From Streptomyces tendae (GTDB taxonomy: Bacteria; Actinomycetota; Actinomycetes; Streptomycetales; Streptomycetaceae), in the NCBI RefSeq assembly GCF_008632955.1, contig NZ_CP043959.1:1178001-1242000 (forward strand): a stretch of 64,000 nucleotides of DNA, in the 5' to 3' direction. A program made the position numbers and the translations under genes. Positions 1 through 64,000 of this stretch are shown here, in pieces; position 1 is the first letter of the stretch, and every line of letters begins with the position of its first letter. The notes below the pieces were generated by a model that saw only the letters and a program-made list of their open reading frames with translations, did no database searches and was not told the origin of the DNA.

Positions 1-40
1 TGCACTTACCGGCCGCGGGTCAGGGCAAACACGGCGGAGG

Positions 41-1051
41 TCAGTCCCCGTCGGTGCGTTCCCGCGCGGCGAGCAGCCGCCGCAGCGAGTACAGCCGCGC
101 CGGGTCCGCGTGGCCCTCCTCCACCCAGGCGTCCAGCGCGCAGTCCGGCTCGTCGTGGCTGCACGCGCGCGGACAGCCCTCCGTACCCGGCTCCAGGTCG
201 GGGAAGGCGTGGATCACCCGTGAGGGGTCGACGTGCGCCAGCCCGAAGGACCGCACGCCCGGGGTGTCGATCACCCAGCCCTCGTCCCCCGCGAGCGGCA
301 GCGCCAGCGCGGACGTGGTGGTGTGCCGGCCGCGCCCGGTCACCGCGTTGACGTGCCCGGTGATCCGCCGTTGGTCCTCCGGGACGAGTGCGTTCACCAG
401 GGTCGTCTTGCCGACGCCGGAGTGCCCCACGAGCGCCGTGATCCGCCCGTCGAGCTGCTCGCGCACCCGCTCCACCGCCTCGCCGCTCTCCAGCTCGGCG
501 CGGCTGGTGACGACGTACGGGATGTCGAGCGCGCCGTACAGCTCGAGCAGCTTGTCCGGGGGTGCGAGGTCGGACTTGGTGAGGACCAGCAGCGGCTCGA
601 GTCCGCCGTCGAAGGCGGCGACCAGGCAGCGGTCGATCAGCCGCGGCCGGGGCTCGGGGTCGGCGAGGGCGGTCACCACGGCGAGCTGGTCGGCGTTGGC
701 CACGACCACCCGCTCGTAGGGATCGTCGTCGTCGGCGGTACGGCGCAGCACCGACGAGCGCTCCTCGATCCGCACGATCCTGGCGAGGGTGTCCTTCTTG
801 CCGGACAGGTCACCCACGATGGCGACCCGGTCGCCCACCACGGCCGCCTTGCGGCCCAGTTCACGGGCCTTCATCGCGGTGATGACCCGGTCCTCGACCA
901 GGCACGTCAGCCGGCCCCGGTCGACCGTGAGGACCATGCCCTCGGTGGCGTCCTCGTGCTTGGGCCGGATGTGGGTGCGCGGCCGGTTGCCCTTGCGGTT
1001 GGGGCGGGAGCGGATGTCGTCCTCGTCGGTGTGCTTGCCGTAGCGGCGCAT
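41..1051 (-). CDS. rsgA: Ribosome small-subunit-dependent GTPase RsgA
   Basis: This 336-residue protein is a circularly permuted GTPase that checks late 30S subunit maturation in the cytoplasm. An N-terminal OB-like region is followed by the permuted order of GTPase motifs: the G4 motif TKSD comes before the P-loop GHSGVGKTT. The C-terminal zinc knuckle is visible as CPRACSHDEPDC (C-x3-C-x-H-x4-C), which is diagnostic of RsgA/YjeQ. A basic, charged N-terminal tail of about 35 residues is typical of actinobacterial members. The gene starts 9 bases after the aroA stop, and the bases of that junction (AGGGG) can serve as its ribosome binding site, so the two are very probably one operon. The start at 1051 is well supported by this spacing. 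Confidence 0.95.
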   Translation of the reverse strand: MRRYGKHTDEDDIRSRPNRKGNRPRTHIRPKHEDATEGMVLTVDRGRLTCLVEDRVITAMKARELGRKAAVVGDRVAIVGDLSGKKDTLARIVRIEERSSVLRRTADDDDPYERVVVANADQLAVVTALADPEPRPRLIDRCLVAAFDGGLEPLLVLTKSDLAPPDKLLELYGALDIPYVVTSRAELESGEAVERVREQLDGRITALVGHSGVGKTTLVNALVPEDQRRITGHVNAVTGRGRHTTTSALALPLAGDEGWVIDTPGVRSFGLAHVDPSRVIHAFPDLEPGTEGCPRACSHDEPDCALDAWVEEGHADPARLYSLRRLLAARERTDGD

Positions 1052-1060
1052 GGTGAACCC

Positions 1061-2377
1061 CTAGGCCCCGAGCATCCCGGTCCACAGCTCGGGGAAGTCC
1101 GGAAGGGTCTTCGCCGTGGTCGCCACGTTCTCGATCTGGACGCCGTCGACTGCCAGGCCGATGATCGCACCGGCGGTGGCCATGCGGTGGTCCTCGTAGG
1201 TGTGGAAGACGCCGCCGTGCAGCCGCCGCGGGCGGATGTGCAGGCCGTCGGCCGTCTCGGTGACGTCGCCGCCCAGCTCGTTGATCTCCTTGGTGAGCGC
1301 GGCCAGCCGGTCCGTCTCGTGCAGCCGCAGATGGGCCACGCCCCGCAGGGTCGAGGGGGAGTCCGCGAGGGCCGCGACAGCCGCGACGCCCGGCGTCAGC
1401 TCGCCCACCTCGCCGAGGTCCACGTCGATGCCGTGCACCGCCCCGGAGCCGGTGAAGAGCAGCCCGTACTCGGTCAGCTCGCAGGAACCACCCATCTCGG
1501 TGAAGATCTCCCGCAGCCGGTCACCGGGCTGGGTGGTCCGCGCGGGCCAGTCGGGGATCACCACCTTGCCGCCGGTGACCAGCGCGGCCGCGAGGAACGG
1601 CTGCGCGTTGGACAGGTCCGGCTCGACGGTCAGGTCCCGGCCCAGCAGGGCGCCCGGCGTGACCCGCCAGACGTTCGGCTCGCCGCCCGACTCGGGGGTG
1701 TCGACCTGAGCGCCCACCGTGCGGAGCATGTCGACGGTCATCCGGATGTGCGGCATCGACGGCAGCGTCGCGCCCGTGTGCCGCACCTCCACGCCCTGGT
1801 TGAAACGCGGCGCCGACAGCAGCAGCGCGCTGACGAACTGTGAGGACGAGGAGGCGTCGACCTCCACGGTCCCGCCCTCCAGCGCGCCCCCGCCGTGCAC
1901 CGTCATCGGCAGCGCGCCGCGGTCGTCGTCGTCGATCCGGGCGCCGAGCGTGCGCAGCGCGTCGATGACGCCGTTCAGGGGACGCTCGTGCGAGCGCGGG
2001 TCGCCGTCGAAGCGGACGGGGCCGTCGGCCAGGGTGGCCACCGGCGGCAGGAACCGCATCACCGTACCCGCGTTGCCCACGTCCACGGTGGCCGGGCCGT
2101 GCAGGCCGGCCGGGACGACCCGCCAGGCCTCGCCGGTCCCGTCGGGCCCGATCCCCTCCTCGATCTCCACACCCATGGCCCGCAGCGCGCCCGCCATCAG
2201 CAGCGTGTCGCGCGAGCGCAGCGGGCGGCGCAGCCAGCCCGGCTCGGAGGCGAGGGCGGCGAGGACGAGGGCGCGGTTGGTGACCGACTTGGACCCGGGC
2301 ACGTGGACCGTCGCGTCGACGGCTCCGCTCGCGTGCGGGGCGGGCCAGAGGGCGGTGTGCGTGGGATTCGGGGCCAT
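1061..2377 (-). CDS. aroA: 3-phosphoshikimate 1-carboxyvinyltransferase (EPSP synthase)
   Basis: The product (438 residues, usual length for the family) transfers the enolpyruvyl group of PEP to shikimate-3-phosphate in the chorismate pathway. Visible signatures include the N-terminal [16 protein letters not shown] substrate loop, [12 protein letters not shown] around residue 100, [12 protein letters not shown], and the C-terminal HETDRL segment, where many enzymes have KETDR. It is the first gene of a two-gene operon with rsgA. No Shine-Dalgarno sequence precedes the ATG. A TATAAA hexamer lies only 8 bases upstream on the coding strand (2386-2391), so transcription may begin at or next to the start codon, giving a leaderless mRNA; this is inference. 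Confidence 0.95.
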
Positions 2378-2385
2378 GGGGCCAC

Positions 2386-2391
2386 TTTATA
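2386..2391 (-). promoter_or_regulatory. Candidate -10 element of a leaderless aroA promoter
   Basis: TATAAA on the minus strand lies 8 bases before the aroA ATG with no SD between. Predicted transcript start is about the A of the ATG. No good -35 is visible at 17-18 bases, so the call is tentative. Confidence 0.35.
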
Positions 2392-2547
2392 AGGAGGTGA
2401 GGGGACAGGCCGCGCCGTGCCCGCCACCCGGAACACGGTCCGCCCGTCGGCCCCGCCACCGACCGGAGCGCGGACCCGGCCGCCCCCGCGCAGCCCCCGC
2501 CCGGGCCTGTCCGCCCGGCCCCGGGTGCCGGCCCGTGGCGCCCCCGG

Positions 2548-3288
2548 TCACAGGCCCAGGAGCCAGCGGCCGCCGCCCAGGAGTGAGGACAAGGACACCG
2601 CGTGGAACAGGAACAGCCACAGGCCCGCTGGTACGTGAGTCAGCCGGGACAGCTGGTCCGCGTCCGAGTCGCCGGCGCCGCCGTGGGCCCGCTTGGACTG
2701 GAGCTCGAACGCGGGGCGGACGCCGCCCAGCAGCAGGAACCACACCACCGCGTACGCGAACGCCGCCTGCACCTGGGGGCCCGTCAGCCAGGACACCAGG
2801 ACGAACGTGCCCCCGGTGACCAGCACCGACACCGCCCCGTAGGCGTTGCGGATCATCACCAGCACCGCCAGCAGCAGTGCCGTGGCCAGCCACAGCAGCA
2901 GCGTGATGCGGCCGGCGCCGAGCAGCGCGGCCCCGCCGAGGCCCAGCAGCGGGGGAGCGGTGTAGCCGGCGGCGGCCGTGAGGATCATGCCGATGCCCGT
3001 CGGCTTGCCCCGGCTCACCGTCAGGCCGCTGGTGTCCGAGTGCAGGCGTATCCCGGTCAGCGTGCGGCCGGTGAGCAGCGCCACCAGGCCGTGCCCGCCC
3101 TCGTGGGCGATGGTGATGGCGTTGCGGGCCAGCCGCCAGGGCGCCTGCGGCACGACCACGGCAGCGGCGGCCACCAGCGTCGCGACGATCACCCACAGGT
3201 CCGGGTCGGGCTGGGTGCCCGAGACCTCGTCCCAGAGGGAGCCGAGGGACATCAGGGACACGGACGCGGTGCTGACCATGCTTGCCAT
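2548..3288 (-). CDS. M50-type (site-2 protease-like) membrane metallopeptidase
   Basis: A 246-residue integral membrane protein with a zinc-binding HEGGH motif at residues 62-66, inside a hydrophobic helix (AITIAHEGGHGLVAL). The layout fits the M50B peptidase family: one membrane segment at 31-48, the HExxH helix, then four or five further hydrophobic segments and a short hydrophilic loop near residues 205-220. The substrate is unknown. The frame stays open far upstream, but the ATG at 3288 (MASMVSTAS) is chosen because it begins the hydrophobic, family-like part and leaves room for the divergent gene at 3340. Only 51 bases separate the two divergent starts, so their promoters must overlap or lie within each other's coding sequence. 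Confidence 0.8.
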   Translation of the reverse strand: MASMVSTASVSLMSLGSLWDEVSGTQPDPDLWVIVATLVAAAAVVVPQAPWRLARNAITIAHEGGHGLVALLTGRTLTGIRLHSDTSGLTVSRGKPTGIGMILTAAAGYTAPPLLGLGGAALLGAGRITLLLWLATALLLAVLVMIRNAYGAVSVLVTGGTFVLVSWLTGPQVQAAFAYAVVWFLLLGGVRPAFELQSKRAHGGAGDSDADQLSRLTHVPAGLWLFLFHAVSLSSLLGGGRWLLGL

Positions 3289-3339
3289 GTGTTTCGGATC
3301 GCTCCCTCTGCGCGTTCGGAGTCTGGCAGTGTTGCACGT

Positions 3340-4155
3340 ATGTGCGGACGGTATGCAGCGAGTCGGAGGCCCGAGGATCTCGCCGGGATCTTCGAGGTCG
3401 AGAAGTGGGAGCCCGAGGAGACCCTGGAGCCGGACTACAACGTGGCGCCGACCAAGGAGGTCTACGCCGTCCTCGACCGTGCTCTGAAGGACGCCGAGGA
3501 CCCGCGCCCGGTTCGGCAGCTGCGCAAGCTGAAGTGGGGACTGGTGCCGTCCTGGTCCAAGACCCCCGAGGGCGGCGCCCGGATGATCAACGCCCGCGCG
3601 GAGACCGTGCACGAGAAGCCGTCCTACCGCCGTGCCTTCTCCTCCCGCCGCTGCATCCTGCCCGCCGACGGCTACTACGAGTGGGTCACCGGCAAGCAGG
3701 AGCGTGACCTGGAGGTCGAGGGGAAGAAGAAGCGGCCCCGCAAGCAGCCGTACTTCGTGACGCCGGCCGACGGCTCGGTGTTCGCCATGGCCGGACTGTA
3801 CGAGTTCTGGCGGGACGGCACGCTGCCCGACGACCACCCCCGGGCCTGGTGGGTGACCTGCTCCGTGATCACCACCGAGGCGGAGACGAGCCCGCTGGCC
3901 GTGGCCCCGGCGGACGGCCCGCACGCCCTCGCCGAGATCCACCCGCGGATGCCGCTGATGCTCACCCCGGACCGCTGGGACGCCTGGCTCGACCCGGCCA
4001 GGACCGACCCCGGCGACCTGCGCGCGCTGCTGGCCCCGCCGCCGCCCGGACTGATGCGCGCCTACCCGGTCGCCACCGCCGTCAGCAACGTCCGCAACAA
4101 CGGACCGGAGCTGCTGAAGGAGCTGGCCGCGCCCGAAGAGGGCACACTCTTCTGA
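3340..4155 (+). CDS. SRAP-domain abasic-site DNA-protein crosslinking protein (YedK/HMCES family)
   Basis: This 271-residue protein belongs to the SOS-response-associated peptidase family, whose N-terminal Cys2 forms a stable thiazolidine crosslink with abasic sites in single-stranded DNA. The start is fixed by the obligatory MCGRY N-terminus (Cys2 exposed after Met removal). The other active-site residues are visible: Asn in MINARAETV, Glu in PADGYYEW, and His in EIHPRMPLML. It is a normal full-length member with a charged insertion (KKKRPRKQ) near residue 135. It lies divergently from the M50 peptidase and one base before the following hydrolase, with which it is probably cotranscribed. No LexA-type palindrome is visible in the 51-base upstream gap. 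Confidence 0.92.
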   Translation: MCGRYAASRRPEDLAGIFEVEKWEPEETLEPDYNVAPTKEVYAVLDRALKDAEDPRPVRQLRKLKWGLVPSWSKTPEGGARMINARAETVHEKPSYRRAFSSRRCILPADGYYEWVTGKQERDLEVEGKKKRPRKQPYFVTPADGSVFAMAGLYEFWRDGTLPDDHPRAWWVTCSVITTEAETSPLAVAPADGPHALAEIHPRMPLMLTPDRWDAWLDPARTDPGDLRALLAPPPPGLMRAYPVATAVSNVRNNGPELLKELAAPEEGTLF

Positions 4156-4156
4156 C

Positions 4157-4800
4157 GTGAGCACCGACACCTCCGCGCGGACCCAGGACGTCGAGACCGA
4201 CACGGGCACCGCCCGGATCACCTGGCACCGCGCGTCCGGCCGCGCCCGGCTCGTCCTCGCCGTGAGTCACGGCGCGGGCGGCGGCATCGAGGCCCGCGAC
4301 CTCGTGGCGCTCGCCGCCGCCCTGCCCGCGCACGGCGTGACCGTCGCCCTCGTCGAACAGCCCTGGCGCGTGGCCGGCAGGAAGCTCGCCCCGGCGCCGA
4401 AGACCCTGGACACCGGCTGGCGCGGTATCTGGCCCGCGCTGGCCGAGCCGGGGCTGCCGGTGATCTCGGGTGGCCGCAGCGCCGGCGCGCCTGCCGCACC
4501 GCCACGGAGCTGGGCGCCCACGCCGTGCTCGCGCTGAGCTTTCCCCTGCACCCGCCGGGCAGGCCGGAGAAGTCCCGCGCGCCGGAACTGCTGGGCGCGG
4601 GCGTGCCCACGCTCGTCGTGCAGGGCGGCAACGACCCCTTCGGCAGACCGGCCGAGTTCCCCGAGGGGCCCCACGAGCTGGTCGAGGTGGCGTGGGCCGA
4701 CCACGGATTCGCCGTGCCCCGCCGGGCGGACCTCACCCAGGAGGACGCCCTGCGGGTGATCACGGACGCGGTCGTGGGCTGGACCGGCTCCCTGCGTTGA
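4157..4800 (+). pseudogene. Alpha/beta hydrolase (dienelactone-hydrolase-like), frameshifted
   Basis: Two frames together make one small cytosolic alpha/beta hydrolase of about 215 residues. The first frame (GTG at 4157 to a stop at 4537) carries the N-terminal half, with SHGAGGG and the nucleophile elbow GGRSAGA. The second frame supplies the rest through 4800, including the acid GGNDPFG and the catalytic-His segment ADHGF. The protein-like signal changes frame immediately after the nucleophile elbow, between about 4486 and 4492, where GGCGCGC runs directly into CTGCCGCACC. Relative to the expected G-A-R-V-A-C-R-T junction about 7 bases are missing, so translation would stop after about 126 residues. 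It may be a true inactivating deletion or a sequencing gap in a GC-alternating tract. The gene follows SRAP by one base. Confidence 0.75.
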
Positions 4801-4833
4801 GACGCCCGGGACGCCCGGGGCGGCACGGACACC

Positions 4834-4860
4834 GGGAATGCGAACGAGGCTTCCGCTGTT
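4834..4860 (+). promoter_or_regulatory. Sigma-R-dependent promoter upstream of sigR (sigRp2-type)
   Basis: GGGAAT at 4834-4839 and GTT at 4858-4860 are separated by exactly 18 bases, matching the sigma-R consensus. It lies 58 bases before the upstream ATG of sigR, the arrangement expected for positive autoregulation under thiol-oxidative stress. Confidence 0.9.
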
Positions 4861-4917
4861 GGGACGGTCGTATGTGCCGGTGACGGCACCGCCGCCGTAG
4901 GAGAGGAAGTCCACCGC

Positions 4918-5769
4918 ATGGGTTCCACGTTCTGCCCGAGCCGCAGTGCCCGCGCCGACCTGGACTGGACGGTGCTGCACGCGGCCAAGACCGCCCCCAT
5001 TCGGGCGGCGGGCGGACCGGATCGTCGTCTATCCTCCGATTCGGGTGAGGCCGGTCTCGGTCTCGCGACGACATTGGAGGAGGTGGGTCCGGTTCCCGGT
5101 ACCGACGCAGGGACCGAACACGGCCAGGCGGAGCAGCCCGAGGGCCAGGGCGACAAGGGCGCGGAGTCGACCGCGGAGCGCAGTGCGCGCTTCGAGAGGG
5201 ACGCGCTCGAGTTCCTCGACCAGATGTACTCGGCCGCGCTGCGCATGACGCGCAACCCGGCCGACGCCGAGGACCTGGTGCAGGAGACGTACGCCAAGGC
5301 ATACGCGTCCTTCCACCAGTTCCGCGAGGGCACCAACCTCAAGGCCTGGCTGTACCGGATCCTCACCAACACCTTCATCAACTCGTACCGCAAGAAGCAG
5401 CGCGAACCCCAGCGCAGTGCGGCCGAGGAGATCGAGGACTGGCAGCTCGCGCGCGCCGAGTCGCACATGTCCACAGGTCTGCGCTCCGCCGAGTCGCAGG
5501 CGCTGGACCACCTGCCGGACTCGGACGTGAAGGAAGCGCTGCAGGCGATCCCGGAGGAGTTCCGCATCGCGGTGTATCTCGCCGATGTAGAGGGCTTTGC
5601 GTACAAGGAGATCGCCGACATCATGGGGACACCCATCGGTACGGTCATGTCCCGGCTGCACCGGGGACGTCGTCAGCTGCGCGGCATGCTCGAGGACTAC
5701 GCGCGCGAGCGCGGACTGGTCCCGGCCGGTGCCGGAGAGTCGAACGAAGCGAAAGGCTCGGGGTCATGA
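4918..5769 (+). CDS. sigR: ECF sigma factor SigR, with upstream (sigma-R prime) and internal starts
   Basis: SigR directs the response to disulfide stress (thioredoxin, mycothiol and proteolysis genes). Region 2 runs from about [19 protein letters not shown] to the RKKQRE segment and region 4 from [16 protein letters not shown] to [15 protein letters not shown]. The full frame from ATG 4918 encodes 283 residues. GTG 5083 would encode 228 residues, the usual SigR length, after GGAGG only 2 bases upstream. The 55-residue extension matches the length reported for the unstable sigma-R prime isoform of S. coelicolor, made from the sigma-R-dependent transcript; here that promoter lies upstream of ATG 4918, as the model requires. 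The 3' end overlaps rsrA by ATGA, giving translational coupling to the anti-sigma factor. Confidence 0.95.
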
Positions 5770-6068
5770 GCTGCGGAGAGCCGCACGAGACGGATTGCAG
5801 CGAAATCCTCGATCATCTCTACGAGTTCCTCGACCGTGAGATGCCGGATTCCGACTGTGTGAAGTTCGAGCACCACTTCGAGGAGTGCTCGCCGTGCCTG
5901 GAGAAGTACGGGCTCGAGCAGGCCGTGAAGAAGCTCGTCAAGCGGTGTTGCGGACAGGACGACGTGCCGGGCGACCTGCGGTCCAAGGTCATGGGCCGGA
6001 TCGAGCTGATCCGTTCCGGTCAGTCCGTGCCCGACCAGGACGTCGCCACGGCTCCGCAGGAGTCCTGA
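5766..6068 (+). CDS. rsrA: Zinc-containing redox-sensitive anti-sigma factor RsrA
   Basis: RsrA (100 residues) binds SigR when reduced and releases it when a disulfide forms and zinc is lost. The ZAS signature H-x3-C-x2-C is visible as HFEECSPC, with His37, Cys41 and Cys44. The other cysteines are Cys3, Cys11, Cys31, Cys61 and Cys62, the full set described for S. coelicolor RsrA, including the redox-active Cys11/Cys44 pair. The start overlaps the sigR stop (ATGA), so synthesis of the two proteins is coupled. No truncation or missing ligand is seen, so redox control should be intact. Confidence 0.95.
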
Positions 6069-6208
6069 CCGCGCGTCCCTCCCCGGACGCCGCGTCACCC
6101 GATTGTGCTAATCCGCGTGCGGTCCGCCCGCGGCGGCACCCCCGCCCCGCCTAGGCTCCGAGCCTGGCAGGCGGCACATCGCGCGCGGCGCGGTCGGGGG
6201 AGGGGCTC

Positions 6209-7595
6209 ATGGAGGCGTTACCGGCGCGGGCCCGGGTGTATCTCGTCTGCGTCACCCTGCTGGGTCTGCTATGTCTGCTCCCCCTGCCGGGCCTGCCCCG
6301 GCCGGGGGTGCTGTCGTCCCTGCCCGACCCGCGCTTCCCCTGGTGGCCGGTCGTCCTGCTCGCCGCCCTGTACGCCGGCTGCGAGCGCCTCGCCCGGTCC
6401 CGGCTCGTCGCCGGCCCGCACCCGGGCGGCACCTTCCACCCCGTGCTCCTCGCCGGGGCCTTCCTGCTGCCGCCGACCGCCGCGGCGCTGGTCGCGCTGC
6501 CCGGCGCGCTGCTGCTCCCCGTCGAGCACCGCCCCCGCCTCGCCCGCCGGCTCTGGCGCACCGGACAGCTGGTGATCGCCGTCTGGGCCGCGAGCCTGGT
6601 CCACCTCAAGACCGGAGGCCGGGACGCGGTCGCGCACTGCGACATGCCCGGCGCCCTCGCGACGGCGGGCGCCGCCGTGCTCGCGTTCTGCCTGGTCCTC
6701 ACGCTGCTCGACGGCGGCGTGCCGGCGCCGGCCCCGGAGGACTGGCGCGCGGCCGGGCCGCCGCCGCCCGGCCGCCTGGTCGCGGCTGTTCCTCGGCTCC
6801 CTCGCGCCGCTCACCGTGCACGGTCTCGCCGGACTGATGATGGCCCTGCTGTGGCGCAGCCCGTACGGCCCGGTGGCGGCGCTGCTGGTGCTGCTGCCGA
6901 TGGGCGTCTCGTGGTGGGCGTTCGCGCAGTACCACCGGGAGCGCGCCGCCCACCAGGCCACGATCCGCGCGCTGGTGCAGGCCGTCGACATCAAGGACGG
7001 TTACACGCGCGGCCACAGCGAACGCGTCGGCCGGGCCTCCATGCTGATCGCGCGGGAACTCGGTATGGACGACGACCGCGTCGAGACGCTCAGGTTCGCC
7101 GGCATCCTGCACGACGTCGGCAAGCTCGGCGTGCCCACCCGGCTGCTCACCAAGAACGGCCCGCTCACCCCCGAGGAACGGCGGGTGATCGAACTGCACC
7201 CCGAGTACGGGCACGAGATGGTGCGCGGTATCTCCTTCCTCGGCGAGGCCCGCGCGGCGGTGCTGCACCACCACGAACGGATCGACGGCACCGGATACCC
7301 TTACGGCCTGACGGGCGGTCAGATCCCCGAGTCGGCCCGGGTGGTCGCCGTCGCCGACGCCTTCGACGCCATGACCTCCACCCGCAGCTACAGCAGGGCG
7401 CGCCCGGTGCCGGTGGCGCTGGAGGAGCTCCAGCGGTGCGCGGGGACCCACTTCGACCCGCGGATGGTGCGGGCGCTGGTCCGTGCGATCGGCCGTGCGG
7501 GCTGGCACCCGGCGGTGACCGCCGACGAACCCGGGCAGCGGGCCGTTCCCGGGCCCGCCGCACCGGTCACCGGCCGCCCCGGGGCGCGCCAGTGA
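6209..7595 (+). pseudogene. Membrane HD-GYP phosphohydrolase, frameshifted between membrane and catalytic parts
   Basis: The ATG at 6209 follows a good SD (GGGGGAGGGG) and begins a hydrophobic N-terminal membrane region of about 190 residues. At about 6783-6786 the protein-like signal jumps to another frame: GRLVA is followed, out of frame, by RLFLGSLAPLTVHGL and then a complete HD-GYP domain. That domain has the metal-binding HDVGKLGV and the HHE-DGTGYP signature typical of cyclic-di-nucleotide phosphodiesterases. Loss of one CG dinucleotide from GTCGCGCGGCTG to GTCGCGGCTG explains the shift. The soluble part could still be made from GTG 6816 (259 residues). The second HD gene overlaps the stop by GTGA. 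As sequenced, the 6209 frame runs through both genes as one 876-residue chimera with a meaningless middle. Confidence 0.8.
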
Positions 7596-8839
7596 GGCCC
7601 CGGCTGCACACGGTCGTGCACCTGTGCGCCGCCGTCCTCGCCGCCGGGTCGCTCGCGATGACGCTCCACGACGGCATCGAGGACCGCGGCACGGCCCTGG
7701 CCTTCGGCACGCTGGTCGCCGTCGGCGAGCTCACCCGGCGGGGCGGCCGGGGCATCCGGGAGGCCGCGCCACTCGCCGCCGCCGGCTCACTGGCGTACGC
7801 GCTGCTCGGCGAGACCGCGGGGCACGGTACCCACCACGGCGCCGCCCAGGTCGTCACCGTGGTGCTCGCCGCGTCGCTGCTCGGCAGCGTCCCGCACGTG
7901 GGGCGCGGCGACGGGCCCGCCCTGGACCCGGTGACCCGCCGGGTGCTGACCGTCGGCTTCGTCGCCGTGTGCTTCCAGCCGCTGCACGCCCGCGGCGCCT
8001 TCGACGACTTCAGCGGACCGTCGCACGCGCTGCTGCTGCTCGTCCTGCTGTCGCTGACCGCGCTGTGCGACGCCGTGCTCGCCGCCGCGCTGTCCCACTC
8101 CCGCACCGGCTGGCCCTTCCCGCCGCTGCTGCGCGACGAACTGCGGGCCGTGCCCGGGATCGGGGCCGCCGTCGTCGCCACCGGCGCCGTGATGGCGCTG
8201 GGCGTGGCGGTCGTGGGGCTGTGGGCGCTGCCGGTGTTCTCCGTGCCGCTGCTCCTCGCCCAGCTGTCGCACCGGCGGTACACCGCGGTGCGGGCCACCT
8301 ACCGGCAAACCATCGCCTCCCTCGCGCGGGCCACCGAGATCGCCGGGTACACCCCGCACGGCCACTCCCGCCGGGTCGCCGCGCTCAGCCAGGCGGTGGG
8401 CCGGGACCTGGGCCTGACCGAACCGGAGCTGACCGTGCTGGAGTACGCCGCGCTCATGCACGACATCGGCCAGCTCAGCCTCGTCGACCCGGTCCCCGCG
8501 GGCGCCACCGCCGAGCTGCCGGTCACCGAGCAGCGGCGGATCGCGCTCCTCGGCGGCGCGGTGGTGCGCCAGACCGGTGTGGACCCCCGGGTCGCCGTGA
8601 TCGTGGAACGCCAGGCCGACCCGCATCACGAGCAGCCGCCGGCCGCCCGGATCGTCCGGGCGGTGAACGCGTACGACGAGAAGTCCCGGGAAGGAGGGCC
8701 CGGAGGGCCGCTGACCGCGCTGGAGGAACTGCGGCTCAAGGCCGCCGGGGAGTACGCGCCGGAGGTCGTGGAGGCCCTGGCGAGGGTGCTGTCCCGGAAC
8801 ACGGAGGGGGCGCGTGAGCAGGTCGACCGGTCGTGGTGA
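7592..8839 (+). CDS. Integral membrane protein with degenerate HD domain
   Basis: A 415-residue protein starting at GTG 7592, which overlaps the preceding stop as GTGA. About six or seven hydrophobic segments occupy residues 1-225 and a cytoplasmic HD-type domain follows. The HD motif is present in YAALMHDIGQLSL, but the GYP half of the signature is not: the corresponding region reads ERQADPHHEQPP. This suggests a related hydrolase with altered specificity, or a regulatory domain. It is the tandem paralogue of the upstream HD-GYP gene, and the pair are probably cotranscribed partners. The substrate cannot be inferred. Confidence 0.75.
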   Translation: MRPRLHTVVHLCAAVLAAGSLAMTLHDGIEDRGTALAFGTLVAVGELTRRGGRGIREAAPLAAAGSLAYALLGETAGHGTHHGAAQVVTVVLAASLLGSVPHVGRGDGPALDPVTRRVLTVGFVAVCFQPLHARGAFDDFSGPSHALLLLVLLSLTALCDAVLAAALSHSRTGWPFPPLLRDELRAVPGIGAAVVATGAVMALGVAVVGLWALPVFSVPLLLAQLSHRRYTAVRATYRQTIASLARATEIAGYTPHGHSRRVAALSQAVGRDLGLTEPELTVLEYAALMHDIGQLSLVDPVPAGATAELPVTEQRRIALLGGAVVRQTGVDPRVAVIVERQADPHHEQPPAARIVRAVNAYDEKSREGGPGGPLTALEELRLKAAGEYAPEVVEALARVLSRNTEGAREQVDRSW

Positions 8840-8996
8840 GGGACCCGGGCGAGACGGTCTGGCGGCCTGCCATGCTGGGTAACCCATGGGTAATGAGCGG
8901 CGTCGCGGCCGTACGTGGTTGGATGCGAAGGAGAGGGTGTCCGGGGGCGCCGACCGCTGCGGCCGGCCCACCGAACGGAACTGGCAGGCGGGAATC

Positions 8997-9977
8997 GTGA
9001 GGATCTTCGGCAAGGGACGTCACCGGCCCTCCGCCTCCTGGCGGCAGGCCACGGACCGCGCGTTCACGCTCATCGGCGACGGCCGGTACGAGGACGCGGG
9101 CGCGCTGCTGACCCGGGCCGCCGATCTGGAGCCCTGGCTGTCGGAGTCCTGGTTCAACCTCGCGCTGCTGCACAAGTTCCGGCACGACTGGGAGCAGGCG
9201 CGCGCGGCGGGACTGCGCGCCGTGGCCCTGCTCGACCGGGACACCGGTGCGCCGGACTGGTGGAACGTGGGCATCGCCGCCACGGCCCTGCAGGACTGGC
9301 CGCTGGCCCGCCGGGCCTGGCAGGCGTACGGCCTCAAGGTGCCCGGCTCCGCCACCGGCTCCGGCGAGCCCCTCGGCATGGACCTGGGCAGCGCGGCCGT
9401 ACGGCTGTCCCCGGAGGGGGAGGCCGAGGTGGTGTGGGGACGACGGCTCGACCCGGCCCGCATCGAGGTGCTGTCCATCCCGCTGCCGTCCTCCGGGCGC
9501 CGCTGGGGCGAGGTCGTCCTGCACGACGGGGTGCCGCACGGCGAGCGGAGCACCGCCGCCGGGCACACCTATCCGGTGTTCGACGAGATCGAGTTGTGGG
9601 CGCCCTCGCCGGTGCCCACCTGGGTGGTGCTGCTGGAGGCCGCGTCCGAGGCCGACCGGGACGCGCTGGAACAGCTCGCCTCCGACGCCGGGTTCGCGGC
9701 CGAGGACTGGTCGTCGTCGGTGCGGCTGCTGTGCCGCATGTGCTCGGAGTCGCGGATGCCCTCCGACGAGGGGGACGGCGAGCATCTCGATCCGCACGAC
9801 CACAGTGAGCCGGGCCACCCCGGACCGCTGGGGCACCGCACCGACGGGCAGTTGTGGGTGCCGGAGCGGGAGTGCGGGCTTGCCGCGCCGGCTTCGCTGG
9901 TGCGGGGACTGCTGGACGGGTGGGTCGCGGACAGTCCTGATTCCAGGGACTGGCGGGACCTCGAAGAGGTGTGTTGA
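8997..9977 (+). CDS. Tetratricopeptide-repeat protein of unknown function
   Basis: The product has about 326 residues. The N-terminal third looks like two to three TPR helices (SASWRQATDRAFTLIGDGR, ESWFNLALLHKF, DWWNVGIAATALQDW), typical of protein-protein docking. The rest is acidic, rich in Trp, Pro and Glu, with a CxxC pair (LLCRMCSE) near residue 245 and a His/Asp-rich stretch (HLDPHDHSEPGHPG) that could bind metal. The GTG at 8997 is preferred because GGCGGGA lies just upstream; the frame is open to an ATG at 8886, which would add 37 low-complexity residues. No enzymatic motif is recognised. It stands alone between the HD genes and def on the same strand. Confidence 0.7.
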   Translation: MRIFGKGRHRPSASWRQATDRAFTLIGDGRYEDAGALLTRAADLEPWLSESWFNLALLHKFRHDWEQARAAGLRAVALLDRDTGAPDWWNVGIAATALQDWPLARRAWQAYGLKVPGSATGSGEPLGMDLGSAAVRLSPEGEAEVVWGRRLDPARIEVLSIPLPSSGRRWGEVVLHDGVPHGERSTAAGHTYPVFDEIELWAPSPVPTWVVLLEAASEADRDALEQLASDAGFAAEDWSSSVRLLCRMCSESRMPSDEGDGEHLDPHDHSEPGHPGPLGHRTDGQLWVPERECGLAAPASLVRGLLDGWVADSPDSRDWRDLEEVC

Positions 9978-10007
9978 CACCGTCGCCGGGTGCGGGTCCG
10001 TGAGGGC

Positions 10008-10067
10008 CGATCGCGCCCGCGCGGCGGAGCCGCACATCGACACCGTCCCGCGCCCCTCACGGGGCGC
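10008..10067. repeat. Streptomyces-type dispersed intergenic element with terminal hairpin
   Basis: The stretch CGCGCGGCGGAGCCGCACATCG, followed after about 16 bases by a GCGCCCC-TCAC-GGGGCGC hairpin (10050-10067), resembles a short repeat I recall from many Streptomyces intergenic regions. The hairpin could act as a terminator for the TPR gene. Copy number cannot be judged from one window, since only one copy is seen here. Confidence 0.4.
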
Positions 10068-10123
10068 TGCGGCTTACCCTTGTCACACCACCTCCGGTCA
10101 TCTCAGGAAGGCACACGTCGGTC

Positions 10124-10774
10124 ATGGCTCAGCAGGACACCGATCAGCAGCACGCGGGCGTGCTCCCCGTCGACGACGAGGGCTACGTCATCGATACGGA
10201 GGACTGCGAGGAGCGCGAGGCGGCCTGGCGGGAGCGCGGGACCTCCCGGCCGATCACCGTGGTCGGCAATCCGGTGCTGCACAAGGAGTGCCGGCACGTC
10301 ACGGACTTCGGCGAGGAGTTCCAGCAGCTCGTCGCCGACATGTTCGCCAGCCAGCGCACCGCCGAGGGCGTGGGCCTGGCCGCGAACCAGATCGGTGTCG
10401 ACCTCAAGGTCTTCGTGTACGACTGCCCGGACGACGAGGGCGTGCGTCACGTCGGCGTGGTCTGCAACCCCAAGCTCGTCGAACTGCCCGCCGAGCAGCG
10501 CCGGCTGGACGACAGCAGCGAGGGCTGCCTGTCCGTGCCGACCGCGTACGCGCCGCTGGCCCGCCCCGACTACGCCGAGGTGACCGGCCAGGACGAGAAG
10601 GGCAACCCGGTCCGGGTGCGCGGCACGGGCTACTTCGCCCGCTGCCTGCAGCACGAGACGGACCACCTCTACGGCTACCTCTACATCGACCGGCTGTCGA
10701 AGCGGGAGCGCAAGGCCGCGCTCCAGCAGATGGCCGAGAACGAGCCGCGCTACCCCGTGGTCGCCAACGACTGA
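10124..10774 (+). CDS. def: Peptide deformylase
   Basis: This 216-residue enzyme removes the N-formyl group from nascent proteins. All three family motifs are present: [10 protein letters not shown] (motif I), EGCLSVP with the metal-binding Cys (motif II), and QHETDHL with the HExxH pair (motif III). An acidic N-terminal extension of about 35 residues precedes the core, as is common in actinomycetes. Streptomyces genomes usually carry several deformylases, so this may be one of a set. The gene is monocistronic and ends in a strong hairpin at 10808-10844. Confidence 0.95.
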
Positions 10775-10807
10775 CGGTCGTATCACGGCTCGCTTCACCC
10801 CGCGCGC

Positions 10808-10844
10808 ACGGCGCCCGATCCGGCACATCCCGGACGGGCGCCGT
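10808..10844 (+). terminator. Hairpin terminator after def
   Basis: Arms ACGGCGCCCG (10808-10817) and CGGGCGCCGT (10835-10844) form a perfect 10-bp stem 34 bases after the def stop. Confidence 0.75.
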
Positions 10845-10992
10845 TCGTCTGTGCGCAACCAAAGGTAGTGAAAGAAGCAAATCCGTTCCCAGAACGGTCA
10901 CTTGTGGTGCTGAATGGAGGTGCGGGGATACGCACGGCGTGCGCCCGGCTCGGGGGGCGGGCGCTCAACTGGCGGCTGAGAGGGGATTGTTC

Positions 10993-12078
10993 GTGCATGC
11001 TTTGTCACACGGCACCACATCGACACCGACCACCATCGCGGTTCCACCGGCGCTGTCTCTTCCGCTGATCGAGGCGGCGTTTCCCCGGCAACTCCACCCG
11101 TATTGGCCGAAGCTCCAAAGGGCGACCCGGGCATGGCTGCTCGAAAAGCGGCTGATGACGCCGGAGAAGGTGGAGGAATATGCCGACGGCCTGTGCTACA
11201 CGGACCTCATGGCGGGCTACTACATAGGCGCGCCCGACGAGGTCCTGCAGGCGATAGCGGACTACAGTGCCTGGTTCTTCGTCTGGGACGACCGTCATGA
11301 CCGCGACATCGTGCACGGCCGCCCCGACTCCTGGCGGCGCCTGAAGGACCTGCTGCACAACGCCCTCGACCGTCCCGGTGACCACCTCGGTCACGCGGAC
11401 CCCGTGGTCGCGGGGCTCGCCGACAGCGTGCAGCGGCTGTACGCCTTCCTGCCGGGCGGCTGGAACGCCCGCTTCGCGCGCCACTTCCACACCGTCATCG
11501 AGGCATACGACCGGGAATTCCACAACCGTACGGAAGGGATCGTACCGACCGTCGAGGAATACCTGGAACTGCGTCGACTCACCTTCGCGCACTGGATCTG
11601 GACCGACCTTCTGGAACCGAGCGCGGGATACGAGCTCCCGGACGACGTGAGGAAGAACCCGGCCTATCGGAAAGCGGCCCTGCTCAGTCAGGAATTCGCC
11701 GCCTGGTACAACGACCTCTGTTCGTTGCCCAAGGAAATCGCGGGCAACGAGGTGCACAATCTCGGCATCAGTCTCGTCACCCACGAGGGAATGACCCTCG
11801 AAGAGGCGATCGCCGATGTGAGGCGCCGCGTGGAGGAATGCGTCAACGATTTCCTGGACGCCGAGAAGGAGGCATTACGGTTCGCCGACCGCCTCGACGA
11901 CGGGACGGTGGGCGGAAAGGAGACGAGCGCCGCCGTGCGCGCCTGCGTCGGCAACATGCGGAACTGGTTCAGTTCCGTCTACTGGTTCCACCACGAGTCC
12001 GGCCGGTACCGGGTCGACAGCTGGGACGACCGGTCCACCCCCCCGTACGTCAACAACGCAACGGAAGGTGAGAAATGA
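10993..12078 (+). CDS. cyc1: (+)-epi-isozizaene synthase (class I sesquiterpene cyclase)
   Basis: The product cyclises farnesyl diphosphate to epi-isozizaene, the precursor of the antibiotic albaflavenone. From GTG 10993 it has 361 residues, the length of the S. coelicolor enzyme, and an AGAGGGG ribosome binding site lies just upstream. The aspartate-rich motif DDRHD begins at residue 99 and the NSE triad NDLCSLPKE begins at Asn240, so Asn240/Ser244/Glu248 are at the positions known in the characterised enzyme. Long stretches, such as [12 protein letters not shown] and [17 protein letters not shown], are as I recall them from that protein. The stop overlaps the start of the P450 gene by ATGA, so the two genes form a translationally coupled operon. 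Confidence 0.95.
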
Positions 12079-13445
12079 CCGTCGAGTCGGTAGGAACCCC
12101 GAACGCCCCGACGACCGAACTGCGCGAGCCGCCCGTGGCCGGCGGCACCCTCCCGCTCCTCGGCCACGGCTGGCGGCTGGTGCGTGACCCGCTGGCCTTC
12201 CTGTCCCAGCTGCGCGACCACGGCGACGTCGTCCGGCTGAAGCTCGGACCCAAGACCGTGTACGCCGTCACGACCCCCGCCCTCACCGGCGCCGTGGCGC
12301 TCAGCCCGGACTACATCATCGCCGGGCCCCTGTGGGAGTCGCTGGAGAGCCTGCTCGGCAAGGAGGGCGTGGCCACCGCCAACGGACCGCTGCACCGGCG
12401 CCAGCGGCGCACCATCCAGCCCGCGTTCCGGCTCGACGCGATCCCCGCCTACGGCCCGATCATGGCCGAGGAGGCCTACGCGCTGGTGGAGCGCTGGCGG
12501 GCCGGCAAGCCGCTGGACATCACGGCGGAGTCCTTCCGCGCGGCGGTGCGCGTCACCGCCCGCTGCCTCATGCGCGGCAGCTACATGGACGAGCGCGCCG
12601 ACCGCATATGCACCGATCTGGCCACCCTGTTCAGTGGCATGTACCAGCGCATGGTCGTACCGCTCGGACCGCTCTACAAGGTGCCCCTCCCGTCCAATCG
12701 GGAATTCAACCGGGCGTTGGCCGATTTGCATGTCCTGGTGGACGAGATCATCGCCGACCGCCGGGCAAGCGGTCAAAAACCGGACGATTTGCTGACGGCT
12801 TTGCTGGACGCGAAGGACGACAATGGCGACCCCATCGGGGAACAGGAGATCCACGATCAGGTCATCGCCATCCTGACCCCCGGTGCCGAAACCGTCGGAT
12901 CCACGGTCATGTCGCTGCTCCTGGTTCTCACCGAGCACCCGGAACTCGGCGACAAGATCCGCGACGAGGTGAAATCGGTCGTCGGCGACCGCCCGGTCGC
13001 ATTCGAGGACGTGCGTAACCTGACGTACACCGCGAATGTCGTCACGGAGACCCTGCGGCTGTATCCGGCCGTATGGATATTGACTCGCCGCGCGGTGGCC
13101 GACACCGAACTCGGCGGTTACCGCATTCCGAAGGGCGCGGACCTGATCTACAGCCCGTTCGCCATCCAGCGCGACCGGCGGTCGTACGAGCGGAACGAGG
13201 ACTTCGACCCCGACCGCTGGCTGCCGGGGCGGTCGAAGGACGTGCCCAAGTTCGCGATGAGCCCGTTCAGCGTGGGCAACCGCAAGTGCCCGAGCGACCA
13301 CTTCTCGATGGCGGAGCTCACGCTCATCACCGCGGTGGTGGCCGGCGCCTACCGCTTCGAGCACGCGTCCGGGTCCGACGCCCGGCCGCGCATCGGCATC
13401 ACCCTGCGGCCACGCCGGCTGATGCTGCGGGCGCTGCCCCGCTGA
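12075..13445 (+). CDS. cyp170A1: Cytochrome P450 CYP170A1-like albaflavenone synthase
   Basis: This 456-residue P450 should oxidise epi-isozizaene at C-5 in two steps, to albaflavenol and then albaflavenone. The ExxR motif is ETLR at 325-328. The heme-ligand segment is [10 protein letters not shown] with Cys405; the usual Gly after the Cys is replaced by Pro-Ser, a known peculiarity of CYP170A1. The family is described as having a second, moonlighting terpene synthase site with an aspartate-rich motif; a DDNGD sequence sits at residues 248-252 here. No signal or membrane anchor is obvious. The redox partners are not encoded nearby. It overlaps the cyclase gene by four bases. Confidence 0.93.
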
Positions 13446-13453
13446 CCGGCCGG

Positions 13454-13496
13454 CGGCGCGCGTTCAGGCGGCCTCGGGGCCCCTGAACGCGCGCCG
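13454..13496. terminator. Bidirectional hairpin between convergent P450 and nrdS
   Basis: Fifteen-base arms at 13454-13468 and 13482-13496 (CGGCGCGCGTTCAGG and its complement) flank a 13-base loop. The hairpin lies 9 bases after the P450 stop and includes the last codons of nrdS, so the nrdS C-terminus (ending RRAFRGPEAA) is partly written in terminator sequence. Confidence 0.7.
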
Positions 13497-14426
13497 GTAG
13501 GACTGCGGCGTGGTCCCCACCGCGCGGACGAAGTGGTGGCGCAGCGCGGCCGCGTTGCCGAAGCCGGCGCGGCCGGCGATCGCGTCCACCGTCTCGTCCG
13601 TCCGCTCCAGCAGGTGCTGGGCCAGCAGTACGCGCTGGCCCAGGATCCAGCGGTAGGGCGTGGTGCCGGTCTCCTGCTGGAAACGGCGGGCGAAGGTGCG
13701 CGGGGACATGTGGGCGCGGGCGGCGAGCTGCTCGACGGTGACCTCCTCGTCGAGGTGCCGCTCCATCCACACCAGCACCTCGGCGACGGAGTCGCCCCCG
13801 GGCTGAGGCAGCGGGCGCTCGATGTACTGGGCCTGCCCGCCGTCGCGGTGCGGGGGCACCACCATCCGCCGGGCGATCCGGTTGGCCACCTCGGGCCCCT
13901 GCTCCTTGCGCACCAGGTGCAGACAGGCGTCGATGCCCGCGGCGGTGCCCGCCGAGGTGAACACCGGGTCCTCGTCGACGTACAGCACGTCGGGCTCCGC
14001 CGTCAGATGGGGGTGTTTGTGGCTCAGTTCCTCCGCGTGCTTCCAGTGGACGGCGGCGCGGCGGCCCTCCAGCAGTCCGGCGGCGGCCAGCACGAACACC
14101 CCCGAGCACACGCTCAGCACCCGCGCGCCACGGTCCACGCCCCGGCGCAGCGCGTCCAGCAGCTCGGGCGGGAACTCCCGCGTCGCGTAGGAGGCGCCGG
14201 CCGGCACGGTGATCAGATCCGCCGTCTCCAGGCGTTCGAGACCGTGCTCGACCTGGAGCGAGAAGCCGGTACTGGAGCGCACCGACGGCCCGTCCGCCGA
14301 GGCCACGGCGAAGTCGTAGACCGGCAGCCCGTCGTCGCTGCGGTCGATGCCGAACACCTCGCAGACGACGCCGAGTTCGAAGGGGTTCACGCCGTCGAGG
14401 AGGACGGCCGCCACATTCCGGAGCAT
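13464..14426 (-). CDS. nrdS: DJ-1/PfpI-AraC family (GlxA-like) regulator, probable NrdS
   Basis: This 320-residue regulator combines an N-terminal DJ-1/PfpI-like domain (about residues 5-170, with the VCSGVFVLAAAGLL nucleophile-elbow region) and a C-terminal AraC double helix-turn-helix (about 215-315, with AHMSPRTFARRFQ and AGFGNAAALRHHF). In S. coelicolor an AraC-like gene called nrdS ends the nrdABS operon, and this gene sits downstream of nrdB on the same strand, so the assignment rests on family and position. The ligand is unknown. A 336-base gap separates it from nrdB and holds a small gene on the opposite strand, so nrdS may also have its own promoter. The ATG at 14426 begins the DJ-1 fold; an upstream in-frame start at 14483 is less likely. 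Confidence 0.8.
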   Translation of the reverse strand: MLRNVAAVLLDGVNPFELGVVCEVFGIDRSDDGLPVYDFAVASADGPSVRSSTGFSLQVEHGLERLETADLITVPAGASYATREFPPELLDALRRGVDRGARVLSVCSGVFVLAAAGLLEGRRAAVHWKHAEELSHKHPHLTAEPDVLYVDEDPVFTSAGTAAGIDACLHLVRKEQGPEVANRIARRMVVPPHRDGGQAQYIERPLPQPGGDSVAEVLVWMERHLDEEVTVEQLAARAHMSPRTFARRFQQETGTTPYRWILGQRVLLAQHLLERTDETVDAIAGRAGFGNAAALRHHFVRAVGTTPQSYRRAFRGPEAA

Positions 14427-14519
14427 GCCTTCAGTGTGCCGCACGGTTGGCAGTAAATCGAGGCTGTACGGCAGTCCTGCCACTCCCGGTCAGGAGTGTC
14501 CGGCGCGACAGTGGTGTAC

Positions 14520-14741
14520 ATGAATGCGACGCAGATGGAAGCACTGATCTCGATGGTGGCCGTTCTCGGCCTGTTCGTCCTGATGACCGCGCCCGCCGTG
14601 ATCGGCATCCTGCGCGACCGCCGCATCGACCGGCAGATCCGCCGGGCCGCGGCGGCCCCCGTCACGGAGCCGCCCGGCACGCCGGCCGCGTCCCGTCCGG
14701 TGCGCCGGGCCGCCTCCCGCCGCCACGCACGCGCGGCGTGA
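14520..14741 (+). CDS. Small single-pass membrane protein of unknown function
   Basis: A short protein of 73 residues from ATG 14520 (81 from GTG 14496). One hydrophobic segment of about 20 residues (ALISMVAVLGLFVLMTAPAV) is followed by a basic, Arg/Ala/Pro-rich tail, predicting a membrane anchor with a cytoplasmic positive tail. No family is recognised. It lies antisense to the nrdB-nrdS gap, so it interrupts the otherwise minus-strand operon. Neither start has a strong SD. Coding quality is good for Streptomyces but the short length keeps confidence moderate. Confidence 0.55.
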   Translation: MNATQMEALISMVAVLGLFVLMTAPAVIGILRDRRIDRQIRRAAAAPVTEPPGTPAASRPVRRAASRRHARAA

Positions 14742-14762
14742 GACGGACCCGGCACCCGGGCC

Positions 14763-15779
14763 CTAGAAGTCCTCGTCCAGGTCGACCGTGCCCTCCACGG
14801 CGACCTGGTACGCGGACGGACGGCGCTCGAAGAAGTTGGTCAGCTCCTGGACGCCCTGCAGCTCCATGAAGGAGAACGGGTTCTCCGACCCGTACACCGG
14901 CGCGAAGCCCAGCCGCACCAGCCGCTGGTCGGCGACGCACTCCAGGTACTCCCGCATGGACGCGGTGTTCATGCCCGGCAGCCCGTCGCCGCACAGGTCA
15001 CGCGCGAACTGCAGCTCCGCCTCGACCGCCTCGCGCAGCATGTCGGTGACCTGCCGGCCGAGCTCCTCGTCGAACAGCTCCGGCTCCTCCTTGCGCACGG
15101 TGTCCACCACGTCGAACGCGAACGACATGTGCATGGTCTCGTCGCGGAACACCCAGTTGGTGCCGGTCGCCAACCCGTGCAGCAGGCCCCGGCTGCGGAA
15201 CCAGTAGACGTAGGCGAACGCGCCGTAGAAGAACAGGCCCTCGATGCACGCGGCGAAGCAGATCAGGTTGAGCAGGAAACGGCGCCGGTCCGCCCGGGAC
15301 TCCAGCCGGTCGATCTTCTCCACCGAGTCCATCCACCGGAAGCAGAACTCGGCCTTCTCCCGGATGGACGGGATGTTCTCCACGGCCGCGAAGGCCGCCG
15401 ACCGGTCGTCCGGGTCGGGCAGATAGGTGTCCAGCAGCGTCAGATAGAACTGGACGTGCACGGCCTCCTCGAACAGCTGTCGCGACAGGTACAGCCGCGC
15501 CTCGGGCGAGTTGATGTGCTTGTACAGCGTGAGCACCAGGTTGTTCGCCACGATCGAGTCCCCGGTCGCGAAGAACGCCACGAGTCGGCCGATCAGATGC
15601 TGCTCCTCGGGCGTCAGCTTCGCCAGGTCGGCGACGTCCGAGTGCAGGTCCACCTCCTCGACGTGCCAGGTGTTCCTGATCGCGTCCCGGTAGCGCTCGT
15701 AGAAGTCGGGGTAGCGCATGGGGCGCAGGGTCAGCTCGAAGCCGGGGTCGAGCAGGTTCTTGGTCGCGCTGGTGGTCAC
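14763..15779 (-). CDS. nrdB: Class Ia ribonucleotide reductase beta subunit
   Basis: The beta chain (338 residues) houses the di-iron tyrosyl-radical cofactor. Carboxylate and histidine ligands appear in RQLFEEAVHVQFY (EExxH) and WVFRDETMHMSFAF (DExxH), on the usual ferritin-like helices. The C-terminal tail GTVDLDEDF is the acidic peptide that docks into NrdA. The GTG start at 15779 overlaps the nrdA stop as GTGA, so it is normally translationally coupled to nrdA. Streptomyces also has a B12-dependent class II enzyme (NrdJ), so this system is a dispensable alternative. Confidence 0.93.
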   Translation of the reverse strand: MTTSATKNLLDPGFELTLRPMRYPDFYERYRDAIRNTWHVEEVDLHSDVADLAKLTPEEQHLIGRLVAFFATGDSIVANNLVLTLYKHINSPEARLYLSRQLFEEAVHVQFYLTLLDTYLPDPDDRSAAFAAVENIPSIREKAEFCFRWMDSVEKIDRLESRADRRRFLLNLICFAACIEGLFFYGAFAYVYWFRSRGLLHGLATGTNWVFRDETMHMSFAFDVVDTVRKEEPELFDEELGRQVTDMLREAVEAELQFARDLCGDGLPGMNTASMREYLECVADQRLVRLGFAPVYGSENPFSFMELQGVQELTNFFERRPSAYQVAVEGTVDLDEDF

Positions 15780-18149
15780 TGGCAGGCCTCGCAGGATTCG
15801 GGGTTCTCGAGAGAGCAGGCGACGGCCTCGGGGTCGGCCGGCTGCTGGACGGGGACGGGTACGGCGGCGCGGGCCGCGCGGGCGATCCGGGTCGCCGGGC
15901 GGGAGCGCAGGTAGTAGGTGGTCTTCAGCCCCTGCTTCCAGGCGTAGGCGTACATCGACGAGAGCTTGCCGATGGTCGGCGTCTCCAGGAACAGGTTCAG
16001 CGACTGCGCCTGGTCCAGGAACGGGGTACGGGCGGCGGCCATGTCGATCAGACCGCGCTGCGGGATCTCCCAGGCCGTGCGGTACAGCCGCCGCACGTCC
16101 TCCGGGATCCACGCGAAGTGCTGCACCGAGCCGCCCCTCACGCAGCGCCTCACGCAGCGCCTCCCGGGTGCGGGCGTCCCACACGCCGAGCCGCTTGAGG
16201 TCCTCCACCAGGTACGAGTTGACCTGCAGGAACTCCCCGGACAGCGTCTCGCGCTTGAACAGGTTGGACACCTGCGGCTCGATGCACTCGTACACGCCCG
16301 CGATGGACGCGATGGTGGCGGTCGGCGCGACGGCCAGCAGCAGCGCGTTGCGCATGCCGGTGGCCGCGATCCGGCCGCGCAGCGCCTCCCAGCGCTCCGG
16401 CCAGGTGAGCTCGGCACCGTAGTGGTCGGGGTGCAGCACGCCCCTGGCGGTACGGGTCTTCTCCCAGGCGGGCAGCGGGCCGTGCCGCTCGGCCAGCCCG
16501 GCGGACGTCTCGTAGGCGGCGAGCATGATCCGCTCGGCGATCCGGGTGGACAGCGCCTTCGCCTCGGGGGAGTCGAACGGCACGCGCAGCCGGAAGAAGA
16601 CGTCCTGGAGCCCCATCACGCCCAGACCGACCGGGCGCCAGCGGGAGTTGGACCGGGCCGCCTGCTCGGTCGGGTAGAAGTTGATGTCGACCACCCGGTC
16701 CAGGAAGGTCACCGCGGTGCGGACGGCCGCGTCCAGGCGCTCCCAGTCGACGCCGTCGCCGTCGACGAAGGCCGCGAGGTTGACGGACCCCAGGTTGCAG
16801 ACCGCCGTCTCCCCGTCTTCGGTGACCTCCAGGATCTCCGTGCACAGGTTCGAGGAGTGGACCACGTGGCCGGGCTCGGCCGTCTGGTTGGCGGTGCGGT
16901 TGGCGGTGTCCTTGAAGGTCATCCAGCCGTTGCCGGTCTGCGCGAGGGTGCGCATCATCCGGCCGTACAGCTCGCGGGCCGGGAGCGTCCTGCGGGCCAG
17001 GCCCTTCGCCTCGGCGGCGCGGTAGGCCGCGTCGAACTCCTCGCCCCACAGGTCGACCAGCTCGGGCACGTCGACGGGGGAGAACAGCGACCACTGGGCG
17101 TCGGCGTCGACCCGGCGCATGAACTCGTCCGGCACCCAGTGCGCCAGGTTCAGGTTGTGCGTACGGCGGGCGTCCTCACCGGTGTTGTCGCGCAGCTCCA
17201 GGAACTCCTCGACGTCCGCGTGCCAGGTCTCCAGGTAGACGGCGGCGGCGCCCTTGCGCCGGCCGCCCTGGTTCACGGCGGCGACGGAGGCGTCCAGCGT
17301 CTTCAGGAACGGGACGATGCCGTTGGAGTGCCCGTTGGTGCCGCGGATCAGCGAGCCCCGGGCGCGGACCCGGGAGAAGGACAGGCCGATGCCGCCGGCG
17401 TGCTTCGAGAGGCGGGCGACCTGGTGGTAGCGGTCGTAGAGGGAGTCCAGCTCGTCCTTGGGGGAGTCGAGGAGGTAGCAGGACGACATCTGCGGGTGGC
17501 GGGTGCCGGAGTTGAACAGCGTGGGGGAGGAGGGCAGGTAGTCCAGCCGCCTCATCAGCCCGTACAGGGCGGCGACCTCCTCCAGCGCCCGCTCGCTGTC
17601 GTCCTCGGCGAGTCCGCAGGCCACCCGCAGCAGGAAGTGCTGGGGCGTCTCGACGACCTTGCGGGTGACCGGGTGGCGCAGCAGGTAGCGGCTGTGCAGG
17701 GTGCGCAGCCCGAAGTAGCCGAAGCGGTCGTCGGCCGCGGTGTCGACCAGGGCGTCCAGGCGGGCCGCGTGCAGCCGGACGAGGGCCGCCGTCCGGTCAC
17801 CGATCAGTCCCTCCCGGTGCCCGGTGGCGACCGACCCGGTGAAGGAGGTCACGCCCTGCGAGGCGGCCTCGGCGCGGATGCCGAGGGTCAGCAGCCGGGC
17901 GGCGAGGCGGGAGTAGGCGGGGTCCTCGGAGATCAGGCCGGCCGCCGTCTCGGTGGCCAGTTCCCGCAGCTCCGCCTCGTCGGCGGCGGCGGACCGCCCC
18001 CGCAGCGCGGCCGCGGCCACCCGGCCGGGGTCGGCGTCGGGCAGGTCGGCGGTCAGCTCGGTCAGGGTCCGCAGCAGCGCGGCCCCGGGGCCGTCGCCCT
18101 CCTCGGTCACGCGGGTCGCTGAAGCCGGATCGGCTGGCGCGATGGTCAC
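15776..18149 (-). pseudogene. nrdA: Class Ia ribonucleotide reductase alpha subunit, frameshifted
   Basis: NrdA reduces ribonucleoside diphosphates. From GTG 18149 (SD GGGAGAG) the frame encodes an ATP-cone-like N-terminus, FNSGTRHPQMSSCYL, the catalytic NLCTEILE loop and PTATIASIAGVYECIEPQVSN. Near 16134-16137 the signal changes frame: EALREG is followed, one base off, by GSVQHFAWIPEDVRRLYRTA and the tail ending ENPESCEACQ with the redox CxxC. One extra C in the CCCC run (plus strand) explains it: the span is 2374 bases, 791 codons plus one. A perfect 12-bp tandem duplication (16138-16161) abuts the site. As sequenced, the catalytic tail is lost, and the shifted frame runs open into nrdB as one 1128-residue ORF. 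It is either a true mutation or a homopolymer error. Confidence 0.85.
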
Positions 18150-18286
18150 GTGGGGCTCTCCCTCGCTCGGCACGGGGGCCTCGAAGAGCGCAGGGGGCAG
18201 CACACGAGCGCACGCGGCGCCGCGTCCACCGGCCCATTCCGCGAGGCCCGGACGTCAGGGCACCCGGACCGGACGGGCCGGGCGCA

Positions 18287-18392
18287 CTGTCGGCAGGTCC
18301 TCGGACTGACTCCCGTGCGCGCCCGTGGGCAGGCAGGGGTACACCGTTGCGGGACAGTTCCGGATTCGCACCGGATTCCCCTGCGGCGACAG
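18287..18392 (-). ncRNA. Adenosylcobalamin (B12) riboswitch in the nrdAB leader
   Basis: On the minus strand the aptamer reads CTGTCGCCGCAGG at the 5' end and CCTGCCGACAG at the 3' end, which pair as P1. Between them are the conserved core GGTGCGAATCCGG, the B12-box segment CTGTCCCGCAACGGTG and GGGAGTCAGTCCGAGGACC. Position and core match the riboswitch reported for Streptomyces nrdABS, where cobalamin shuts off class Ia expression so that the B12-dependent enzyme is used. About 137 bases of GC-rich expression platform separate it from the nrdA start. Confidence 0.93.
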
Positions 18393-18400
18393 CGAGCATG

Positions 18401-18447
18401 AGCATACATCTTGTGTCGGGTGCCGCCAGCAACCCCATATGTTGTGT
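18401..18447 (-). promoter_or_regulatory. Tandem NrdR boxes of nrdAB
   Basis: Two 16-bp elements, ACACAACATATGGGGT (18432-18447) and ACACAAGATGTATGCT (18401-18416), are separated by 15 bp, so they repeat every 31 bp (three helical turns). Sequence and spacing match NrdR boxes, through which the ATP/dATP-sensing repressor NrdR silences RNR operons. The downstream box ends 8 bases before the riboswitch and probably covers the -10 region. Confidence 0.85.
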
Positions 18448-18457
18448 CGAGTCGGTG

Positions 18458-18964
18458 TCAGAGCGTCAGCTCGTAGGTGAGGAGCATGATGTCGTCCAGC
18501 TCCGGCAACGGGTTCCAGTCCCGCTCCGGGGCGCGGGTGAAGCCCAGCCGCTCGTAGACGCGGTGGGCGGCGCGCATGGTGCGCTGGGTCGACAGCACGA
18601 CCCGCGCGCAGCCCTCGATCGCCCGTGCCCGGTCGACGCAGGCGCGCACCAGCGCCTCCCCGGCGCCCCGCCCCCGGCCGGCGGAGGCCACCGCCAGCAT
18701 CCGGATCTCCGCCTCGTCGGGCCGCGCCATGTCGGCCATCGGCCCGGGCCCCGGGACGAAGGTCACCCCGCCCAGCAGCGTGCCGTGCTCCACGGCGACC
18801 AGCACCTCGGCGGCGGCCGCCCGCTTCGCCACGTCCCTGAGCTCACCGAGGTAGGCGTCGCTCTCCCCGAAGTCCAGCAGGCCGTCCTGGAGATAGGCCT
18901 GCGCGGTGATCTCACCGAGGTCCGCGTACTCGCCGGGCGTCACCGGCCGGATGACGATGTCCAT
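18458..18964 (-). CDS. GNAT-family N-acetyltransferase
   Basis: A 168-residue cytosolic acetyltransferase. The acetyl-CoA-binding motif A reads IRMLAVASAGRGRGAGEALV, followed by the C-terminal RAAHRVYERLGFTRA segment found in many GNAT enzymes. The substrate is not predictable. It lies upstream of nrdA on the same strand, and the NrdR boxes start 10 bases past its stop, so the nrdAB promoter probably reaches into its last codons. The ATG at 18964 is preferred over the upstream in-frame start because it begins the conserved MDIVIRPVTPGEYADL region. Confidence 0.85.
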   Translation of the reverse strand: MDIVIRPVTPGEYADLGEITAQAYLQDGLLDFGESDAYLGELRDVAKRAAAAEVLVAVEHGTLLGGVTFVPGPGPMADMARPDEAEIRMLAVASAGRGRGAGEALVRACVDRARAIEGCARVVLSTQRTMRAAHRVYERLGFTRAPERDWNPLPELDDIMLLTYELTL

Positions 18965-18991
18965 GCGGGGAGTCTGCCGCACGGGTACGAC

Positions 18992-19024
18992 AGCGGGCCG
19001 CCGGTTTTCCACCGGCGGCCCGCT
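18992..19024 (-). terminator. Strong hairpin terminator after mctP
   Basis: Perfect 14-bp arms (AGCGGGCCGCCGGT at 18992-19005 and its complement at 19011-19024) with a 5-base loop, 19 bases past the mctP stop. It insulates the acetyltransferase/nrd genes from the transporter operon. Confidence 0.85.
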
Positions 19025-19042
19025 GCCCGGGTACCCGCGACC

Positions 19043-20671
19043 TCAGTGCGTGCTGCCCGCCGTGGCCGGCGGGAGCTCGGTCCGGACGCCGGGGTCGCCC
19101 GCGTCCGCCGTGTAGTCCTGCGGCTTCGTCTCGTCGACGCCCTCGGGCGCCTTGGCCGCCCGCAGCACGAACGTGAGCACCACCGTGACCACCACGTTGA
19201 TCACGAAGGCGGTGAGACCGATGTAGCCGATCTCGCCGATCCCCGGGATCTCCTTGGCCGAGCCGCCGAAGTGCTTCTGGGTCGGCGAGGCCACCCCGTA
19301 GGCGGCGACCGTGCCGTAGATCATGCCGACCGCCCAGCCGCCGATCAGCGCCCAGCGGTGGAACCAGCGGGTGAACAGCCCGCCCACCAGTGCCGGGAAG
19401 GTCTGCAGGATCCAGATGCCGCCCAGCAGCTGGAAGTTGATGGCGACCGTCTTGTCCATGGTGAGGACGAAGACCAGCGCGCCCACCTTCACCAGCAGCG
19501 ACACGACCTTGGAGACGGCGGTCTCCTGCTTCGGGGTCGCGTCCGGCTTGATGAAGTCCTTGTAGATGTTGCGGGTGAACAGGTTCGCCGCCGCGATCGA
19601 CATGATCGCCGCCGGCACCAGCGCGCCGATGCCGATCGCCGCGAAGGCCACCCCGGCGAACCAGTCCGGGAACATGTTCTCGAACAGCTGCGGGATGGCC
19701 AGCTGGCCGTTCTGCACCTTCACCCCGGCCGCGATCGCCATGAAGCCGAGCAGCGCCAGCAGACCCAGCATCAGCGAGTACAGCGGCAGGATCGTGGTGT
19801 TGCGGCGGATCACCTCGCGGCTGCGCGAGGACAGCGTCGCCGTGATCGAGTGCGGGTACATGAACAGCGCGAGCGCCGAGCCCAGCGCCAGCGTGGCGTA
19901 CGTCCACTGGCCCGCCTCACCCGGCACCAGCGCCCCGCGCGGCGCGCCCGTGGCCGGGTTGGTCTCGCTGTACGCCTCCTTCGCGGAGGCGAAGATCTCG
20001 TCGAACCCGCCCAGCTTGATCGGGATGTAGATGATCGCCACCGCGATGACCAGGTAGATCAACGCGTCCTTGACGAACGCGATCAGCGCGGGCGCCCGCA
20101 GGCCCGACGAGTACGTGTACGCGGCGAGCACGCCGAAGGCGATCAGCAGCGGCAGGTCCTTGACGAACCAGTTGGTGTCCTCGCCGCCGCCGACGCCCAT
20201 CACGTCCAGCACGGCCTGGATGCCGACCAGTTGCAGCGCGATGTACGGCATCGTCGCGAGGATGCCGGTGACCGCGACGGCCAGCGACAGGCCCTTCGAG
20301 CCGAACCGGCCGCGCACGAAGTCCGAGGTCGTCACATAGCCGTGCTTGTGCGACACCGACCACAGCCGGGGCAGGAAGGTGAAGATCAGCGGGTACACCA
20401 GGATCGTGTACGGCACCGCGAAGAAGCCGGCCGCGCCCGCCGCGTAGATCGCCGCCGGGACCGCCACGAAGGTGTACGCGGTGTACAGGTCGCCGCCCAG
20501 CAGGAACCAGGTGACCCAGGTGCCGAACGAGCGCCCGCCCAGGCCCCACTCGTCGAGGGTGTGCTCGTTGGCGGCCTTGCGCCAGCGCGCGGCCAGGAAG
20601 CCCATCACCGTGACGAGTACGAAGAAGAAGATGAAGACGGCGAGTGCCACGCCGTTCACGCCGTCGTTCAC
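19043..20671 (-). CDS. mctP: Sodium:solute symporter (MctP-like monocarboxylate permease)
   Basis: A 542-residue SSS-family permease with about 13 hydrophobic segments spread over the whole length. It begins GVALAVFIFFFVLVTVMGF, with AARWRKAANEHTLDEWGLGGRSFG after the first helix, a typical SSS N-terminus. The middle contains the family-like helix AIMSIAAANLFTRNIYKD. The closest annotated group is MctP-type monocarboxylate (lactate, pyruvate, alanine) carriers; the exact substrate is inferred. The GTG start overlaps the stop of the DUF3311 gene as GTGA, the usual two-gene arrangement for this symporter. The operon ends in the hairpin at 18992-19024. Confidence 0.85.
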   Translation of the reverse strand: MNDGVNGVALAVFIFFFVLVTVMGFLAARWRKAANEHTLDEWGLGGRSFGTWVTWFLLGGDLYTAYTFVAVPAAIYAAGAAGFFAVPYTILVYPLIFTFLPRLWSVSHKHGYVTTSDFVRGRFGSKGLSLAVAVTGILATMPYIALQLVGIQAVLDVMGVGGGEDTNWFVKDLPLLIAFGVLAAYTYSSGLRAPALIAFVKDALIYLVIAVAIIYIPIKLGGFDEIFASAKEAYSETNPATGAPRGALVPGEAGQWTYATLALGSALALFMYPHSITATLSSRSREVIRRNTTILPLYSLMLGLLALLGFMAIAAGVKVQNGQLAIPQLFENMFPDWFAGVAFAAIGIGALVPAAIMSIAAANLFTRNIYKDFIKPDATPKQETAVSKVVSLLVKVGALVFVLTMDKTVAINFQLLGGIWILQTFPALVGGLFTRWFHRWALIGGWAVGMIYGTVAAYGVASPTQKHFGGSAKEIPGIGEIGYIGLTAFVINVVVTVVLTFVLRAAKAPEGVDETKPQDYTADAGDPGVRTELPPATAGSTH

Positions 20672-20934
20672 TGCTCCGCACCGCCCTTCGGGGCCGTGCG
20701 GGCGCGCTGGTCACGCTGCCAGAGCTTGTACGCGATCATCGTCAGCGCGGTCGAGATCAGCACCCAGGCCATCTGGTACCAGTAGAAGAACGGGATACCG
20801 ATGAGGACCGGGTCGGTCTTGGCGTAGGACCCGACCCACAGCATGGCCACGAACGGTGCGACGAGACAGAGGCCGATGACGACGCGCACGGGCGTCACCA
20901 CCGGCTCTCGTGTTGTTTCTGGGGCTTGTGACAT
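20668..20934 (-). CDS. DUF3311 small membrane protein, partner of the symporter
   Basis: An 88-residue protein with two hydrophobic helices (VRVVIGLCLVAPFVAMLWVG and YWYQMAWVLISTALTMIAYK) linked by a short loop with GIPFFYWYQ, the hallmark of DUF3311. Members are nearly always encoded just before an SSS symporter and are thought to be an accessory subunit or assembly factor, as in small-subunit/large-subunit symporter pairs. The stop overlaps the mctP start. GGACGGGAG upstream of the ATG is a plausible SD. The 228 bases between this start and the dasR stop hold the presumed operon promoter, but no clear -35/-10 pair is seen. Confidence 0.85.
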   Translation of the reverse strand: MSQAPETTREPVVTPVRVVIGLCLVAPFVAMLWVGSYAKTDPVLIGIPFFYWYQMAWVLISTALTMIAYKLWQRDQRARTAPKGGAEQ

Positions 20935-21162
20935 CAGACGGCTCCCGTCCCCTCACTGATCGCCGACGTTGGCTCGCGGCAATGTAGGTGAGGGGGCGGG
21001 GCGGTCGTAACCCCCCGTTGGAGGGGCGGTACTCAGCAGCCGCCCAACCGAGAGGCAACAGCAACGAAAATCCTGTCAACCACCCGGTTCGTCGGGTTTT
21101 GCGGCCGCTCCAGGAGGCCGTCCGGCGCCCGCCCGGTCTCGGTCCTGAGGGGTGTTCGGGGC

Positions 21163-22953
<1,791 letters not shown>

Positions 22954-23136
22954 CTAGCAGAGCGGGGCCCGCCGACCGAGGTGGAACGGGCCCTCGGGCG
23001 TGGTTCCGCCGAAATTCCCGCCGCCGACCGCCCCCGTCGGCCACCCGCTCGGGTTAGGGTGCGGTGCGGACGCGACTGCGTCCAGGTGGACGCGGAGCGA
23101 CGACAAAAGAACGGTGTTCCACGCATTTACAGGGGC

Positions 23137-23152
23137 AGTGGTCTAGTCCACA
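23137..23152. promoter_or_regulatory. Third dre-like operator, target gene unclear
   Basis: AGTGGTCTAGTCCACA matches the dre consensus at 13 of 16 positions with both half-sites intact. It lies 265 bases upstream of nagB and 231 bases upstream of the sensor-kinase start, in the divergent region. Either gene, or an unannotated transcript, could be its target. Confidence 0.65.
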
Positions 23153-23383
23153 ATGCGTAGCAGGACACACAGACCTGCCTTCCCCGCACAGGAAGGCGGA
23201 CCGAGGATCCGGAGCTCTCTGCCCTGACTGCCCCGGCTCCTCATCCTTCGGCCGACCGGGACCGCACACCCCACGGCCGATATTGCTCCGGGCTGCGGTG
23301 CCGGGAGGGTTGAGGGTCCCTCCCAGGCGCCGCGGCCCGCGGGTGTTTCCGGGCCGGATGATCCCGCGGGTACGCTCGCTGAC
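23153..23383 (+). other. Long leader region before the sensor kinase
   Basis: This 231-base stretch has no convincing ORF. It contains an inverted repeat around 23174-23198 (TGCCTTCC/GGAAGGCG) that could be a leader hairpin. With the 22872-23152 part it makes a 512-base intergenic region holding two dre sites. Nothing else is recognised. Confidence 0.4.
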
Positions 23384-24859
23384 GTGCCCTCCATGAACGA
23401 ACTCGTACGCCAGCACACCGCCCTCGACGACACCGATCTCGAGTGGCTCCACCTGCTGGTCTCGGAGTGGCAGCTGCTCTCCGACCTCTCCTTCGCCGAC
23501 CTGGTCCTGTGGGTCCCCACGCGCGACGGCACCCGCTACGTCTCCGTCGCCCAGATGCGGCCCAACACCGGCCCCACCTCCTACCAGGACGACATGGTCG
23601 GACACCTCGTCCCGCGCGGACGCCGGCCCATGCTGGACGCGGCCCTGGACGAGGGCCGCATCGTGCGCGAGGGCGACCCGGAGTGGCGCGAGGAGGTCCC
23701 CGTCCGGGTGGAGTCCATCCCGGTACGGCGCGAGGGACGGGTCCTCGGCGTCATCGCCCGCAACACCAACCTCCTCACCGTGCGCACCCCCAGCCGGCTG
23801 GAGCTCACCTATCTGCAGAGCGCCTCGGACCTGGCCCAGATGATCGCGGCCGGTTCCTTCCCGTTCGCGAACCAGCAGCTGGAGATGGACGCCTCGCCGC
23901 GCGTCGGCGACGGGCTGATCCGGCTCGACGCCGACGGGGTCGTGCAGTACGCGTCCCCCAACGCCCTGTCCGCCTACCACCGGCTGGGTCTGGCCGCCGA
24001 CCTGGTGGGCCATCACCTCGGGCAGACCACCGCCGAACTGGCCCCCTCGCGCGGGCCGGTGGACGAGGCGCTGGCCAAGGTCGCCAGCGGCTGGGCGCCC
24101 CGCGAGTTCGAGATCGAGTCCGACGACGGGGTGATCCAGTTCCGCGCGATCCCGCTCAAGCCGAAGGGCACCCGCATCGGGTCGCTGGTGCTGCTTCGTG
24201 ACGTGACCGAACTGCGCCGTCGCGAGCGCGAGTTGATCACCAAGGACGCGACCATCCGGGAGATCCACCACCGGGTGAAGAACAACCTCCAGACGGTGGC
24301 CGCGCTGCTGCGGCTCCAGGCCCGCCGGATCGGCTCCGAGCGCGGCAGGGCGGCGCTGGAGGAGGCCGTGCGGCGGGTGGGGTCCATCGCCATCGTCCAT
24401 GAGACGCTGTCTCAAAACCTGGACGAGCGGGTGGAGTTCGACGAGATCGCCGACCGGGTGCTCGCGATGGTCGCCGAGATCTCGCCCGGCAAGGTCACCG
24501 GCCGGCGCTCGGGCCGTTTCGGCATACTCGACGCCGAGGTCGCCACACCGCTGTCGATGGTGCTGACCGAGGTGCTGCAGAACGCCCTGGAACACGGTTT
24601 CCGTGAGGGCGAGACCGGCACCGTCGAGGTGTCCGCGGTCCGCGGCGGCACGTCCAGGGAGGCGCGCCTGCTGGTGACCGTGCAGGACGACGGGGTGGGT
24701 CTGCCCGAGGGCTTCGACCCGCACACCGCCGGCAACCTGGGCCTGCAGATCGTACGGACCCTGGTGGAGGGCGAGTTGGGCGGCACCTTCGACATGGTCC
24801 CGGCCCCGGGCCGGGGGACCCGGGTGATCCTCGACATCCCCGTCCAGGGAGACGCGTAA
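23384..24859 (+). CDS. PdtaS-like cytosolic sensor histidine kinase (HisKA_2/HWE type)
   Basis: A 491-residue soluble kinase. The N-terminal GAF-like domain (about 10-160, beginning HTALDDTDLEWLH and EWQLLSDLSFADLVLWV) and a PAS domain (about 175-280) precede the HisKA_2 box EIHHRVKNNLQTVAALLRLQ with His295/His296. The ATPase domain has LSMVLTEVLQNALEHGF (N box), DDGVGLP and GNLGLQIVRTLVEGEL. This is the architecture of mycobacterial PdtaS, whose partner PdtaR is an ANTAR-type antiterminator acting on RNA; no PdtaR gene is adjacent here. The GTG at 23384 gives the same N-terminal length as PdtaS as I recall it; ATG 23393 is an alternative. No transmembrane segment is present. Confidence 0.85.
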   Translation: MPSMNELVRQHTALDDTDLEWLHLLVSEWQLLSDLSFADLVLWVPTRDGTRYVSVAQMRPNTGPTSYQDDMVGHLVPRGRRPMLDAALDEGRIVREGDPEWREEVPVRVESIPVRREGRVLGVIARNTNLLTVRTPSRLELTYLQSASDLAQMIAAGSFPFANQQLEMDASPRVGDGLIRLDADGVVQYASPNALSAYHRLGLAADLVGHHLGQTTAELAPSRGPVDEALAKVASGWAPREFEIESDDGVIQFRAIPLKPKGTRIGSLVLLRDVTELRRRERELITKDATIREIHHRVKNNLQTVAALLRLQARRIGSERGRAALEEAVRRVGSIAIVHETLSQNLDERVEFDEIADRVLAMVAEISPGKVTGRRSGRFGILDAEVATPLSMVLTEVLQNALEHGFREGETGTVEVSAVRGGTSREARLLVTVQDDGVGLPEGFDPHTAGNLGLQIVRTLVEGELGGTFDMVPAPGRGTRVILDIPVQGDA

Positions 24860-24914
24860 GTTCCGGTCCCCGTCGGGGGCGGGCCGGCCGTACCTGGCCC
24901 CGGACAGCAAAAGA

Positions 24915-24934
24915 CCCCGGACCGGGGTCCGGGG
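24915..24934. terminator. Hairpin terminator between sensor kinase and wblE
   Basis: CCCCGGACC (24915-24923) and GGTCCGGGG (24926-24934) form a compact GC stem in the 238-base gap between the convergent genes. The 5' flank AAAAGA may be the reverse-strand U-tract equivalent. Confidence 0.6.
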
Positions 24935-25097
24935 CTGATGCTCGTTCCTTCGGGTTCCCCTGCTCGAACGAGGTCGGGCTTCGGGGGGAACCGCGCGCTG
25001 CGGCTCGGGGCGGGAGATGCGTGTGCGCCGTCCACGGAATCATCCGGACGAGCGCACACGCGCCGCCAAGCTCAGGCTGTCACCAGGGGTGGGGTCG

Positions 25098-25355
25098 TCA
25101 GGCGGAGGCCTGACGCGCCCGGTTGCGGGCCGCGCGGCGCTTCATCGCGCGACGCTCGTCCTCGCTGAGACCACCCCAGACGCCGGAGTCCTGACCGGAC
25201 TCGAGCGCCCACTGCAGGCACTGCTCGATCACCGGGCAGCGGCGGCAGACGGCCTTGGCTTCCTCGATCTGCAGCAGCGCGGGACCGGTGTTGCCGATGG
25301 GGAAGAAGAGCTCGGGGTCTTCCTCGCGGCAAACGGCGTTGTGACGCCAGTCCAT
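25098..25355 (-). CDS. wblE: WhiB-like iron-sulfur protein WblE
   Basis: An 85-residue Wbl protein, a [4Fe-4S] cofactor-binding partner of the principal sigma factor region 4. The four cluster ligands are Cys9, Cys37, Cys40 and Cys46 (C-x27-C-x2-C-x5-C), followed by the GVWGG turn at 58-62 and a basic C-terminal DNA-contact tail (RRAMKRRAARNRARQ). The sequence agrees with S. coelicolor WblE (WhiB1-type in mycobacteria), which is widely conserved and regarded as a housekeeping member. AAGGAGAGG upstream of the ATG is a strong SD. A 317-base upstream gap holds the promoter and long leader. Confidence 0.93.
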   Translation of the reverse strand: MDWRHNAVCREEDPELFFPIGNTGPALLQIEEAKAVCRRCPVIEQCLQWALESGQDSGVWGGLSEDERRAMKRRAARNRARQASA

Positions 25356-25672
25356 GGCTGCTACCTCTCCTTGGTATTACTGCAAGTGCTTGTGAATGTG
25401 AACGCTTTCACGAATCCCCCAACAAGGGAAGGGCCGACCGCCAGGTTCCCTGGCGTGGTCCTTGGGTTTGAAGAGGGGTTCCGGTGATCTGTGGAGGCCG
25501 GTGTTGCGGGCCGTCCCGATCGCCAAGAAGAGACTCGCAAACCTCGGCGGCGGATACAACCCCTTCCGAAAAGTTTTTTTTGATTCTTCGGTGTCGACTA
25601 GGTCACAGCCGTACTTCCATGGGGTGGACCCTGGCCTAAACGTTCGACTGAAAGGACTTTGGCCCTTTCTGC
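25356..25672 (-). other. wblE upstream region (leader/promoter), no ORF
   Basis: The 317 bases between wblE and the lipid kinase are less GC-rich than their surroundings and contain a run of eight T (25574-25581). I see the wblE SD at its proximal end but no unambiguous promoter hexamers. Near-matches to the sigma-R consensus have wrong spacing and were not called. Confidence 0.5.
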
Positions 25673-26641
25673 TCACACAATCACACGCAGTGCACGGCGT
25701 ACGCCTGTGAACGTCACGCTGGTTCGCAGCCCGAGGTGGTCACCGTCCATCTGAAGGGGCAGCGGCACCTTCGAATGCAAGGTGAAGCGTGTCAAGTCGT
25801 GCCGGGACACCGCGTGTCTGCCGCGAGGGCCGCGCTCCGGGGACGAAGTGAGCAACTGGGTGCCATACCGGGCAACCGCGGCGGTGGACATCCGGCTCAG
25901 ACCGAAGAGATCGAGTCCTGTGTCGAACGACGCCTCGGGCGACGCGTAGATCGGGCGGTTGCCGAGGAACGTCCACGGCGAGGTGTTCGAGACTATGGAC
26001 AGCACCAGGTCCTCGACCGGTTCCTCGCCCGGGTGCTCCAGCGTGATCACCCCGCGCCGGCGGTGCGGGTCGCCCAGCAGCTGACGCACCACCTGGCGCA
26101 TGTACAGCGCGTGCGTCGACTTCCGGCCCCGCTCCCGCTGCTGCTCCACCCGGCCGACCACGCCCGCGTCGAAGCCCAGCCCCGCGTTGAAGGTGAACCA
26201 GCGGGCCGGGACCGCCTCGTCCTCCGTGCCCGGGGTGCCCGAGGTCAGCCCCAGGCCCACGGTCCGCTCCCGGCCCTCGCGCAGGGCGTCCAGCAGCACG
26301 CCGGTCGCCTCCACGGGCTGGTTGGGCAGCCCCAGGGCGCGGGCGAAGACGTTGGTGGAGCCGCCGGGGACCACGGCGAGACCGGGCAGGTGCTCCGGAT
26401 CGGGGCCCGCGTGCAGCAGGCCGTTGACGACCTCGTTCACCGTGCCGTCGCCGCCGAGCGCGACGACCAGGTCGACCTCGCCGCTCTCCGCCGCCTGCCG
26501 GCCCAGGTCGCGCGCGTGGCCGCGGTACCCGGTGGTGACCGCCTCCAGCTTCATCTCGCTGGCGAGCGCGTGGATCAGCACGTCGCGCGTGCGCGCACTG
26601 GTGGTGGTTGCCGCCGGGTTGACCACGAGAAGTGCGCGCAT
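25673..26641 (-). CDS. Diacylglycerol/lipid kinase family protein
   Basis: A 322-residue DAGK-catalytic-domain protein. The nucleotide-binding loop is VVALGGDGTVNEVVNGLL (GGDGT) near residue 60, followed by VVPGGSTNVFARALGLP, the conserved second glycine-rich segment. The C-terminal beta-sandwich half contains TFNAGLGFDAGVV. Family members phosphorylate diacylglycerol, sphingoid bases or related lipids at the membrane; the substrate here is unknown. No signal peptide or membrane segment is present. It precedes wblE on the same strand but is separated from it by 317 bases, so it is probably monocistronic. Confidence 0.88.
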   Translation of the reverse strand: MRALLVVNPAATTTSARTRDVLIHALASEMKLEAVTTGYRGHARDLGRQAAESGEVDLVVALGGDGTVNEVVNGLLHAGPDPEHLPGLAVVPGGSTNVFARALGLPNQPVEATGVLLDALREGRERTVGLGLTSGTPGTEDEAVPARWFTFNAGLGFDAGVVGRVEQQRERGRKSTHALYMRQVVRQLLGDPHRRRGVITLEHPGEEPVEDLVLSIVSNTSPWTFLGNRPIYASPEASFDTGLDLFGLSRMSTAAVARYGTQLLTSSPERGPRGRHAVSRHDLTRFTLHSKVPLPLQMDGDHLGLRTSVTFTGVRRALRVIV

Positions 26642-26757
26642 GACGTGCAGCGTACCTACTGAGCGGTACCTGGCCCAGACCGAGGTCCACCCCGCGGACC
26701 GGGCGGGGCGTGAACCTCGACACGGGGCGGCTCCCGGGCGCGGGCTACCCTGCAGGG

Positions 26758-27210
26758 GTGAGCAGCGAGCAGACCTCCACCACCGCCCCCGACGACGCCG
26801 GCACCCGCCCGCGCCGTCTGACGTACGCGGCGGCCCTGGCCGCGCTGGAAGGCCTCGCGCTGGTGGCCGGCGGGGTGTGGATGCTGGTCCTCGGGCTCAC
26901 GGGCGAGCCGGACGACCGGCAGCAGGCCGTCACCGGCGGGGTCACGCTGATCGTCCTGGCGCTGCTGCCGCTGCTGGCCGCGCGCGGCCTGTTCGCCCGG
27001 CGCGGCTGGAGCCGCGGGCCCGCCGTCATCACGCAGGTCATGGCGCTGCCGGTGGCCTACAACATGCTGCGGTCCGACGGGGTGGCGATCCCCGCCGGGA
27101 TCGTGCTCGCCGTGGTGGCCGTGACCGCGCTGGTGCTGCTGATCAACGCCGAGACGACCCGGGCCCTCGGCATCCGCGGACCCGGGAACGCGGACGACGC
27201 CGCTAAGTGA
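26758..27210 (+). CDS. Four-helix integral membrane protein of unknown function
   Basis: The product has 150 residues from GTG 26758. A polar N-terminus rich in Thr/Asp/Pro (about 25 residues) is followed by four hydrophobic helices (approximately 27-50, 62-80, 88-106, 112-135) and a short charged tail. No enzymatic motif is seen. The frame is open upstream to 26710, but GTG 26758, preceded by CAGGGG, avoids a non-conserved leader. It lies between the divergent lipid kinase and the convergent sigH gene. Confidence 0.75.
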   Translation: MSSEQTSTTAPDDAGTRPRRLTYAAALAALEGLALVAGGVWMLVLGLTGEPDDRQQAVTGGVTLIVLALLPLLAARGLFARRGWSRGPAVITQVMALPVAYNMLRSDGVAIPAGIVLAVVAVTALVLLINAETTRALGIRGPGNADDAAK

Positions 27211-27276
27211 CCCGCCCGCGCGGTCGTCACGGGCGCGCGCTCGTCGCGGGCGTTCTCCGGCCGGGCGGTCGCCCGC

Positions 27277-28413
27277 TCACTCCTCCACGAGCAGCTTCTC
27301 CCGCAGCTGGGCCAGGGTGCGGGCCAGCAGCCGGGAGACGTGCATCTGGGAGATACCGACCTCCTGCGCGATCTGCGACTGGGTCATGTTGCCGAAGAAG
27401 CGCAGCAGCAGGATCCGCTTCTCGCGCGGCGGGAGGTCCTCCAGCAGCGGCTTGAGCGACTCCCGGTACTCCACGCCTTCCAGCGCCTCGTCCTCGGCGC
27501 CGAGGGTGTCGGCGACCGCCGGGGACTCGTCGTCGGTGTCGGGGACGTCCAGGGACAGCGTGGAGTAGGCGTTCGCCGACTCCAGGCCCTCCAGGACCTC
27601 CTCCTCGGAGATGGCCAGCTTCTCGGCCAGCTCATGCACGGTGGGGGAGCGGCCGTGCAGCTGGGACAGCTCGGCCGTGGCCGTGGTGAGCGCCAGCCGC
27701 AGCTCCTGCAGCCGGCGCGGAACGCGCACCGCCCAGCCCTTGTCGCGGAAGTGCCGCTTGATCTCACCGACGACCGTCGGGGTCGCGTAGGTGGAGAACT
27801 CCACGCCACGGTCAGGGTCGAAGCGGTCGACGGACTTGATCAGCCCGATGGTGGCGACCTGCGTGAGGTCGTCCAGCGGCTCGCCGCGGTTGCGGAACCG
27901 GCGCGCCAGGTGCTCGACGAGCGGCAGGTGCATGCGCACCAGCCGGTTGCGCAGCTCCGCGTACTCCGGACTGCCGTCCTGCAGCGCGCGCAGTTCGAGG
28001 AAGAGGGCGCGCGCCCCGCTGCGGTCGTGCGGGTGGTGATGCGCGTGCGTGCCCGGCGCACCCGGTGCGCTCCGCGCGCCGGTGGCGGGCGGCGCCGCCC
28101 GGTCCTCGGCCTGTCGCTCGTGCTCGCTCATCGTCCCGCCCGTCGCCCTTCCCCGAGCGCTCGCCTCGTCCCCCGCCACCGGCTCGGCCCGGGCGGGGGC
28201 GTCCCCGCCGGGTGCGGCCGGTCCGGCCGCGGACGCGCCCCGCGCGGCGCCGCCGCCCTGCCCGCCGCCCGGCGGGACACCCTCCGAGGGGTCGTCCTCC
28301 GGATGCGGCCGGGCCTGCTCGGGGATGCCGTCGATGCCGTCCGGCACGCGCTCGGCCGGCAGCTCCCGTGTGCCGCGTTCTTCGTCCCGCACCGGCCCGT
28401 CCTCGCTCCTCAC
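27277..28413 (-). CDS. sigH: SigB/SigF-family stress sigma factor SigH (with internal start)
   Basis: SigH controls osmotic/heat stress and development. Region 2 contains LVEHLARRFRNRGEPLDDLTQ and FSTYATPTVVGEIKRHFRDK; region 3 is VPRRLQELRLALTTA; region 4 is REKRILLLRFFGNMTQSQIA and ISQMHVSRLLARTLAQLRE. The domain core needs only the ATG at 28131 (284 residues). However, the frame is open further upstream and GTG 28413 overlaps the anti-sigma stop as GTGA, giving 378 residues with a Pro/Gly/Ala-rich N-terminal extension. Multiple SigH forms from different starts, plus proteolysis, are reported in S. coelicolor. The frame even stays open across the anti-sigma gene to 28845. Gene order anti-sigma then sigma matches prsH-sigH. 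Confidence 0.92.
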   Translation of the reverse strand: MRSEDGPVRDEERGTRELPAERVPDGIDGIPEQARPHPEDDPSEGVPPGGGQGGGAARGASAAGPAAPGGDAPARAEPVAGDEASARGRATGGTMSEHERQAEDRAAPPATGARSAPGAPGTHAHHHPHDRSGARALFLELRALQDGSPEYAELRNRLVRMHLPLVEHLARRFRNRGEPLDDLTQVATIGLIKSVDRFDPDRGVEFSTYATPTVVGEIKRHFRDKGWAVRVPRRLQELRLALTTATAELSQLHGRSPTVHELAEKLAISEEEVLEGLESANAYSTLSLDVPDTDDESPAVADTLGAEDEALEGVEYRESLKPLLEDLPPREKRILLLRFFGNMTQSQIAQEVGISQMHVSRLLARTLAQLREKLLVEE

Positions 28414-28823
28414 GCCGGCCCGGGTCCCGCGCCGCGCTGTTTGTAGAGGCTGATCGACACGGTCTTGTCCTCGTCGACGGCGGAGGAGACCTTCCCCGCG
28501 AGCGCGGACAGCACGGTCCAGGCGAAGGTGTCCCGGGACGGGGCGTGGCCGTCCGTGGTGGGCGCCGAGACGGTGACCTCGAGCGAGTCGTCGACGAGCC
28601 GGAAGACGCAACTGAGCACCGAGCCCGGCACGGCCTGCTGGAGCAGGATCGCGCAGGCCTCGTCGACCGCGATGCGCAGGTCCTCGATCTCGTCGAGGGT
28701 GAAGTCCAAACGGGCCGCGAGACCGGCCGTGGCCGTACGCAGCACCGACAGGTAGGCCCCCGCGGCCGGCAGCCGGACTTCCACGAAGTCCTGGGTCGCG
28801 GGCTCGCCTGCGATCTGGGACAC
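28410..28823 (-). CDS. prsH: Anti-sigma-H factor (RsbW/SpoIIAB-like)
   Basis: A 137-residue GHKL-fold serine kinase/anti-sigma protein. The N-box region reads IEDLRIAVDEACAILLQQ, followed by a strand-rich second half (VFRLVDDSLEVTVSAP). Its Gly-rich ATP-lid is short, as in several Streptomyces anti-sigma factors. It should bind SigH and be countered by anti-anti-sigma proteins encoded elsewhere. GTG 28823 is chosen because GGAGG lies 5 bases upstream; an in-frame TTG at 28835 would include that SD in the coding sequence. Its stop overlaps the long SigH start, giving translational coupling. Confidence 0.88.
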   Translation of the reverse strand: MSQIAGEPATQDFVEVRLPAAGAYLSVLRTATAGLAARLDFTLDEIEDLRIAVDEACAILLQQAVPGSVLSCVFRLVDDSLEVTVSAPTTDGHAPSRDTFAWTVLSALAGKVSSAVDEDKTVSISLYKQRGAGPGPA

Positions 28824-29081
28824 CCTCACCTCCAAGGTGGTACAAGCGTTTCAGGGCCTGGTTTCGCCCCCGGGCAACGCGCTACGTGGTTCAGCGGTGA
28901 CGCTATCGCGCTCCCGGCAGTCCTGTCGCCGGGACCCCGACCCCGATGCTGTCACTCATAGTAAAACTGTGAACACGCTCCGTGGCTAGGGGTCTGCGGC
29001 GGCCAAATGGGAAGTGCGCGCGCCGCATTGACGTACCCAGGCGTAGGACCGTCGAACCGTCCGGCGCCGGGGCCCGCCGCG

Positions 29082-29342
29082 TCACACCAGTACGTGGTCG
29101 ACGAAGCACCAGCGCCACTCCTCGCCGGGTTCGTGGGTCCGCATCACGGGGTGGCCGGTCTCCTTGTGGTGCTGCGTCGCGTGCCGGTTCGGCGACGAGT
29201 CGCAGCAACCGACGTGGCCACAGGTGAGGCAGAGACGCAGCTGCACCGGGTTTGTGCCGTCCCGCAGGCATTCCGGACACGTCGTGCCGAGCGGGGCCGG
29301 CTCCGGGTGCGGCAGCGCGTCGAGGTGCGTGCACTGTTTCAT
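29082..29342 (-). CDS. UBP-type zinc-finger protein
   Basis: An 86-residue protein that is almost entirely a UBP zinc finger (the ubiquitin-C-terminal-binding ZnF of deubiquitinases). Conserved ligands appear in CTHLDAL, TCPECLRDG, RLCLTCGHVGCCDSSPNRHA and HHKETGHPVM. Bacteria lack ubiquitin, so this family's role in actinomycetes is unknown; it may bind C-terminal peptide tails, perhaps of Pup-like or other proteins, which is speculation. The ATG at 29342 begins the domain directly. It is divergent from the antiporter gene with 59 bases between starts. Confidence 0.85.
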   Translation of the reverse strand: MKQCTHLDALPHPEPAPLGTTCPECLRDGTNPVQLRLCLTCGHVGCCDSSPNRHATQHHKETGHPVMRTHEPGEEWRWCFVDHVLV

Positions 29343-29401
29343 GATTGCCAGATTACGACGGGCGCGCGGACGACCGCGCGGAAAACGAGGGTGGGCCCGA
29401 C

Positions 29402-30994
29402 ATGGACGTGATGCCCCTGCTGCTGCTCGTGGCGGGCAGCGCAGCGATCGCCGCCGCCGGCCGGCGGACACCGGTACCGCCGCCGCTGCTGCTGGTAGCG
29501 GCCGGCCTGGTGGTCAGCTACGTCCCCGGCGTGCCCGACTACGCGCTGGACCCGCACATCGTGCTGCCGCTGATCCTTCCGCCGCTCCTCTACACGGCGG
29601 CCGTCGAGAGCTCCTATCTCGACCTGCGGGCGCAGCTGCGGCCGGTGGCCCTGCTGTCCGTCGGGTACGTGCTGTTCGCGACCCTCGCCGTGGGCTGGTT
29701 CGTGCACCTGCTGGTCCCGGCGCTGCCGCTGACCGCGGCGCTGGTCTTCGGCGCCGTGGTGGCCCCGCCGGACGCCGTCGCGGCGACGGCGGTGGCGCGC
29801 AGGGTCGGTCTGCCCTCGCGGATCACCACGATCCTGCAGGGCGAGTCCCTGTTCAACGACGCCACCGCCATCACCGCGTTCCGGGTGGCCGTCGCCGCGT
29901 CCGTCGGCGAGGGCGTGAGCTGGGCCGGGGGAGTGGGCGAGTTCCTGCTGGCGGCGATCGGCGGTGCGGCGGTCGGCCTGGTGCTGATGGCGCCGCTGCA
30001 CTGGCTCCGCACCCACCTCAGGGAGACGCTGCTGCAGAACACCCTCTCGCTGCTGATCCCGTTCGTCGCGTACGCCGTCGCGGAGCAGGTGGAGGCCTCC
30101 GGTGTCATCGCCGTCGTCGTGGTCGCCCTGTACCTGGGGCACCGCGCGTGGGAGGTCGACTTCGCCACCCGGCTCCAGGAGGAGGCGGTGTGGAAGATGG
30201 TGGCGTTCGTCCTGGAGTCGGCCGTCTTCGCCCTGATCGGACTGCAGCTGCCGGTCGTCATGGGGGGGCTCGGCGAGCACGAGGGGATCGCCTCCGCCTG
30301 GTACGCCGTGGTCGTCTTCGTGGTGGTCGTCTTCGTGCGGTTCGTGTGGGTGTACCCGGCGGTCTGGCTGCCGTGGCTGCTCTCGGCACGGGTCCGGGCG
30401 CGGGAGCGGCGGCCCGGCTGGAAGGCCCCGTTCGTGATCTCGTGGGCCGGGATGCGCGGCGTGGTCTCGCTGGCCATCGCCTTCTCGATCCCGGTCACCG
30501 CCGAGGGTGAGGACTTCCCGCACCGCTACCTGCTGCTGTTCCTGACCTTCACCACCGTCATCGGCACCCTCGTCGTGCAGGGGCTGACCCTGCCCCCGCT
30601 GATCCGGCTGCTGAAGCTCCCGGGACGTGATCAGCAGGCCGAGACCCTGGCCGAGGCCAACGCGCAGGCGCAGGCGTCCCGGGTGGCCGAGGAACGCCTC
30701 GACGAGCTGCTCGCCGACGAGCGAAACGCCCTGCCGGAGCCGCTGGCCGACCGGCTGCGCATCGTATTGGAGCGCCGCCGCAACGCCGTCTGGGAGCGGC
30801 TCGGGCAGGTCAACCCCGTCACGGGCGAGTCGGTGGACGACACCTACCGGCGGCTGTCCCGGGAGATGATCAGCGCCGAGCGGGACATGTTCGTCAAACT
30901 GCGCGACGGGCGCTACATCGAGGACGAGATGCTGCGGACGCTGCTGCGCCGGCTGGATCTGGAGGAGGCCGCGGCCTTCCGGGAGACGGAGTAG
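29402..30994 (+). CDS. Na+/H+ antiporter, CPA1 family
   Basis: A 530-residue membrane antiporter with about 12 hydrophobic segments in residues 1-405. Signature regions include FGAVVAPPDAVAATAVARRVG (the ion-binding PPDA motif), GESLFNDATAITAF (the ND motif) and WAGMRGVVSLAIAFSIP. The roughly 120-residue C-terminal cytoplasmic tail is charged and helical, as in NhaP/NhaS-type regulatory tails. It exports Na+ in exchange for protons. The ATG at 29402 is chosen because it starts directly with a hydrophobic helix (MDVMPLLLLVAGSAAI); upstream in-frame codons encode a polar non-conserved leader. Confidence 0.9.
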   Translation: MDVMPLLLLVAGSAAIAAAGRRTPVPPPLLLVAAGLVVSYVPGVPDYALDPHIVLPLILPPLLYTAAVESSYLDLRAQLRPVALLSVGYVLFATLAVGWFVHLLVPALPLTAALVFGAVVAPPDAVAATAVARRVGLPSRITTILQGESLFNDATAITAFRVAVAASVGEGVSWAGGVGEFLLAAIGGAAVGLVLMAPLHWLRTHLRETLLQNTLSLLIPFVAYAVAEQVEASGVIAVVVVALYLGHRAWEVDFATRLQEEAVWKMVAFVLESAVFALIGLQLPVVMGGLGEHEGIASAWYAVVVFVVVVFVRFVWVYPAVWLPWLLSARVRARERRPGWKAPFVISWAGMRGVVSLAIAFSIPVTAEGEDFPHRYLLLFLTFTTVIGTLVVQGLTLPPLIRLLKLPGRDQQAETLAEANAQAQASRVAEERLDELLADERNALPEPLADRLRIVLERRRNAVWERLGQVNPVTGESVDDTYRRLSREMISAERDMFVKLRDGRYIEDEMLRTLLRRLDLEEAAAFRETE

Positions 30995-31000
30995 GGCCGC

Positions 31001-31046
31001 TGTCCGTCCCGGGGGACGGACCAGGCCGCCCCCGGGACCCGGGGGC
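31001..31046. terminator. Double hairpin between convergent antiporter and PLP-enzyme genes
   Basis: Two palindromes stand in tandem: GTCCGTCCC/GGGACGGAC (31002-31021) and GCCCCCGGG/CCCGGGGGC (31028-31046). Together they probably terminate both converging transcripts. Confidence 0.6.
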
Positions 31047-31102
31047 GGGCCGGTCCGGACGGGAGGACCGGGGGAAGACCGGGCTCACGGGGACGGCCGT
31101 GC

Positions 31103-32029
31103 TCAGGGGAATGGCCGGCCGGTGATCACCGCGGCGACCGCGCTCCCGCGCGGGAAGGCGCCCTCTTCCACGAGGGTGACAAGGGCATGAAGCAACTTGG
31201 CGACATAGATACGTTCCACGGGGACGCCGTGACGCTGTTCGAAGTCGGCGGCGAACACCTCCAGGGCGGCCGGGACGCGCGCGAAGCCGCCCGCGTGGAA
31301 GCGCTCGTCCAGGCTCCAGTCGCCGCGCGGGCCCCCGAACGCCTCGGTCTGCAGCGCCCGTATCTCCCCGGTGAGGAAGCCGCCCCGGAGCACCGGTATG
31401 CCCAGCGAGCGCCCGGCCCCGGCGAACCCGGCGGCCAGTCCCGCGAGCGTGCCGCCGGTGCCGCAGGCCACCGCGGCCACGTCCGCCTCTCCCGCCAGCT
31501 CCCGGCCGAGGTCCTGGCACCCGCGGACGGCCGCGGCGTTGCTGCCGCCCTCGGGCACCACGTACGCGTCCCCGGCTTCCGCCGCGCGCAGGACTTCCCC
31601 GAGGGTGTCCGGGTCGGTCCTGCGGCGGTACACCGACCGCGGGACGAAGTGCAGCCTCATGCCGTCGGCCGCGCACCGGGCCAGCGACGGATTGAGCGGC
31701 CGGCCGGCGAGTTCCTCGCCGCGCACCACTCCGACCGTGCGCAGGCCGAGCAGCCGGCCGGCGGCGGCCGTGGCCCGCAGGTGGTTGGAGTACGCGCCGC
31801 CGAACGTGAGCACCGTGCGCCCGTCCGCCGCCGCGAGGTTCGGCGCGAGCTTGCGCCACTTGTTGCCGACCAGCTCGGGATGGATGAGATCGTCCCGCTT
31901 CAGCAGCAGCCGGATCCCGTGTCGCTCGAACCGCCCGTCGACGACCTCCCGCAACGGCGAGGGCAGCCGCGGGCGCAGGCCGGTCAGGGCGTCGGGGCCG
32001 GAGGCGTCGGAGCTGGTCACGGGGGCCAT
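31103..32029 (-). CDS. PLP-dependent enzyme of the D-cysteine desulfhydrase/ACC deaminase family
   Basis: A 308-residue fold-type II PLP enzyme. LKRDDLIHPELVGNKWRKL contains the PLP-lysine in the NKWRK context, and FGGAYSNHLRATAAA is the substrate/cofactor loop typical of ACC deaminase and D-cysteine desulfhydrase. The phosphate-binding loop is CGTGGTLAGL. Likely reactions are alpha,beta-elimination of D-cysteine or a related amino acid, or ACC deamination; the sequence read does not separate these. Length is normal for the family (about 300-340). It follows the amidase on the same strand with a 164-base gap, with no functional link evident. Confidence 0.85.
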   Translation of the reverse strand: MAPVTSSDASGPDALTGLRPRLPSPLREVVDGRFERHGIRLLLKRDDLIHPELVGNKWRKLAPNLAAADGRTVLTFGGAYSNHLRATAAAGRLLGLRTVGVVRGEELAGRPLNPSLARCAADGMRLHFVPRSVYRRRTDPDTLGEVLRAAEAGDAYVVPEGGSNAAAVRGCQDLGRELAGEADVAAVACGTGGTLAGLAAGFAGAGRSLGIPVLRGGFLTGEIRALQTEAFGGPRGDWSLDERFHAGGFARVPAALEVFAADFEQRHGVPVERIYVAKLLHALVTLVEEGAFPRGSAVAAVITGRPFP

Positions 32030-32193
32030 TGTCGCCCGGAGCGGGGCACGGCCGCTGCCGGACGGCCCGTAGGCGGACGGCTCCCGTCGGCCGGTGGCCG
32101 CCGCGGCGCGGGGCGTCGCCGGTGTTCCGCGCGTGGGGGGTGTCCGGAGGGGCGGAACACCGGCGGCGGGGTCCGCGTCGCCGGGCGGACGTG

Positions 32194-32787
32194 TCACTTC
32201 AGGCGGTCGCGGATCCGGTTGCGCATCGCGTTCATCGTGAAACCGCGCGGGTCCACCTTGCCCGGCTGCCACTCGAGGTGGCCGATGACCGATCTCTCGT
32301 TCCAGCCGTGGTGGCGGCAGACCGCGGCCGCGGCCCGCTCGATGGCCTCCAGCTGAGCCGCCGGCCACGGGTCCTTGCCGTCGCCGAGGTTCTCGCACTC
32401 GAAGCCGTAGAAGTGCCGGTTGCCGTCCGTGTTGGCCTCGTTGTCGGACGGGAACGTCTTCTTCTCGGCGATCACCGCCCGCAGCACGTCGTCGTCGCCC
32501 AGCCCCGCGTGGTTGGCCCTGCCGTAGCCGACGAGGTGGACCCGGCCGTCCTTGGTGATGACGCCGTGGCACAGCGGTCCGGGCAGGCCGGAATAGCCCT
32601 TGCGGCAGATGTCCACCGTCGCGGCGCTGCCCTTGGTCACGGTGTGATGGATCATCACGCCGTGCACCGGGCCCCACGGGCCCTTGTGGTTGCGGTTGTG
32701 GTCACGCCAGTCGCCGACCTCGACGACCGTGAGGCCCTCCGCCTTGAGAGCGCGCAGGAACGCGCTCGCGGACATGGGTGGGGCCAT
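32194..32787 (-). CDS. N-acetylmuramoyl-L-alanine amidase (type 2, PGRP-like)
   Basis: A 197-residue single-domain amidase that should cleave the MurNAc-L-Ala bond of peptidoglycan. Zinc ligands are visible as the first His of MIHHTVTKG and in VIGHLEWQPGKVDPRG, and the pattern YGRANHAGLGD is typical of phage- and Streptomyces-type amidase_2 enzymes. The N-terminus (MSASAFLRALKAEGLTVVEV) is not a signal peptide, so the protein would be cytoplasmic unless exported another way, like a phage endolysin. An excellent SD (GAAGGAGGG) precedes ATG 32787. No cell-wall-binding domain is attached. It is divergent from the encapsulin gene across 289 bases. Confidence 0.88.
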   Translation of the reverse strand: MAPPMSASAFLRALKAEGLTVVEVGDWRDHNRNHKGPWGPVHGVMIHHTVTKGSAATVDICRKGYSGLPGPLCHGVITKDGRVHLVGYGRANHAGLGDDDVLRAVIAEKKTFPSDNEANTDGNRHFYGFECENLGDGKDPWPAAQLEAIERAAAAVCRHHGWNERSVIGHLEWQPGKVDPRGFTMNAMRNRIRDRLK

Positions 32788-33076
32788 GACCGCCCTCCTT
32801 CGTGCCGGCGACGGCCGCCGAGCGCGGCCGTCCGATACAGGGCCTATAGCCGAAAGTCGGGAGTTCAAGTACTCGTTCGGCTGCTGTGCGAGTCGATCCG
32901 GACAATTTCCCTCCGTTCGACCGCCGTTGGACGGTGCCTGAGTGTGCCCACCCCTCTCAAGATCCAACCCCGCTCGTTCGTGTAATGGCGCGGGCACGTT
33001 GGGTGAGGAACCCTTGATCACGCAGTGCGACGCCCGGCGCGGCCGGGCGGAGATCTATTGGGGAGGGCAATTTCCT

Positions 33077-34480
33077 ATGTCGGTAGGCGAAGAGGTCCGC
33101 GCGGAGCAGGACAGGCAGCAGCAGAGCCTCGGTACGGCAGCGGCGCGGAACCTGGCCACCACGACCAAGTCCGTGCCACAGATGCAGGAGATCAGCTCCC
33201 GCTGGCTGCTGCGGATGCTGCCCTGGGTCGATGTGCAGGGCGGCACGTACCGGGTCAACAGGCGGCTGACCTACGCCGTGGGCGACGGCCGGCTGACGTT
33301 CGTGAAGACGGGCGACCGGGTGGAGATCATCCCGGCGGAGCTGGGGGAGCTTCCGGTCCTGCGGTCCTACGAGGACGAGGAGGTGCTGTCCGAGCTGGCG
33401 TCCCGCTGCCGGCAGCGCGAGATCGAGGCCGGCCAGGTGATCGCCTCCTTCGGCAGCCCGGCCGACGAGGTGTACCTGCTGGCGCACGGCCGGGTGGAGC
33501 GCGTCGGCACCGGCCCCTACGGCGACGACGAGTCCCTCGGCGTCCTGGCCGACGGTGCCTACTTCGGTGAGCAGGCGCTCCAGGGCGAGGACGCCATCTG
33601 GGAGTACACGGCCCGCACCCTCACCGCCTGCACGGTCCTGGTGCTGCCGCGCGAGGCCGTGGAGCAGGTCGCCGAGCGGTCGGAGTCCCTGCGCGAGCAC
33701 CTGCGCCGGAGCCTCGTCCCGGACGAGCGCACCAACAAGTACGGCGAGAAGGAGATCGACCTCGCGGCCGGCCACAGCGGCGAGCCGGACATCCCGCACA
33801 CGTTCGTCGACTACGAGGCGCGGCCCCGCGAGTACGAACTGAGCGTCGCCCAGACCGTGCTGCGCATCCACACCCGCGTGGCCGACCTCTACAACCAGCC
33901 CATGAACCAGACGGAGCAGCAGATCCGGCTGACCGTCGAGGCCCTGAAGGAGCGCCAGGAGCACGAGCTCGTCAACAACCGCGACTTCGGCCTGCTGCAC
34001 AACTGCGAGTACGACCAGCGCATCCAGCCGCACGACGGGGTGCCGGGCCCCGACGACATGGACGAACTGCTCAGCAGGCGCCGGGGCACCAAGCTGCTGC
34101 TCGCCCACCCGCGCGCGATCGCCGCGTTCGGCCGCGAGCTCAACAAGCGGGGACTCGTCCCGGAGACGATCGACGTGGGCGGCAACCGCATCCCCACCTG
34201 GCGGGGCGTGCCGATCTACCCGTGCAACAAGATCCCGGTGACCGAGGCCCGTACGACCTCCATCATCGCGCTGCGTACCGGGGAGGAGGACCAGGGCGTC
34301 ATCGGTCTGCGGGCGGCCGGCATCCCCGACGAGATCGAGCCGAGTCTGTCCGTGCGGTTCATGGGCATCAACGAACAGGCCATCATCAAGTACCTGGTCA
34401 CGGCCTACTACTCGGCGGCCGTCCTGGTGCCGGACGCGCTCGGCGTCCTGGAGAACGTCGAGATCGGCCGGTGGCGGTGA
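33077..34480 (+). CDS. eshB: Family 2B encapsulin shell protein with cyclic-nucleotide-binding-like domain (EshA/EshB type)
   Basis: This 467-residue protein is the shell protomer of a nanocompartment. The N-terminal arm (about 1-60, with [26 protein letters not shown]) is followed by encapsulin-fold segments and a cyclic-nucleotide-binding-like insertion (about 95-215, with [20 protein letters not shown] and the phosphate-cassette-like FGEQAL at 163-168). The HK97-like remainder follows ([21 protein letters not shown] to [16 protein letters not shown]). Such proteins were first described as EshA/EshB in Streptomyces. SD GGGGAGGG precedes ATG 33077. The polyprenyl synthase next door has the long disordered N-terminus of encapsulin cargo, so the pair probably forms a loaded compartment. 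Confidence 0.88.
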
Positions 34481-34613
34481 CCGACCGCCGGCTCCCGTCG
34501 CCCGCGCCGTGTCCCCGCCCGTCCGGGCGGGTACATCACGGAGGAACGTGCTCGACAGGGGCGGAAGCGCCACCTCTCCGCTCCTCCACCGAGTCGCTCC
34601 CAGGGGGAAGCCG

Positions 34614-35735
34614 ATGACGGAGTCGATGATCCAGCCGAAGGCGGGCCGGCCGGAGCAGCGCACGGCCCGCACCGCGCCGGAGAGCACCACCGCGCCGGAG
34701 CCCCACCCCGCGGACGGACACGAGGCGACGACCCTGCTGGAGCGGACGAGGGCCGCGGTCGATCCGGTGCTGCGGACCGCCCTCGGCTCACTGCCCGCCC
34801 CGATGCGCCGGGTCGCGCTCTACCACTTCGGCTGGCAGAACGGGGACGGCACACCGGCCGACGGAGGCGCGGGGAAGGCGATCAGGCCCGCCCTGGTGCT
34901 CGCCGCGGCCTCCGCGCTGGGCGGCCCCGCCGCCCGGACGGCGGCCCTGCGGGCGGCGGCCGCGGTGGAACTGGTCCACAACTTCACGCTCGTCCACGAC
35001 GACGTGATGGACCGGGACACCACCCGCCGCCACCGCCCCACGGTGTGGACGGTCTTCGGGGACGCCGACGCGATCCTCGTGGGGGACGCCCTCCAGGCGC
35101 TCGCCCTGCGGCTGCTCGCCGAGGACCCCCATCCGGCGGCCCCGGCCGCGGCGGCCCGGCTCGCCCAGTGCGTGGTCGAACTGTGCGCGGGACAGCACGT
35201 GGACACCGCCATGGAGCGGCGTGCCCCCGACGAGGTCACCCTCGCCGAGACGCTCGCCATGGCCGAGGCGAAGACCGGGGCCCTGCTCGGCTGCGCCTGC
35301 GCCGTCGGCGCGCTGTACGCGGACGCGGGCGAGGCGGAGGTCGCGGCGATGGACGCGTTCGGCCGGGAGGCGGGACTGGCGTTCCAGCTGATCGACGACG
35401 TGATCGGCATATGGGGCGACCCGCGCCGCACCGGCAAGCCGGCCGGGGCGGACCTCGCCGCCCGCAAGAAGTCGCTGCCGGTCGTCGCCGCCCTCACCTC
35501 CGGCACCCCGGAGGCCGCGGAGCTCGCCACCGCGTACGCCGCCCCGCACCGGGAGGAGGACGTCGAACACCTCACCCGGCTGGTGGAGTTGGCCGGCGGC
35601 CGGGACTGGGCGCAGACCCAGGCGGCCGACCGGATGGCCCGCGCGATGCAGGAGGTGGCCCGTGCGGTGCCGGACCCGGAGGCGGCGGGCGGGCTGCTGG
35701 CCCTGGCCGAGTTCGTGACCCGGCGCAGCACCTGA
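34614..35735 (+). CDS. Polyprenyl diphosphate synthase, predicted encapsulin cargo
   Basis: A 373-residue trans-isoprenyl diphosphate synthase. The first aspartate-rich motif DDVMD is at 129-133 and the second region DDVIG at 261-265, with ARKKSLPVV after it; the second motif lacks its last Asp, as seen in some actinobacterial prenyl synthases. It should condense IPP with allylic diphosphates to a C15-C20 or longer chain; length is not predictable by eye. The first 60 residues are Pro/Thr/Ala/Glu-rich and probably disordered (TARTAPESTTAPEPHPADG), which is the reported cargo-loading region of family 2B systems. The ATG follows CAGGGGGAAG and lies 134 bases after the encapsulin stop. Confidence 0.88.
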   Translation: MTESMIQPKAGRPEQRTARTAPESTTAPEPHPADGHEATTLLERTRAAVDPVLRTALGSLPAPMRRVALYHFGWQNGDGTPADGGAGKAIRPALVLAAASALGGPAARTAALRAAAAVELVHNFTLVHDDVMDRDTTRRHRPTVWTVFGDADAILVGDALQALALRLLAEDPHPAAPAAAARLAQCVVELCAGQHVDTAMERRAPDEVTLAETLAMAEAKTGALLGCACAVGALYADAGEAEVAAMDAFGREAGLAFQLIDDVIGIWGDPRRTGKPAGADLAARKKSLPVVAALTSGTPEAAELATAYAAPHREEDVEHLTRLVELAGGRDWAQTQAADRMARAMQEVARAVPDPEAAGGLLALAEFVTRRST

Positions 35736-35930
35736 CGGGGCGGCCCCGGCCGTCCCCCCGACCCCGGTACCACGCACCGCCGGGCGGCCCTGACCCGCAC
35801 GGCGGCGTGGTCCCGGTCCGGCGGGTCCCGCACTTCCCCACGGTGTGCGGGGCCCGCCTCCCTCCCTCCGTCCGCCCTGGATAGGCTCAACACCCGTACG
35901 GGCAACGATGGTTGAGACGAAGGGACGGAC

Positions 35931-36554
35931 ATGGGCGTGGCGATCCGGACGGCCGGCGGCGACGACCGGGAGCGGGTGGTCCGGCTGCTGGACGAGGCGT
36001 TCCAGGACGACCCGGTCAGCAGCTGGGTGTTCCCCGGCGAGGAGTACCGCCGTACGACGCACCACCGGCTGATGGCCGCCTTCACCGACGCCACGCTCGC
36101 CGAGGGGCGCGTCGACCTCGCGGAGGACGGCTCGGCGTGCGCCCTGTGGATGTCCGTACCGGCGGACGACCCCGGCCACGGTGACGAGGGGAACGGCAGC
36201 GACGAGTTCGCGGAACTGCGCCGGGCCGTCGACCCGGACAACGAGCGGGTGGAGCTGATCGGCCGGCTCACCGCGGGCATCCACCCTCAGGGGCGGGCCC
36301 ACGAGTATCTGTGGATGATCGGCGTGGCCCCCGGCCGGCAGGGCGAGGGACTGGGCACCGCGCTGATCGGCACCGTCCTCGACCGCTGCGACCGCGAGGG
36401 GCGCCCTGCGTACCTGGAGGCGAGCAGCGAGCGCAGCGCGCGGCTCTACCGGCGCCTCGGCTTCGAACCGGTCGGCGAGCCCCTGAGGCTCCCGGACGGA
36501 CCGCTCATGTACCCGCTGTGGCGCGAGCCCCGGACCTCCGGCCCGCGAGACTGA
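35931..36554 (+). CDS. GNAT-family acetyltransferase next to the encapsulin cluster
   Basis: A 207-residue acetyltransferase. The acetyl-CoA loop is WMIGVAPGRQGEGLGTALI, and the C-terminal part has YLEASSERSARLYRRLGFEPV. An acidic insertion (DDPGHGDEGNGSDEFAEL) occurs near residues 80-100. The substrate is not known. It is the third plus-strand gene of the encapsulin/prenyl-synthase block, 195 bases beyond the synthase, and ends at a clear hairpin. It could belong to the same functional cluster, but the gap allows independent transcription; this is inference. Confidence 0.82.
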   Translation: MGVAIRTAGGDDRERVVRLLDEAFQDDPVSSWVFPGEEYRRTTHHRLMAAFTDATLAEGRVDLAEDGSACALWMSVPADDPGHGDEGNGSDEFAELRRAVDPDNERVELIGRLTAGIHPQGRAHEYLWMIGVAPGRQGEGLGTALIGTVLDRCDREGRPAYLEASSERSARLYRRLGFEPVGEPLRLPDGPLMYPLWREPRTSGPRD

Positions 36555-36591
36555 CAGCCCGGCCGGCGTCCCTCCCGTACGCCGAGTCCGT

Positions 36592-36621
36592 GCCGTACAG
36601 GGACGTTCGGCCCTGTACGGC
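36592..36621. terminator. Hairpin terminator between convergent GNAT and VOC genes
   Basis: GCCGTACAGGG (36592-36602) and CCCTGTACGGC (36611-36621) form an 11-bp stem with an 8-base loop. Confidence 0.75.
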
Positions 36622-36695
36622 GCCCCGCCCGTGGTGATCCTGTGCCTCGTCGCCGCAGTCACCGCAGTCACCGCCGTCGGGGGTGCGGCGGGCGT

Positions 36696-37133
36696 TCAGT
36701 CCGCGGGACGTTCCAGGAAGCGCACCATGTTCCCCGCCGGGTCGCGGAACGCGCAGTCCCGCACCCCGTACGGCTGGTCCACCGGCTCCTGCAGCACATC
36801 GGCCCCGGACGCCCGTACGCGCTCGAAGAGGGCGTCGCAGTCGGTGGTGGTGAAGTTGACCCCGCGCAGCATGCCCTTGGCCAGCAGTTCGGCCATCGCC
36901 TGTTTGTCGGCGGGGGAGGAGTCGGGGTTCGCGGCGGGCGGCTCCAGGACGATCTCCACGTCCGGCCGCTCCGGCGAGGCGACCGTCACCCAGCGCATCC
37001 CCTCGAACCCCACGTCGTTGCGTACCTCGAGCCCGAGGACGTCGCAGTAGAAGGCCAGCGCCTTGTCGTGGTCGTCGACCGCGACGAAGCACTGCGCGAG
37101 CCTCACGTCCGTTGCCCTGTCCATACCGTCCAT
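36696..37133 (-). CDS. Glyoxalase/bleomycin-resistance (VOC) family protein
   Basis: A protein of about 145 residues with the two beta-alpha-beta-beta-beta modules of the VOC fold. DVRLAQCFVAVDDHDKALAFY opens module one and GVNFTTTDCDALFERVRASG opens module two, ending with CAFRDPAGNMVRFLERP, where the final Glu is a usual metal ligand. The substrate is unknown. The start is ambiguous between ATG 37133 and ATG 37124. It follows the AraC gene by 10 bases, so the regulator and VOC protein form an operon, a very common pairing. Confidence 0.82.
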   Translation of the reverse strand: MDGMDRATDVRLAQCFVAVDDHDKALAFYCDVLGLEVRNDVGFEGMRWVTVASPERPDVEIVLEPPAANPDSSPADKQAMAELLAKGMLRGVNFTTTDCDALFERVRASGADVLQEPVDQPYGVRDCAFRDPAGNMVRFLERPAD

Positions 37134-37143
37134 GCCGTCCACG

Positions 37144-37566
37144 CTAGAAGGTTCCGCTCGGATCGGCCCGCCTGCGGACCCGCAGGGGGCGGGTGTACAT
37201 CCGTGCCACGCACGGCGGGATGACCGCGCTCTCCTCGTGCGAGCGCGCCCGGTAGGCACTCGGCGTCTCCCCGACCAGCTCGGTGAACCGGGAGCTGAAC
37301 GACCCGAGGGAGGTGCACCCGACCGCCATGCACACCTCCGTCACCGTGAGGTCGCCCTGCCGCAGCAGCGCCTTGGCACGCTCGATCCGCCGCGTCATGA
37401 GATAGGCGTACGGCGTCTGCCCGTACGCCGCGCGGAAGCTGCGCTGGAAGTGGCCGGGGGACATCAGGGCCGTCCGCGCCAGCTCCGCGACGTCGAGCGG
37501 CTCGGCGTACTCCCGGTCCATCCGGTCCCGGGCCCGCCGCAGCCGGACCAAGTCCTCGAGCTCCAT
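37144..37566 (-). CDS. AraC-family transcriptional regulator (short, DNA-binding domain only)
   Basis: A 140-residue protein consisting almost wholly of the double helix-turn-helix: ELARTALMSPGHFQRSFRAA and VTEVCMAVGCTSLGSFSSRF, with the TPYAYLMTRRIERAKALL linker helix. It lacks a separate ligand-binding domain, so sensing may be by the VOC protein encoded next in the operon; this is inference. ATG 37566 begins MELEDLVRLRRARDRMDREY, the natural N-terminal helix. It lies just before the sodN terminator region. Confidence 0.83.
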   Translation of the reverse strand: MELEDLVRLRRARDRMDREYAEPLDVAELARTALMSPGHFQRSFRAAYGQTPYAYLMTRRIERAKALLRQGDLTVTEVCMAVGCTSLGSFSSRFTELVGETPSAYRARSHEESAVIPPCVARMYTRPLRVRRRADPSGTF

Positions 37567-37635
37567 CCGCCCAGCATCCCACGCCCCGCGCGGGCGGTCC
37601 CGGGAAAACGTCCGGACGCCGCCCGGAAGCCCGAA

Positions 37636-37666
37636 GGGGGCCCGCCGCACACTGCGGCGGGCCCCC
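37636..37666 (-). terminator. Strong terminator after sodN
   Basis: Fourteen-base arms GGGGGCCCGCCGCA (37636-37649) and complement (37653-37666) with a 3-base loop, 66 bases past the sodN stop. Confidence 0.85.
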
Positions 37667-37732
37667 TCCGGAAAGAGCCCACGGCCTGCGATGGTGCACC
37701 GACCGCCGGCCGTCGGGAACAGTCGGGCCCGG

Positions 37733-38128
37733 TCAGGCCTTCTTGGTCTCCCAGAAGATCTTGTCGATCTGGGCGATGTAGTCCAGCGCCTTCTGGCCGG
37801 TGGCCGGGTCCGTCGACGCCTTGGCGGCCGAGAGGGCCTTCAGGGTGTCGTTGACCAGCTGGTGCAGCTCCGGGTACTTCTCGAAGTGCGGCGGCTTGAA
37901 GTAGTCGCTCCACAGCACGGAGACGTGGTGCTTCGCCAGCTCGGCGCGCTGCTCCTTGATGACCGTGGCGCGGGCCTGGAAGTGCGGGTCGTCGTTGCCG
38001 GCCATCTTCTCCTGAACGGCCTTGACCGACTCCGCCTCGATGCGGGCCTGGGCGGGGTCGTACACACCGCAGGGCAGGTCGCAGTGCGCGCTGACCTTGA
38101 CCCTGGGGGCAAACAGGCGGGAAAGCAT
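37733..38128 (-). CDS. sodN: Nickel superoxide dismutase precursor
   Basis: A 131-residue precursor with a 14-residue leader (MLSRLFAPRVKVSA) that must be removed so that His15 becomes the N-terminus. The mature enzyme starts HCDLPCGVYDPAQ, the complete nickel hook (N-terminal His, two Cys, HCxxPCxxY). Length and sequence match Streptomyces NiSOD. It forms a cytoplasmic hexamer of four-helix bundles that dismutates superoxide. SD GAGGAAGGA precedes the ATG. In S. coelicolor nickel induces sodN while represssing sodF through Nur, but I do not see a clear Nur box here. The processing peptidase gene sodX is divergent, 145 bases away. Confidence 0.97.
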   Translation of the reverse strand: MLSRLFAPRVKVSAHCDLPCGVYDPAQARIEAESVKAVQEKMAGNDDPHFQARATVIKEQRAELAKHHVSVLWSDYFKPPHFEKYPELHQLVNDTLKALSAAKASTDPATGQKALDYIAQIDKIFWETKKA

Positions 38129-38273
38129 GAAGCGTTCCTTCCTCGTGATCGTCTTCTCACAGGGGACATTACTCCGTGACGGACGGCTTTTCGCGAGTGC
38201 CCCCGGGGGCTTAGGACAAAAGTCGGGGGTCAGACTGAGACTGGTGGAGGAAGAACCGGGGAGGTGCCGGGAG

Positions 38274-38708
38274 ATGCCGGAGCTGTCGCAGGACGCCGAG
38301 CGGGTGAGGGCGCCGCTGCCCTTCGGGGTGGCCGAGGTGACCGGTCCGTCGATGGTGCCCACGCTGCGCCACGGGGACCGGCTCCTTGTGCACTACGGGG
38401 CGCGGGTGAAACGCGGCGACGTGGTCGTGCTGCGCCACCCGTTCCAGCAGGACCTGCTGGTCGTCAAGCGGGCGGCCGAGCGGCGCGAGGGCGGCTGGTG
38501 GGTGCTCGGGGACAACGCGTACGCGGGCGGCGACAGCACCGACTACGGCGTCGTGCCCGACGAACTGGTGCTGGGCCGGGTCCGCTTCCGCTACCGCCCG
38601 CGCGGCTCCGGCCGGCGCTCGCCGCTGGCCGCGGTGGGCTGGGCGCTCACCGCGGCGCGGCCGGTGCTCTCCGGACGCTCCGCCTCCAAACGCTTGCGGG
38701 CCCGGTAG
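38274..38708 (+). CDS. sodX: NiSOD maturation peptidase SodX (signal-peptidase-like)
   Basis: A 144-residue S24/S26-type peptidase. VTGPSMVPTLRHGDRLLVHYG holds the catalytic Ser in the GxSMxPTL context, and DLLVVKRAA supplies the Lys region; GDNAYAGGDSTDYGVV is the usual domain III box. Unlike true signal peptidases it has no N-terminal membrane anchor, in keeping with cleavage of the SodN leader in the cytoplasm. ATG 38274 follows GGGGAGGTGCCGGGAG. Position beside sodN supports the assignment. Its last 118 bases overlap the 3' end of the opposite-strand CGNR gene. Confidence 0.92.
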   Translation: MPELSQDAERVRAPLPFGVAEVTGPSMVPTLRHGDRLLVHYGARVKRGDVVVLRHPFQQDLLVVKRAAERREGGWWVLGDNAYAGGDSTDYGVVPDELVLGRVRFRYRPRGSGRRSPLAAVGWALTAARPVLSGRSASKRLRAR

Positions 38709-39241
38709 GCGGCCACGTTGGCACGGGTGGCGCAGCGGTCCGAGCAGTAGCGCCGGGAGCGGTTGGTCGAGGTGTCCAGATAGGCGTTGCGGCAGGGCGC
38801 GGCCTCGCACAGGCCCAGGCGGTCCACGCCGTACTCGGTGAGGTGGAAGGCCAGGCCCATCGCGGCGGTCGCGGCGTAGCCCGCGGTCGCGTTGGACGGG
38901 TGGTCGGCCAGGTGCATGTGCCACAGCGGGCGGCCGTCGTCGTCACGGAAGTCGTGGCCGGAGATCTGCGGGCTCACCGGGAACTCCAGCAGCAGCGAGT
39001 TCAGCAGGTCCACCGCGAGGGTCTCGTCGCCGCCGTCCGCCGCCTCGAAGACCGAGCGGAGCCTGGCCCGGACCGAGCGGAACCGCGTCACGTCGGCGTC
39101 GGTGGCCCGCCGGGCGGCCGACTGGTTGCCGCCGAACAGGTCGCGGACGGCCTCGACCGAGGTCAGCGCGTCCGTGCCCCGGGCCGGTTCCTCGGTGTTC
39201 ACAAGACGTACGGCGTAATCCGAGTAATAGGCCAGTTCCAC
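38591..39241 (-). CDS. CGNR zinc-finger protein (ABATE-domain type)
   Basis: A 216-residue putative regulator. The N-terminal stress-induced-activator (ABATE) domain occupies about 1-150 (YYSDYAVRLVNTEEPARGTDAL), and the C-terminal zinc finger reads LCEAAPCRNAYLDTSTNRSRRYCSDRCATRANVAAYRARK (key residues C-x4-C and C-x3-C with the N-R-S-R-R-Y-C core of CGNR). The role is not established; DNA binding is inferred. Its last 39 codons are antisense to sodX codons, a 118-base tail-to-tail overlap, so one of the two C-termini is encoded in the complement of the other. The ATG begins the conserved MELAYYSDYA. Confidence 0.85.
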   Translation of the reverse strand: MELAYYSDYAVRLVNTEEPARGTDALTSVEAVRDLFGGNQSAARRATDADVTRFRSVRARLRSVFEAADGGDETLAVDLLNSLLLEFPVSPQISGHDFRDDDGRPLWHMHLADHPSNATAGYAATAAMGLAFHLTEYGVDRLGLCEAAPCRNAYLDTSTNRSRRYCSDRCATRANVAAYRARKRLEAERPESTGRAAVSAQPTAASGERRPEPRGR

Positions 39242-39340
39242 TTGTAGTCCTTACGCAGGGGCTCTATGGTCGTGCGTGCGGTCGGGTAACAGACGATCGT
39301 GTGTCCAGGGTATTACGTAGCGCTGCGAGGGAGGGGCTCG

Positions 39341-40111
39341 ATGACGGACCCGCACACCACCACGGCCGGCACCGACTGGCAGGCCTGGCAGGAGAGCTGG
39401 GACCGGCAGCAGGAGTGGTACATGCCCGACCGGGAGGAACGCTTCCGGGTCATGCTCGACATGGTCGAGGCCCTCGTCGGCACCGCGCCGCGCGTCCTGG
39501 ACCTGGCCTGCGGCACCGGCAGCATCACCGCCCGGCTGCTCGACCGGTTCCCCGACGCCGTCAGCACCGGCGTCGACCTGGACCCGGCGCTGCTCGCCGT
39601 CGCCGAGGGCACGTTCGCCGGCGACGAGCGGGTCACCTTCGTCACCGCCGACCTGAAGGACCCCGGCTGGGCGAAGCAGCTGCCGCACGGCTCCTACGAC
39701 GCCGTACTGACCGCGACGGCCCTGCACTGGCTGCACCGGGAACCCCTCGCGGACCTCTACGGACACATCGCGGGCCTGGTCCGCGACGGCGGTGTCTTCA
39801 TGAACGCCGACCACATGATCGACGAGACCACGCCCCGGATCAACGCGGCCGAGCGCGCGCAGCGCCACGCCCGCATGGATCAGGCCAGGTCCGAGGGCGC
39901 CCTCGACTGGGCCGAGTGGTGGCAGCTCGCCGCGAAGGACCCTGTCCTCGCCGGACCGACGGCCCGCCGCTTCGAGATCTACGGGGAGCACGCCGACGGC
40001 GACATGCCGTCCCCGGCGTGGCACGCGCGCGTACTGCGCGAGGCGGGCTTCGCGGAGGCCCGCCCGGTGTGGTGCTCCCCGTCGGACACCCTGCTGCTGG
40101 CCCTGAAGTAG
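39341..40111 (+). CDS. Class I SAM-dependent methyltransferase
   Basis: A 256-residue Rossmann-fold methyltransferase. Motif I is VLDLACGTGSITARLLDRFP near residue 60, with the acidic end of beta2 in GVDLDPALLAVAE and motif IV in YDAVLTATALHWLHREPL. The substrate is unknown; the ALHWL segment resembles small-molecule methyltransferases. ATG 39341 follows GAGGGAGGGG. It is divergent from the CGNR gene and ends at a strong bidirectional hairpin. Confidence 0.85.
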   Translation: MTDPHTTTAGTDWQAWQESWDRQQEWYMPDREERFRVMLDMVEALVGTAPRVLDLACGTGSITARLLDRFPDAVSTGVDLDPALLAVAEGTFAGDERVTFVTADLKDPGWAKQLPHGSYDAVLTATALHWLHREPLADLYGHIAGLVRDGGVFMNADHMIDETTPRINAAERAQRHARMDQARSEGALDWAEWWQLAAKDPVLAGPTARRFEIYGEHADGDMPSPAWHARVLREAGFAEARPVWCSPSDTLLLALK

Positions 40112-40120
40112 CACGGACGG

Positions 40121-40153
40121 AAGGGGCGGTACGGGAGTCCCGTACCGCCCCTT
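40121..40153. terminator. Strong bidirectional terminator
   Basis: Perfect 15-bp arms AAGGGGCGGTACGGG (40121-40135) and complement (40139-40153), 3-base loop; A/T ends on both strands. It separates the convergent methyltransferase and ABC transporter operon. Confidence 0.9.
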
Positions 40154-40174
40154 CGCCGTGCGCCGGTGCCGAGG

Positions 40175-40936
40175 TCAGAGCACCTTGGACAGGAACGACT
40201 TGGTGCGCTCGTGCTGCGGGTCGGTCAGCACGTCCCGGGGGTGGCCGGACTCGACCACCACACCGCCGTCCATGAAAACCAGGCTGTCGCCCACCTCGCG
40301 GGCGAAGCCCATCTCGTGCGTGACGACGATCATCGTCATGCCCGACTCGGCCAGGTCGCGCATGACGTCGAGGACGTCACCGACCAGCTCCGGGTCGAGC
40401 GCCGAGGTCGGCTCGTCGAACAGCATCAGTTTCGGGTCCATGGCGAGCGCCCGCGCGATCGCCACCCGCTGCTGCTGGCCGCCGGAGAGCTGTGAGGGGT
40501 AGCTGCCGGCCTTGTCGGCCAGGCCCACCCGCTCCAGCAGTTCGAGCGCCCGCTGCCGTGCGCTCGCCCGGTTGACGCCCTTGACCTGGACCGGCGCCTC
40601 CATGACGTTCTCGACGGCCGTCATGTGCGGGAACAGGTTGAAGCGCTGGAAGACCATGCCGATGTCCCGGCGCTGCTGGGCGACCTCGCTGTCCTTCAGC
40701 TCGTAGAGCTTGTCACCCTTCTGGCGGTAACCCACCAGCTCGCCGTCGACGTACAGCCGGCCGGCGTTGATCTTCTCCAGGTGGTTGATGCACCGCAGGA
40801 AGGTCGACTTGCCCGAGCCGGAGGGGCCGATGAGGCAGAACACCTCGCCGGTCTTCACCTCCAGGTCGATGCCCTTGAGGACCTGCACCCCGCCGAAGGA
40901 CTTGTGGACGCCCTCGGCCTTCACCATGGCCGTCAT
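40175..40936 (-). CDS. Polar amino acid ABC transporter ATPase
   Basis: A 253-residue PAAT-family ATPase. Walker A is [18 protein letters not shown], the signature [17 protein letters not shown], Walker [15 protein letters not shown] and the switch [11 protein letters not shown]. Closest functional families are GlnQ/HisP/glutamate importers. ATG 40936 overlaps the permease stop as ATGA, so it is the third gene of a SBP-permease-ATPase operon. Confidence 0.92.
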
Positions 40937-41901
40937 ACCGTGCTGCTCCTCTCGCGGCTGAAGGCCGTCAGGTTGACCTTGACTTTCTGCCACGGAGTCG
41001 CGGGCAGGTTCCGGGACGAGCCGCGCGCGAAGCGGCGCTCCAGGTAGTACTGGCCGACGCTGAACACGCTGGTGATGACCAGGTACCAGATGCACGCCAC
41101 GAACAGCATCTCCATCACGGCGTACGACGTGGAGCCGATCGTCGAGGTGGCGCGCAGCAGTTCGTTGTACGTCACCGCGTACACCAGCGACGAGGTCTTC
41201 AGCATGTTGATGAACTCGTTGCCGGTCGGCGGCACGATCACCCGCATCGCCTGCGGGATCACGATGCGCCGCAGCGTCTTGGCGTGGCTCATGCCCAGCG
41301 CGTGCGACGCCTCGGTCTGGCCCTCGTCGACGGACTGCAGGCCGGCGCGGCAGATCTCCGCCATGTACGCCGCCTCGTTGAGGCCGAGGCCCAGCAGGGC
41401 CGCCATGAACGGCGTCATGACGTCGACCATCTCGTCCTTGTAGAACGGGCCGAGGTTGAGCATCGGGAAGATCAGCGCCAGGTTGAACCACAGCAGGAGC
41501 TGCACGTACACCGGCGTGCCGCGGAAGAACCAGATGTAGACCCACGCCACCCAGCTGGTCACCGGGTTCTTCGACAGCCGCATCACGGCGAGGATCACAC
41601 CGAGGACCACACCCATGACCATCGCCAGGATGCTGATCAGCAGGGTACGGCCGGCGCCGGCCAGGACGGTGCCGTCGAAGACGTAGTCGCCGACGGCCTG
41701 CCACTGGATCTTCTCGGCGGTGGCGAAGGCGTTGACGAGGAGGGCCACCAGGGCCAGCACCACCGCGGCGCTGACCCACCGGCCGTAGTGGCGGACCGGG
41801 ATGGCCTTGATCACCGCGGGTGGCACGGGGGCCCCGTCGTCCTTGGAGACGACGGCCGCCGGTCGGGCGTCGGCCGTCTCCTTGTCGAATTTGTCGCTCA
41901 C
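40933..41901 (-). CDS. Polar amino acid ABC transporter permease
   Basis: A 322-residue permease of the His/Glu/Gln type. A polar N-terminal tail of about 40 residues precedes one hydrophobic segment ([18 protein letters not shown]) and a five-helix MetI-like domain. The EAA loop reads [21 protein letters not shown] single permease gene implies a homodimeric channel, although it may act with other permeases. It starts 33 bases after the binding-protein stop. Confidence 0.92.
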
Positions 41902-41933
41902 TGTGACTGCCCTTCAGTACGTGCCCGAGCGCG

Positions 41934-42902
41934 TCACTTGCCGCCGTTGACCACGGCCTTGTCGACGGCGCCGGTCTCGGCGCCCCACTTCTCGAGGATC
42001 TTCGTGTAGGTGCCGTCCTCGATGATCGCGTTGACGGCGGCCTCCAGAGCCGCGGTGAGCTCCTTGTTGTCCTTGTTGACCGCGATGCCGAACGGACCGG
42101 CGTCCACCTGCTCGCCGACGATCTCGAACGCCTTGCCGTTGTCCGCCTTGCGGACCAGGTCGACCGCGACCGGGTAGTCGTTGACGCCCGCCACCGCGCC
42201 GCCCGACTTCACACGGGTCTGCGCCTCGGTGTCGTTCTCGAACGACTGGATCTTGACCGCCTTCTTGCCGGCGTCCGTGCACTTCTTGGACTGGTCCTGC
42301 AGCGCCTTCTCGTACGTGGTGCCGCGCTGCACGGCGGCCGGCTGCCCGCAGAGGTCCTCGATGGAGTTGATCCCCTTGGGGTTGCCCTTCTGGACGTACA
42401 CGGCGGTGCCGGCGACGAAGTAGTCGACGAAGTCGACACCCGGGCCGAGCTTCTTGCCCTTGTCGTCCAGGCCCTCCTGACGCTGCTTGTTGTCCGTGAT
42501 GGACGACATCGCGATGTCGTAGCGGCCCGAGTTCAGGGAGGTGATGAGACCGTCGAAGGAGCCCGAGGTGAACTCCACCTTGACACCGAGCTTCTCGCCC
42601 AGCGCGGCGGCGATGTCCGGGTCGACGCCGACGATCTTGCCGCCCTCCTGGAACTCCATCGGGGCGTACTCGGCGTTGGTGCCGGCCTTCAGGACGCCCG
42701 CGTCCTGGATCTTCTTGGGCAGCTTGTCGAACAGCGGGGCCGAGCTGGTCTTGCCCGAGTCCTTGTCCTTGCCACTGCTGCCGCTGTCGTCGGTCTGGTC
42801 ACCGCAGCCGGTGAGAAGCAGTGCGCCTGCGACCGCGATCGCGCCGACCGCTGCAATCCGTGAGCGCGCGGCGGTGGTACGACGGGTGGTGCTTGCGGTC
42901 AT
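41934..42902 (-). CDS. Polar amino acid ABC transporter substrate-binding lipoprotein
   Basis: A 322-residue lipoprotein precursor: basic N-terminus, hydrophobic segment [14 protein letters not shown] and lipobox LTGC. A Ser/Asp/Lys-rich linker follows. The type 2 periplasmic-binding fold has [20 protein letters not shown] and [19 protein letters not shown], characteristic of polar amino acid receptors. GGAGGAA precedes the ATG. First gene of the three-gene operon. Residues that would separate glutamate, glutamine or basic amino acid specificity cannot be read reliably. Confidence 0.92.
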
Positions 42903-43481
42903 GGTGGGTTCCTCCGGCGGATGGGTGGAGTGCCGATGGGCCGGCGACTGCCTGTCGGCATCGCCTCGGGGTCGACGGGGGCACACACCTTCGAGTGCCG
43001 CGACCTCGTGTGATTACCGCATCTTGCCATTCGGATTGGACCGTTCAGGGGGCCTGTGATGTCAAAATCGGATAACGGCGGGTCCCCGAACCCGACCACT
43101 TGGGTACATCGCGACCGGAGACTCTTCGGGAATCCTCCATTCCGGCCGCAAGATCTTCTCCGACATCCCGGTTGCGCGAGCGACCCGCCGAGATGATGGG
43201 GCACTTGCGGGCTTGCTGGGAGTTCGTCCAGGTCTTGTCCTGATATCGGACGAAGATTCGCGGTGTCGGCATGTGACCTTCGCGTTATGGACTCGTCGCC
43301 GACGGCGTCCGTCCGGTAAGAAGGTTCTTTACACCCCTCATCCGGGGCTCAAGGGCGCGTGTGCGGCGCGCCCGTCGTGTTCGGCCCGTACGCATCATCC
43401 CTCCGGGCCTTGCGCGGTCCCGCCCACCCCTCACCAGGAGTGGCAACCCTCAAACAATGAACACTTAAGGGGTAAAACCAA
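42903..43481. other. Divergent intergenic region, transporter operon / malic enzyme
   Basis: These 579 bases have lower GC and many stops; no gene is supported. A TTGACA hexamer on the minus strand (43060-43065) could be a -35 for the transporter but has no good partner. AAGGGGT before GTG 43482 is the malic enzyme SD. I see no strong palindromic operator. Confidence 0.5.
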
Positions 43482-44720
43482 GTGGCAGCGGAGATTGTGA
43501 ATCCTCGCAGCGACAGCGAGAACCGGGATGCTTCCGAGCAGGGCGGAGGGGCGGCCGAGCCCCTGGAGTCCTTCGACCCGGCGTTCGCGCTGCACCGCGG
43601 AGGCAAGATGGCCGTGCAGGCCACCGTGCCCGTCCGTGACAAGGACGATCTGTCCCTGGCGTACACGCCCGGCGTCGCGAAGGTGTGCAGCGCGATCGCC
43701 GAGCAGCCGGAACTCGTCCACGACTACACATGGAAGTCGTCGGTCGTCGCCGTCGTGACGGACGGTACGGCCGTGCTGGGGCTCGGCGACATCGGGCCCG
43801 AGGCCTCCCTCCCGGTGATGGAGGGCAAGGCCATCCTCTTCAAGCAGTTCGGTGGCGTCGACGCGGTCCCGCTCGCGCTGAACTGCACGGACGTCGACGA
43901 GATCGTCGAGACCGTGGTCCGGCTCGCCCCGTCCTTCGGCGGCGTGAACCTCGAGGACATCTCGGCCCCCCGGTGCTTCGAGATCGAGCGGCGGCTCCAG
44001 GAGCGCCTGGACATCCCCGTCTTCCACGACGACCAGCACGGCACGGCCGTCGTGACGCTCGCGGCGCTGCGCAACGCGGCGCGGCTGAGCGGGCGTCCGC
44101 TGGGCGAGCTGCGGGCGGTGATCTCCGGCGCGGGCGCGGCGGGTGTCGCCATCGCCAAGATGCTGGTCGAGGCCGGCATCGGCGACGTGGCGGTGGCCGA
44201 CCGCAAGGGCGTCGTCTCCCGGGACCGCGAGGACCTCACGCCGATCAAGGCGGAGCTGGCGTCGTTCACCAACAAGGCCGGCATCTCCGGCCCGCTGGAG
44301 TCCGCGCTGGCGGGCGCCGACGTGTTCATCGGCGTCTCCGGCGGCACGGTGCCGGAGCCCGCGGTGGCGTCGATGGCGGAGGGCGCGTTCGTCTTCGCCA
44401 TGGCCAACCCGAACCCGGAGGTGCACCCGGAGGTCGCGCACAAGTACGCGGCCGTCGTGGCCACCGGCCGGTCGGACTTCCCGAACCAGATCAACAACGT
44501 GCTGGCGTTTCCCGGCATCTTCGCGGGCGCGCTGCAGGTGCGGGCCTCGCGGATCACCGAGGGCATGAAGCTGGCCGCCGCCGAGGCGCTGGCCGCGGTC
44601 GTCGGTGACGACCTCGCCGCCGACTACGTCATCCCGTCCCCGTTCGACGAGCGGGTCGCCCCCGCGGTGACGGCCGCCGTGGCCGCCGCCGCCCGGGCGG
44701 AGGGCGTCGCCCGGCGCTGA
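43482..44720 (+). CDS. NAD-dependent malic enzyme
   Basis: A 412-residue malic enzyme that decarboxylates malate to pyruvate, linking the TCA cycle to gluconeogenesis and lipid supply. [14 protein letters not shown] holds the catalytic Tyr, [23 protein letters not shown] the substrate and Lys region, [16 protein letters not shown] the metal ligands, and [15 protein letters not shown] the NAD-binding loop. It is the short bacterial type without a phosphotransacetylase tail. NAD preference is inferred from the S. coelicolor counterpart. GTG 43482 is the only start near the SD. It ends in a clear hairpin. Confidence 0.92.
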
Positions 44721-44734
44721 GCGTATGTGAGAGG

Positions 44735-44763
44735 GGCCCCGCCACGCCTGTGGACGGGGCCCA
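44735..44763 (+). terminator. Terminator after malic enzyme
   Basis: GGGCCCCG (44735-44742) pairs with CGGGGCCC (44756-44763), extended inside by CCAC/GTGG around a GCCT loop; a T-run follows shortly after. Confidence 0.75.
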
Positions 44764-44891
44764 CGCGTTTTCCGGGGGTGTCGGTACGCGTGACCCGGTC
44801 CGGGGCAACGTGACCCTGCCCGGGGCAAGAGGGCGTGTGTCACAGGCCGGCACGGTTCCTTCGGCGGGGCGCGGACCCTATCGTCAAGGTC

Positions 44892-45857
44892 ATGTTCGCT
44901 GTCTACGCCGCCCGAATCGACCGCGACCAGCCGCTCACGGGTCTGGAGTCGGGAGAGCGTCCCGCTCCCGAGTCCCGGCCGGGCTGGAGCACCGTCACGG
45001 TCAAGGCCGCCTCCCTCAACCACCACGACCTCTGGTCCCTGCGCGGCGTCGGCCTCGCGGAGGACAAGCTGCCGATGATCCTCGGCTGCGACGCAGCCGG
45101 TGTCGACGAGGACGGCAACGAGGTCGTCCTGCACTCGGTGATCGGACAGAGCGGTCACGGCGTGGGGCCCCGGGAGCCCCGCTCCATCCTGACCGAGCGC
45201 TACCAGGGCACCTTCGCCGAACAGGTCGCCGTGCCCACCTGGAACATCCTGCCCAAGCCCAAGGAGCTCTCCTTCGAGGAGGCGGCCTGCCTGCCCACGG
45301 CCTGGCTGACGGCCTACCGCATGCTGTTCACCAACGCCGGGGTACGGCCCGGCGACTCGGTGCTGGTACAGGGCGCCGGCGGCGGTGTCGCCACCGCCGC
45401 GATCGTGCTGGGCAAGGCGGCGGGCCTGCGCGTCTTCGCCACCAGCCGGGACGAGGCCAAGCGCAAGCGGGCGCTGGAGCTGGGCGCCGTGGAGGCCGTG
45501 GAACCCGGTGCGCGGCTGCCGCAGCGGGTCGACGCGGTGATCGAGACCGTGGGCGCGGCCACCTGGTCGCACTCGGTGAAGTCGCTGCGCCCCGGCGGGA
45601 CGCTGGTGATCTCCGGCGCCACCAGCGGTGACCGGCCCTCGCACGCCGAGCTGACCCGGGTCTTCTTCCTGGAACTGAGGATCGTGGGGTCGACGATGGG
45701 CACCAAGGACGAGCTGGAGGACCTGCTGTCCTTCTGCGCCGCCACCGGGGTGCGGCCCGTCATCGACGAGGCGCTGCCCCTGGACCGGGCCCGCGAGGGC
45801 TTCGAACGCATGGCGTCCGGCGAGCTGTTCGGCAAGATCGTGCTCACCAACCACTGA
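44892..45857 (+). CDS. Zinc-type alcohol dehydrogenase / quinone oxidoreductase (MDR family)
   Basis: A 321-residue medium-chain dehydrogenase/reductase. The GroES-like N-terminal half contains VKAASLNHHDLWSLRGVG and ILGCDAAGVVxE-like ILGCDAAGVDEDG. The Rossmann half has VLVQGAGGGVATAAIVLGKAAG, the NAD(P) loop, and RPGGTLVISGATSG. The structural-zinc cysteine cluster is absent, pointing to a zinc-free quinone-oxidoreductase-like enzyme. Substrate unknown. ATG 44892 is chosen as the start of MFAVYAARID; upstream codons are not conserved-looking. It precedes the HTH/Clp-N operon on the same strand. Confidence 0.85.
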   Translation: MFAVYAARIDRDQPLTGLESGERPAPESRPGWSTVTVKAASLNHHDLWSLRGVGLAEDKLPMILGCDAAGVDEDGNEVVLHSVIGQSGHGVGPREPRSILTERYQGTFAEQVAVPTWNILPKPKELSFEEAACLPTAWLTAYRMLFTNAGVRPGDSVLVQGAGGGVATAAIVLGKAAGLRVFATSRDEAKRKRALELGAVEAVEPGARLPQRVDAVIETVGAATWSHSVKSLRPGGTLVISGATSGDRPSHAELTRVFFLELRIVGSTMGTKDELEDLLSFCAATGVRPVIDEALPLDRAREGFERMASGELFGKIVLTNH

Positions 45858-45920
45858 GGCGGAGCCTTCCCCTGCTCTCGTCCTACGGCCGGTCCGGTGT
45901 CCCCGGGCCGGCCGTCGGTA

Positions 45921-45965
45921 TGTCAACTGTGGTTGACATCATCGGTGTGTCAACGTAAGTTGACG
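45921..45965 (+). promoter_or_regulatory. Tandem 18-bp inverted-repeat operators before the HTH gene
   Basis: TGTCAACTGTGGTTGACA (45921-45938) and TGTCAACGTAAGTTGACG (45948-45965) are two copies of TGTCAAC-N4-GTTGACA with centres 27 bp apart. The second ends 3 bases before the ATG at 45968. They are probably bound by the HTH protein encoded immediately downstream (autoregulation); TTGACA in the first could double as a -35. Confidence 0.75.
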
Positions 45966-45967
45966 TC

Positions 45968-46177
45968 ATGACTGAGGCAACCGATCTCGCCGAGCGGGCC
46001 GGTGACCGCGACCCGCGGGTCGGCCTGCGGGCCGTCGCCGCGCTGCGCAGGCTGCTCGAACAACTGGAAACCGTGCAGGTACGCAACGCGCGCAACCACG
46101 GCTGGTCGTGGCAGGAGATCGCGACCGAACTCGGGGTCAGCAGGCAGGCCGTGCACAAGAAGTACGGGAGGCATTGA
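45968..46177 (+). CDS. Small helix-turn-helix DNA-binding protein
   Basis: A 69-residue protein with a long N-terminal helix (DPRVGLRAVAALRRLLEQLE) and a C-terminal HTH (SWQEIATELGVSRQAVHKKY). The size suggests a dimerising helix plus DNA-recognition motif and nothing else. Its start directly follows two palindromes. The stop and the next start share one base (TGATG), so the downstream Clp-N protein is translationally coupled and may modulate its activity; this is inference. Confidence 0.85.
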   Translation: MTEATDLAERAGDRDPRVGLRAVAALRRLLEQLETVQVRNARNHGWSWQEIATELGVSRQAVHKKYGRH

Positions 46178-46737
46178 TGTTCGAGCGGTTCACCAAGGAC
46201 GCCCGCGACGTGGTCAAAGGGGCCGTCGTCCAGGCGGAACGGGCGGGAGCTGGACACGTCGGCACCGAGCACCTGCTCCTCGCCCTGCTCGACCGTGAAG
46301 GCAGCCGGGCCTCCTTCGCTCTGACCGCCCTCGGACTCGGCGAGCGCCGCGAGGCCGTACGGGAGGCGCTGGAGGAGGCGCGGCGGCGGGGCGGACTCAC
46401 CCAGGCCGAGACCGACGCCCTCGCCGGACTGGGCATCGACGTACCGGGGATCGTCGCCCGGGTGGAGGAGGCCCACGGACCCGGAGCACTGTCCGGGAGC
46501 CGGGTCCGTGGCCGGTGGCCCGGGCACCGGCCCTTCGACCGGGCGGCCATGGACGTCCTCGTCGGGGCGCTGCGTACCGCCACCGCCCGGCGGCACCGGC
46601 ACATCGGCGACGAGCACCTGCTGCTCGCCCTCACCGCGCGCCCCGGCGTGCCCGCCGAGGTCCTGGCCGACCACGGGGTGACCTACGCGTCGGTGACCCG
46701 GGTGCTGTACGGCGACGGCGAGGCCAAGGCGGGCTGA
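46177..46737 (+). CDS. Clp N-terminal (Clp_N) double-repeat protein without ATPase domain
   Basis: A 186-residue stand-alone Clp_N protein. Two repeats are visible: FTKDARDVVKGAVVQAERAG with VGTEHLLLALLDREGS, then FDRAAMDVLVGALRTATARR with IGDEHLLLALTARPG. These repeats are the substrate/adaptor-binding domain of ClpA/ClpC, but no AAA+ module follows. It may act as an adaptor, a decoy, or sense protein damage for the coupled HTH regulator. The reading frame is open upstream to 46108 but ATG 46177 fits the TGATG coupling. Its 3' end is 7 bases from the convergent PadR gene. Confidence 0.88.
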   Translation: MFERFTKDARDVVKGAVVQAERAGAGHVGTEHLLLALLDREGSRASFALTALGLGERREAVREALEEARRRGGLTQAETDALAGLGIDVPGIVARVEEAHGPGALSGSRVRGRWPGHRPFDRAAMDVLVGALRTATARRHRHIGDEHLLLALTARPGVPAEVLADHGVTYASVTRVLYGDGEAKAG

Positions 46738-46744
46738 CGCGGGC

Positions 46745-47788
46745 TCAGGGCTTCGGCGCGCGCAGCAGCGCCCCGATCCGGGTGGCCGCCGTCGACAGAT
46801 GGCGGCGGGCGTCCCGGAGCTGGTCCGCGGTGACCCCGTGGTCCCGGGCGGCGTCCCGGACGTCGTCCCGGAAGCGGTCCAGCAGCCGCTCCAGGTCGCG
46901 CGCCGGGTCGCCGGTGGAGTCCGCGGCGCTCTCGTGCCCCCAGGCGGGGGCGTAGTCGGCGGGGAAGTCCTCGGGAGTCGAGGAGTACGACGGCCGGGAG
47001 GCCGCCGGTTCGCCCGCGGCCGTGCGGCCGAAGGCGAAGTCCTTGCCGAAGTCGCTCATCTCCTTGACCAGATCGCCCAGGCCCTCGCGCAGACCGGACG
47101 GCCAGTCGCCACGGGTGACGTGGTCCTGCACCTGCTCCTGCACCTGCCGGACGATGCGCTGCACCTGCTCCTGCGCCTTGTCCTGCGCCTCCTTGGCCTG
47201 ACGCCGGGCACGCTGGGCCTCCTCACGGGAGCGCCGGCTCTCGTCCTTGGCGCGCCGGGCCTGCTCCTTCCACTCCTGCTTGGCGCGGCGCATCTCCTCC
47301 TTCGCGGCGCGCCAGGCGTCCTTGTCGCCGAACATCGAGAAGTCGCCGAAGTCGCCGGCCACGCCCTCCTTGCCGCCCGGGGCGTCCCCGCCCCGGGACT
47401 GGCGGGCCCGGCCGGCCGCGGCCCGCATCTCGCGGCGCAGATCGCCCGCCGCGCCGCTGACGTCGGCCTTGATCTCCGCGGCCAGCTCGGCGACCGACTC
47501 GCGGATCTCCAGTTCCAGGTCGGCCAGCTCGCCGCTGCGGTCGGCCAGTTCGGCCCGGCCCGCGTCGGTGATCGAGTACACCTTGCGGCCGCCCTCGGTG
47601 GTGTGGGTGACCAGCCCCTCCGCCTCCAGCTTGGCCAGGCGGGGGTAGACCGTGCCCGCCGACGGTGCGTACAGCCCCTGGAAGCGCTCCTCGAGGAGGC
47701 GTATCACCTCGTAGCCGTGGCGGGGAGCCTCGTCGAGCAGCTTCAGCAGATACAGGCGGAGGCGTCCGTGGGCGAAGACGGGGGGCAT
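46745..47788 (-). CDS. PadR-family regulator with long charged coiled-coil extension
   Basis: A 347-residue protein. Residues 1-95 form a PadR winged helix (GRLRLYLLKLLDEAPRHGYE and GTVYPRLAKLEAEGLV, wing HTTEGGRKVYSIT). The next section is rich in Ala/Arg/Glu/Lys (about 115-235) and strongly predicts coiled coil (EMRRAKQEWKEQARRAKDES, QRARRQAKEAQDKAQEQ). The C-terminal part resembles a second helical segment (DPARDLERLLDRFRDDVRD). PadR proteins are usually about 180 residues, so this is an extended form. It starts one base after the DUF4097 stop, making a two-gene operon; TATCG palindromes upstream are likely its operator. Confidence 0.87.
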   Translation of the reverse strand: MPPVFAHGRLRLYLLKLLDEAPRHGYEVIRLLEERFQGLYAPSAGTVYPRLAKLEAEGLVTHTTEGGRKVYSITDAGRAELADRSGELADLELEIRESVAELAAEIKADVSGAAGDLRREMRAAAGRARQSRGGDAPGGKEGVAGDFGDFSMFGDKDAWRAAKEEMRRAKQEWKEQARRAKDESRRSREEAQRARRQAKEAQDKAQEQVQRIVRQVQEQVQDHVTRGDWPSGLREGLGDLVKEMSDFGKDFAFGRTAAGEPAASRPSYSSTPEDFPADYAPAWGHESAADSTGDPARDLERLLDRFRDDVRDAARDHGVTADQLRDARRHLSTAATRIGALLRAPKP

Positions 47789-47789
47789 G

Positions 47790-48662
47790 TCAGAGCACCT
47801 TCTTGTCGGTCGTACCGGCATTGTCTCCCGAGCCGTCCCGCCGGTCGGGCTCGTCCTCCCGGGGTGGGCGGCGCAGCAGGGCGATGGAGCCGGAGACGGT
47901 GGTGGCCCGCAGCTTCCCGCTGCCCGCGCCCAGCCGGCCGGTGAGCTTGTGGGCGCCCCAGATGCCCTGCACCCGGAGGTCGTCGAAGGCGTTGGAGATG
48001 GCGCCGCTCGCGGTGTTGGCCTCGACGTCGGCGTCGGCCGGGTCGGGCAGCCGGACCGCTATCTCGCCCGAGACGCTGGTCAGCCGGATGTCGGTGGGGC
48101 CCTCGGGGTCGAGGTCCACGATCATCGAGCCGCTGACCGTGTCCGCCCGGACGGAGGGGCCGGAGCCCTCGACGACGGTGAGGTCGCCGGAGACGGAGGC
48201 GAAGTGGAGGTCGCCGGTGACGGACTGCGCCTCCACGCTGCCGGAGACGGTGTCCGCGCGGACCGGGCCGGAGAGGGCGACGAGGGTGGTGTCGCCCGCG
48301 ACGCCCTTCACCGCGGCAGGGCCCCGGATGCCGGAGACGACGGCGGTGGCGCCGACGACCCCCACCTCGACCTTGGTGCCGGCCGGGACCGCGAGGGAGA
48401 CGACGGCGCTGCGCCGCCAGCCCTTGCGGTCGAGCCACTTGAGGAAGCCCTTCCAGGGGAGGTCGTCGTAGGCGACGGTCAGGACGCCGTCCTTCTGCGT
48501 GACGACCAGGGGCGGGCCCTCGATGTCGGAGACATGGAGGCGGGCCTCGGTCTCGTCCGTCCCCACCACGTTCACCGTGCCGTTGACGATGCGGACGTTG
48601 AGGTGGGTCAGGGGGGCGTCGAAGGTGAGTTTGGCCGGGTCTGCGACGGACCACTCGGGCAT
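47790..48662 (-). CDS. DUF4097 beta-helix protein in PadR operon
   Basis: A 290-residue protein whose repeating pattern (VSGSVEAQSVTGDLHFASVSG, then ADTVSGSMIVDL and LTSVSGEIAVRL) marks DUF4097/adhesin-like right-handed beta repeats with a VSG turn about every 18-20 residues. There is no signal peptide, so it should be cytoplasmic. DUF4097 proteins often sit beside PadR regulators and envelope-stress or anti-sigma genes, but no function is proven. ATG 48662 follows AGGAGG. The gene leads the operon and PadR follows. Confidence 0.85.
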   Translation of the reverse strand: MPEWSVADPAKLTFDAPLTHLNVRIVNGTVNVVGTDETEARLHVSDIEGPPLVVTQKDGVLTVAYDDLPWKGFLKWLDRKGWRRSAVVSLAVPAGTKVEVGVVGATAVVSGIRGPAAVKGVAGDTTLVALSGPVRADTVSGSVEAQSVTGDLHFASVSGDLTVVEGSGPSVRADTVSGSMIVDLDPEGPTDIRLTSVSGEIAVRLPDPADADVEANTASGAISNAFDDLRVQGIWGAHKLTGRLGAGSGKLRATTVSGSIALLRRPPREDEPDRRDGSGDNAGTTDKKVL

Positions 48663-48713
48663 GGGACGACCTCCTGATCGCGGGTGGATACCCGGGGCGC
48701 GAGGCATCGCGCC

Positions 48714-48745
48714 ATATCGCGTATTACTCGACTCACGATATATCG
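48714..48745 (-). promoter_or_regulatory. Candidate PadR operator upstream of the DUF4097-PadR operon
   Basis: A perfect palindrome CGATATATCG (48736-48745) and a near-palindrome ATATCGCGTAT (48714-48724) lie 52-83 bases before ATG 48662. AT-rich TATCG repeats in this GC-rich genome resemble PadR-type operators. Confidence 0.55.
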
Positions 48746-48874
48746 CGGCAGGAGAAAGTCAAGGCACTCGTTCTGGTGAACGGTGCCTTGGGAGGTGAGG
48801 TATGGGGTTGTGGTGAGCGTTCGCCGGCGGAGATGAGGGCGCCGGGACAGGGCGGGTGGGCGCGGGGGGGCGGA

Positions 48875-49054
48875 CTACTCCTCGTCCTCGTCGTCCAGGC
48901 GGGCCAGCCAGGTGGCGAGGCGTTCCACCGGGACCTCGAAGTCGGGGTTGAGGTCGACGAAGGTCCGCAGCTGCTCCGCGAGCCACTCGAAGGTGACCTC
49001 CTCCTCCCCGCGCCGCTTCTCCAGTTCCTCGATGCCACGGTCCGTGAAGTACAT
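48875..49054 (-). CDS. Small acidic protein, DUF6104-like
   Basis: A 59-residue protein, mostly helical and acidic (MYFTDRGIEELEKRRGEEEV then TFEWLAEQLRTFVDLNPDFE). It agrees with a small protein widely conserved next to kgd in Streptomyces, as I recall. Function unknown. ATG 49054 begins the conserved MYFTDRG; no strong SD precedes it, and the longer frame to 49093 adds 13 residues of non-conserved appearance. Confidence 0.7.
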   Translation of the reverse strand: MYFTDRGIEELEKRRGEEEVTFEWLAEQLRTFVDLNPDFEVPVERLATWLARLDDEDEE

Positions 49055-49080
49055 GAGGCCAAGGATATGTGCCGGGAAAC

Positions 49081-49118
49081 GGGCGGGCCGCACCCCCGTG
49101 AAGGGGTGCGGCCCGCCC
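49081..49118 (-). terminator. Strong terminator after kgd
   Basis: Sixteen-base perfect arms GGGCGGGCCGCACCCC (49081-49096) and complement (49103-49118) with a 6-base loop, 23 bases past the kgd stop. Confidence 0.9.
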
Positions 49119-49140
49119 GCGTACCGCGTGACGCCGCCGG

Positions 49141-52100
49141 TCAGGCCTCGAAGACCTCACGCACCAGCTGCTCCTGCTCGGCCTGGTGGCGCTTGGCGGA
49201 GCCGACCGCGGGCGACGAACCGTGCGGCCGCGAGATGCGGCGCAGGCGCTCGTCGTGCGGGAGGTCGGCACCGACCGCCAGGTCGAGGTGGTCGATCAGG
49301 TTGAGCGCGATGAACGGCCAGGCACCCTGGTTTGCCGGCTCCTCCTGGGCCCACAGGTACTTCTCGGCGTTCGGGTACTTCTTGATCTCCGCCTGGAGCT
49401 CGGTACCCGGCAGCGGGTACAGGCGCTCGATGCGGATGATCGCCGTGTCCGTCGCGCCGCGCTTCTTCCGCTCGGCCTCCAGGTCGTAGTAGACCTTGCC
49501 GGCGCAGAAGACGACCTTCTTCACCGCGGCCGGGTCGACCGTGTCGCCGATGACCGGGCGGAACTGGCCCGTGGTGAACTCCTCCGCCTTCGACGCGGCG
49601 GCCTTCAGACGCAGCATCGACTTCGGCGTGAAGACGACCAGCGGCTTGTGGTGCGGGTTGTGCACCTGCCACCGCAGGAGGTGGAAGTAGTTCGACGGCG
49701 AGGTCGGCATGGCGACCGTCATGTTGTTCTGGGCGCAGAGCTGCAGGAAGCGCTCCGGGCGGGCCGAGGAGTGGTCCGGGCCCTGGCCCTCGTAGCCGTG
49801 CGGGAGGAGCAGGACCACACCGGAGGTCTGGGCCCACTTCTGCTCGGCCGACGAGATGAACTCGTCCACGACCGTCTGCGCGCCGTTGACGAAGTCGCCG
49901 AACTGCGCCTCCCACAGCACGAGCGCGTCCGGGCGGGCGAGCGAGTAGCCGTACTCGAAGCCCATGGCCGCGTACTCGGACAACAGGGAGTTGTAGACGT
50001 TCAGCCGCGCCTGGTCCTCGGAGAGGTACTGCAGCGGCGTGTACTCCTCGCCGGTGCTGCGGTCGATGATGACCGCGTGGCGCTGGCCGAAGGTGCCGCG
50101 CTGGGAGTCCTGTCCGGCGAGCCGGACCGGGACGCCCTCCAGCAGCAGCGAGCCGAAGGCGAGGGTCTCGCCCATGCCCCAGTCGATGGTGCCGTCCTCG
50201 ACCATCGCCGCCCGGCGCTGCAGCTGCGGCAGCAGACGCGGGTGGACGGTGATGTGGTCGGGGACGTTCACCTGGGACTCGGCGATCCGCTTGACGACCT
50301 CCGTGGTCACCGCGGTGTTCACGGCGACCGGGAACTCGGCCTGCGGGTCCGAGGGCGCCACCGTGGACGGCTGTGAGGTGGCCTCGCGGACCTCGGTGAA
50401 GACCTTCTCCAGCTGGCCCTGGTAGTCCTGCAGCGCCTGCTCGGCCTCCTCCAGGGTGATGTCGCCGCGACCGATGAGGGACTCGGTGTAGAGCTTGCGC
50501 ACCGAGCGCTTCTTGTCGATCAGGTCGTACATCAGCGGCTGGGTGAAGGCCGGGTTGTCCGACTCGTTGTGACCGCGCCGGCGGTAGCAGATGAGGTCGA
50601 TCACCACGTCCTTGTTGAACGCCTGGCGGAACTCGAAGGCCAGGCGCGCGACGCGCACCACCGCCTCCGGGTCGTCGCCGTTCACGTGGAAGATCGGGGC
50701 CTCGATCATGCGGGCCACGTCCGTCGCGTACATGGAGGAACGCGAGGACTCGGGGGCCGCGGTGAAGCCGACCTGGTTGTTGATGACGACGTGGACCGTG
50801 CCGCCGGTGCGGTAGCCGCGCAGCTGCGACATGTTCAGGGTCTCGGCCACCACGCCCTGGCCCGCGAAGGCCGCGTCGCCGTGGATCGCCACCGGCAGGA
50901 CGGTGAAGTCCGTGCCGCCCTTGTTGATGATGTCCTGCTTGGCGCGGGAGACGCCCTCCAGGACCGGGTCGACCGCCTCCAGGTGCGAGGGGTTGGCGAC
51001 CAGGGAGACCTTGATCTGCTCGCCGTCCAGGCCGGTGAAGGTGCCCTCGGCGCCCAGGTGGTACTTCACGTCGCCGGAGCCGTGCATCGACTTCGGGTCG
51101 AGGTTGCCCTCGAACTCGCGGAAGATCTGCGCGTACGACTTGCCGACGATGTTCGCGAGCACGTTCAGCCGGCCGCGGTGGGCCATACCGATGACGACCT
51201 CGTCGAGGCGGGACTCGGCCGCCGAGTCCAGCACCGCGTCGAGCAGCGGGATGACGGACTCGCCGCCCTCCAGGGAGAAGCGCTTCTGGCCGACGTACTT
51301 CGTCTGCAGGAAGGTCTCGAACGCCTCGGCGGCGTTCAGGCGGCGCAGGATGCGCAGCTGCTCCTCGCGCTCCGGCTTGGAGTGGCCGCGCTCCACCCGG
51401 TCCTGGATCCACTTGCGCTGCTTGGGGTCCTGGATGTGCATGAACTCGATGCCGGTGGTGCGGCAGTACGAGTCGCGCAGCACGCCGAGGATGTCGCGCA
51501 GCTTCATCATCGACTTGCCGGCGAAGCCGCCGACGGCGAACTCGCGCTCCAGGTCCCACAGGGTGAGGCCGTGCTCGACGATGTCCAGGTCGGGGTGCTT
51601 GCGCTGCTTGTACTCCAGCGGGTCGGTGTCGGCCATGACATGGCCGCGGACCCGGTAGGAGTGGATCAGGTCGAAGACCCGGGCGGCCTTGGTGACGTCG
51701 TCGTCGTGGCTGGCGTCGATGTCCTTGAGCCAGCGGACCGGCTCGTAGGGGATGCGCAGCGCCTCGAAGATCTCGTCGTAGAAGCCGTTCTCGCCGAGCA
51801 GGAGGTTCGCGACCTGGCGGAGGAACTCGCCGGAGGCGGCGCCCTGGATCACCCGGTGGTCGTAGGTCGACGTGAGCGTCATGACCTTCGAGATGCCGAG
51901 CTTGTTCAGGGTGTCCTGGGAGGTGCCCTGGAACTCCGCCGGGTAGTCCATGGCGCCGACGCCCATGATGACCGACTGGCCGGGCATCAGGCGCGGCACG
52001 GAGTGGACGGTGCCGAGGCCGCCGGGGTTGGTCAGGGAGACCGTGACACCGGTGAAGTCGTCCATCGTCAGCTTGTTGTCGCGGGCGCGACGGACGATGT

Positions 52101-52938
52101 CCTCGTAGGCCTGCCAGAACTCGAAGAAGTTCAGCGTCTCGGCCTTCTTGATCGCCGCGACGACGAGCTGGCGGTCGCCGTTGGGCTTGACCAGGTCGAT
52201 GGCGAGGCCGAGGTTGATGTGCTCCGGCTTCACCAGGGTCGGCTTGCCGTCCACCTTGGCGTACGAGTGGTTCATCGACGGCATGGCCTTGATGGCCTGG
52301 ACCATGGCGTAGCCGATGAGGTGCGTGAAGGAGATCTTCCCGCCACGCGCCCGCTTCAGGTGGTTGTTGATGACGATGCGGTTGTCGAACAGCAGCTTCA
52401 CCGGGACGGCGCGCACGGACGTGGCCGTGGGCAGCTCCAGCGAGGCGTCCATGTTCTTCGCCACGGCGGCGGACGGACCGCGCAGGGTCACCCGCTCGGG
52501 CCCGCTCTTGGCCTCACCCGCGGGCTCGGCCTTCTTGGCCGGGGCCGGCTTCGCGGCGGGGGCGGCCGGAGCGGCCGCCTTCGCCGGGGCGGGAGCCTGG
52601 GCCGGAGCCTTGGCGGCCGCCGGAGCGGCGGCAGCGGGCTGCGCGGCCGGGGCGGGCACGTCCGCCTTCGCGGGAGCGGCCGGCTGGGCCGGAGCGGTGG
52701 GGGTCACAGCGGCCCCCGCGGCCGCGTCACCCGCCGGAGCCGAGGTCGCAGGCGCGCCCGGCTTGTAGTCGGCGAAGAAGTCCCACCAGGCTCGGTCCAC
52801 CGAGTTCGGGTCCTGGAGGTACTGCTGGTAGATCTCGTCGACGAGCCATTCGTTGGCACCGAAGGCCGCAGCGGGGTTCTTTCCCGCTTGGTCGGTGTCG
52901 GTCGAGATGCTCGAGTTACTGGGGGACTGTGGCGACAC
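49141..52938 (-). CDS. kgd: Multifunctional 2-oxoglutarate dehydrogenase/decarboxylase (E1-E2-like, Kgd/OdhA type)
   Basis: A 1265-residue actinobacterial fusion. The N-terminal E1 arm ([20 protein letters not shown]) is followed by an Ala/Pro/Lys-rich linker (about 75-130), an E2-type acyltransferase core (about 150-370, with [19 protein letters not shown]) and the thiamine-dependent E1 domain. In E1, [25 protein letters not shown] and [20 protein letters not shown] bind substrate and ThDP. It has no lipoyl domain and uses lipoylated E2 from pyruvate dehydrogenase. GTG 52938 (VSPQSPSNS) with AGAGGGCGG upstream is chosen over the 39-codon longer frame. Regulation by OdhI/GarA binding is typical but not visible here. 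Confidence 0.95.
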
Positions 52939-53228
52939 GGCGTCAACCGCCCTCTTCCGCTTCGCAAGATGATGGACAGCGGAAATAAAGGCTACGCCTC
53001 CGCGCGCGAGAAGGTCAGGCCGGGCCCGAGCAACGTCGTGCACATCACATCTCAACGGGTGTTTCGGCGCTGGAATTGGCGGGAAACAAGCGAGGTTCCG
53101 CTTCTCTTGACGGTATCAGGCATCGCTCGACCGGGGCCCGACGCGCCCCGCGCGCGGGCCTGTGCCTGATCACACGTGTCCGTCAGGGCGAACACCGTGG
53201 ATCTTGAAGCTCAGCTTCGAACTTTACG

Positions 53229-54371
53229 TCAACTTGGGGTGGAGGTGGGGCCCGGAAGAGTGATCCGGATCCGGCAACCCCGCTCGGATTCCGCCACTCC
53301 GATCCGGCCGCCGTGCAGATCCACGGCCCAGCGGGCGATCGCCAGACCCAGCCCGGTGCCGCCGTCGCTGCCGGGACCGTGCGGACGGTTGACGCTGCCG
53401 CGGTTGAACCGCTCGAAGACCCGGTGCCACTCGGTCCGCGGGATGCCCGGACCCTCGTCCAGCACCTCCAGCTCCAGCGACTCCGGCTCGGCGCCCCGGC
53501 GCGCCCGGACCGTCACCCGGCCGTGCGGCGGGCTGTGCTTGACCGCGTTGTCGATCAGGTTGGCCACCACCTGGTGGATCCGCTCCGGGTCGGCGTGCGC
53601 GGTGAGCTCGGGCGGGGTGACGTCGAGGTGCAGATGGACGTCGGTACGGGTGTGGCTGCCGGATCCGGAGGCCATGCCGGCGCGGGCCGAGGCGACCATG
53701 TTGGCCTCCTTGAGCACGCCCGACAGGTACGGCCACACCTCGAAGCGGCGCTTCCTCAGCGGGACCACGCCGTTGTCCAGGCGCGAGAGGTCCAGCAGCG
53801 TCTCCACCAGGCGGCCGAGCCGCTCGGTCTGCTTCAGGGCCGTGCGCATCGTCTCGGGGTCGGGCCGGGTGACGCCGTCGACGATGTTCTCCAGCACCGC
53901 CCGCAGGCCCGCGATGGGCGTGCGCAGCTCGTGCGAGACATTGGCCACGAGTTCCTTGCGCTGGCTGTCCTGGGCCTCCAGCTCGTCGGCCATGACGTTG
54001 ATGGTCTGCGCCAGGTCACCCAGCTCGTCGCGGCGGCTCTCGCGCACCCGGCGGGTGTAGTCGCCGTGCGAGATGGACCGGGCGACCGCGTTCATGTCGT
54101 CCAGCGGAGCGGTGAGGGAGTGCGCCACGAACTGGGTGATCAACAGCGTGGCGATCATCGAGAACACCGTGATGAAGCGCAGCTCCGTCTTGGTGTGCAC
54201 GGCGATCACCGACAGTCCGGTGGTGATCAGGACCGAGACGACGACCAGGGCGCCCAGCTTGGTCTTGATCGAGAACGGGCGCACCCCGCCCCAGGGCTGT
54301 CCCGCGGGTCCGCCCTGCCGTCCCTGTCGCCCCTGCCGTCCCTGTCCGTGGCCCCCCGGACCTGCGCTCAT
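53229..54371 (-). CDS. Sensor histidine kinase (OmpR-type two-component partner)
   Basis: A 380-residue membrane kinase. A Gly/Gln/Arg-rich N-terminus (HGQGRQGRQGRQGG) precedes two hydrophobic segments (LGALVVVSVLITTGLSVIAV and FSMIATLLITQFVAHSL) that are separated by only about 12 residues, so there is almost no extracellular sensor loop. HAMP, then HisKA with VANVSHELRTPIAGL (His147), then HATPase with NLIDNAVKH, DEGPGIP and GGTGLGLAIARWAVDLHGG. Short-loop kinases usually sense within the membrane. The start overlaps the regulator stop (ATGA). Confidence 0.92.
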   Translation of the reverse strand: MSAGPGGHGQGRQGRQGRQGGPAGQPWGGVRPFSIKTKLGALVVVSVLITTGLSVIAVHTKTELRFITVFSMIATLLITQFVAHSLTAPLDDMNAVARSISHGDYTRRVRESRRDELGDLAQTINVMADELEAQDSQRKELVANVSHELRTPIAGLRAVLENIVDGVTRPDPETMRTALKQTERLGRLVETLLDLSRLDNGVVPLRKRRFEVWPYLSGVLKEANMVASARAGMASGSGSHTRTDVHLHLDVTPPELTAHADPERIHQVVANLIDNAVKHSPPHGRVTVRARRGAEPESLELEVLDEGPGIPRTEWHRVFERFNRGSVNRPHGPGSDGGTGLGLAIARWAVDLHGGRIGVAESERGCRIRITLPGPTSTPS

Positions 54372-55108
54372 GGCGTCGGCGTCTCCAGGGCGTAGCCCAC
54401 GCCGTGCACCGTGCGGATGCGCTCGGCGCCGATCTTCCGGCGCAGCGCCTTGATGTGGCTGTCCACGGTGCGGGTGCCGGAGGCGTCTGCCCAGTCCCAC
54501 ACCTCGGCGAGCAGTTGCTCACGGGAGAGCACCGCGCGCGGGGTGTTGGCCAGGCACACCAGGAGGTCGAACTCGGTGGGCGTCAGATGGACGTCCTCGC
54601 TGCGCACGCGCACCCGGCGCTGGGCGTGGTCGATCTCCAGTTCGCCGAGGCGCAGGATGCCGCTGCGCGGAGTGGTGGCCGCGAGGGCCGCGCGCTCCAT
54701 GCGGCGCAGCAGCACGTGCACACGGGCCGCCAGCTCCCGCATGGAGAACGGCTTGGTCATGTAGTCGTCGGCGCCGACACCGAGGCCGACCAGCATGTCG
54801 GTCTCGTCGTCGCGCGCGGTGAGCATCAGCACCGGCACCGGCCGCTGGGCCTGCACGCGCCGGCAGACCTCCAGGCCGTCGAAGCCGGGCAGCATGATGT
54901 CGAGGATCAGCAGGTCGGGCTGCCAGGCCTCCGCCGTGTCCACCGCCGACGGGCCGTCGCCCGCCGTTTGCACCAGAAATCCCTCGGCACGAAGGCGGGT
55001 CGCGATGGCGTCCACGATCGTCGCGTCGTCCTCGACCACCAGGACCCTGCGCTGAGCGCCGGGGGTGGTCGTCGCCGTGCCGTTGTGGGAGGTGTGTGTC
55101 TGCTCCAT
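54368..55108 (-). CDS. OmpR/PhoB-family response regulator
   Basis: A 246-residue regulator. Receiver domain about 21-135 with acidic pocket VVEDD, phospho-acceptor Asp70 in LLILDIMLPGFDG, and conserved Thr/Lys (MLTARDD, YMTKPFS). The winged-helix effector domain is about 150-240 (LTPTEFDLLVCLANTPRAVL, VDSHIKALRRKIG). First gene of the pair with the histidine kinase. It carries a Thr/His-rich 18-residue N-terminal tail. No target site was identified. Confidence 0.93.
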   Translation of the reverse strand: MEQTHTSHNGTATTTPGAQRRVLVVEDDATIVDAIATRLRAEGFLVQTAGDGPSAVDTAEAWQPDLLILDIMLPGFDGLEVCRRVQAQRPVPVLMLTARDDETDMLVGLGVGADDYMTKPFSMRELAARVHVLLRRMERAALAATTPRSGILRLGELEIDHAQRRVRVRSEDVHLTPTEFDLLVCLANTPRAVLSREQLLAEVWDWADASGTRTVDSHIKALRRKIGAERIRTVHGVGYALETPTP

Positions 55109-55233
55109 CGCCCGCCCCTGAGGTGTGCTTTATCCGGAATCCGTGGGGTGATCCGTCGTCTGCGCATCACTGCGATTGACGCTTGAATGATCCGCGCCAA
55201 GGCAGCAGCGTACGGGGATGCACCACTCGTTTG

Positions 55234-55923
55234 CTATCCAGGGCTGACGCCGATGTGCACGACGTCCGGAACGCCCCGGGCAACGGGGATCTCTTCGGTA
55301 CGCACCTGCCGGAACCCGGCATTCCGCAAGGTTCCCTCGAATTCCGGGGAAGGTTCGGCGGACCATACCGCGAGGACCCCGCGCGGCTTCAACACCCTTG
55401 CACAAGCCGCGAGTCCGCTCGGCGAATAAAGGCCCTCGTTGTCCTCGGTGACGGTCCATCCGGGCCCGTTGTCGATGTCGAGGCACAGCGCGTCGAACGT
55501 GTCGGATGTCTCATTGACGTAAGCGATCAGATCCTGCTCGACGATCTCCGTGCGCGGGTCGGCGAGGGCCTCCTCGGAGAGCGCCGACAGCGGGCCCGCG
55601 CGGTGCCACTCGACGACCGCGGGCTCCCGCTCGACCACGGTGATCCGCCCCCAGCGGGACTGCCCGGCGGCGTGGGCGAGGGAGAAGCCGACGCCCAGCC
55701 CGCCGATCAGCACCCGCGGACCGGTCGCCTCCGGGTCGAGGGCGGCCAGGGCGGCGTCCACGAGCAGCCGCTCGGAGCGCCCGTCGGAGGTGTCCATCAG
55801 GAAGCAGCCGTTGGCGATGATCTGGAGCAGGTCGCCGTGCCGGCGCAGCACGACCTCGCCGTACGGGCCCTCGCGGCGGTCCAGGACTTCAGGAGCTTCG
55901 GGAATGTCGTACGGGGTGGACAT
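55234..55923 (-). CDS. Spermidine synthase-like (spermine/spermidine synthase fold) protein
   Basis: A 229-residue Rossmann-fold protein of the polyamine synthase family. The SAM/dcSAM loop is VLIGGLGVGFSLAHAAGQS, with ITVVEREPAVVEWHRAGPL after it and DALCLDIDNGPGW in the active-site region. The usual gate/acid motifs are reduced compared with genuine spermidine synthases, so a different aminopropyl or methyl transfer is possible. ATG 55923 begins MSTPYDIPEAPEVLDRREG. It is divergent from lon; the ClgR box lies between them. Confidence 0.8.
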   Translation of the reverse strand: MSTPYDIPEAPEVLDRREGPYGEVVLRRHGDLLQIIANGCFLMDTSDGRSERLLVDAALAALDPEATGPRVLIGGLGVGFSLAHAAGQSRWGRITVVEREPAVVEWHRAGPLSALSEEALADPRTEIVEQDLIAYVNETSDTFDALCLDIDNGPGWTVTEDNEGLYSPSGLAACARVLKPRGVLAVWSAEPSPEFEGTLRNAGFRQVRTEEIPVARGVPDVVHIGVSPG

Positions 55924-55981
55924 GCGTTCATCCTGGCAGTCCCCCCGTCCCGGGGACCGGCGGTGGGGGGCCCTCGGCCGG

Positions 55982-55999
55982 TGATCGCTGACAGCGAAC
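55982..55999 (+). promoter_or_regulatory. ClgR-type operator upstream of lon
   Basis: TGATCGCTGACAGCGAAC fits the actinobacterial ClgR consensus WNNWCGCYNANRGCGWWS at every defined position. It lies 75 bases before the lon ATG, matching the reported ClgR control of protease genes. Confidence 0.75.
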
Positions 56000-56073
56000 G
56001 CGCGTCCGGGAACATTCGGCGGCTGTCCTGCATTGAGTCGGCATAGCTCAACTTGACTGCCGAAGGGGAGATC

Positions 56074-58488
<2,415 letters not shown>

Positions 58489-58530
58489 CGGAGGCCGCCG
58501 GATGAGGGAGGGCCCGGGTCCCGTGAGGGA

Positions 58531-58558
58531 GGCCCGGGCCTTTCCTCTGGCCCGGGCC
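58531..58558 (+). terminator. GC hairpin(s) after lon
   Basis: GGCCCGGGCC (58531-58540) pairs with GGCCCGGGCC (58549-58558) over an 8-base pyrimidine loop. The same CCCGGGCCTTTCC unit recurs about 45 bases on (58577-58589), next to another CCCGGG repeat. Confidence 0.6.
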
Positions 58559-58626
58559 ACGTTCGTATCGAGGACCCGGGCCTTTCCCGTGCCCGGGGTG
58601 CGGGCCGGTGCCTGGAGCCGTTCGGG

Positions 58627-59457
58627 TCAGCCGCCGGCGGCGAAGTCCTGCACCCGGTCGAGGGTGCCGTTGAAGCGGTCGTGGTCGCCGACCGTCGGGC
58701 CGGTCGAGGTGTACTGCCACATCGTGTACGTGTCCCAGCCGGCGGGCAGGTCGCCCACGGTGGAGGCGTACCGGGCGATCCACAGCGGGCTGGTGGAGGC
58801 GAAGCCCGCGTAGTCGCCGGTGCACTGCTGCCACCAGCTGGTGGCGGTGTAGATGACGGCGCTGCGGCCGGTACGGGCGCGGTACCGGTCGAGGAAGTCG
58901 CGGATCCAGCTCACCATCGAGCTCGCCGACTTGCCGTAGCAGGCGTCGCCGTACGGGTTCCACTCGATGTCCAGGACGCCCGGCAGGGTGCGGCCGTCGG
59001 CGGACCAGGCGCCGCCGCGGTCCACGAAGTAGTCCGCCTGGGCGGCGCCGCTCGCGGTGTCCGGCGTCGCGAAGTGGTAGGCGCCGCGCACCATGCCGAC
59101 GTCGTAGGAGCCGTTGTACTGCTGGGAGTGGTACGGGTTGGTGTAGTACGTGCCCTCTGTGGCCTTGGCGTAGGCCCAGCGGACCCCGCTGTTCCACAGG
59201 GTCGGCCAGGCGACGTTGCCCTGGTGGCTGGAGACGTCCACCCCTTCCGTCTGGGTGGAGCGCGCGGTGGGCAGGCCGGCCTCGCCGTCGTGGGCGAGGA
59301 CGCCCATGCCCATGTGGGCGGAGCCGCGCGGCGGGACGGTGGGGGCGGACTCGTCGGCGGTGGCCGCGGTCGAGGGGAGGGCGAGGGCCGCGAGCAGGAC
59401 GGCGCCGGCGGCCCCGAGCGCGCGTATACGGACGAGCCGGGATCTGGACACAGGCAT
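58627..59457 (-). CDS. Secreted GH25 lysozyme (muramidase)
   Basis: A 276-residue precursor. Signal peptide of about 35 residues (basic n-region, AAGAVLLAALALPSTAATA). The GH25 domain starts EGVDVSSHQGNVAWP (first catalytic Asp), then GAYHFATPDT, LDIEWNPYG (the D-x-E acid pair) and MWQYTSTGPTVGDHDRF, ending at the chain terminus without a cell-wall-binding module. It is like the extracellular Chalaropsis-type/Cellosyl muramidases of Streptomyces and cleaves the peptidoglycan glycan backbone. CGGAGATG precedes ATG 59457. Confidence 0.92.
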   Translation of the reverse strand: MPVSRSRLVRIRALGAAGAVLLAALALPSTAATADESAPTVPPRGSAHMGMGVLAHDGEAGLPTARSTQTEGVDVSSHQGNVAWPTLWNSGVRWAYAKATEGTYYTNPYHSQQYNGSYDVGMVRGAYHFATPDTASGAAQADYFVDRGGAWSADGRTLPGVLDIEWNPYGDACYGKSASSMVSWIRDFLDRYRARTGRSAVIYTATSWWQQCTGDYAGFASTSPLWIARYASTVGDLPAGWDTYTMWQYTSTGPTVGDHDRFNGTLDRVQDFAAGG

Positions 59458-59683
59458 GACGCATCTCCGAACGGTCGTGGGGCGAACCCGGAATGTGACC
59501 CACATCGCATGTAGTGGGCATGCCACGTAATGGCCTGGTAGAGAAACTGCCGACGTCGACCACGGCGGGCGGGCGGACCGCCGCGCTGCCGTTGGTCTAC
59601 GCCTGCGAAATACTTATGGAGCTGCGGCGACGTCGCCACTTGGCGCCAGACGTTCAGAACCGGAAACCGAGGCAGGGGCACAC

Positions 59684-60178
59684 GTGCACGAAGACGTAAA
59701 CGGCGGCGGGGAACGCGCCGCCTCGCCGGAGCCCGCGTCCGGTGTGGAGGAGCCCGCGTTCCTGGCCCTGGAGCGGGAGTTGACGGTTCTGCTGCGCCGG
59801 GCGCGGGCCAGCCAGGGGGAGATGGCGCGCGAGGTGCACCCCGACCTGGAGCCGTCCGCGTACGGGCTGCTGGTCCGTCTGGATGAGTGCGGCCGGCAGC
59901 GGGCCACCGAACTCGCCGCGTACATCGGCGTGGGCAAGGCGACGATGTCCCGCCAGCTGCGTGCCCTGGAAGAGCTCGGACTCGTGGGGCGCGAGCCGGA
60001 CCCCGCCGACGGGCGCGCCTGGCTCGTCACCCTCACGGACGAGGGGCGGCGGCGGGTGAGCAGGGTGCGTGAGGCCCGCCGCGCCCGCTACGCCGGCCGG
60101 TTCGCCGACTGGGACCCGACGGAGGTCACGGAACTCGCCCGCCTGCTCAACCGGCTGAACCGGGGGATGGAACGGTAG
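59684..60178 (+). CDS. MarR-family transcriptional regulator
   Basis: A 164-residue winged-helix regulator. SAYGLLVRLDECGRQRATEL precedes the recognition helix AYIGVGKATMSRQLRALEELG, and the wing is VGREPDPADGRAWLVTLTDEG. Flanking helices form the dimer interface. Ligand and target unknown; it is isolated between the divergent GH25 gene (226 bases) and the convergent PP2C gene, so it may act on the neighbouring divergent promoter. GTG 59684 is the start. Confidence 0.88.
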   Translation: MHEDVNGGGERAASPEPASGVEEPAFLALERELTVLLRRARASQGEMAREVHPDLEPSAYGLLVRLDECGRQRATELAAYIGVGKATMSRQLRALEELGLVGREPDPADGRAWLVTLTDEGRRRVSRVREARRARYAGRFADWDPTEVTELARLLNRLNRGMER

Positions 60179-60329
60179 GAGACGGCCCCGCCGCCCGGCC
60201 GGGGGCGCGGTGACCGGCGGCCGGCCCGTGACCGGGGCGCGCAGGTGTCCCCCGCGCGGGTGAAGCCCGGCCGTTCGCGCGCAGGCGGCTCGTCGTCCGG
60301 GCGGCCGCCGCCCGTCGGTGGGGAGCTCC

Positions 60330-61124
60330 TCAGGCGGGTGGCAGGTCGGTGTGGACGATCGTCGCGTCGTCGTGGGTCTTGCCGCGGCGGGGCGGGACGC
60401 GGGCCGCGTCCGCGTGCTCCAGGGACCGGACCCGGTCCACCAGCGCCCGCGCGCCCTCAGTGCGGATCAGGGCGAGGCAGTCCGCCCAGTCACCCTCGCC
60501 GAACCGCTCCACCCACCGCGCAGCGCCGTCCGTCAGCGCCGCCAGCGCGCGCACCTCGCCGCGCGGGAGGGAGCCCGTGACCGCCCGTGAGGACACCGCC
60601 GGGTCCGCCGCGGCGGTGAAGAAGCCGCCCTCCTTGTTGCGCAGCGTGGTGTCGACGACGGCGTGGCTGGCCAGGGCCGAAAGGGGCAGCCGGTCCAGCC
60701 GGTCGTCCCTGACCGCCGTGACCGTGCCGTCCGTCGACTCCACCAGCAGCACCGAGTCGGACAGCACGAGCCAGTCCACCGAGTCGGACGACCAGCGCGC
60801 CAGCACCACCGTCGCCTGCGGCGTTCGGGGGTGAGAAAGGTCACAGGTCGCCGCGTGGCTCCCGGCCGTGCGCGCGATGGCCCGGGACAGCAGCTCGGCC
60901 GGCGGAACATCCGGGAGGGAAACGGTCAGTTCGGTCAGCGCGCCGCCCAGCCGGGCGGTGAACCAGGGCACCGAATGCAGACAGCCGCCCCCGTCGGACG
61001 GCGGCGTGACGCCGTCCAGGACCACGAGCGAACCGCCCTGCCCGGAGGCCGGAAGTCCGACGCTCGCGAAGTCCTCGTTGGGGCGTCCCGGATCACCGGG
61101 CTCCGAAACAAGTTCCGTGCGCAT
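60330..61124 (-). CDS. Protein phosphatase 2C-like protein
   Basis: A 264-residue PP2C-type metal-dependent phosphatase. PNEDFASVGLPASGQGGSL and VVLDGVTPP hold the motif I/II metal ligands (the usual DG box is D-G-V here), and ALTDGAARWVERF and THDDATIV supply the C-terminal Asp ligands. The length is close to the catalytic core with no sensor domain. The substrate may be a phosphorylated anti-sigma antagonist or signalling protein. ATG 61124 begins MRTELVSEPGDPGRPNEDF; upstream codons lack a family signature. It is divergent from the sensor kinase gene. Confidence 0.85.
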   Translation of the reverse strand: MRTELVSEPGDPGRPNEDFASVGLPASGQGGSLVVLDGVTPPSDGGGCLHSVPWFTARLGGALTELTVSLPDVPPAELLSRAIARTAGSHAATCDLSHPRTPQATVVLARWSSDSVDWLVLSDSVLLVESTDGTVTAVRDDRLDRLPLSALASHAVVDTTLRNKEGGFFTAAADPAVSSRAVTGSLPRGEVRALAALTDGAARWVERFGEGDWADCLALIRTEGARALVDRVRSLEHADAARVPPRRGKTHDDATIVHTDLPPA

Positions 61125-61519
61125 CCGGCCAGTCTGCACGAGCTCCCCACAACGCCCGCAAAAGCCGGGCAGGGTTCGTACGTTCTCCACAGGCGCGCAG
61201 GTCAGACGCCTGGTTTGGGAGGTAATGAAGGGCTCCGGGAAGACGTGGCGGCGAATATTGCCACCGCCCGCCGCAGACGTCCAACCGGCCTGCCGCGCGG
61301 GTCCGCTGCGGAGCACAACGGAACTTGCCCCTCAACTCGCCTCCGATGTTCACTCCTTCGAGTGGCGGGTCAGGTGATGCGCATCCACTGTCCACGGGCA
61401 CTGGGAGGGTCGGGGAGCGATGGGGGCGCCTCGCTGTCCGAGCGCGGCCGGCGGCTCGGGAAGAGCGCCCGCGCCCGATGACGGAGCGTCACGCGGACCC
61501 ACGGGTACACGAGTCAGGA
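61125..61519. other. Divergent intergenic region between PP2C and sensor kinase
   Basis: These 395 bases have no supported ORF in either direction. They must contain the promoters for both genes; no consensus hexamers or operators are convincing. Confidence 0.5.
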
Positions 61520-64000
61520 ATGCGAGCACCGGTGCAGAAGACGCGGCCTCGTCGCAAGGACAAGCAGGCGGCCCTCACGGGGGACGCGCAGCAGACGCCC
61601 ACCGTGGGCAAAGGCCGCCCCACCCACGTACGTAACCGCCTCGTCGTCGCCGTGGCCGTGGTGGCCGCGGCGATCGCCGGGGCCGGCGCGCCCTCCGTAC
61701 TGGCGGCCTCCCAACAGCTGAAGGACGCGCAGGAACTGGTCACGCTCGCCGAGCGGACCGAGGACGCGCTCGCCCTCGCCCACTCCCTCGCCGACGAGCG
61801 TGACGAGGTCGTCCCCTACATCGCGGCGGGCCGCCCCAAGTCCAAGGCGCCCTCCGAGGAGCACAGCGCCCGGGTGGACCGGCAGGTCGAGGAACTGCGT
61901 GCCGACAGCGACACCTCGACGGCGCTGCGCGAGGAGCTCGACGCCGTCGCCACCGTGCGCCGGGCCGCGCTCACCGGCAGGAGCAGCGCCCTGGAGGCCC
62001 ACCAGGCGTACTCCACCGCCATCTCCCAGCTGCACCGGCTCGCCGCACGCCTGGCCGACGAGACCCCGCCCCGCGCCGGGTCCGGCGCGCACGCGCTCGC
62101 CGAGCTGGACACCGCCGTCCAGCAGGCCGCCGCCACCCGCGGGCTGCTGCTCGCCGTGCTGAACGTGCCGAGCACCACGGAGACCGTGATCGACCCGATC
62201 ACCGGGCTGCCGGTCACCTCCACCAGCACCTCGGAGGCCGACGAGGAGCGGCGCCACGCGCTGTCCGCCGCCGCGCTCCAGGCGCGGGTACGCTCCGACG
62301 CGGCCCTCGCCGACTTCCGGGACGCCGCGCCGAAGGCCGCCCGCGCCTCCTACGACTCGACGGTCACCGGCCCCGAGGTCGACACCGCGGAGAAGTACCT
62401 GGAGAAGCTCACCGACAAGCCGACCCTCTCCGACTCCGAGCTGAACACCAGCCCCAAGAAGCTGGCGGCGGCGCTCACCGCGCGGATCGAGACGATGCGC
62501 GGGGCCGAGTCCGCGCTGTTCGACCAGCGCACCAAGGAACTCGCCCAGCTGCGCGACGACGACGTCACCGAGCTGGAGATCAGGATCGCCGCCCTCGGCG
62601 CCCTCATGCTGCTCGCCGTCGGCATCGCCACGGCGATGGCCCGCACCCTCACCCGCCCGCTGTCGGTGCTGCGCCGGGGCTCGGCCCGCCTCGCGGAGGC
62701 GGAGGACCCCACCGCCGAGGAACCGGTCACCTTCACCGGCCGCAACGACGAGTTCGCCCAGGTCGTCCGCTCCGTCAACGCCCTGCACGCGCACGCCGCC
62801 GGACTCGCCCAGCGGATCGCCACGCTGGAGGCCGACCGCAAGCACCTGGTCGGGCAGCGGCAGAAGATGGCCGACGCCCGCGAGGAACTGCGCACCGAAC
62901 TCGCCGAGGCCACCGCCCACATGGAGCGGCTGCGCACCAGCATCGGCGGAACGTTCGTCAACCTCGCCCTGCGCACGCTCGGCCTGGTCGAGCGGCAGCT
63001 CGGCGTGATCGAGGGGCTCGAGGAGCGGGAGGACGACCCGGACCGCCTGGCCACCCTCTTCAAGCTCGACCACTTCGCCACGGTCATGCGCCGGCACAGC
63101 GAGAACCTGCTGGTCCTCGCCGGCACCGAGCACGGCCGGCACACGGCGGGCCCGGTCCCGCTGGTCGACGTCGTCCGCGCCGCGGTGAGCGAGATCGAGC
63201 GGTACGAGCGGGTGCGGATCGCGGCGCTGCCGCCGCACGCGAACATCGCCGGCTTCGCGGCGGACGACCTGTCCCACCTGCTGGCCGAACTCATGGAGAA
63301 CGCCACCTCGTTCTCCCCGCCCGACATGCCCGTCGAGGTCTCCGGCTGGCTGCTGGAGAACGGCGAGGTCATGCTCTCCGTCCAGGACGAGGGCATCGGC
63401 ATGGCCGCCGACCGGCTGGAGCGGCTCAACACCCGGCTGTCCGAGTTCGACCCGGAGGCGGCGTACGACGCGGAGTCCGACGACGGTCTCGGCCTCGGCC
63501 TGTACGTCGTGGCCCGGCTCGCCCACCGGCACGGTGTCCGGGTGCAGCTGCGCAAGCAGAAGCAGGGCGGGATCGCGGCGGTCGTCGTCCTCCCCGACCC
63601 CCTGCTGGCGCCCGCCACGCCCACCGCGGTCCCCGCATCGGTCCCCGGCGGCGCCCACGCGGTGTCCCTGCCGGGCGCGGACGCCGAGGCCAACTCCAAC
63701 GTCCTGCCGGGCCGTTCGGCGGCCGGCGACCCCCTGGTCGACCTGGCCGAACGCTCCATCCAGGCCCACGCCACCACGGAAGCAGCGGCCCCGGCCGCGC
63801 CGGCCGCCCCGGATGCCCCGGAGACGTCCGGCCCCGCCCCCGCCGACGGGCGGACGGACACCGTCGCGCCGGACGACGAGGACCGGGCAGCCGCGCACGA
63901 GGCGCCCCTCACCGACGACCTCGAGAACCCGGCCCGGGGCGACGCCCGTCCGGCCGCCGCGCCTGCGCCGGACCTCGACGCAGCCGTTCAGGCCGACACC
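61520..64000 (+). CDS. CvnA-like nitrate/nitrite-sensor-type histidine kinase (partial, cut by window end)
   Basis: The frame is open from ATG 61520 (alternative GTG 61532) to the window end, at least 827 residues. A basic N-terminus leads into a membrane segment (LVVAVAVVAAAIAGAGAPSVLAA), then a helical extracytoplasmic domain of the NIT type, a second membrane segment (IAALGALMLLAVGIATAMA), HAMP, and a long coiled coil. The conserved RRHSENLLVLAG lies before an HATPase domain with LLAELMENATSFSPPD (N box), DEGIGMA and GLGLYVVARLAHRHG. A disordered Ala/Pro/Asp-rich tail continues past the edge. This is the pattern of CvnA in Streptomyces conservons, in which CvnB-D (roadblock, DUF742, GTPase) should follow beyond the window. 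Confidence 0.85.
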   Translation, partial: MRAPVQKTRPRRKDKQAALTGDAQQTPTVGKGRPTHVRNRLVVAVAVVAAAIAGAGAPSVLAASQQLKDAQELVTLAERTEDALALAHSLADERDEVVPYIAAGRPKSKAPSEEHSARVDRQVEELRADSDTSTALREELDAVATVRRAALTGRSSALEAHQAYSTAISQLHRLAARLADETPPRAGSGAHALAELDTAVQQAAATRGLLLAVLNVPSTTETVIDPITGLPVTSTSTSEADEERRHALSAAALQARVRSDAALADFRDAAPKAARASYDSTVTGPEVDTAEKYLEKLTDKPTLSDSELNTSPKKLAAALTARIETMRGAESALFDQRTKELAQLRDDDVTELEIRIAALGALMLLAVGIATAMARTLTRPLSVLRRGSARLAEAEDPTAEEPVTFTGRNDEFAQVVRSVNALHAHAAGLAQRIATLEADRKHLVGQRQKMADAREELRTELAEATAHMERLRTSIGGTFVNLALRTLGLVERQLGVIEGLEEREDDPDRLATLFKLDHFATVMRRHSENLLVLAGTEHGRHTAGPVPLVDVVRAAVSEIERYERVRIAALPPHANIAGFAADDLSHLLAELMENATSFSPPDMPVEVSGWLLENGEVMLSVQDEGIGMAADRLERLNTRLSEFDPEAAYDAESDDGLGLGLYVVARLAHRHGVRVQLRKQKQGGIAAVVVLPDPLLAPATPTAVPASVPGGAHAVSLPGADAEANSNVLPGRSAAGDPLVDLAERSIQAHATTEAAAPAAPAAPDAPETSGPAPADGRTDTVAPDDEDRAAAHEAPLTDDLENPARGDARPAAAPAPDLDAAVQADT

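Follow-up and report, generated by a model that had tools for sequence, protein, structure and literature searches.

A family 2B encapsulin and polyprenyl diphosphate synthase locus of Streptomyces tendae, with a conserved RNA structure at its likely message end

The window analysed here, a 64,000-nucleotide stretch of the Streptomyces tendae genome, carries between positions 33077 and 35735 a gene for a family 2B encapsulin shell and a gene for a polyprenyl diphosphate synthase that is predicted to be enclosed by this shell. The message shared by both genes likely ends in a conserved RNA structure (35760 to 35858), ahead of an optional gene for a GNAT acetyltransferase. Taken as a whole, this reading is given a probability of about 0.6. 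The family membership of shell and synthase and their linkage are supported by sequence comparison, and the pair is of an already known kind, one of hundreds. The new finding is the conserved RNA structure that stands at the close of this encapsulin operon, in a genus used as a model.

The shell gene (33077 to 34480, plus strand) encodes a protein of 467 aa, assigned to the EshB/SCO5249 type by gene order. A sequence-only reading of this DNA had named the protein a family 2B encapsulin, and the curated-model search that it asked for confirms this, with 765.6 bits against the family 2B model NF041163 (cut-off 400). Residues 216 to 465 form the SrpI-like HK97 domain (PF19307, 455.7 bits), and the solved 2B shell 9bhu, presumably the shell of the EshA or 2-methylisoborneol type (SCO7699), matches residues 6 to 466 with 659 bits (E 3.5e-197). 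Since the AlphaFold model, built with 15 close sequences, has a low mean pLDDT (32.9), the fold assignment rests on homology to solved 2B shells. The coordinates, strands and lengths of the shell, synthase and GNAT genes agree throughout with those reported earlier.

A search of the 7.34 Mb genome returned a single full-length match to the shell, together with a match restricted to query residues 89-185 (E 5.1e-4), and a second shell gene of the two-component 2B type was not found there. One full shell gene in the genome argues for a one-component shell. The 2B shell of Streptomyces lydicus, in contrast, is two-component, belongs to the same shell family and carries cNMP-like domains over its two-fold pores, according to the available part of PMC12407261, which also states that the shell protein holding an RRRK motif assembles alone. 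The RRRG found at residues 334-337 of the shell in the window resembles the RRRK of that self-assembling protein.

The cyclic-nucleotide-binding-like domain (residues 114-201; 33416 to 33679, plus strand; PF00027, 6.5e-18) is inserted in the shell ahead of the SrpI-like part and holds FGEQAL at residues 163-168, just as the earlier reading had described an interrupted shell. The suggestion that the shell is gated by a nucleotide fares worse. In the HMMER alignment to cGMP-dependent kinases, the phosphate-binding Arg of the kinases is absent, and Ala173, within the sequence DAIWEYT (residues 172-178), is aligned in its place. Among 107 aligned shells of at least 73% identity (two rows being the window's own locus), none shows Arg at the phosphate site and 100 show Ala; below 70% identity, Arg appears in 1 of 17 rows. 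The related domain of S. lydicus is stated not to bind cyclic nucleotides in the accessible text of PMC12407261. Nucleotide gating is weakened by the absence of this Arg together with that report, and the locus thus gives evidence against it.

The synthase (34614 to 35735, plus strand, 373 aa) belongs to the family 2 encapsulin cargo type 4, with 481.4 bits against the curated cargo model NF041169 (cut-off 450), a PF00348 domain, both Asp-rich motifs (DDVMD at 129 and DDVIG at 261) and a mean AlphaFold pLDDT of 84.4. Its residues 1-33 (34614 to 34712, plus strand) have pLDDT values below 50, precede a first helix at 36-58, and constitute a candidate loading segment. A loading N-terminus of about 60 residues had been proposed; the disordered stretch is about 33 residues here, and poor conservation among relatives weakens the proposal. 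The disordered N-terminal domain of published cargo spans 50-100 residues in the available text of PMC8346489, against 33 in the AlphaFold model of this protein. In relatives, a median of 43 residues precedes the first conserved helix motif (present in 115 of the 120 listed relatives, five of which start at the motif itself and look like misannotated starts), and in two loci (L153 and L155) the extension is about 12 residues with the start as we read it. Both length and sequence vary widely and are unconserved, which counts against the enclosure of the synthase by the shell.

A conserved loading motif was sought in this extension and rejected as a general feature, as strings similar to ERRGPIGTQRD appear in part of the relatives, while other relatives and the window lack them. 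These strings recall the N-arm of the shell, SLGTAAAR, and resemble GPTGLGTSAAR, published for geosmin-type cyclases (PMC8346489, in the part available). Mimicry of the shell N-arm by cargo was likewise discarded: in the surroundings of 29 further 2B loci, five ORFs other than shell genes contain LGT-AR-type strings, and only two of these, with GPTGLGT (L101 and L102), were judged meaningful.

The identification of the synthase as 2B cargo adjoining the shell, made from sequence, is upheld by the cargo model and by a linkage seen in 78 of 80 loci, in one of which (L021) only a fragment of the gene lies behind the shell. The two remaining loci are L011, which stops at a contig edge, and L077, which shows a deletion. 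In L077, L087 and L088 the synthase gene is missing or cut to its last ~55 codons, and the shell is intact, with 86-88% identity and a dN/dS of 0.11-0.13 (the median of 86 pairs is 0.12). This persistence counts against the synthase as cargo. It would be expected if the synthase were a frequent optional neighbour and not an essential cargo, the shell working with a different partner or serving in structure or signalling. We regard this as rather improbable, since the synthase is so closely tied to the shell and clear losses amount to 3 of 83 labelled rows, plus the fragment in L021; moreover, the losses may have happened recently, and a dN/dS value taken against the nearest neighbour also averages in the time before the loss. 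These natural deletions make a shell without synthase accessible to experiment.

In the favoured reading, shell subunits would assemble as in solved 2B shells and the disordered N-terminus would take the synthase inside. Prenyl diphosphates would be elongated within the shell and pass through its pores, and the inserted CRP-like domain would shade the two-fold pore without a cyclic nucleotide.

Family 2B polyprenyl-transferase operons have been described in number, with 900 published, 888 of them in Actinobacteria (Andreas and Giessen 2021, PMC8346489, in the text available). The system had been called poorly characterised, which is right for this cargo class and not for the kind of system. 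As here, the published operons combine a shell with a cNMP-like insert and an adjacent synthase with a disordered N-terminus. Acetyltransferases are enriched near them, while here the GNAT gene is resolved as optional and strictly positioned, and the accessible part of that paper describes no RNA element, in contrast to the one present here. The EshA or 2-methylisoborneol encapsulin (SCO7699) is a paralogous shell. In the partial text of its description, eshA is developmentally regulated and forms an operon with 2-methylisoborneol genes, its neighbours being a 2-methylisoborneol synthase and a methylgeranyl diphosphate synthase, whereas here the neighbour is a prenyl chain elongase. EshB (SCO5249) of Streptomyces coelicolor is annotated as a nucleotide-binding protein, has a promoter up-regulated during development, and is followed by SCO5250 (an isoprenoid gene) and SCO5251 (a puromycin N-acetyltransferase), the same order as in the window, as far as the available sources extend. 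Gene order, annotation and a 16-base site inside the RNA point to the window locus as the counterpart of eshB/SCO5249-SCO5250-SCO5251.

Upstream of the shell gene lies a conserved non-coding block (32945 to 33006, plus strand), absent from the sequence-only reading, that is likely the promoter or operator of the shell-synthase operon. Its footprint was obtained from 80 rows and also from 108 rows; the larger set counts the window and copies of its own locus and reaches shells with as little as 74% identity, with consensus letters at 70-90% or more. A simple scan found no sigma-70-type match in the block. Its candidacy as an RNA was rejected, with a fold z of only -1.34, and this weak value favours reading it as a promoter or operator.

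The conserved RNA structure (35760 to 35858, plus strand) comprises 99 nt and 29 pairs. Helix 1 (35764-35769/35811-35816) encloses helix 2 (35778-35786/35796-35804), and both are followed by a 14-pair, terminator-like hairpin (35820-35858); the fold z for the 151 nt around the element is -3.18. In the alignment, 96.4% of the 1624 pair cells are paired and 11 of the 29 pairs show two-sided changes (shuffled mean 5.6; 3-7 when the structure is slid). Two-sided cells number 61, where shuffling gives 18.1 on average and sliding gives 6-16; none of 500 shuffles reaches any of the five covariation measures, and slid versions are lower. On the plus strand, all helices together have 103 G-U cells and 17 A-C cells, with one column of the last hairpin supplying 41 of the G-U cells, and helices 1 and 2 have 48 and 15; this excess of G-U fits an RNA read from the plus strand. 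The last stem and its loop are near-invariant. The alignment used 56 of 73 usable sequences after 8 of 81 rows had been dropped by eye, a choice that favours the structure: most of these rows (L066, L028, L074, L088, L110, L117, L108 and L096) deviate in the upper helices, L110 showing no clear deviation there. The covariance model built from the alignment (R1) nevertheless scores 40.6-59.5 bits in six of these eight loci; the L110 genome yields 76.1 bits, and L088 20.1 bits (E 1.1).

A search of Rfam 15 yielded no family for 35760-35858 at E values up to 5. Another Rfam match, Sernc350, lies antisense over the shell coding sequence and was set aside, as it probably follows coding conservation.

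R1 finds the RNA in a single copy in 69 of 199 genomes of the genus. In 67 of the 69, the placed synthase lies on the same strand, a median of 33 nt ahead (range -43 to 863). Twenty loci were selected because their synthases are diverged (65-76% identity); R1 has no match in them at E up to 0.01, the best score being 30.4 bits (E 0.025, L140), and by this model search the RNA is restricted to a clade. Eight of the 20 show another strong hairpin behind the synthase; six with a short gap between synthase and GNAT have none, and there both genes may be co-transcribed.

The most probable role, within the main reading, is that of a message end. The RNA would be transcribed together with the synthase gene, its last hairpin would stop or trim transcription, the two upper helices would shield its 3' end or regulate it, and the GNAT would be expressed largely apart from the shell-synthase message. 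Against a terminator or message end counts the lack of a U-run behind the last hairpin, where TCCCTCCCTCC stands instead; the terminator scan did not list this hairpin, which falls outside the classical definition of an intrinsic terminator. A bolder and less probable proposal is that the element would found a new RNA family, a single-copy regulator with three helices that belongs to a large Streptomyces clade. It would have originated at the 3' end of the message for the EshB shell and the prenyl synthase, would exert post-transcriptional control of the compartment and would outlive either flanking enzyme gene by acting alone. The conserved RNA structure at the operon end would open the post-transcriptional control of a nanocompartment to direct testing in S. 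coelicolor, at eshB-SCO5250-SCO5251.

The position of the RNA also suggests that it could serve the GNAT as a 5' leader or attenuator, folding in nascent transcripts from the synthase gene and allowing signal-dependent read-through. It lies 64-487 nt ahead of a GNAT in 47 of the 69 genomes; in the tree set, each of the 60 loci with a GNAT carries it and the five loci without it also have no GNAT, as a leader would predict. In this set, 83 rows are labelled, 29 of 112 (including nearly all diverged loci) being omitted for having under 3400 nt downstream; presence means a blastn match or, for nine loci, an R1 match, and L082 (R1 37.2 bits, E 0.0021) is labelled as lacking the RNA. The alignment further offers a candidate pairing of the helix 2 loop CUCC with GGAG of helix 1. 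However, the RNA is kept where no GNAT was found, in 22 of the 69 genomes and 18 of the 23 labelled loci, and diverged loci have the GNAT with the RNA undetectable, so a leader appears unlikely. It is similarly doubtful that the RNA is a stable small RNA derived from the 3' UTR of the shell-synthase message and acting in trans. This would agree with its single copy, its terminator-like 3' hairpin with a near-invariant stem and loop, and its retention in most loci after loss of either neighbouring gene (L077 and L087, lacking the synthase gene, keep it, and L088 holds a weak remnant); nevertheless, the third hairpin may be conserved for termination alone. The nearest precedent for a structured RNA at a message's 3' end, likened by description only, comes from S. 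coelicolor and is reportedly named s-SodF. It is processed from the 3' UTR of the sodF mRNA, as given in the available part of PMC3919588.

The conserved block could instead act as DNA, the palindromes of helix 2 being an operator for the hypoxia and dormancy regulator OsdR upstream of the GNAT. A published scan places AGGGCCGTACGGCACC at -243 of the puromycin N-acetyltransferase gene SCO5251 (PMC5069765, in the part available). Helix 2 of four loci contains the 16 bases of AGGGCCGTACGGCACC; their distance to the GNAT downstream is 244 nt in L042 and 179-216 nt in the three others. The site at SCO5251 is, though, a prediction from that scan, and the OsdR consensus AGGGCCGATCGGCCCT has no match within 35760-35858 at up to 3 mismatches. 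As the helix 2 arms covary and tolerate G-U above A-C, neither of which a DNA site needs, an operator seems very unlikely.

The GNAT acetyltransferase (35931 to 36554, plus strand, 207 aa) has a puromycin N-acetyltransferase as its nearest solved structure. RQGEGLG at residues 136-142 is what we take to be its acetyl-CoA motif. With analyst-set cut-offs for the genus-wide counts (a best E below 1e-100 for the synthase and an E of at most 1.3e-44 for the GNAT), it immediately follows the synthase in all 93 genomes with both placed, and its presence requires at least 8 state changes on the shell tree. The GNAT is thus a strictly positioned yet dispensable neighbour, absent from many related strains. 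These changes, together with the terminator-like RNA structure that parts it from the synthase, speak against a GNAT that is part of the compartment, and the locus separates the acetyltransferase from it. The hairpin noted earlier at the end of the GNAT gene is present (36590 to 36623, plus strand, fold z -2.5), and is likely a terminator between this gene and the convergent next one. The RNA between synthase and GNAT, absent from the sequence-only reading, is better conserved than this hairpin.

The locus holds a family 2B polyprenyl-transferase encapsulin of an ordinary and clearly assigned type, and the one new element at it is an RNA fold between the genes for the synthase and the GNAT acetyltransferase. 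The shell protein (33077-34480, plus strand, 467 aa) scores 765.6 bits in a profile search against the NCBIfam 2B model (cut-off 400), and the synthase (34614-35735, plus strand, 373 aa) scores 481.4 bits against the curated family 2 cargo model 'polyprenyl transferase' (cut-off 450), which bears out the shell and cargo types proposed in the sequence-only reading; the three genes also lie where it had placed them. The solved structures closest to the shell are 9bhu, with 9bhv and 9bi0 (659 bits), and after them 9bje and 9bix; this is the only full shell match in the genome. Family 2B shells are nearly universal in the genus sample, where 196 of 199 genomes hold at least one above the curated cut-off. 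Of two 2021 papers, a bulk description counts 900 operons of family 2B with a polyprenyl transferase, 888 of them Actinobacterial, with acetyltransferases enriched nearby and disordered transferase N-termini lacking a conserved motif (PMC8346489), and the second gives polyprenyl diphosphate synthase as the most frequent 2B neighbour (PMC8049743).

Gene order (sigma and anti-sigma genes, shell, synthase, GNAT and a nickel-SOD-like gene, the flanking labels being read from translations alone) and annotations point to eshB/SCO5249-SCO5250-SCO5251 of S. coelicolor as the counterpart, a comparison that draws on a table of PMC3610822. In other papers, SCO5250 is grouped with isoprenoid genes (PMC7494193), SCO5251 is named puromycin N-acetyltransferase (PMC5069765), and direct repression of SCO5249 by AtrA is put forward as a possibility (PMC13170358).

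Shell orthologues that reach 86% identity or more (82 rows, including two from the window's own locus) match the window at 82% in the cNMP-like domain and at 95% in the C-terminal HK97 part; for the 25 rows with 73-85% identity the values are 67% and 84%. The FGE-AL cassette is roughly preserved among orthologues, FGD being a frequent variant. In HMMER alignments, the phosphate-site Arg of cGMP-dependent kinase falls on Ala173, inside DAIWEYT. None of the 107 rows at 73% identity or more has Arg in this column (Ala in 100), and it appears in one of 17 shells below 70%. Because this Arg is absent, and because a related 2B domain is stated to bind no cyclic nucleotide in an S. lydicus paper citing other work (PMC12407261), nucleotide gating in the usual sense, as first suggested, is now considered unlikely.

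Both Asp-rich motifs are present in the synthase (DDVMD at 129, DDVIG at 261), whose closest solved relative is the putative polyprenyl synthetase 3nf2 (251 bits); three other homologues are found in the genome, the best at 46% identity. An N-terminal region of about 60 residues had been proposed for loading. Only residues 1-33 have a pLDDT below 50, and a helix starts at 36 (AlphaFold, 26 sequences). The loading-region reading lost ground: among the best 120 of 6608 relatives, the distance from the start to the first-helix motif, measurable in 115, varies over 1-65 residues with a median of 43, the five lengths of 1 apparently reflecting misannotated starts, and the extension has only ~12 residues in two more diverged orthologous loci, L153 and L155. 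If this N-terminus is cargo-loading, it would work without a conserved sequence.

The GNAT (35931-36554, plus strand, 207 aa) has puromycin N-acetyltransferase 7k09 as its closest solved relative (72.6 bits). Of the 199 genus genomes, 102 hold a close homologue, with E up to 1.3e-44, and 95 of these also hold a synthase of the window's type, itself present in 153 (best E <1e-100); the Fisher odds ratio is 9.1 (p 2.3e-8, ancestry uncorrected). In all 93 placeable genomes the GNAT lies directly 3' of the synthase on the same strand, at 87-1039 nt (median 195). A place for it in the compartment is not supported: it is absent from 58 of the 153 synthase genomes and changes state at least eight times on a quick shell tree (present in 60 of 83 labelled rows). 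The GNAT is a positional, non-obligate partner. Seven GNAT genomes have no close synthase: three carry the GNAT at this locus (L087, L088, L093), and in the other four (L089-L092) it is 47-55% identical and lies in a stretch that yielded no shell match. The GNAT is retained without a synthase gene in L077, L087 and L088, and once, in L093, without both shell and synthase. In L093 (genome G197) it sits between homologues of two window genes, a likely PLP-enzyme gene (31103) and a likely nickel-SOD gene (37733), with no match to the shell, synthase or antiporter gene. In L077, L087 and L088 the synthase was naturally lost with shell and GNAT intact, L087 keeping only its last ~55 codons; their shells show dN/dS of 0.11-0.13 to the nearest neighbour, similar to other pairs.

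Footprinting of 58 synthase-GNAT gaps revealed one block conserved far above its surroundings (35760-35858, plus strand). In an 81-row alignment it comprises helix 1 (CCGGAG/CUCCGG), which encloses helix 2 (GCCGURCGG/CCGYACGGC), and then a near-invariant 14-pair hairpin. The structure predicted from 56 sequences has 29 pairs, of which 11 show two-sided changes (columns 29-48: GC 28, AU 19, GU 7, others 2), and 96.4% of cells are paired; none of 500 shuffled controls attains any of five measures, and pairing falls to 34-51% when partners are slid. The excess of G-U over A-C cells (103 vs 17, with 41 of the 103 in one last-hairpin column; 48 vs 15 without that hairpin; cells not independent of ancestry) points to an RNA read from the plus strand.

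A covariance model detects the element once in the window's genome (75.2 bits) and once in each of 69 of the 199 genus genomes (E up to 0.001, at filter settings under which weak matches are lost), downstream of a placed same-strand synthase in 67 of the 69 (median 33 nt). In the family sample, 10 of 121 genomes match with E no higher than 0.01, and one of these matches, a weak one (E 0.0096), falls outside the genus. The element matches no Rfam family; main-text searches for SCO5249-SCO5251, scr5249/scr5250 and scr5239-type small RNAs gave no prior report of it, and literature listings on encapsulins with small RNAs or riboswitches show none.

Shell and synthase would be transcribed from a conserved upstream block, and the synthase would be taken into the shell, elongating prenyl diphosphates inside. 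Their message would end at or near the hairpin of the element, its 3' end being shielded or regulated by helices 1 and 2, and the GNAT, where present in the window's clade, would be expressed mostly from its own signals. Among 20 diverged loci, eight have a strong hairpin 3' of the synthase, defined by a z at or below -2 relative to 20 simple shuffles. Six others (L139, L141, L142, L144, L147, L148) combine a short gap to the GNAT (88-116 nt) with no strong hairpin, which suggests that the GNAT may be co-transcribed there.

The element might instead be a leader of the GNAT, a trans-acting small RNA or a DNA operator. A GNAT follows it in 47 of the 69 genomes, with none listed for 22, and among labelled loci it is kept in 60 of 60 with a GNAT and in 18 of 23 without. 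A predicted OsdR operator is published at a related site, SCO5251, in PMC5069765, and the same 16 bases form helix 2 in four related loci; the G-U excess favours RNA. The conserved fold merits a bench test.

The upstream block (32945-33006), with the footprint consensus TGCCC, GATCCA..CCCGCTC..TCGGGTAAT, CAC..CGTG, is likely a promoter or operator. It includes an imperfect inverted repeat in which, at some diverged loci, both arms have changed together, from CCCG..CGGG to CACA..TGTG. An OsdR-like palindrome, AGGGACGTTCGGCCCT (36599-36614, two mismatches), lies at the apex of a hairpin 3' of the GNAT; across the window, matches of this kind are about as many as chance would give. On the minus strand, antisense to the shell coding sequence, 33112-33618 matches Sernc350 (97.2 bits, gathering 50), an antisense RNA of Saccharopolyspora in Rfam. 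The match probably reflects coding conservation, and it hints that another genus may have a transcript antisense to its 2B shell genes. GPTGLGTSAAR, the published motif of cyclases, is similar to the well-kept N-arm of 2B shells, and cyclase ORFs of the GPTGLGT type occur near two 2B loci only (L101, L102); judged by this similarity, cargo might mimic the shell's own N-arm.
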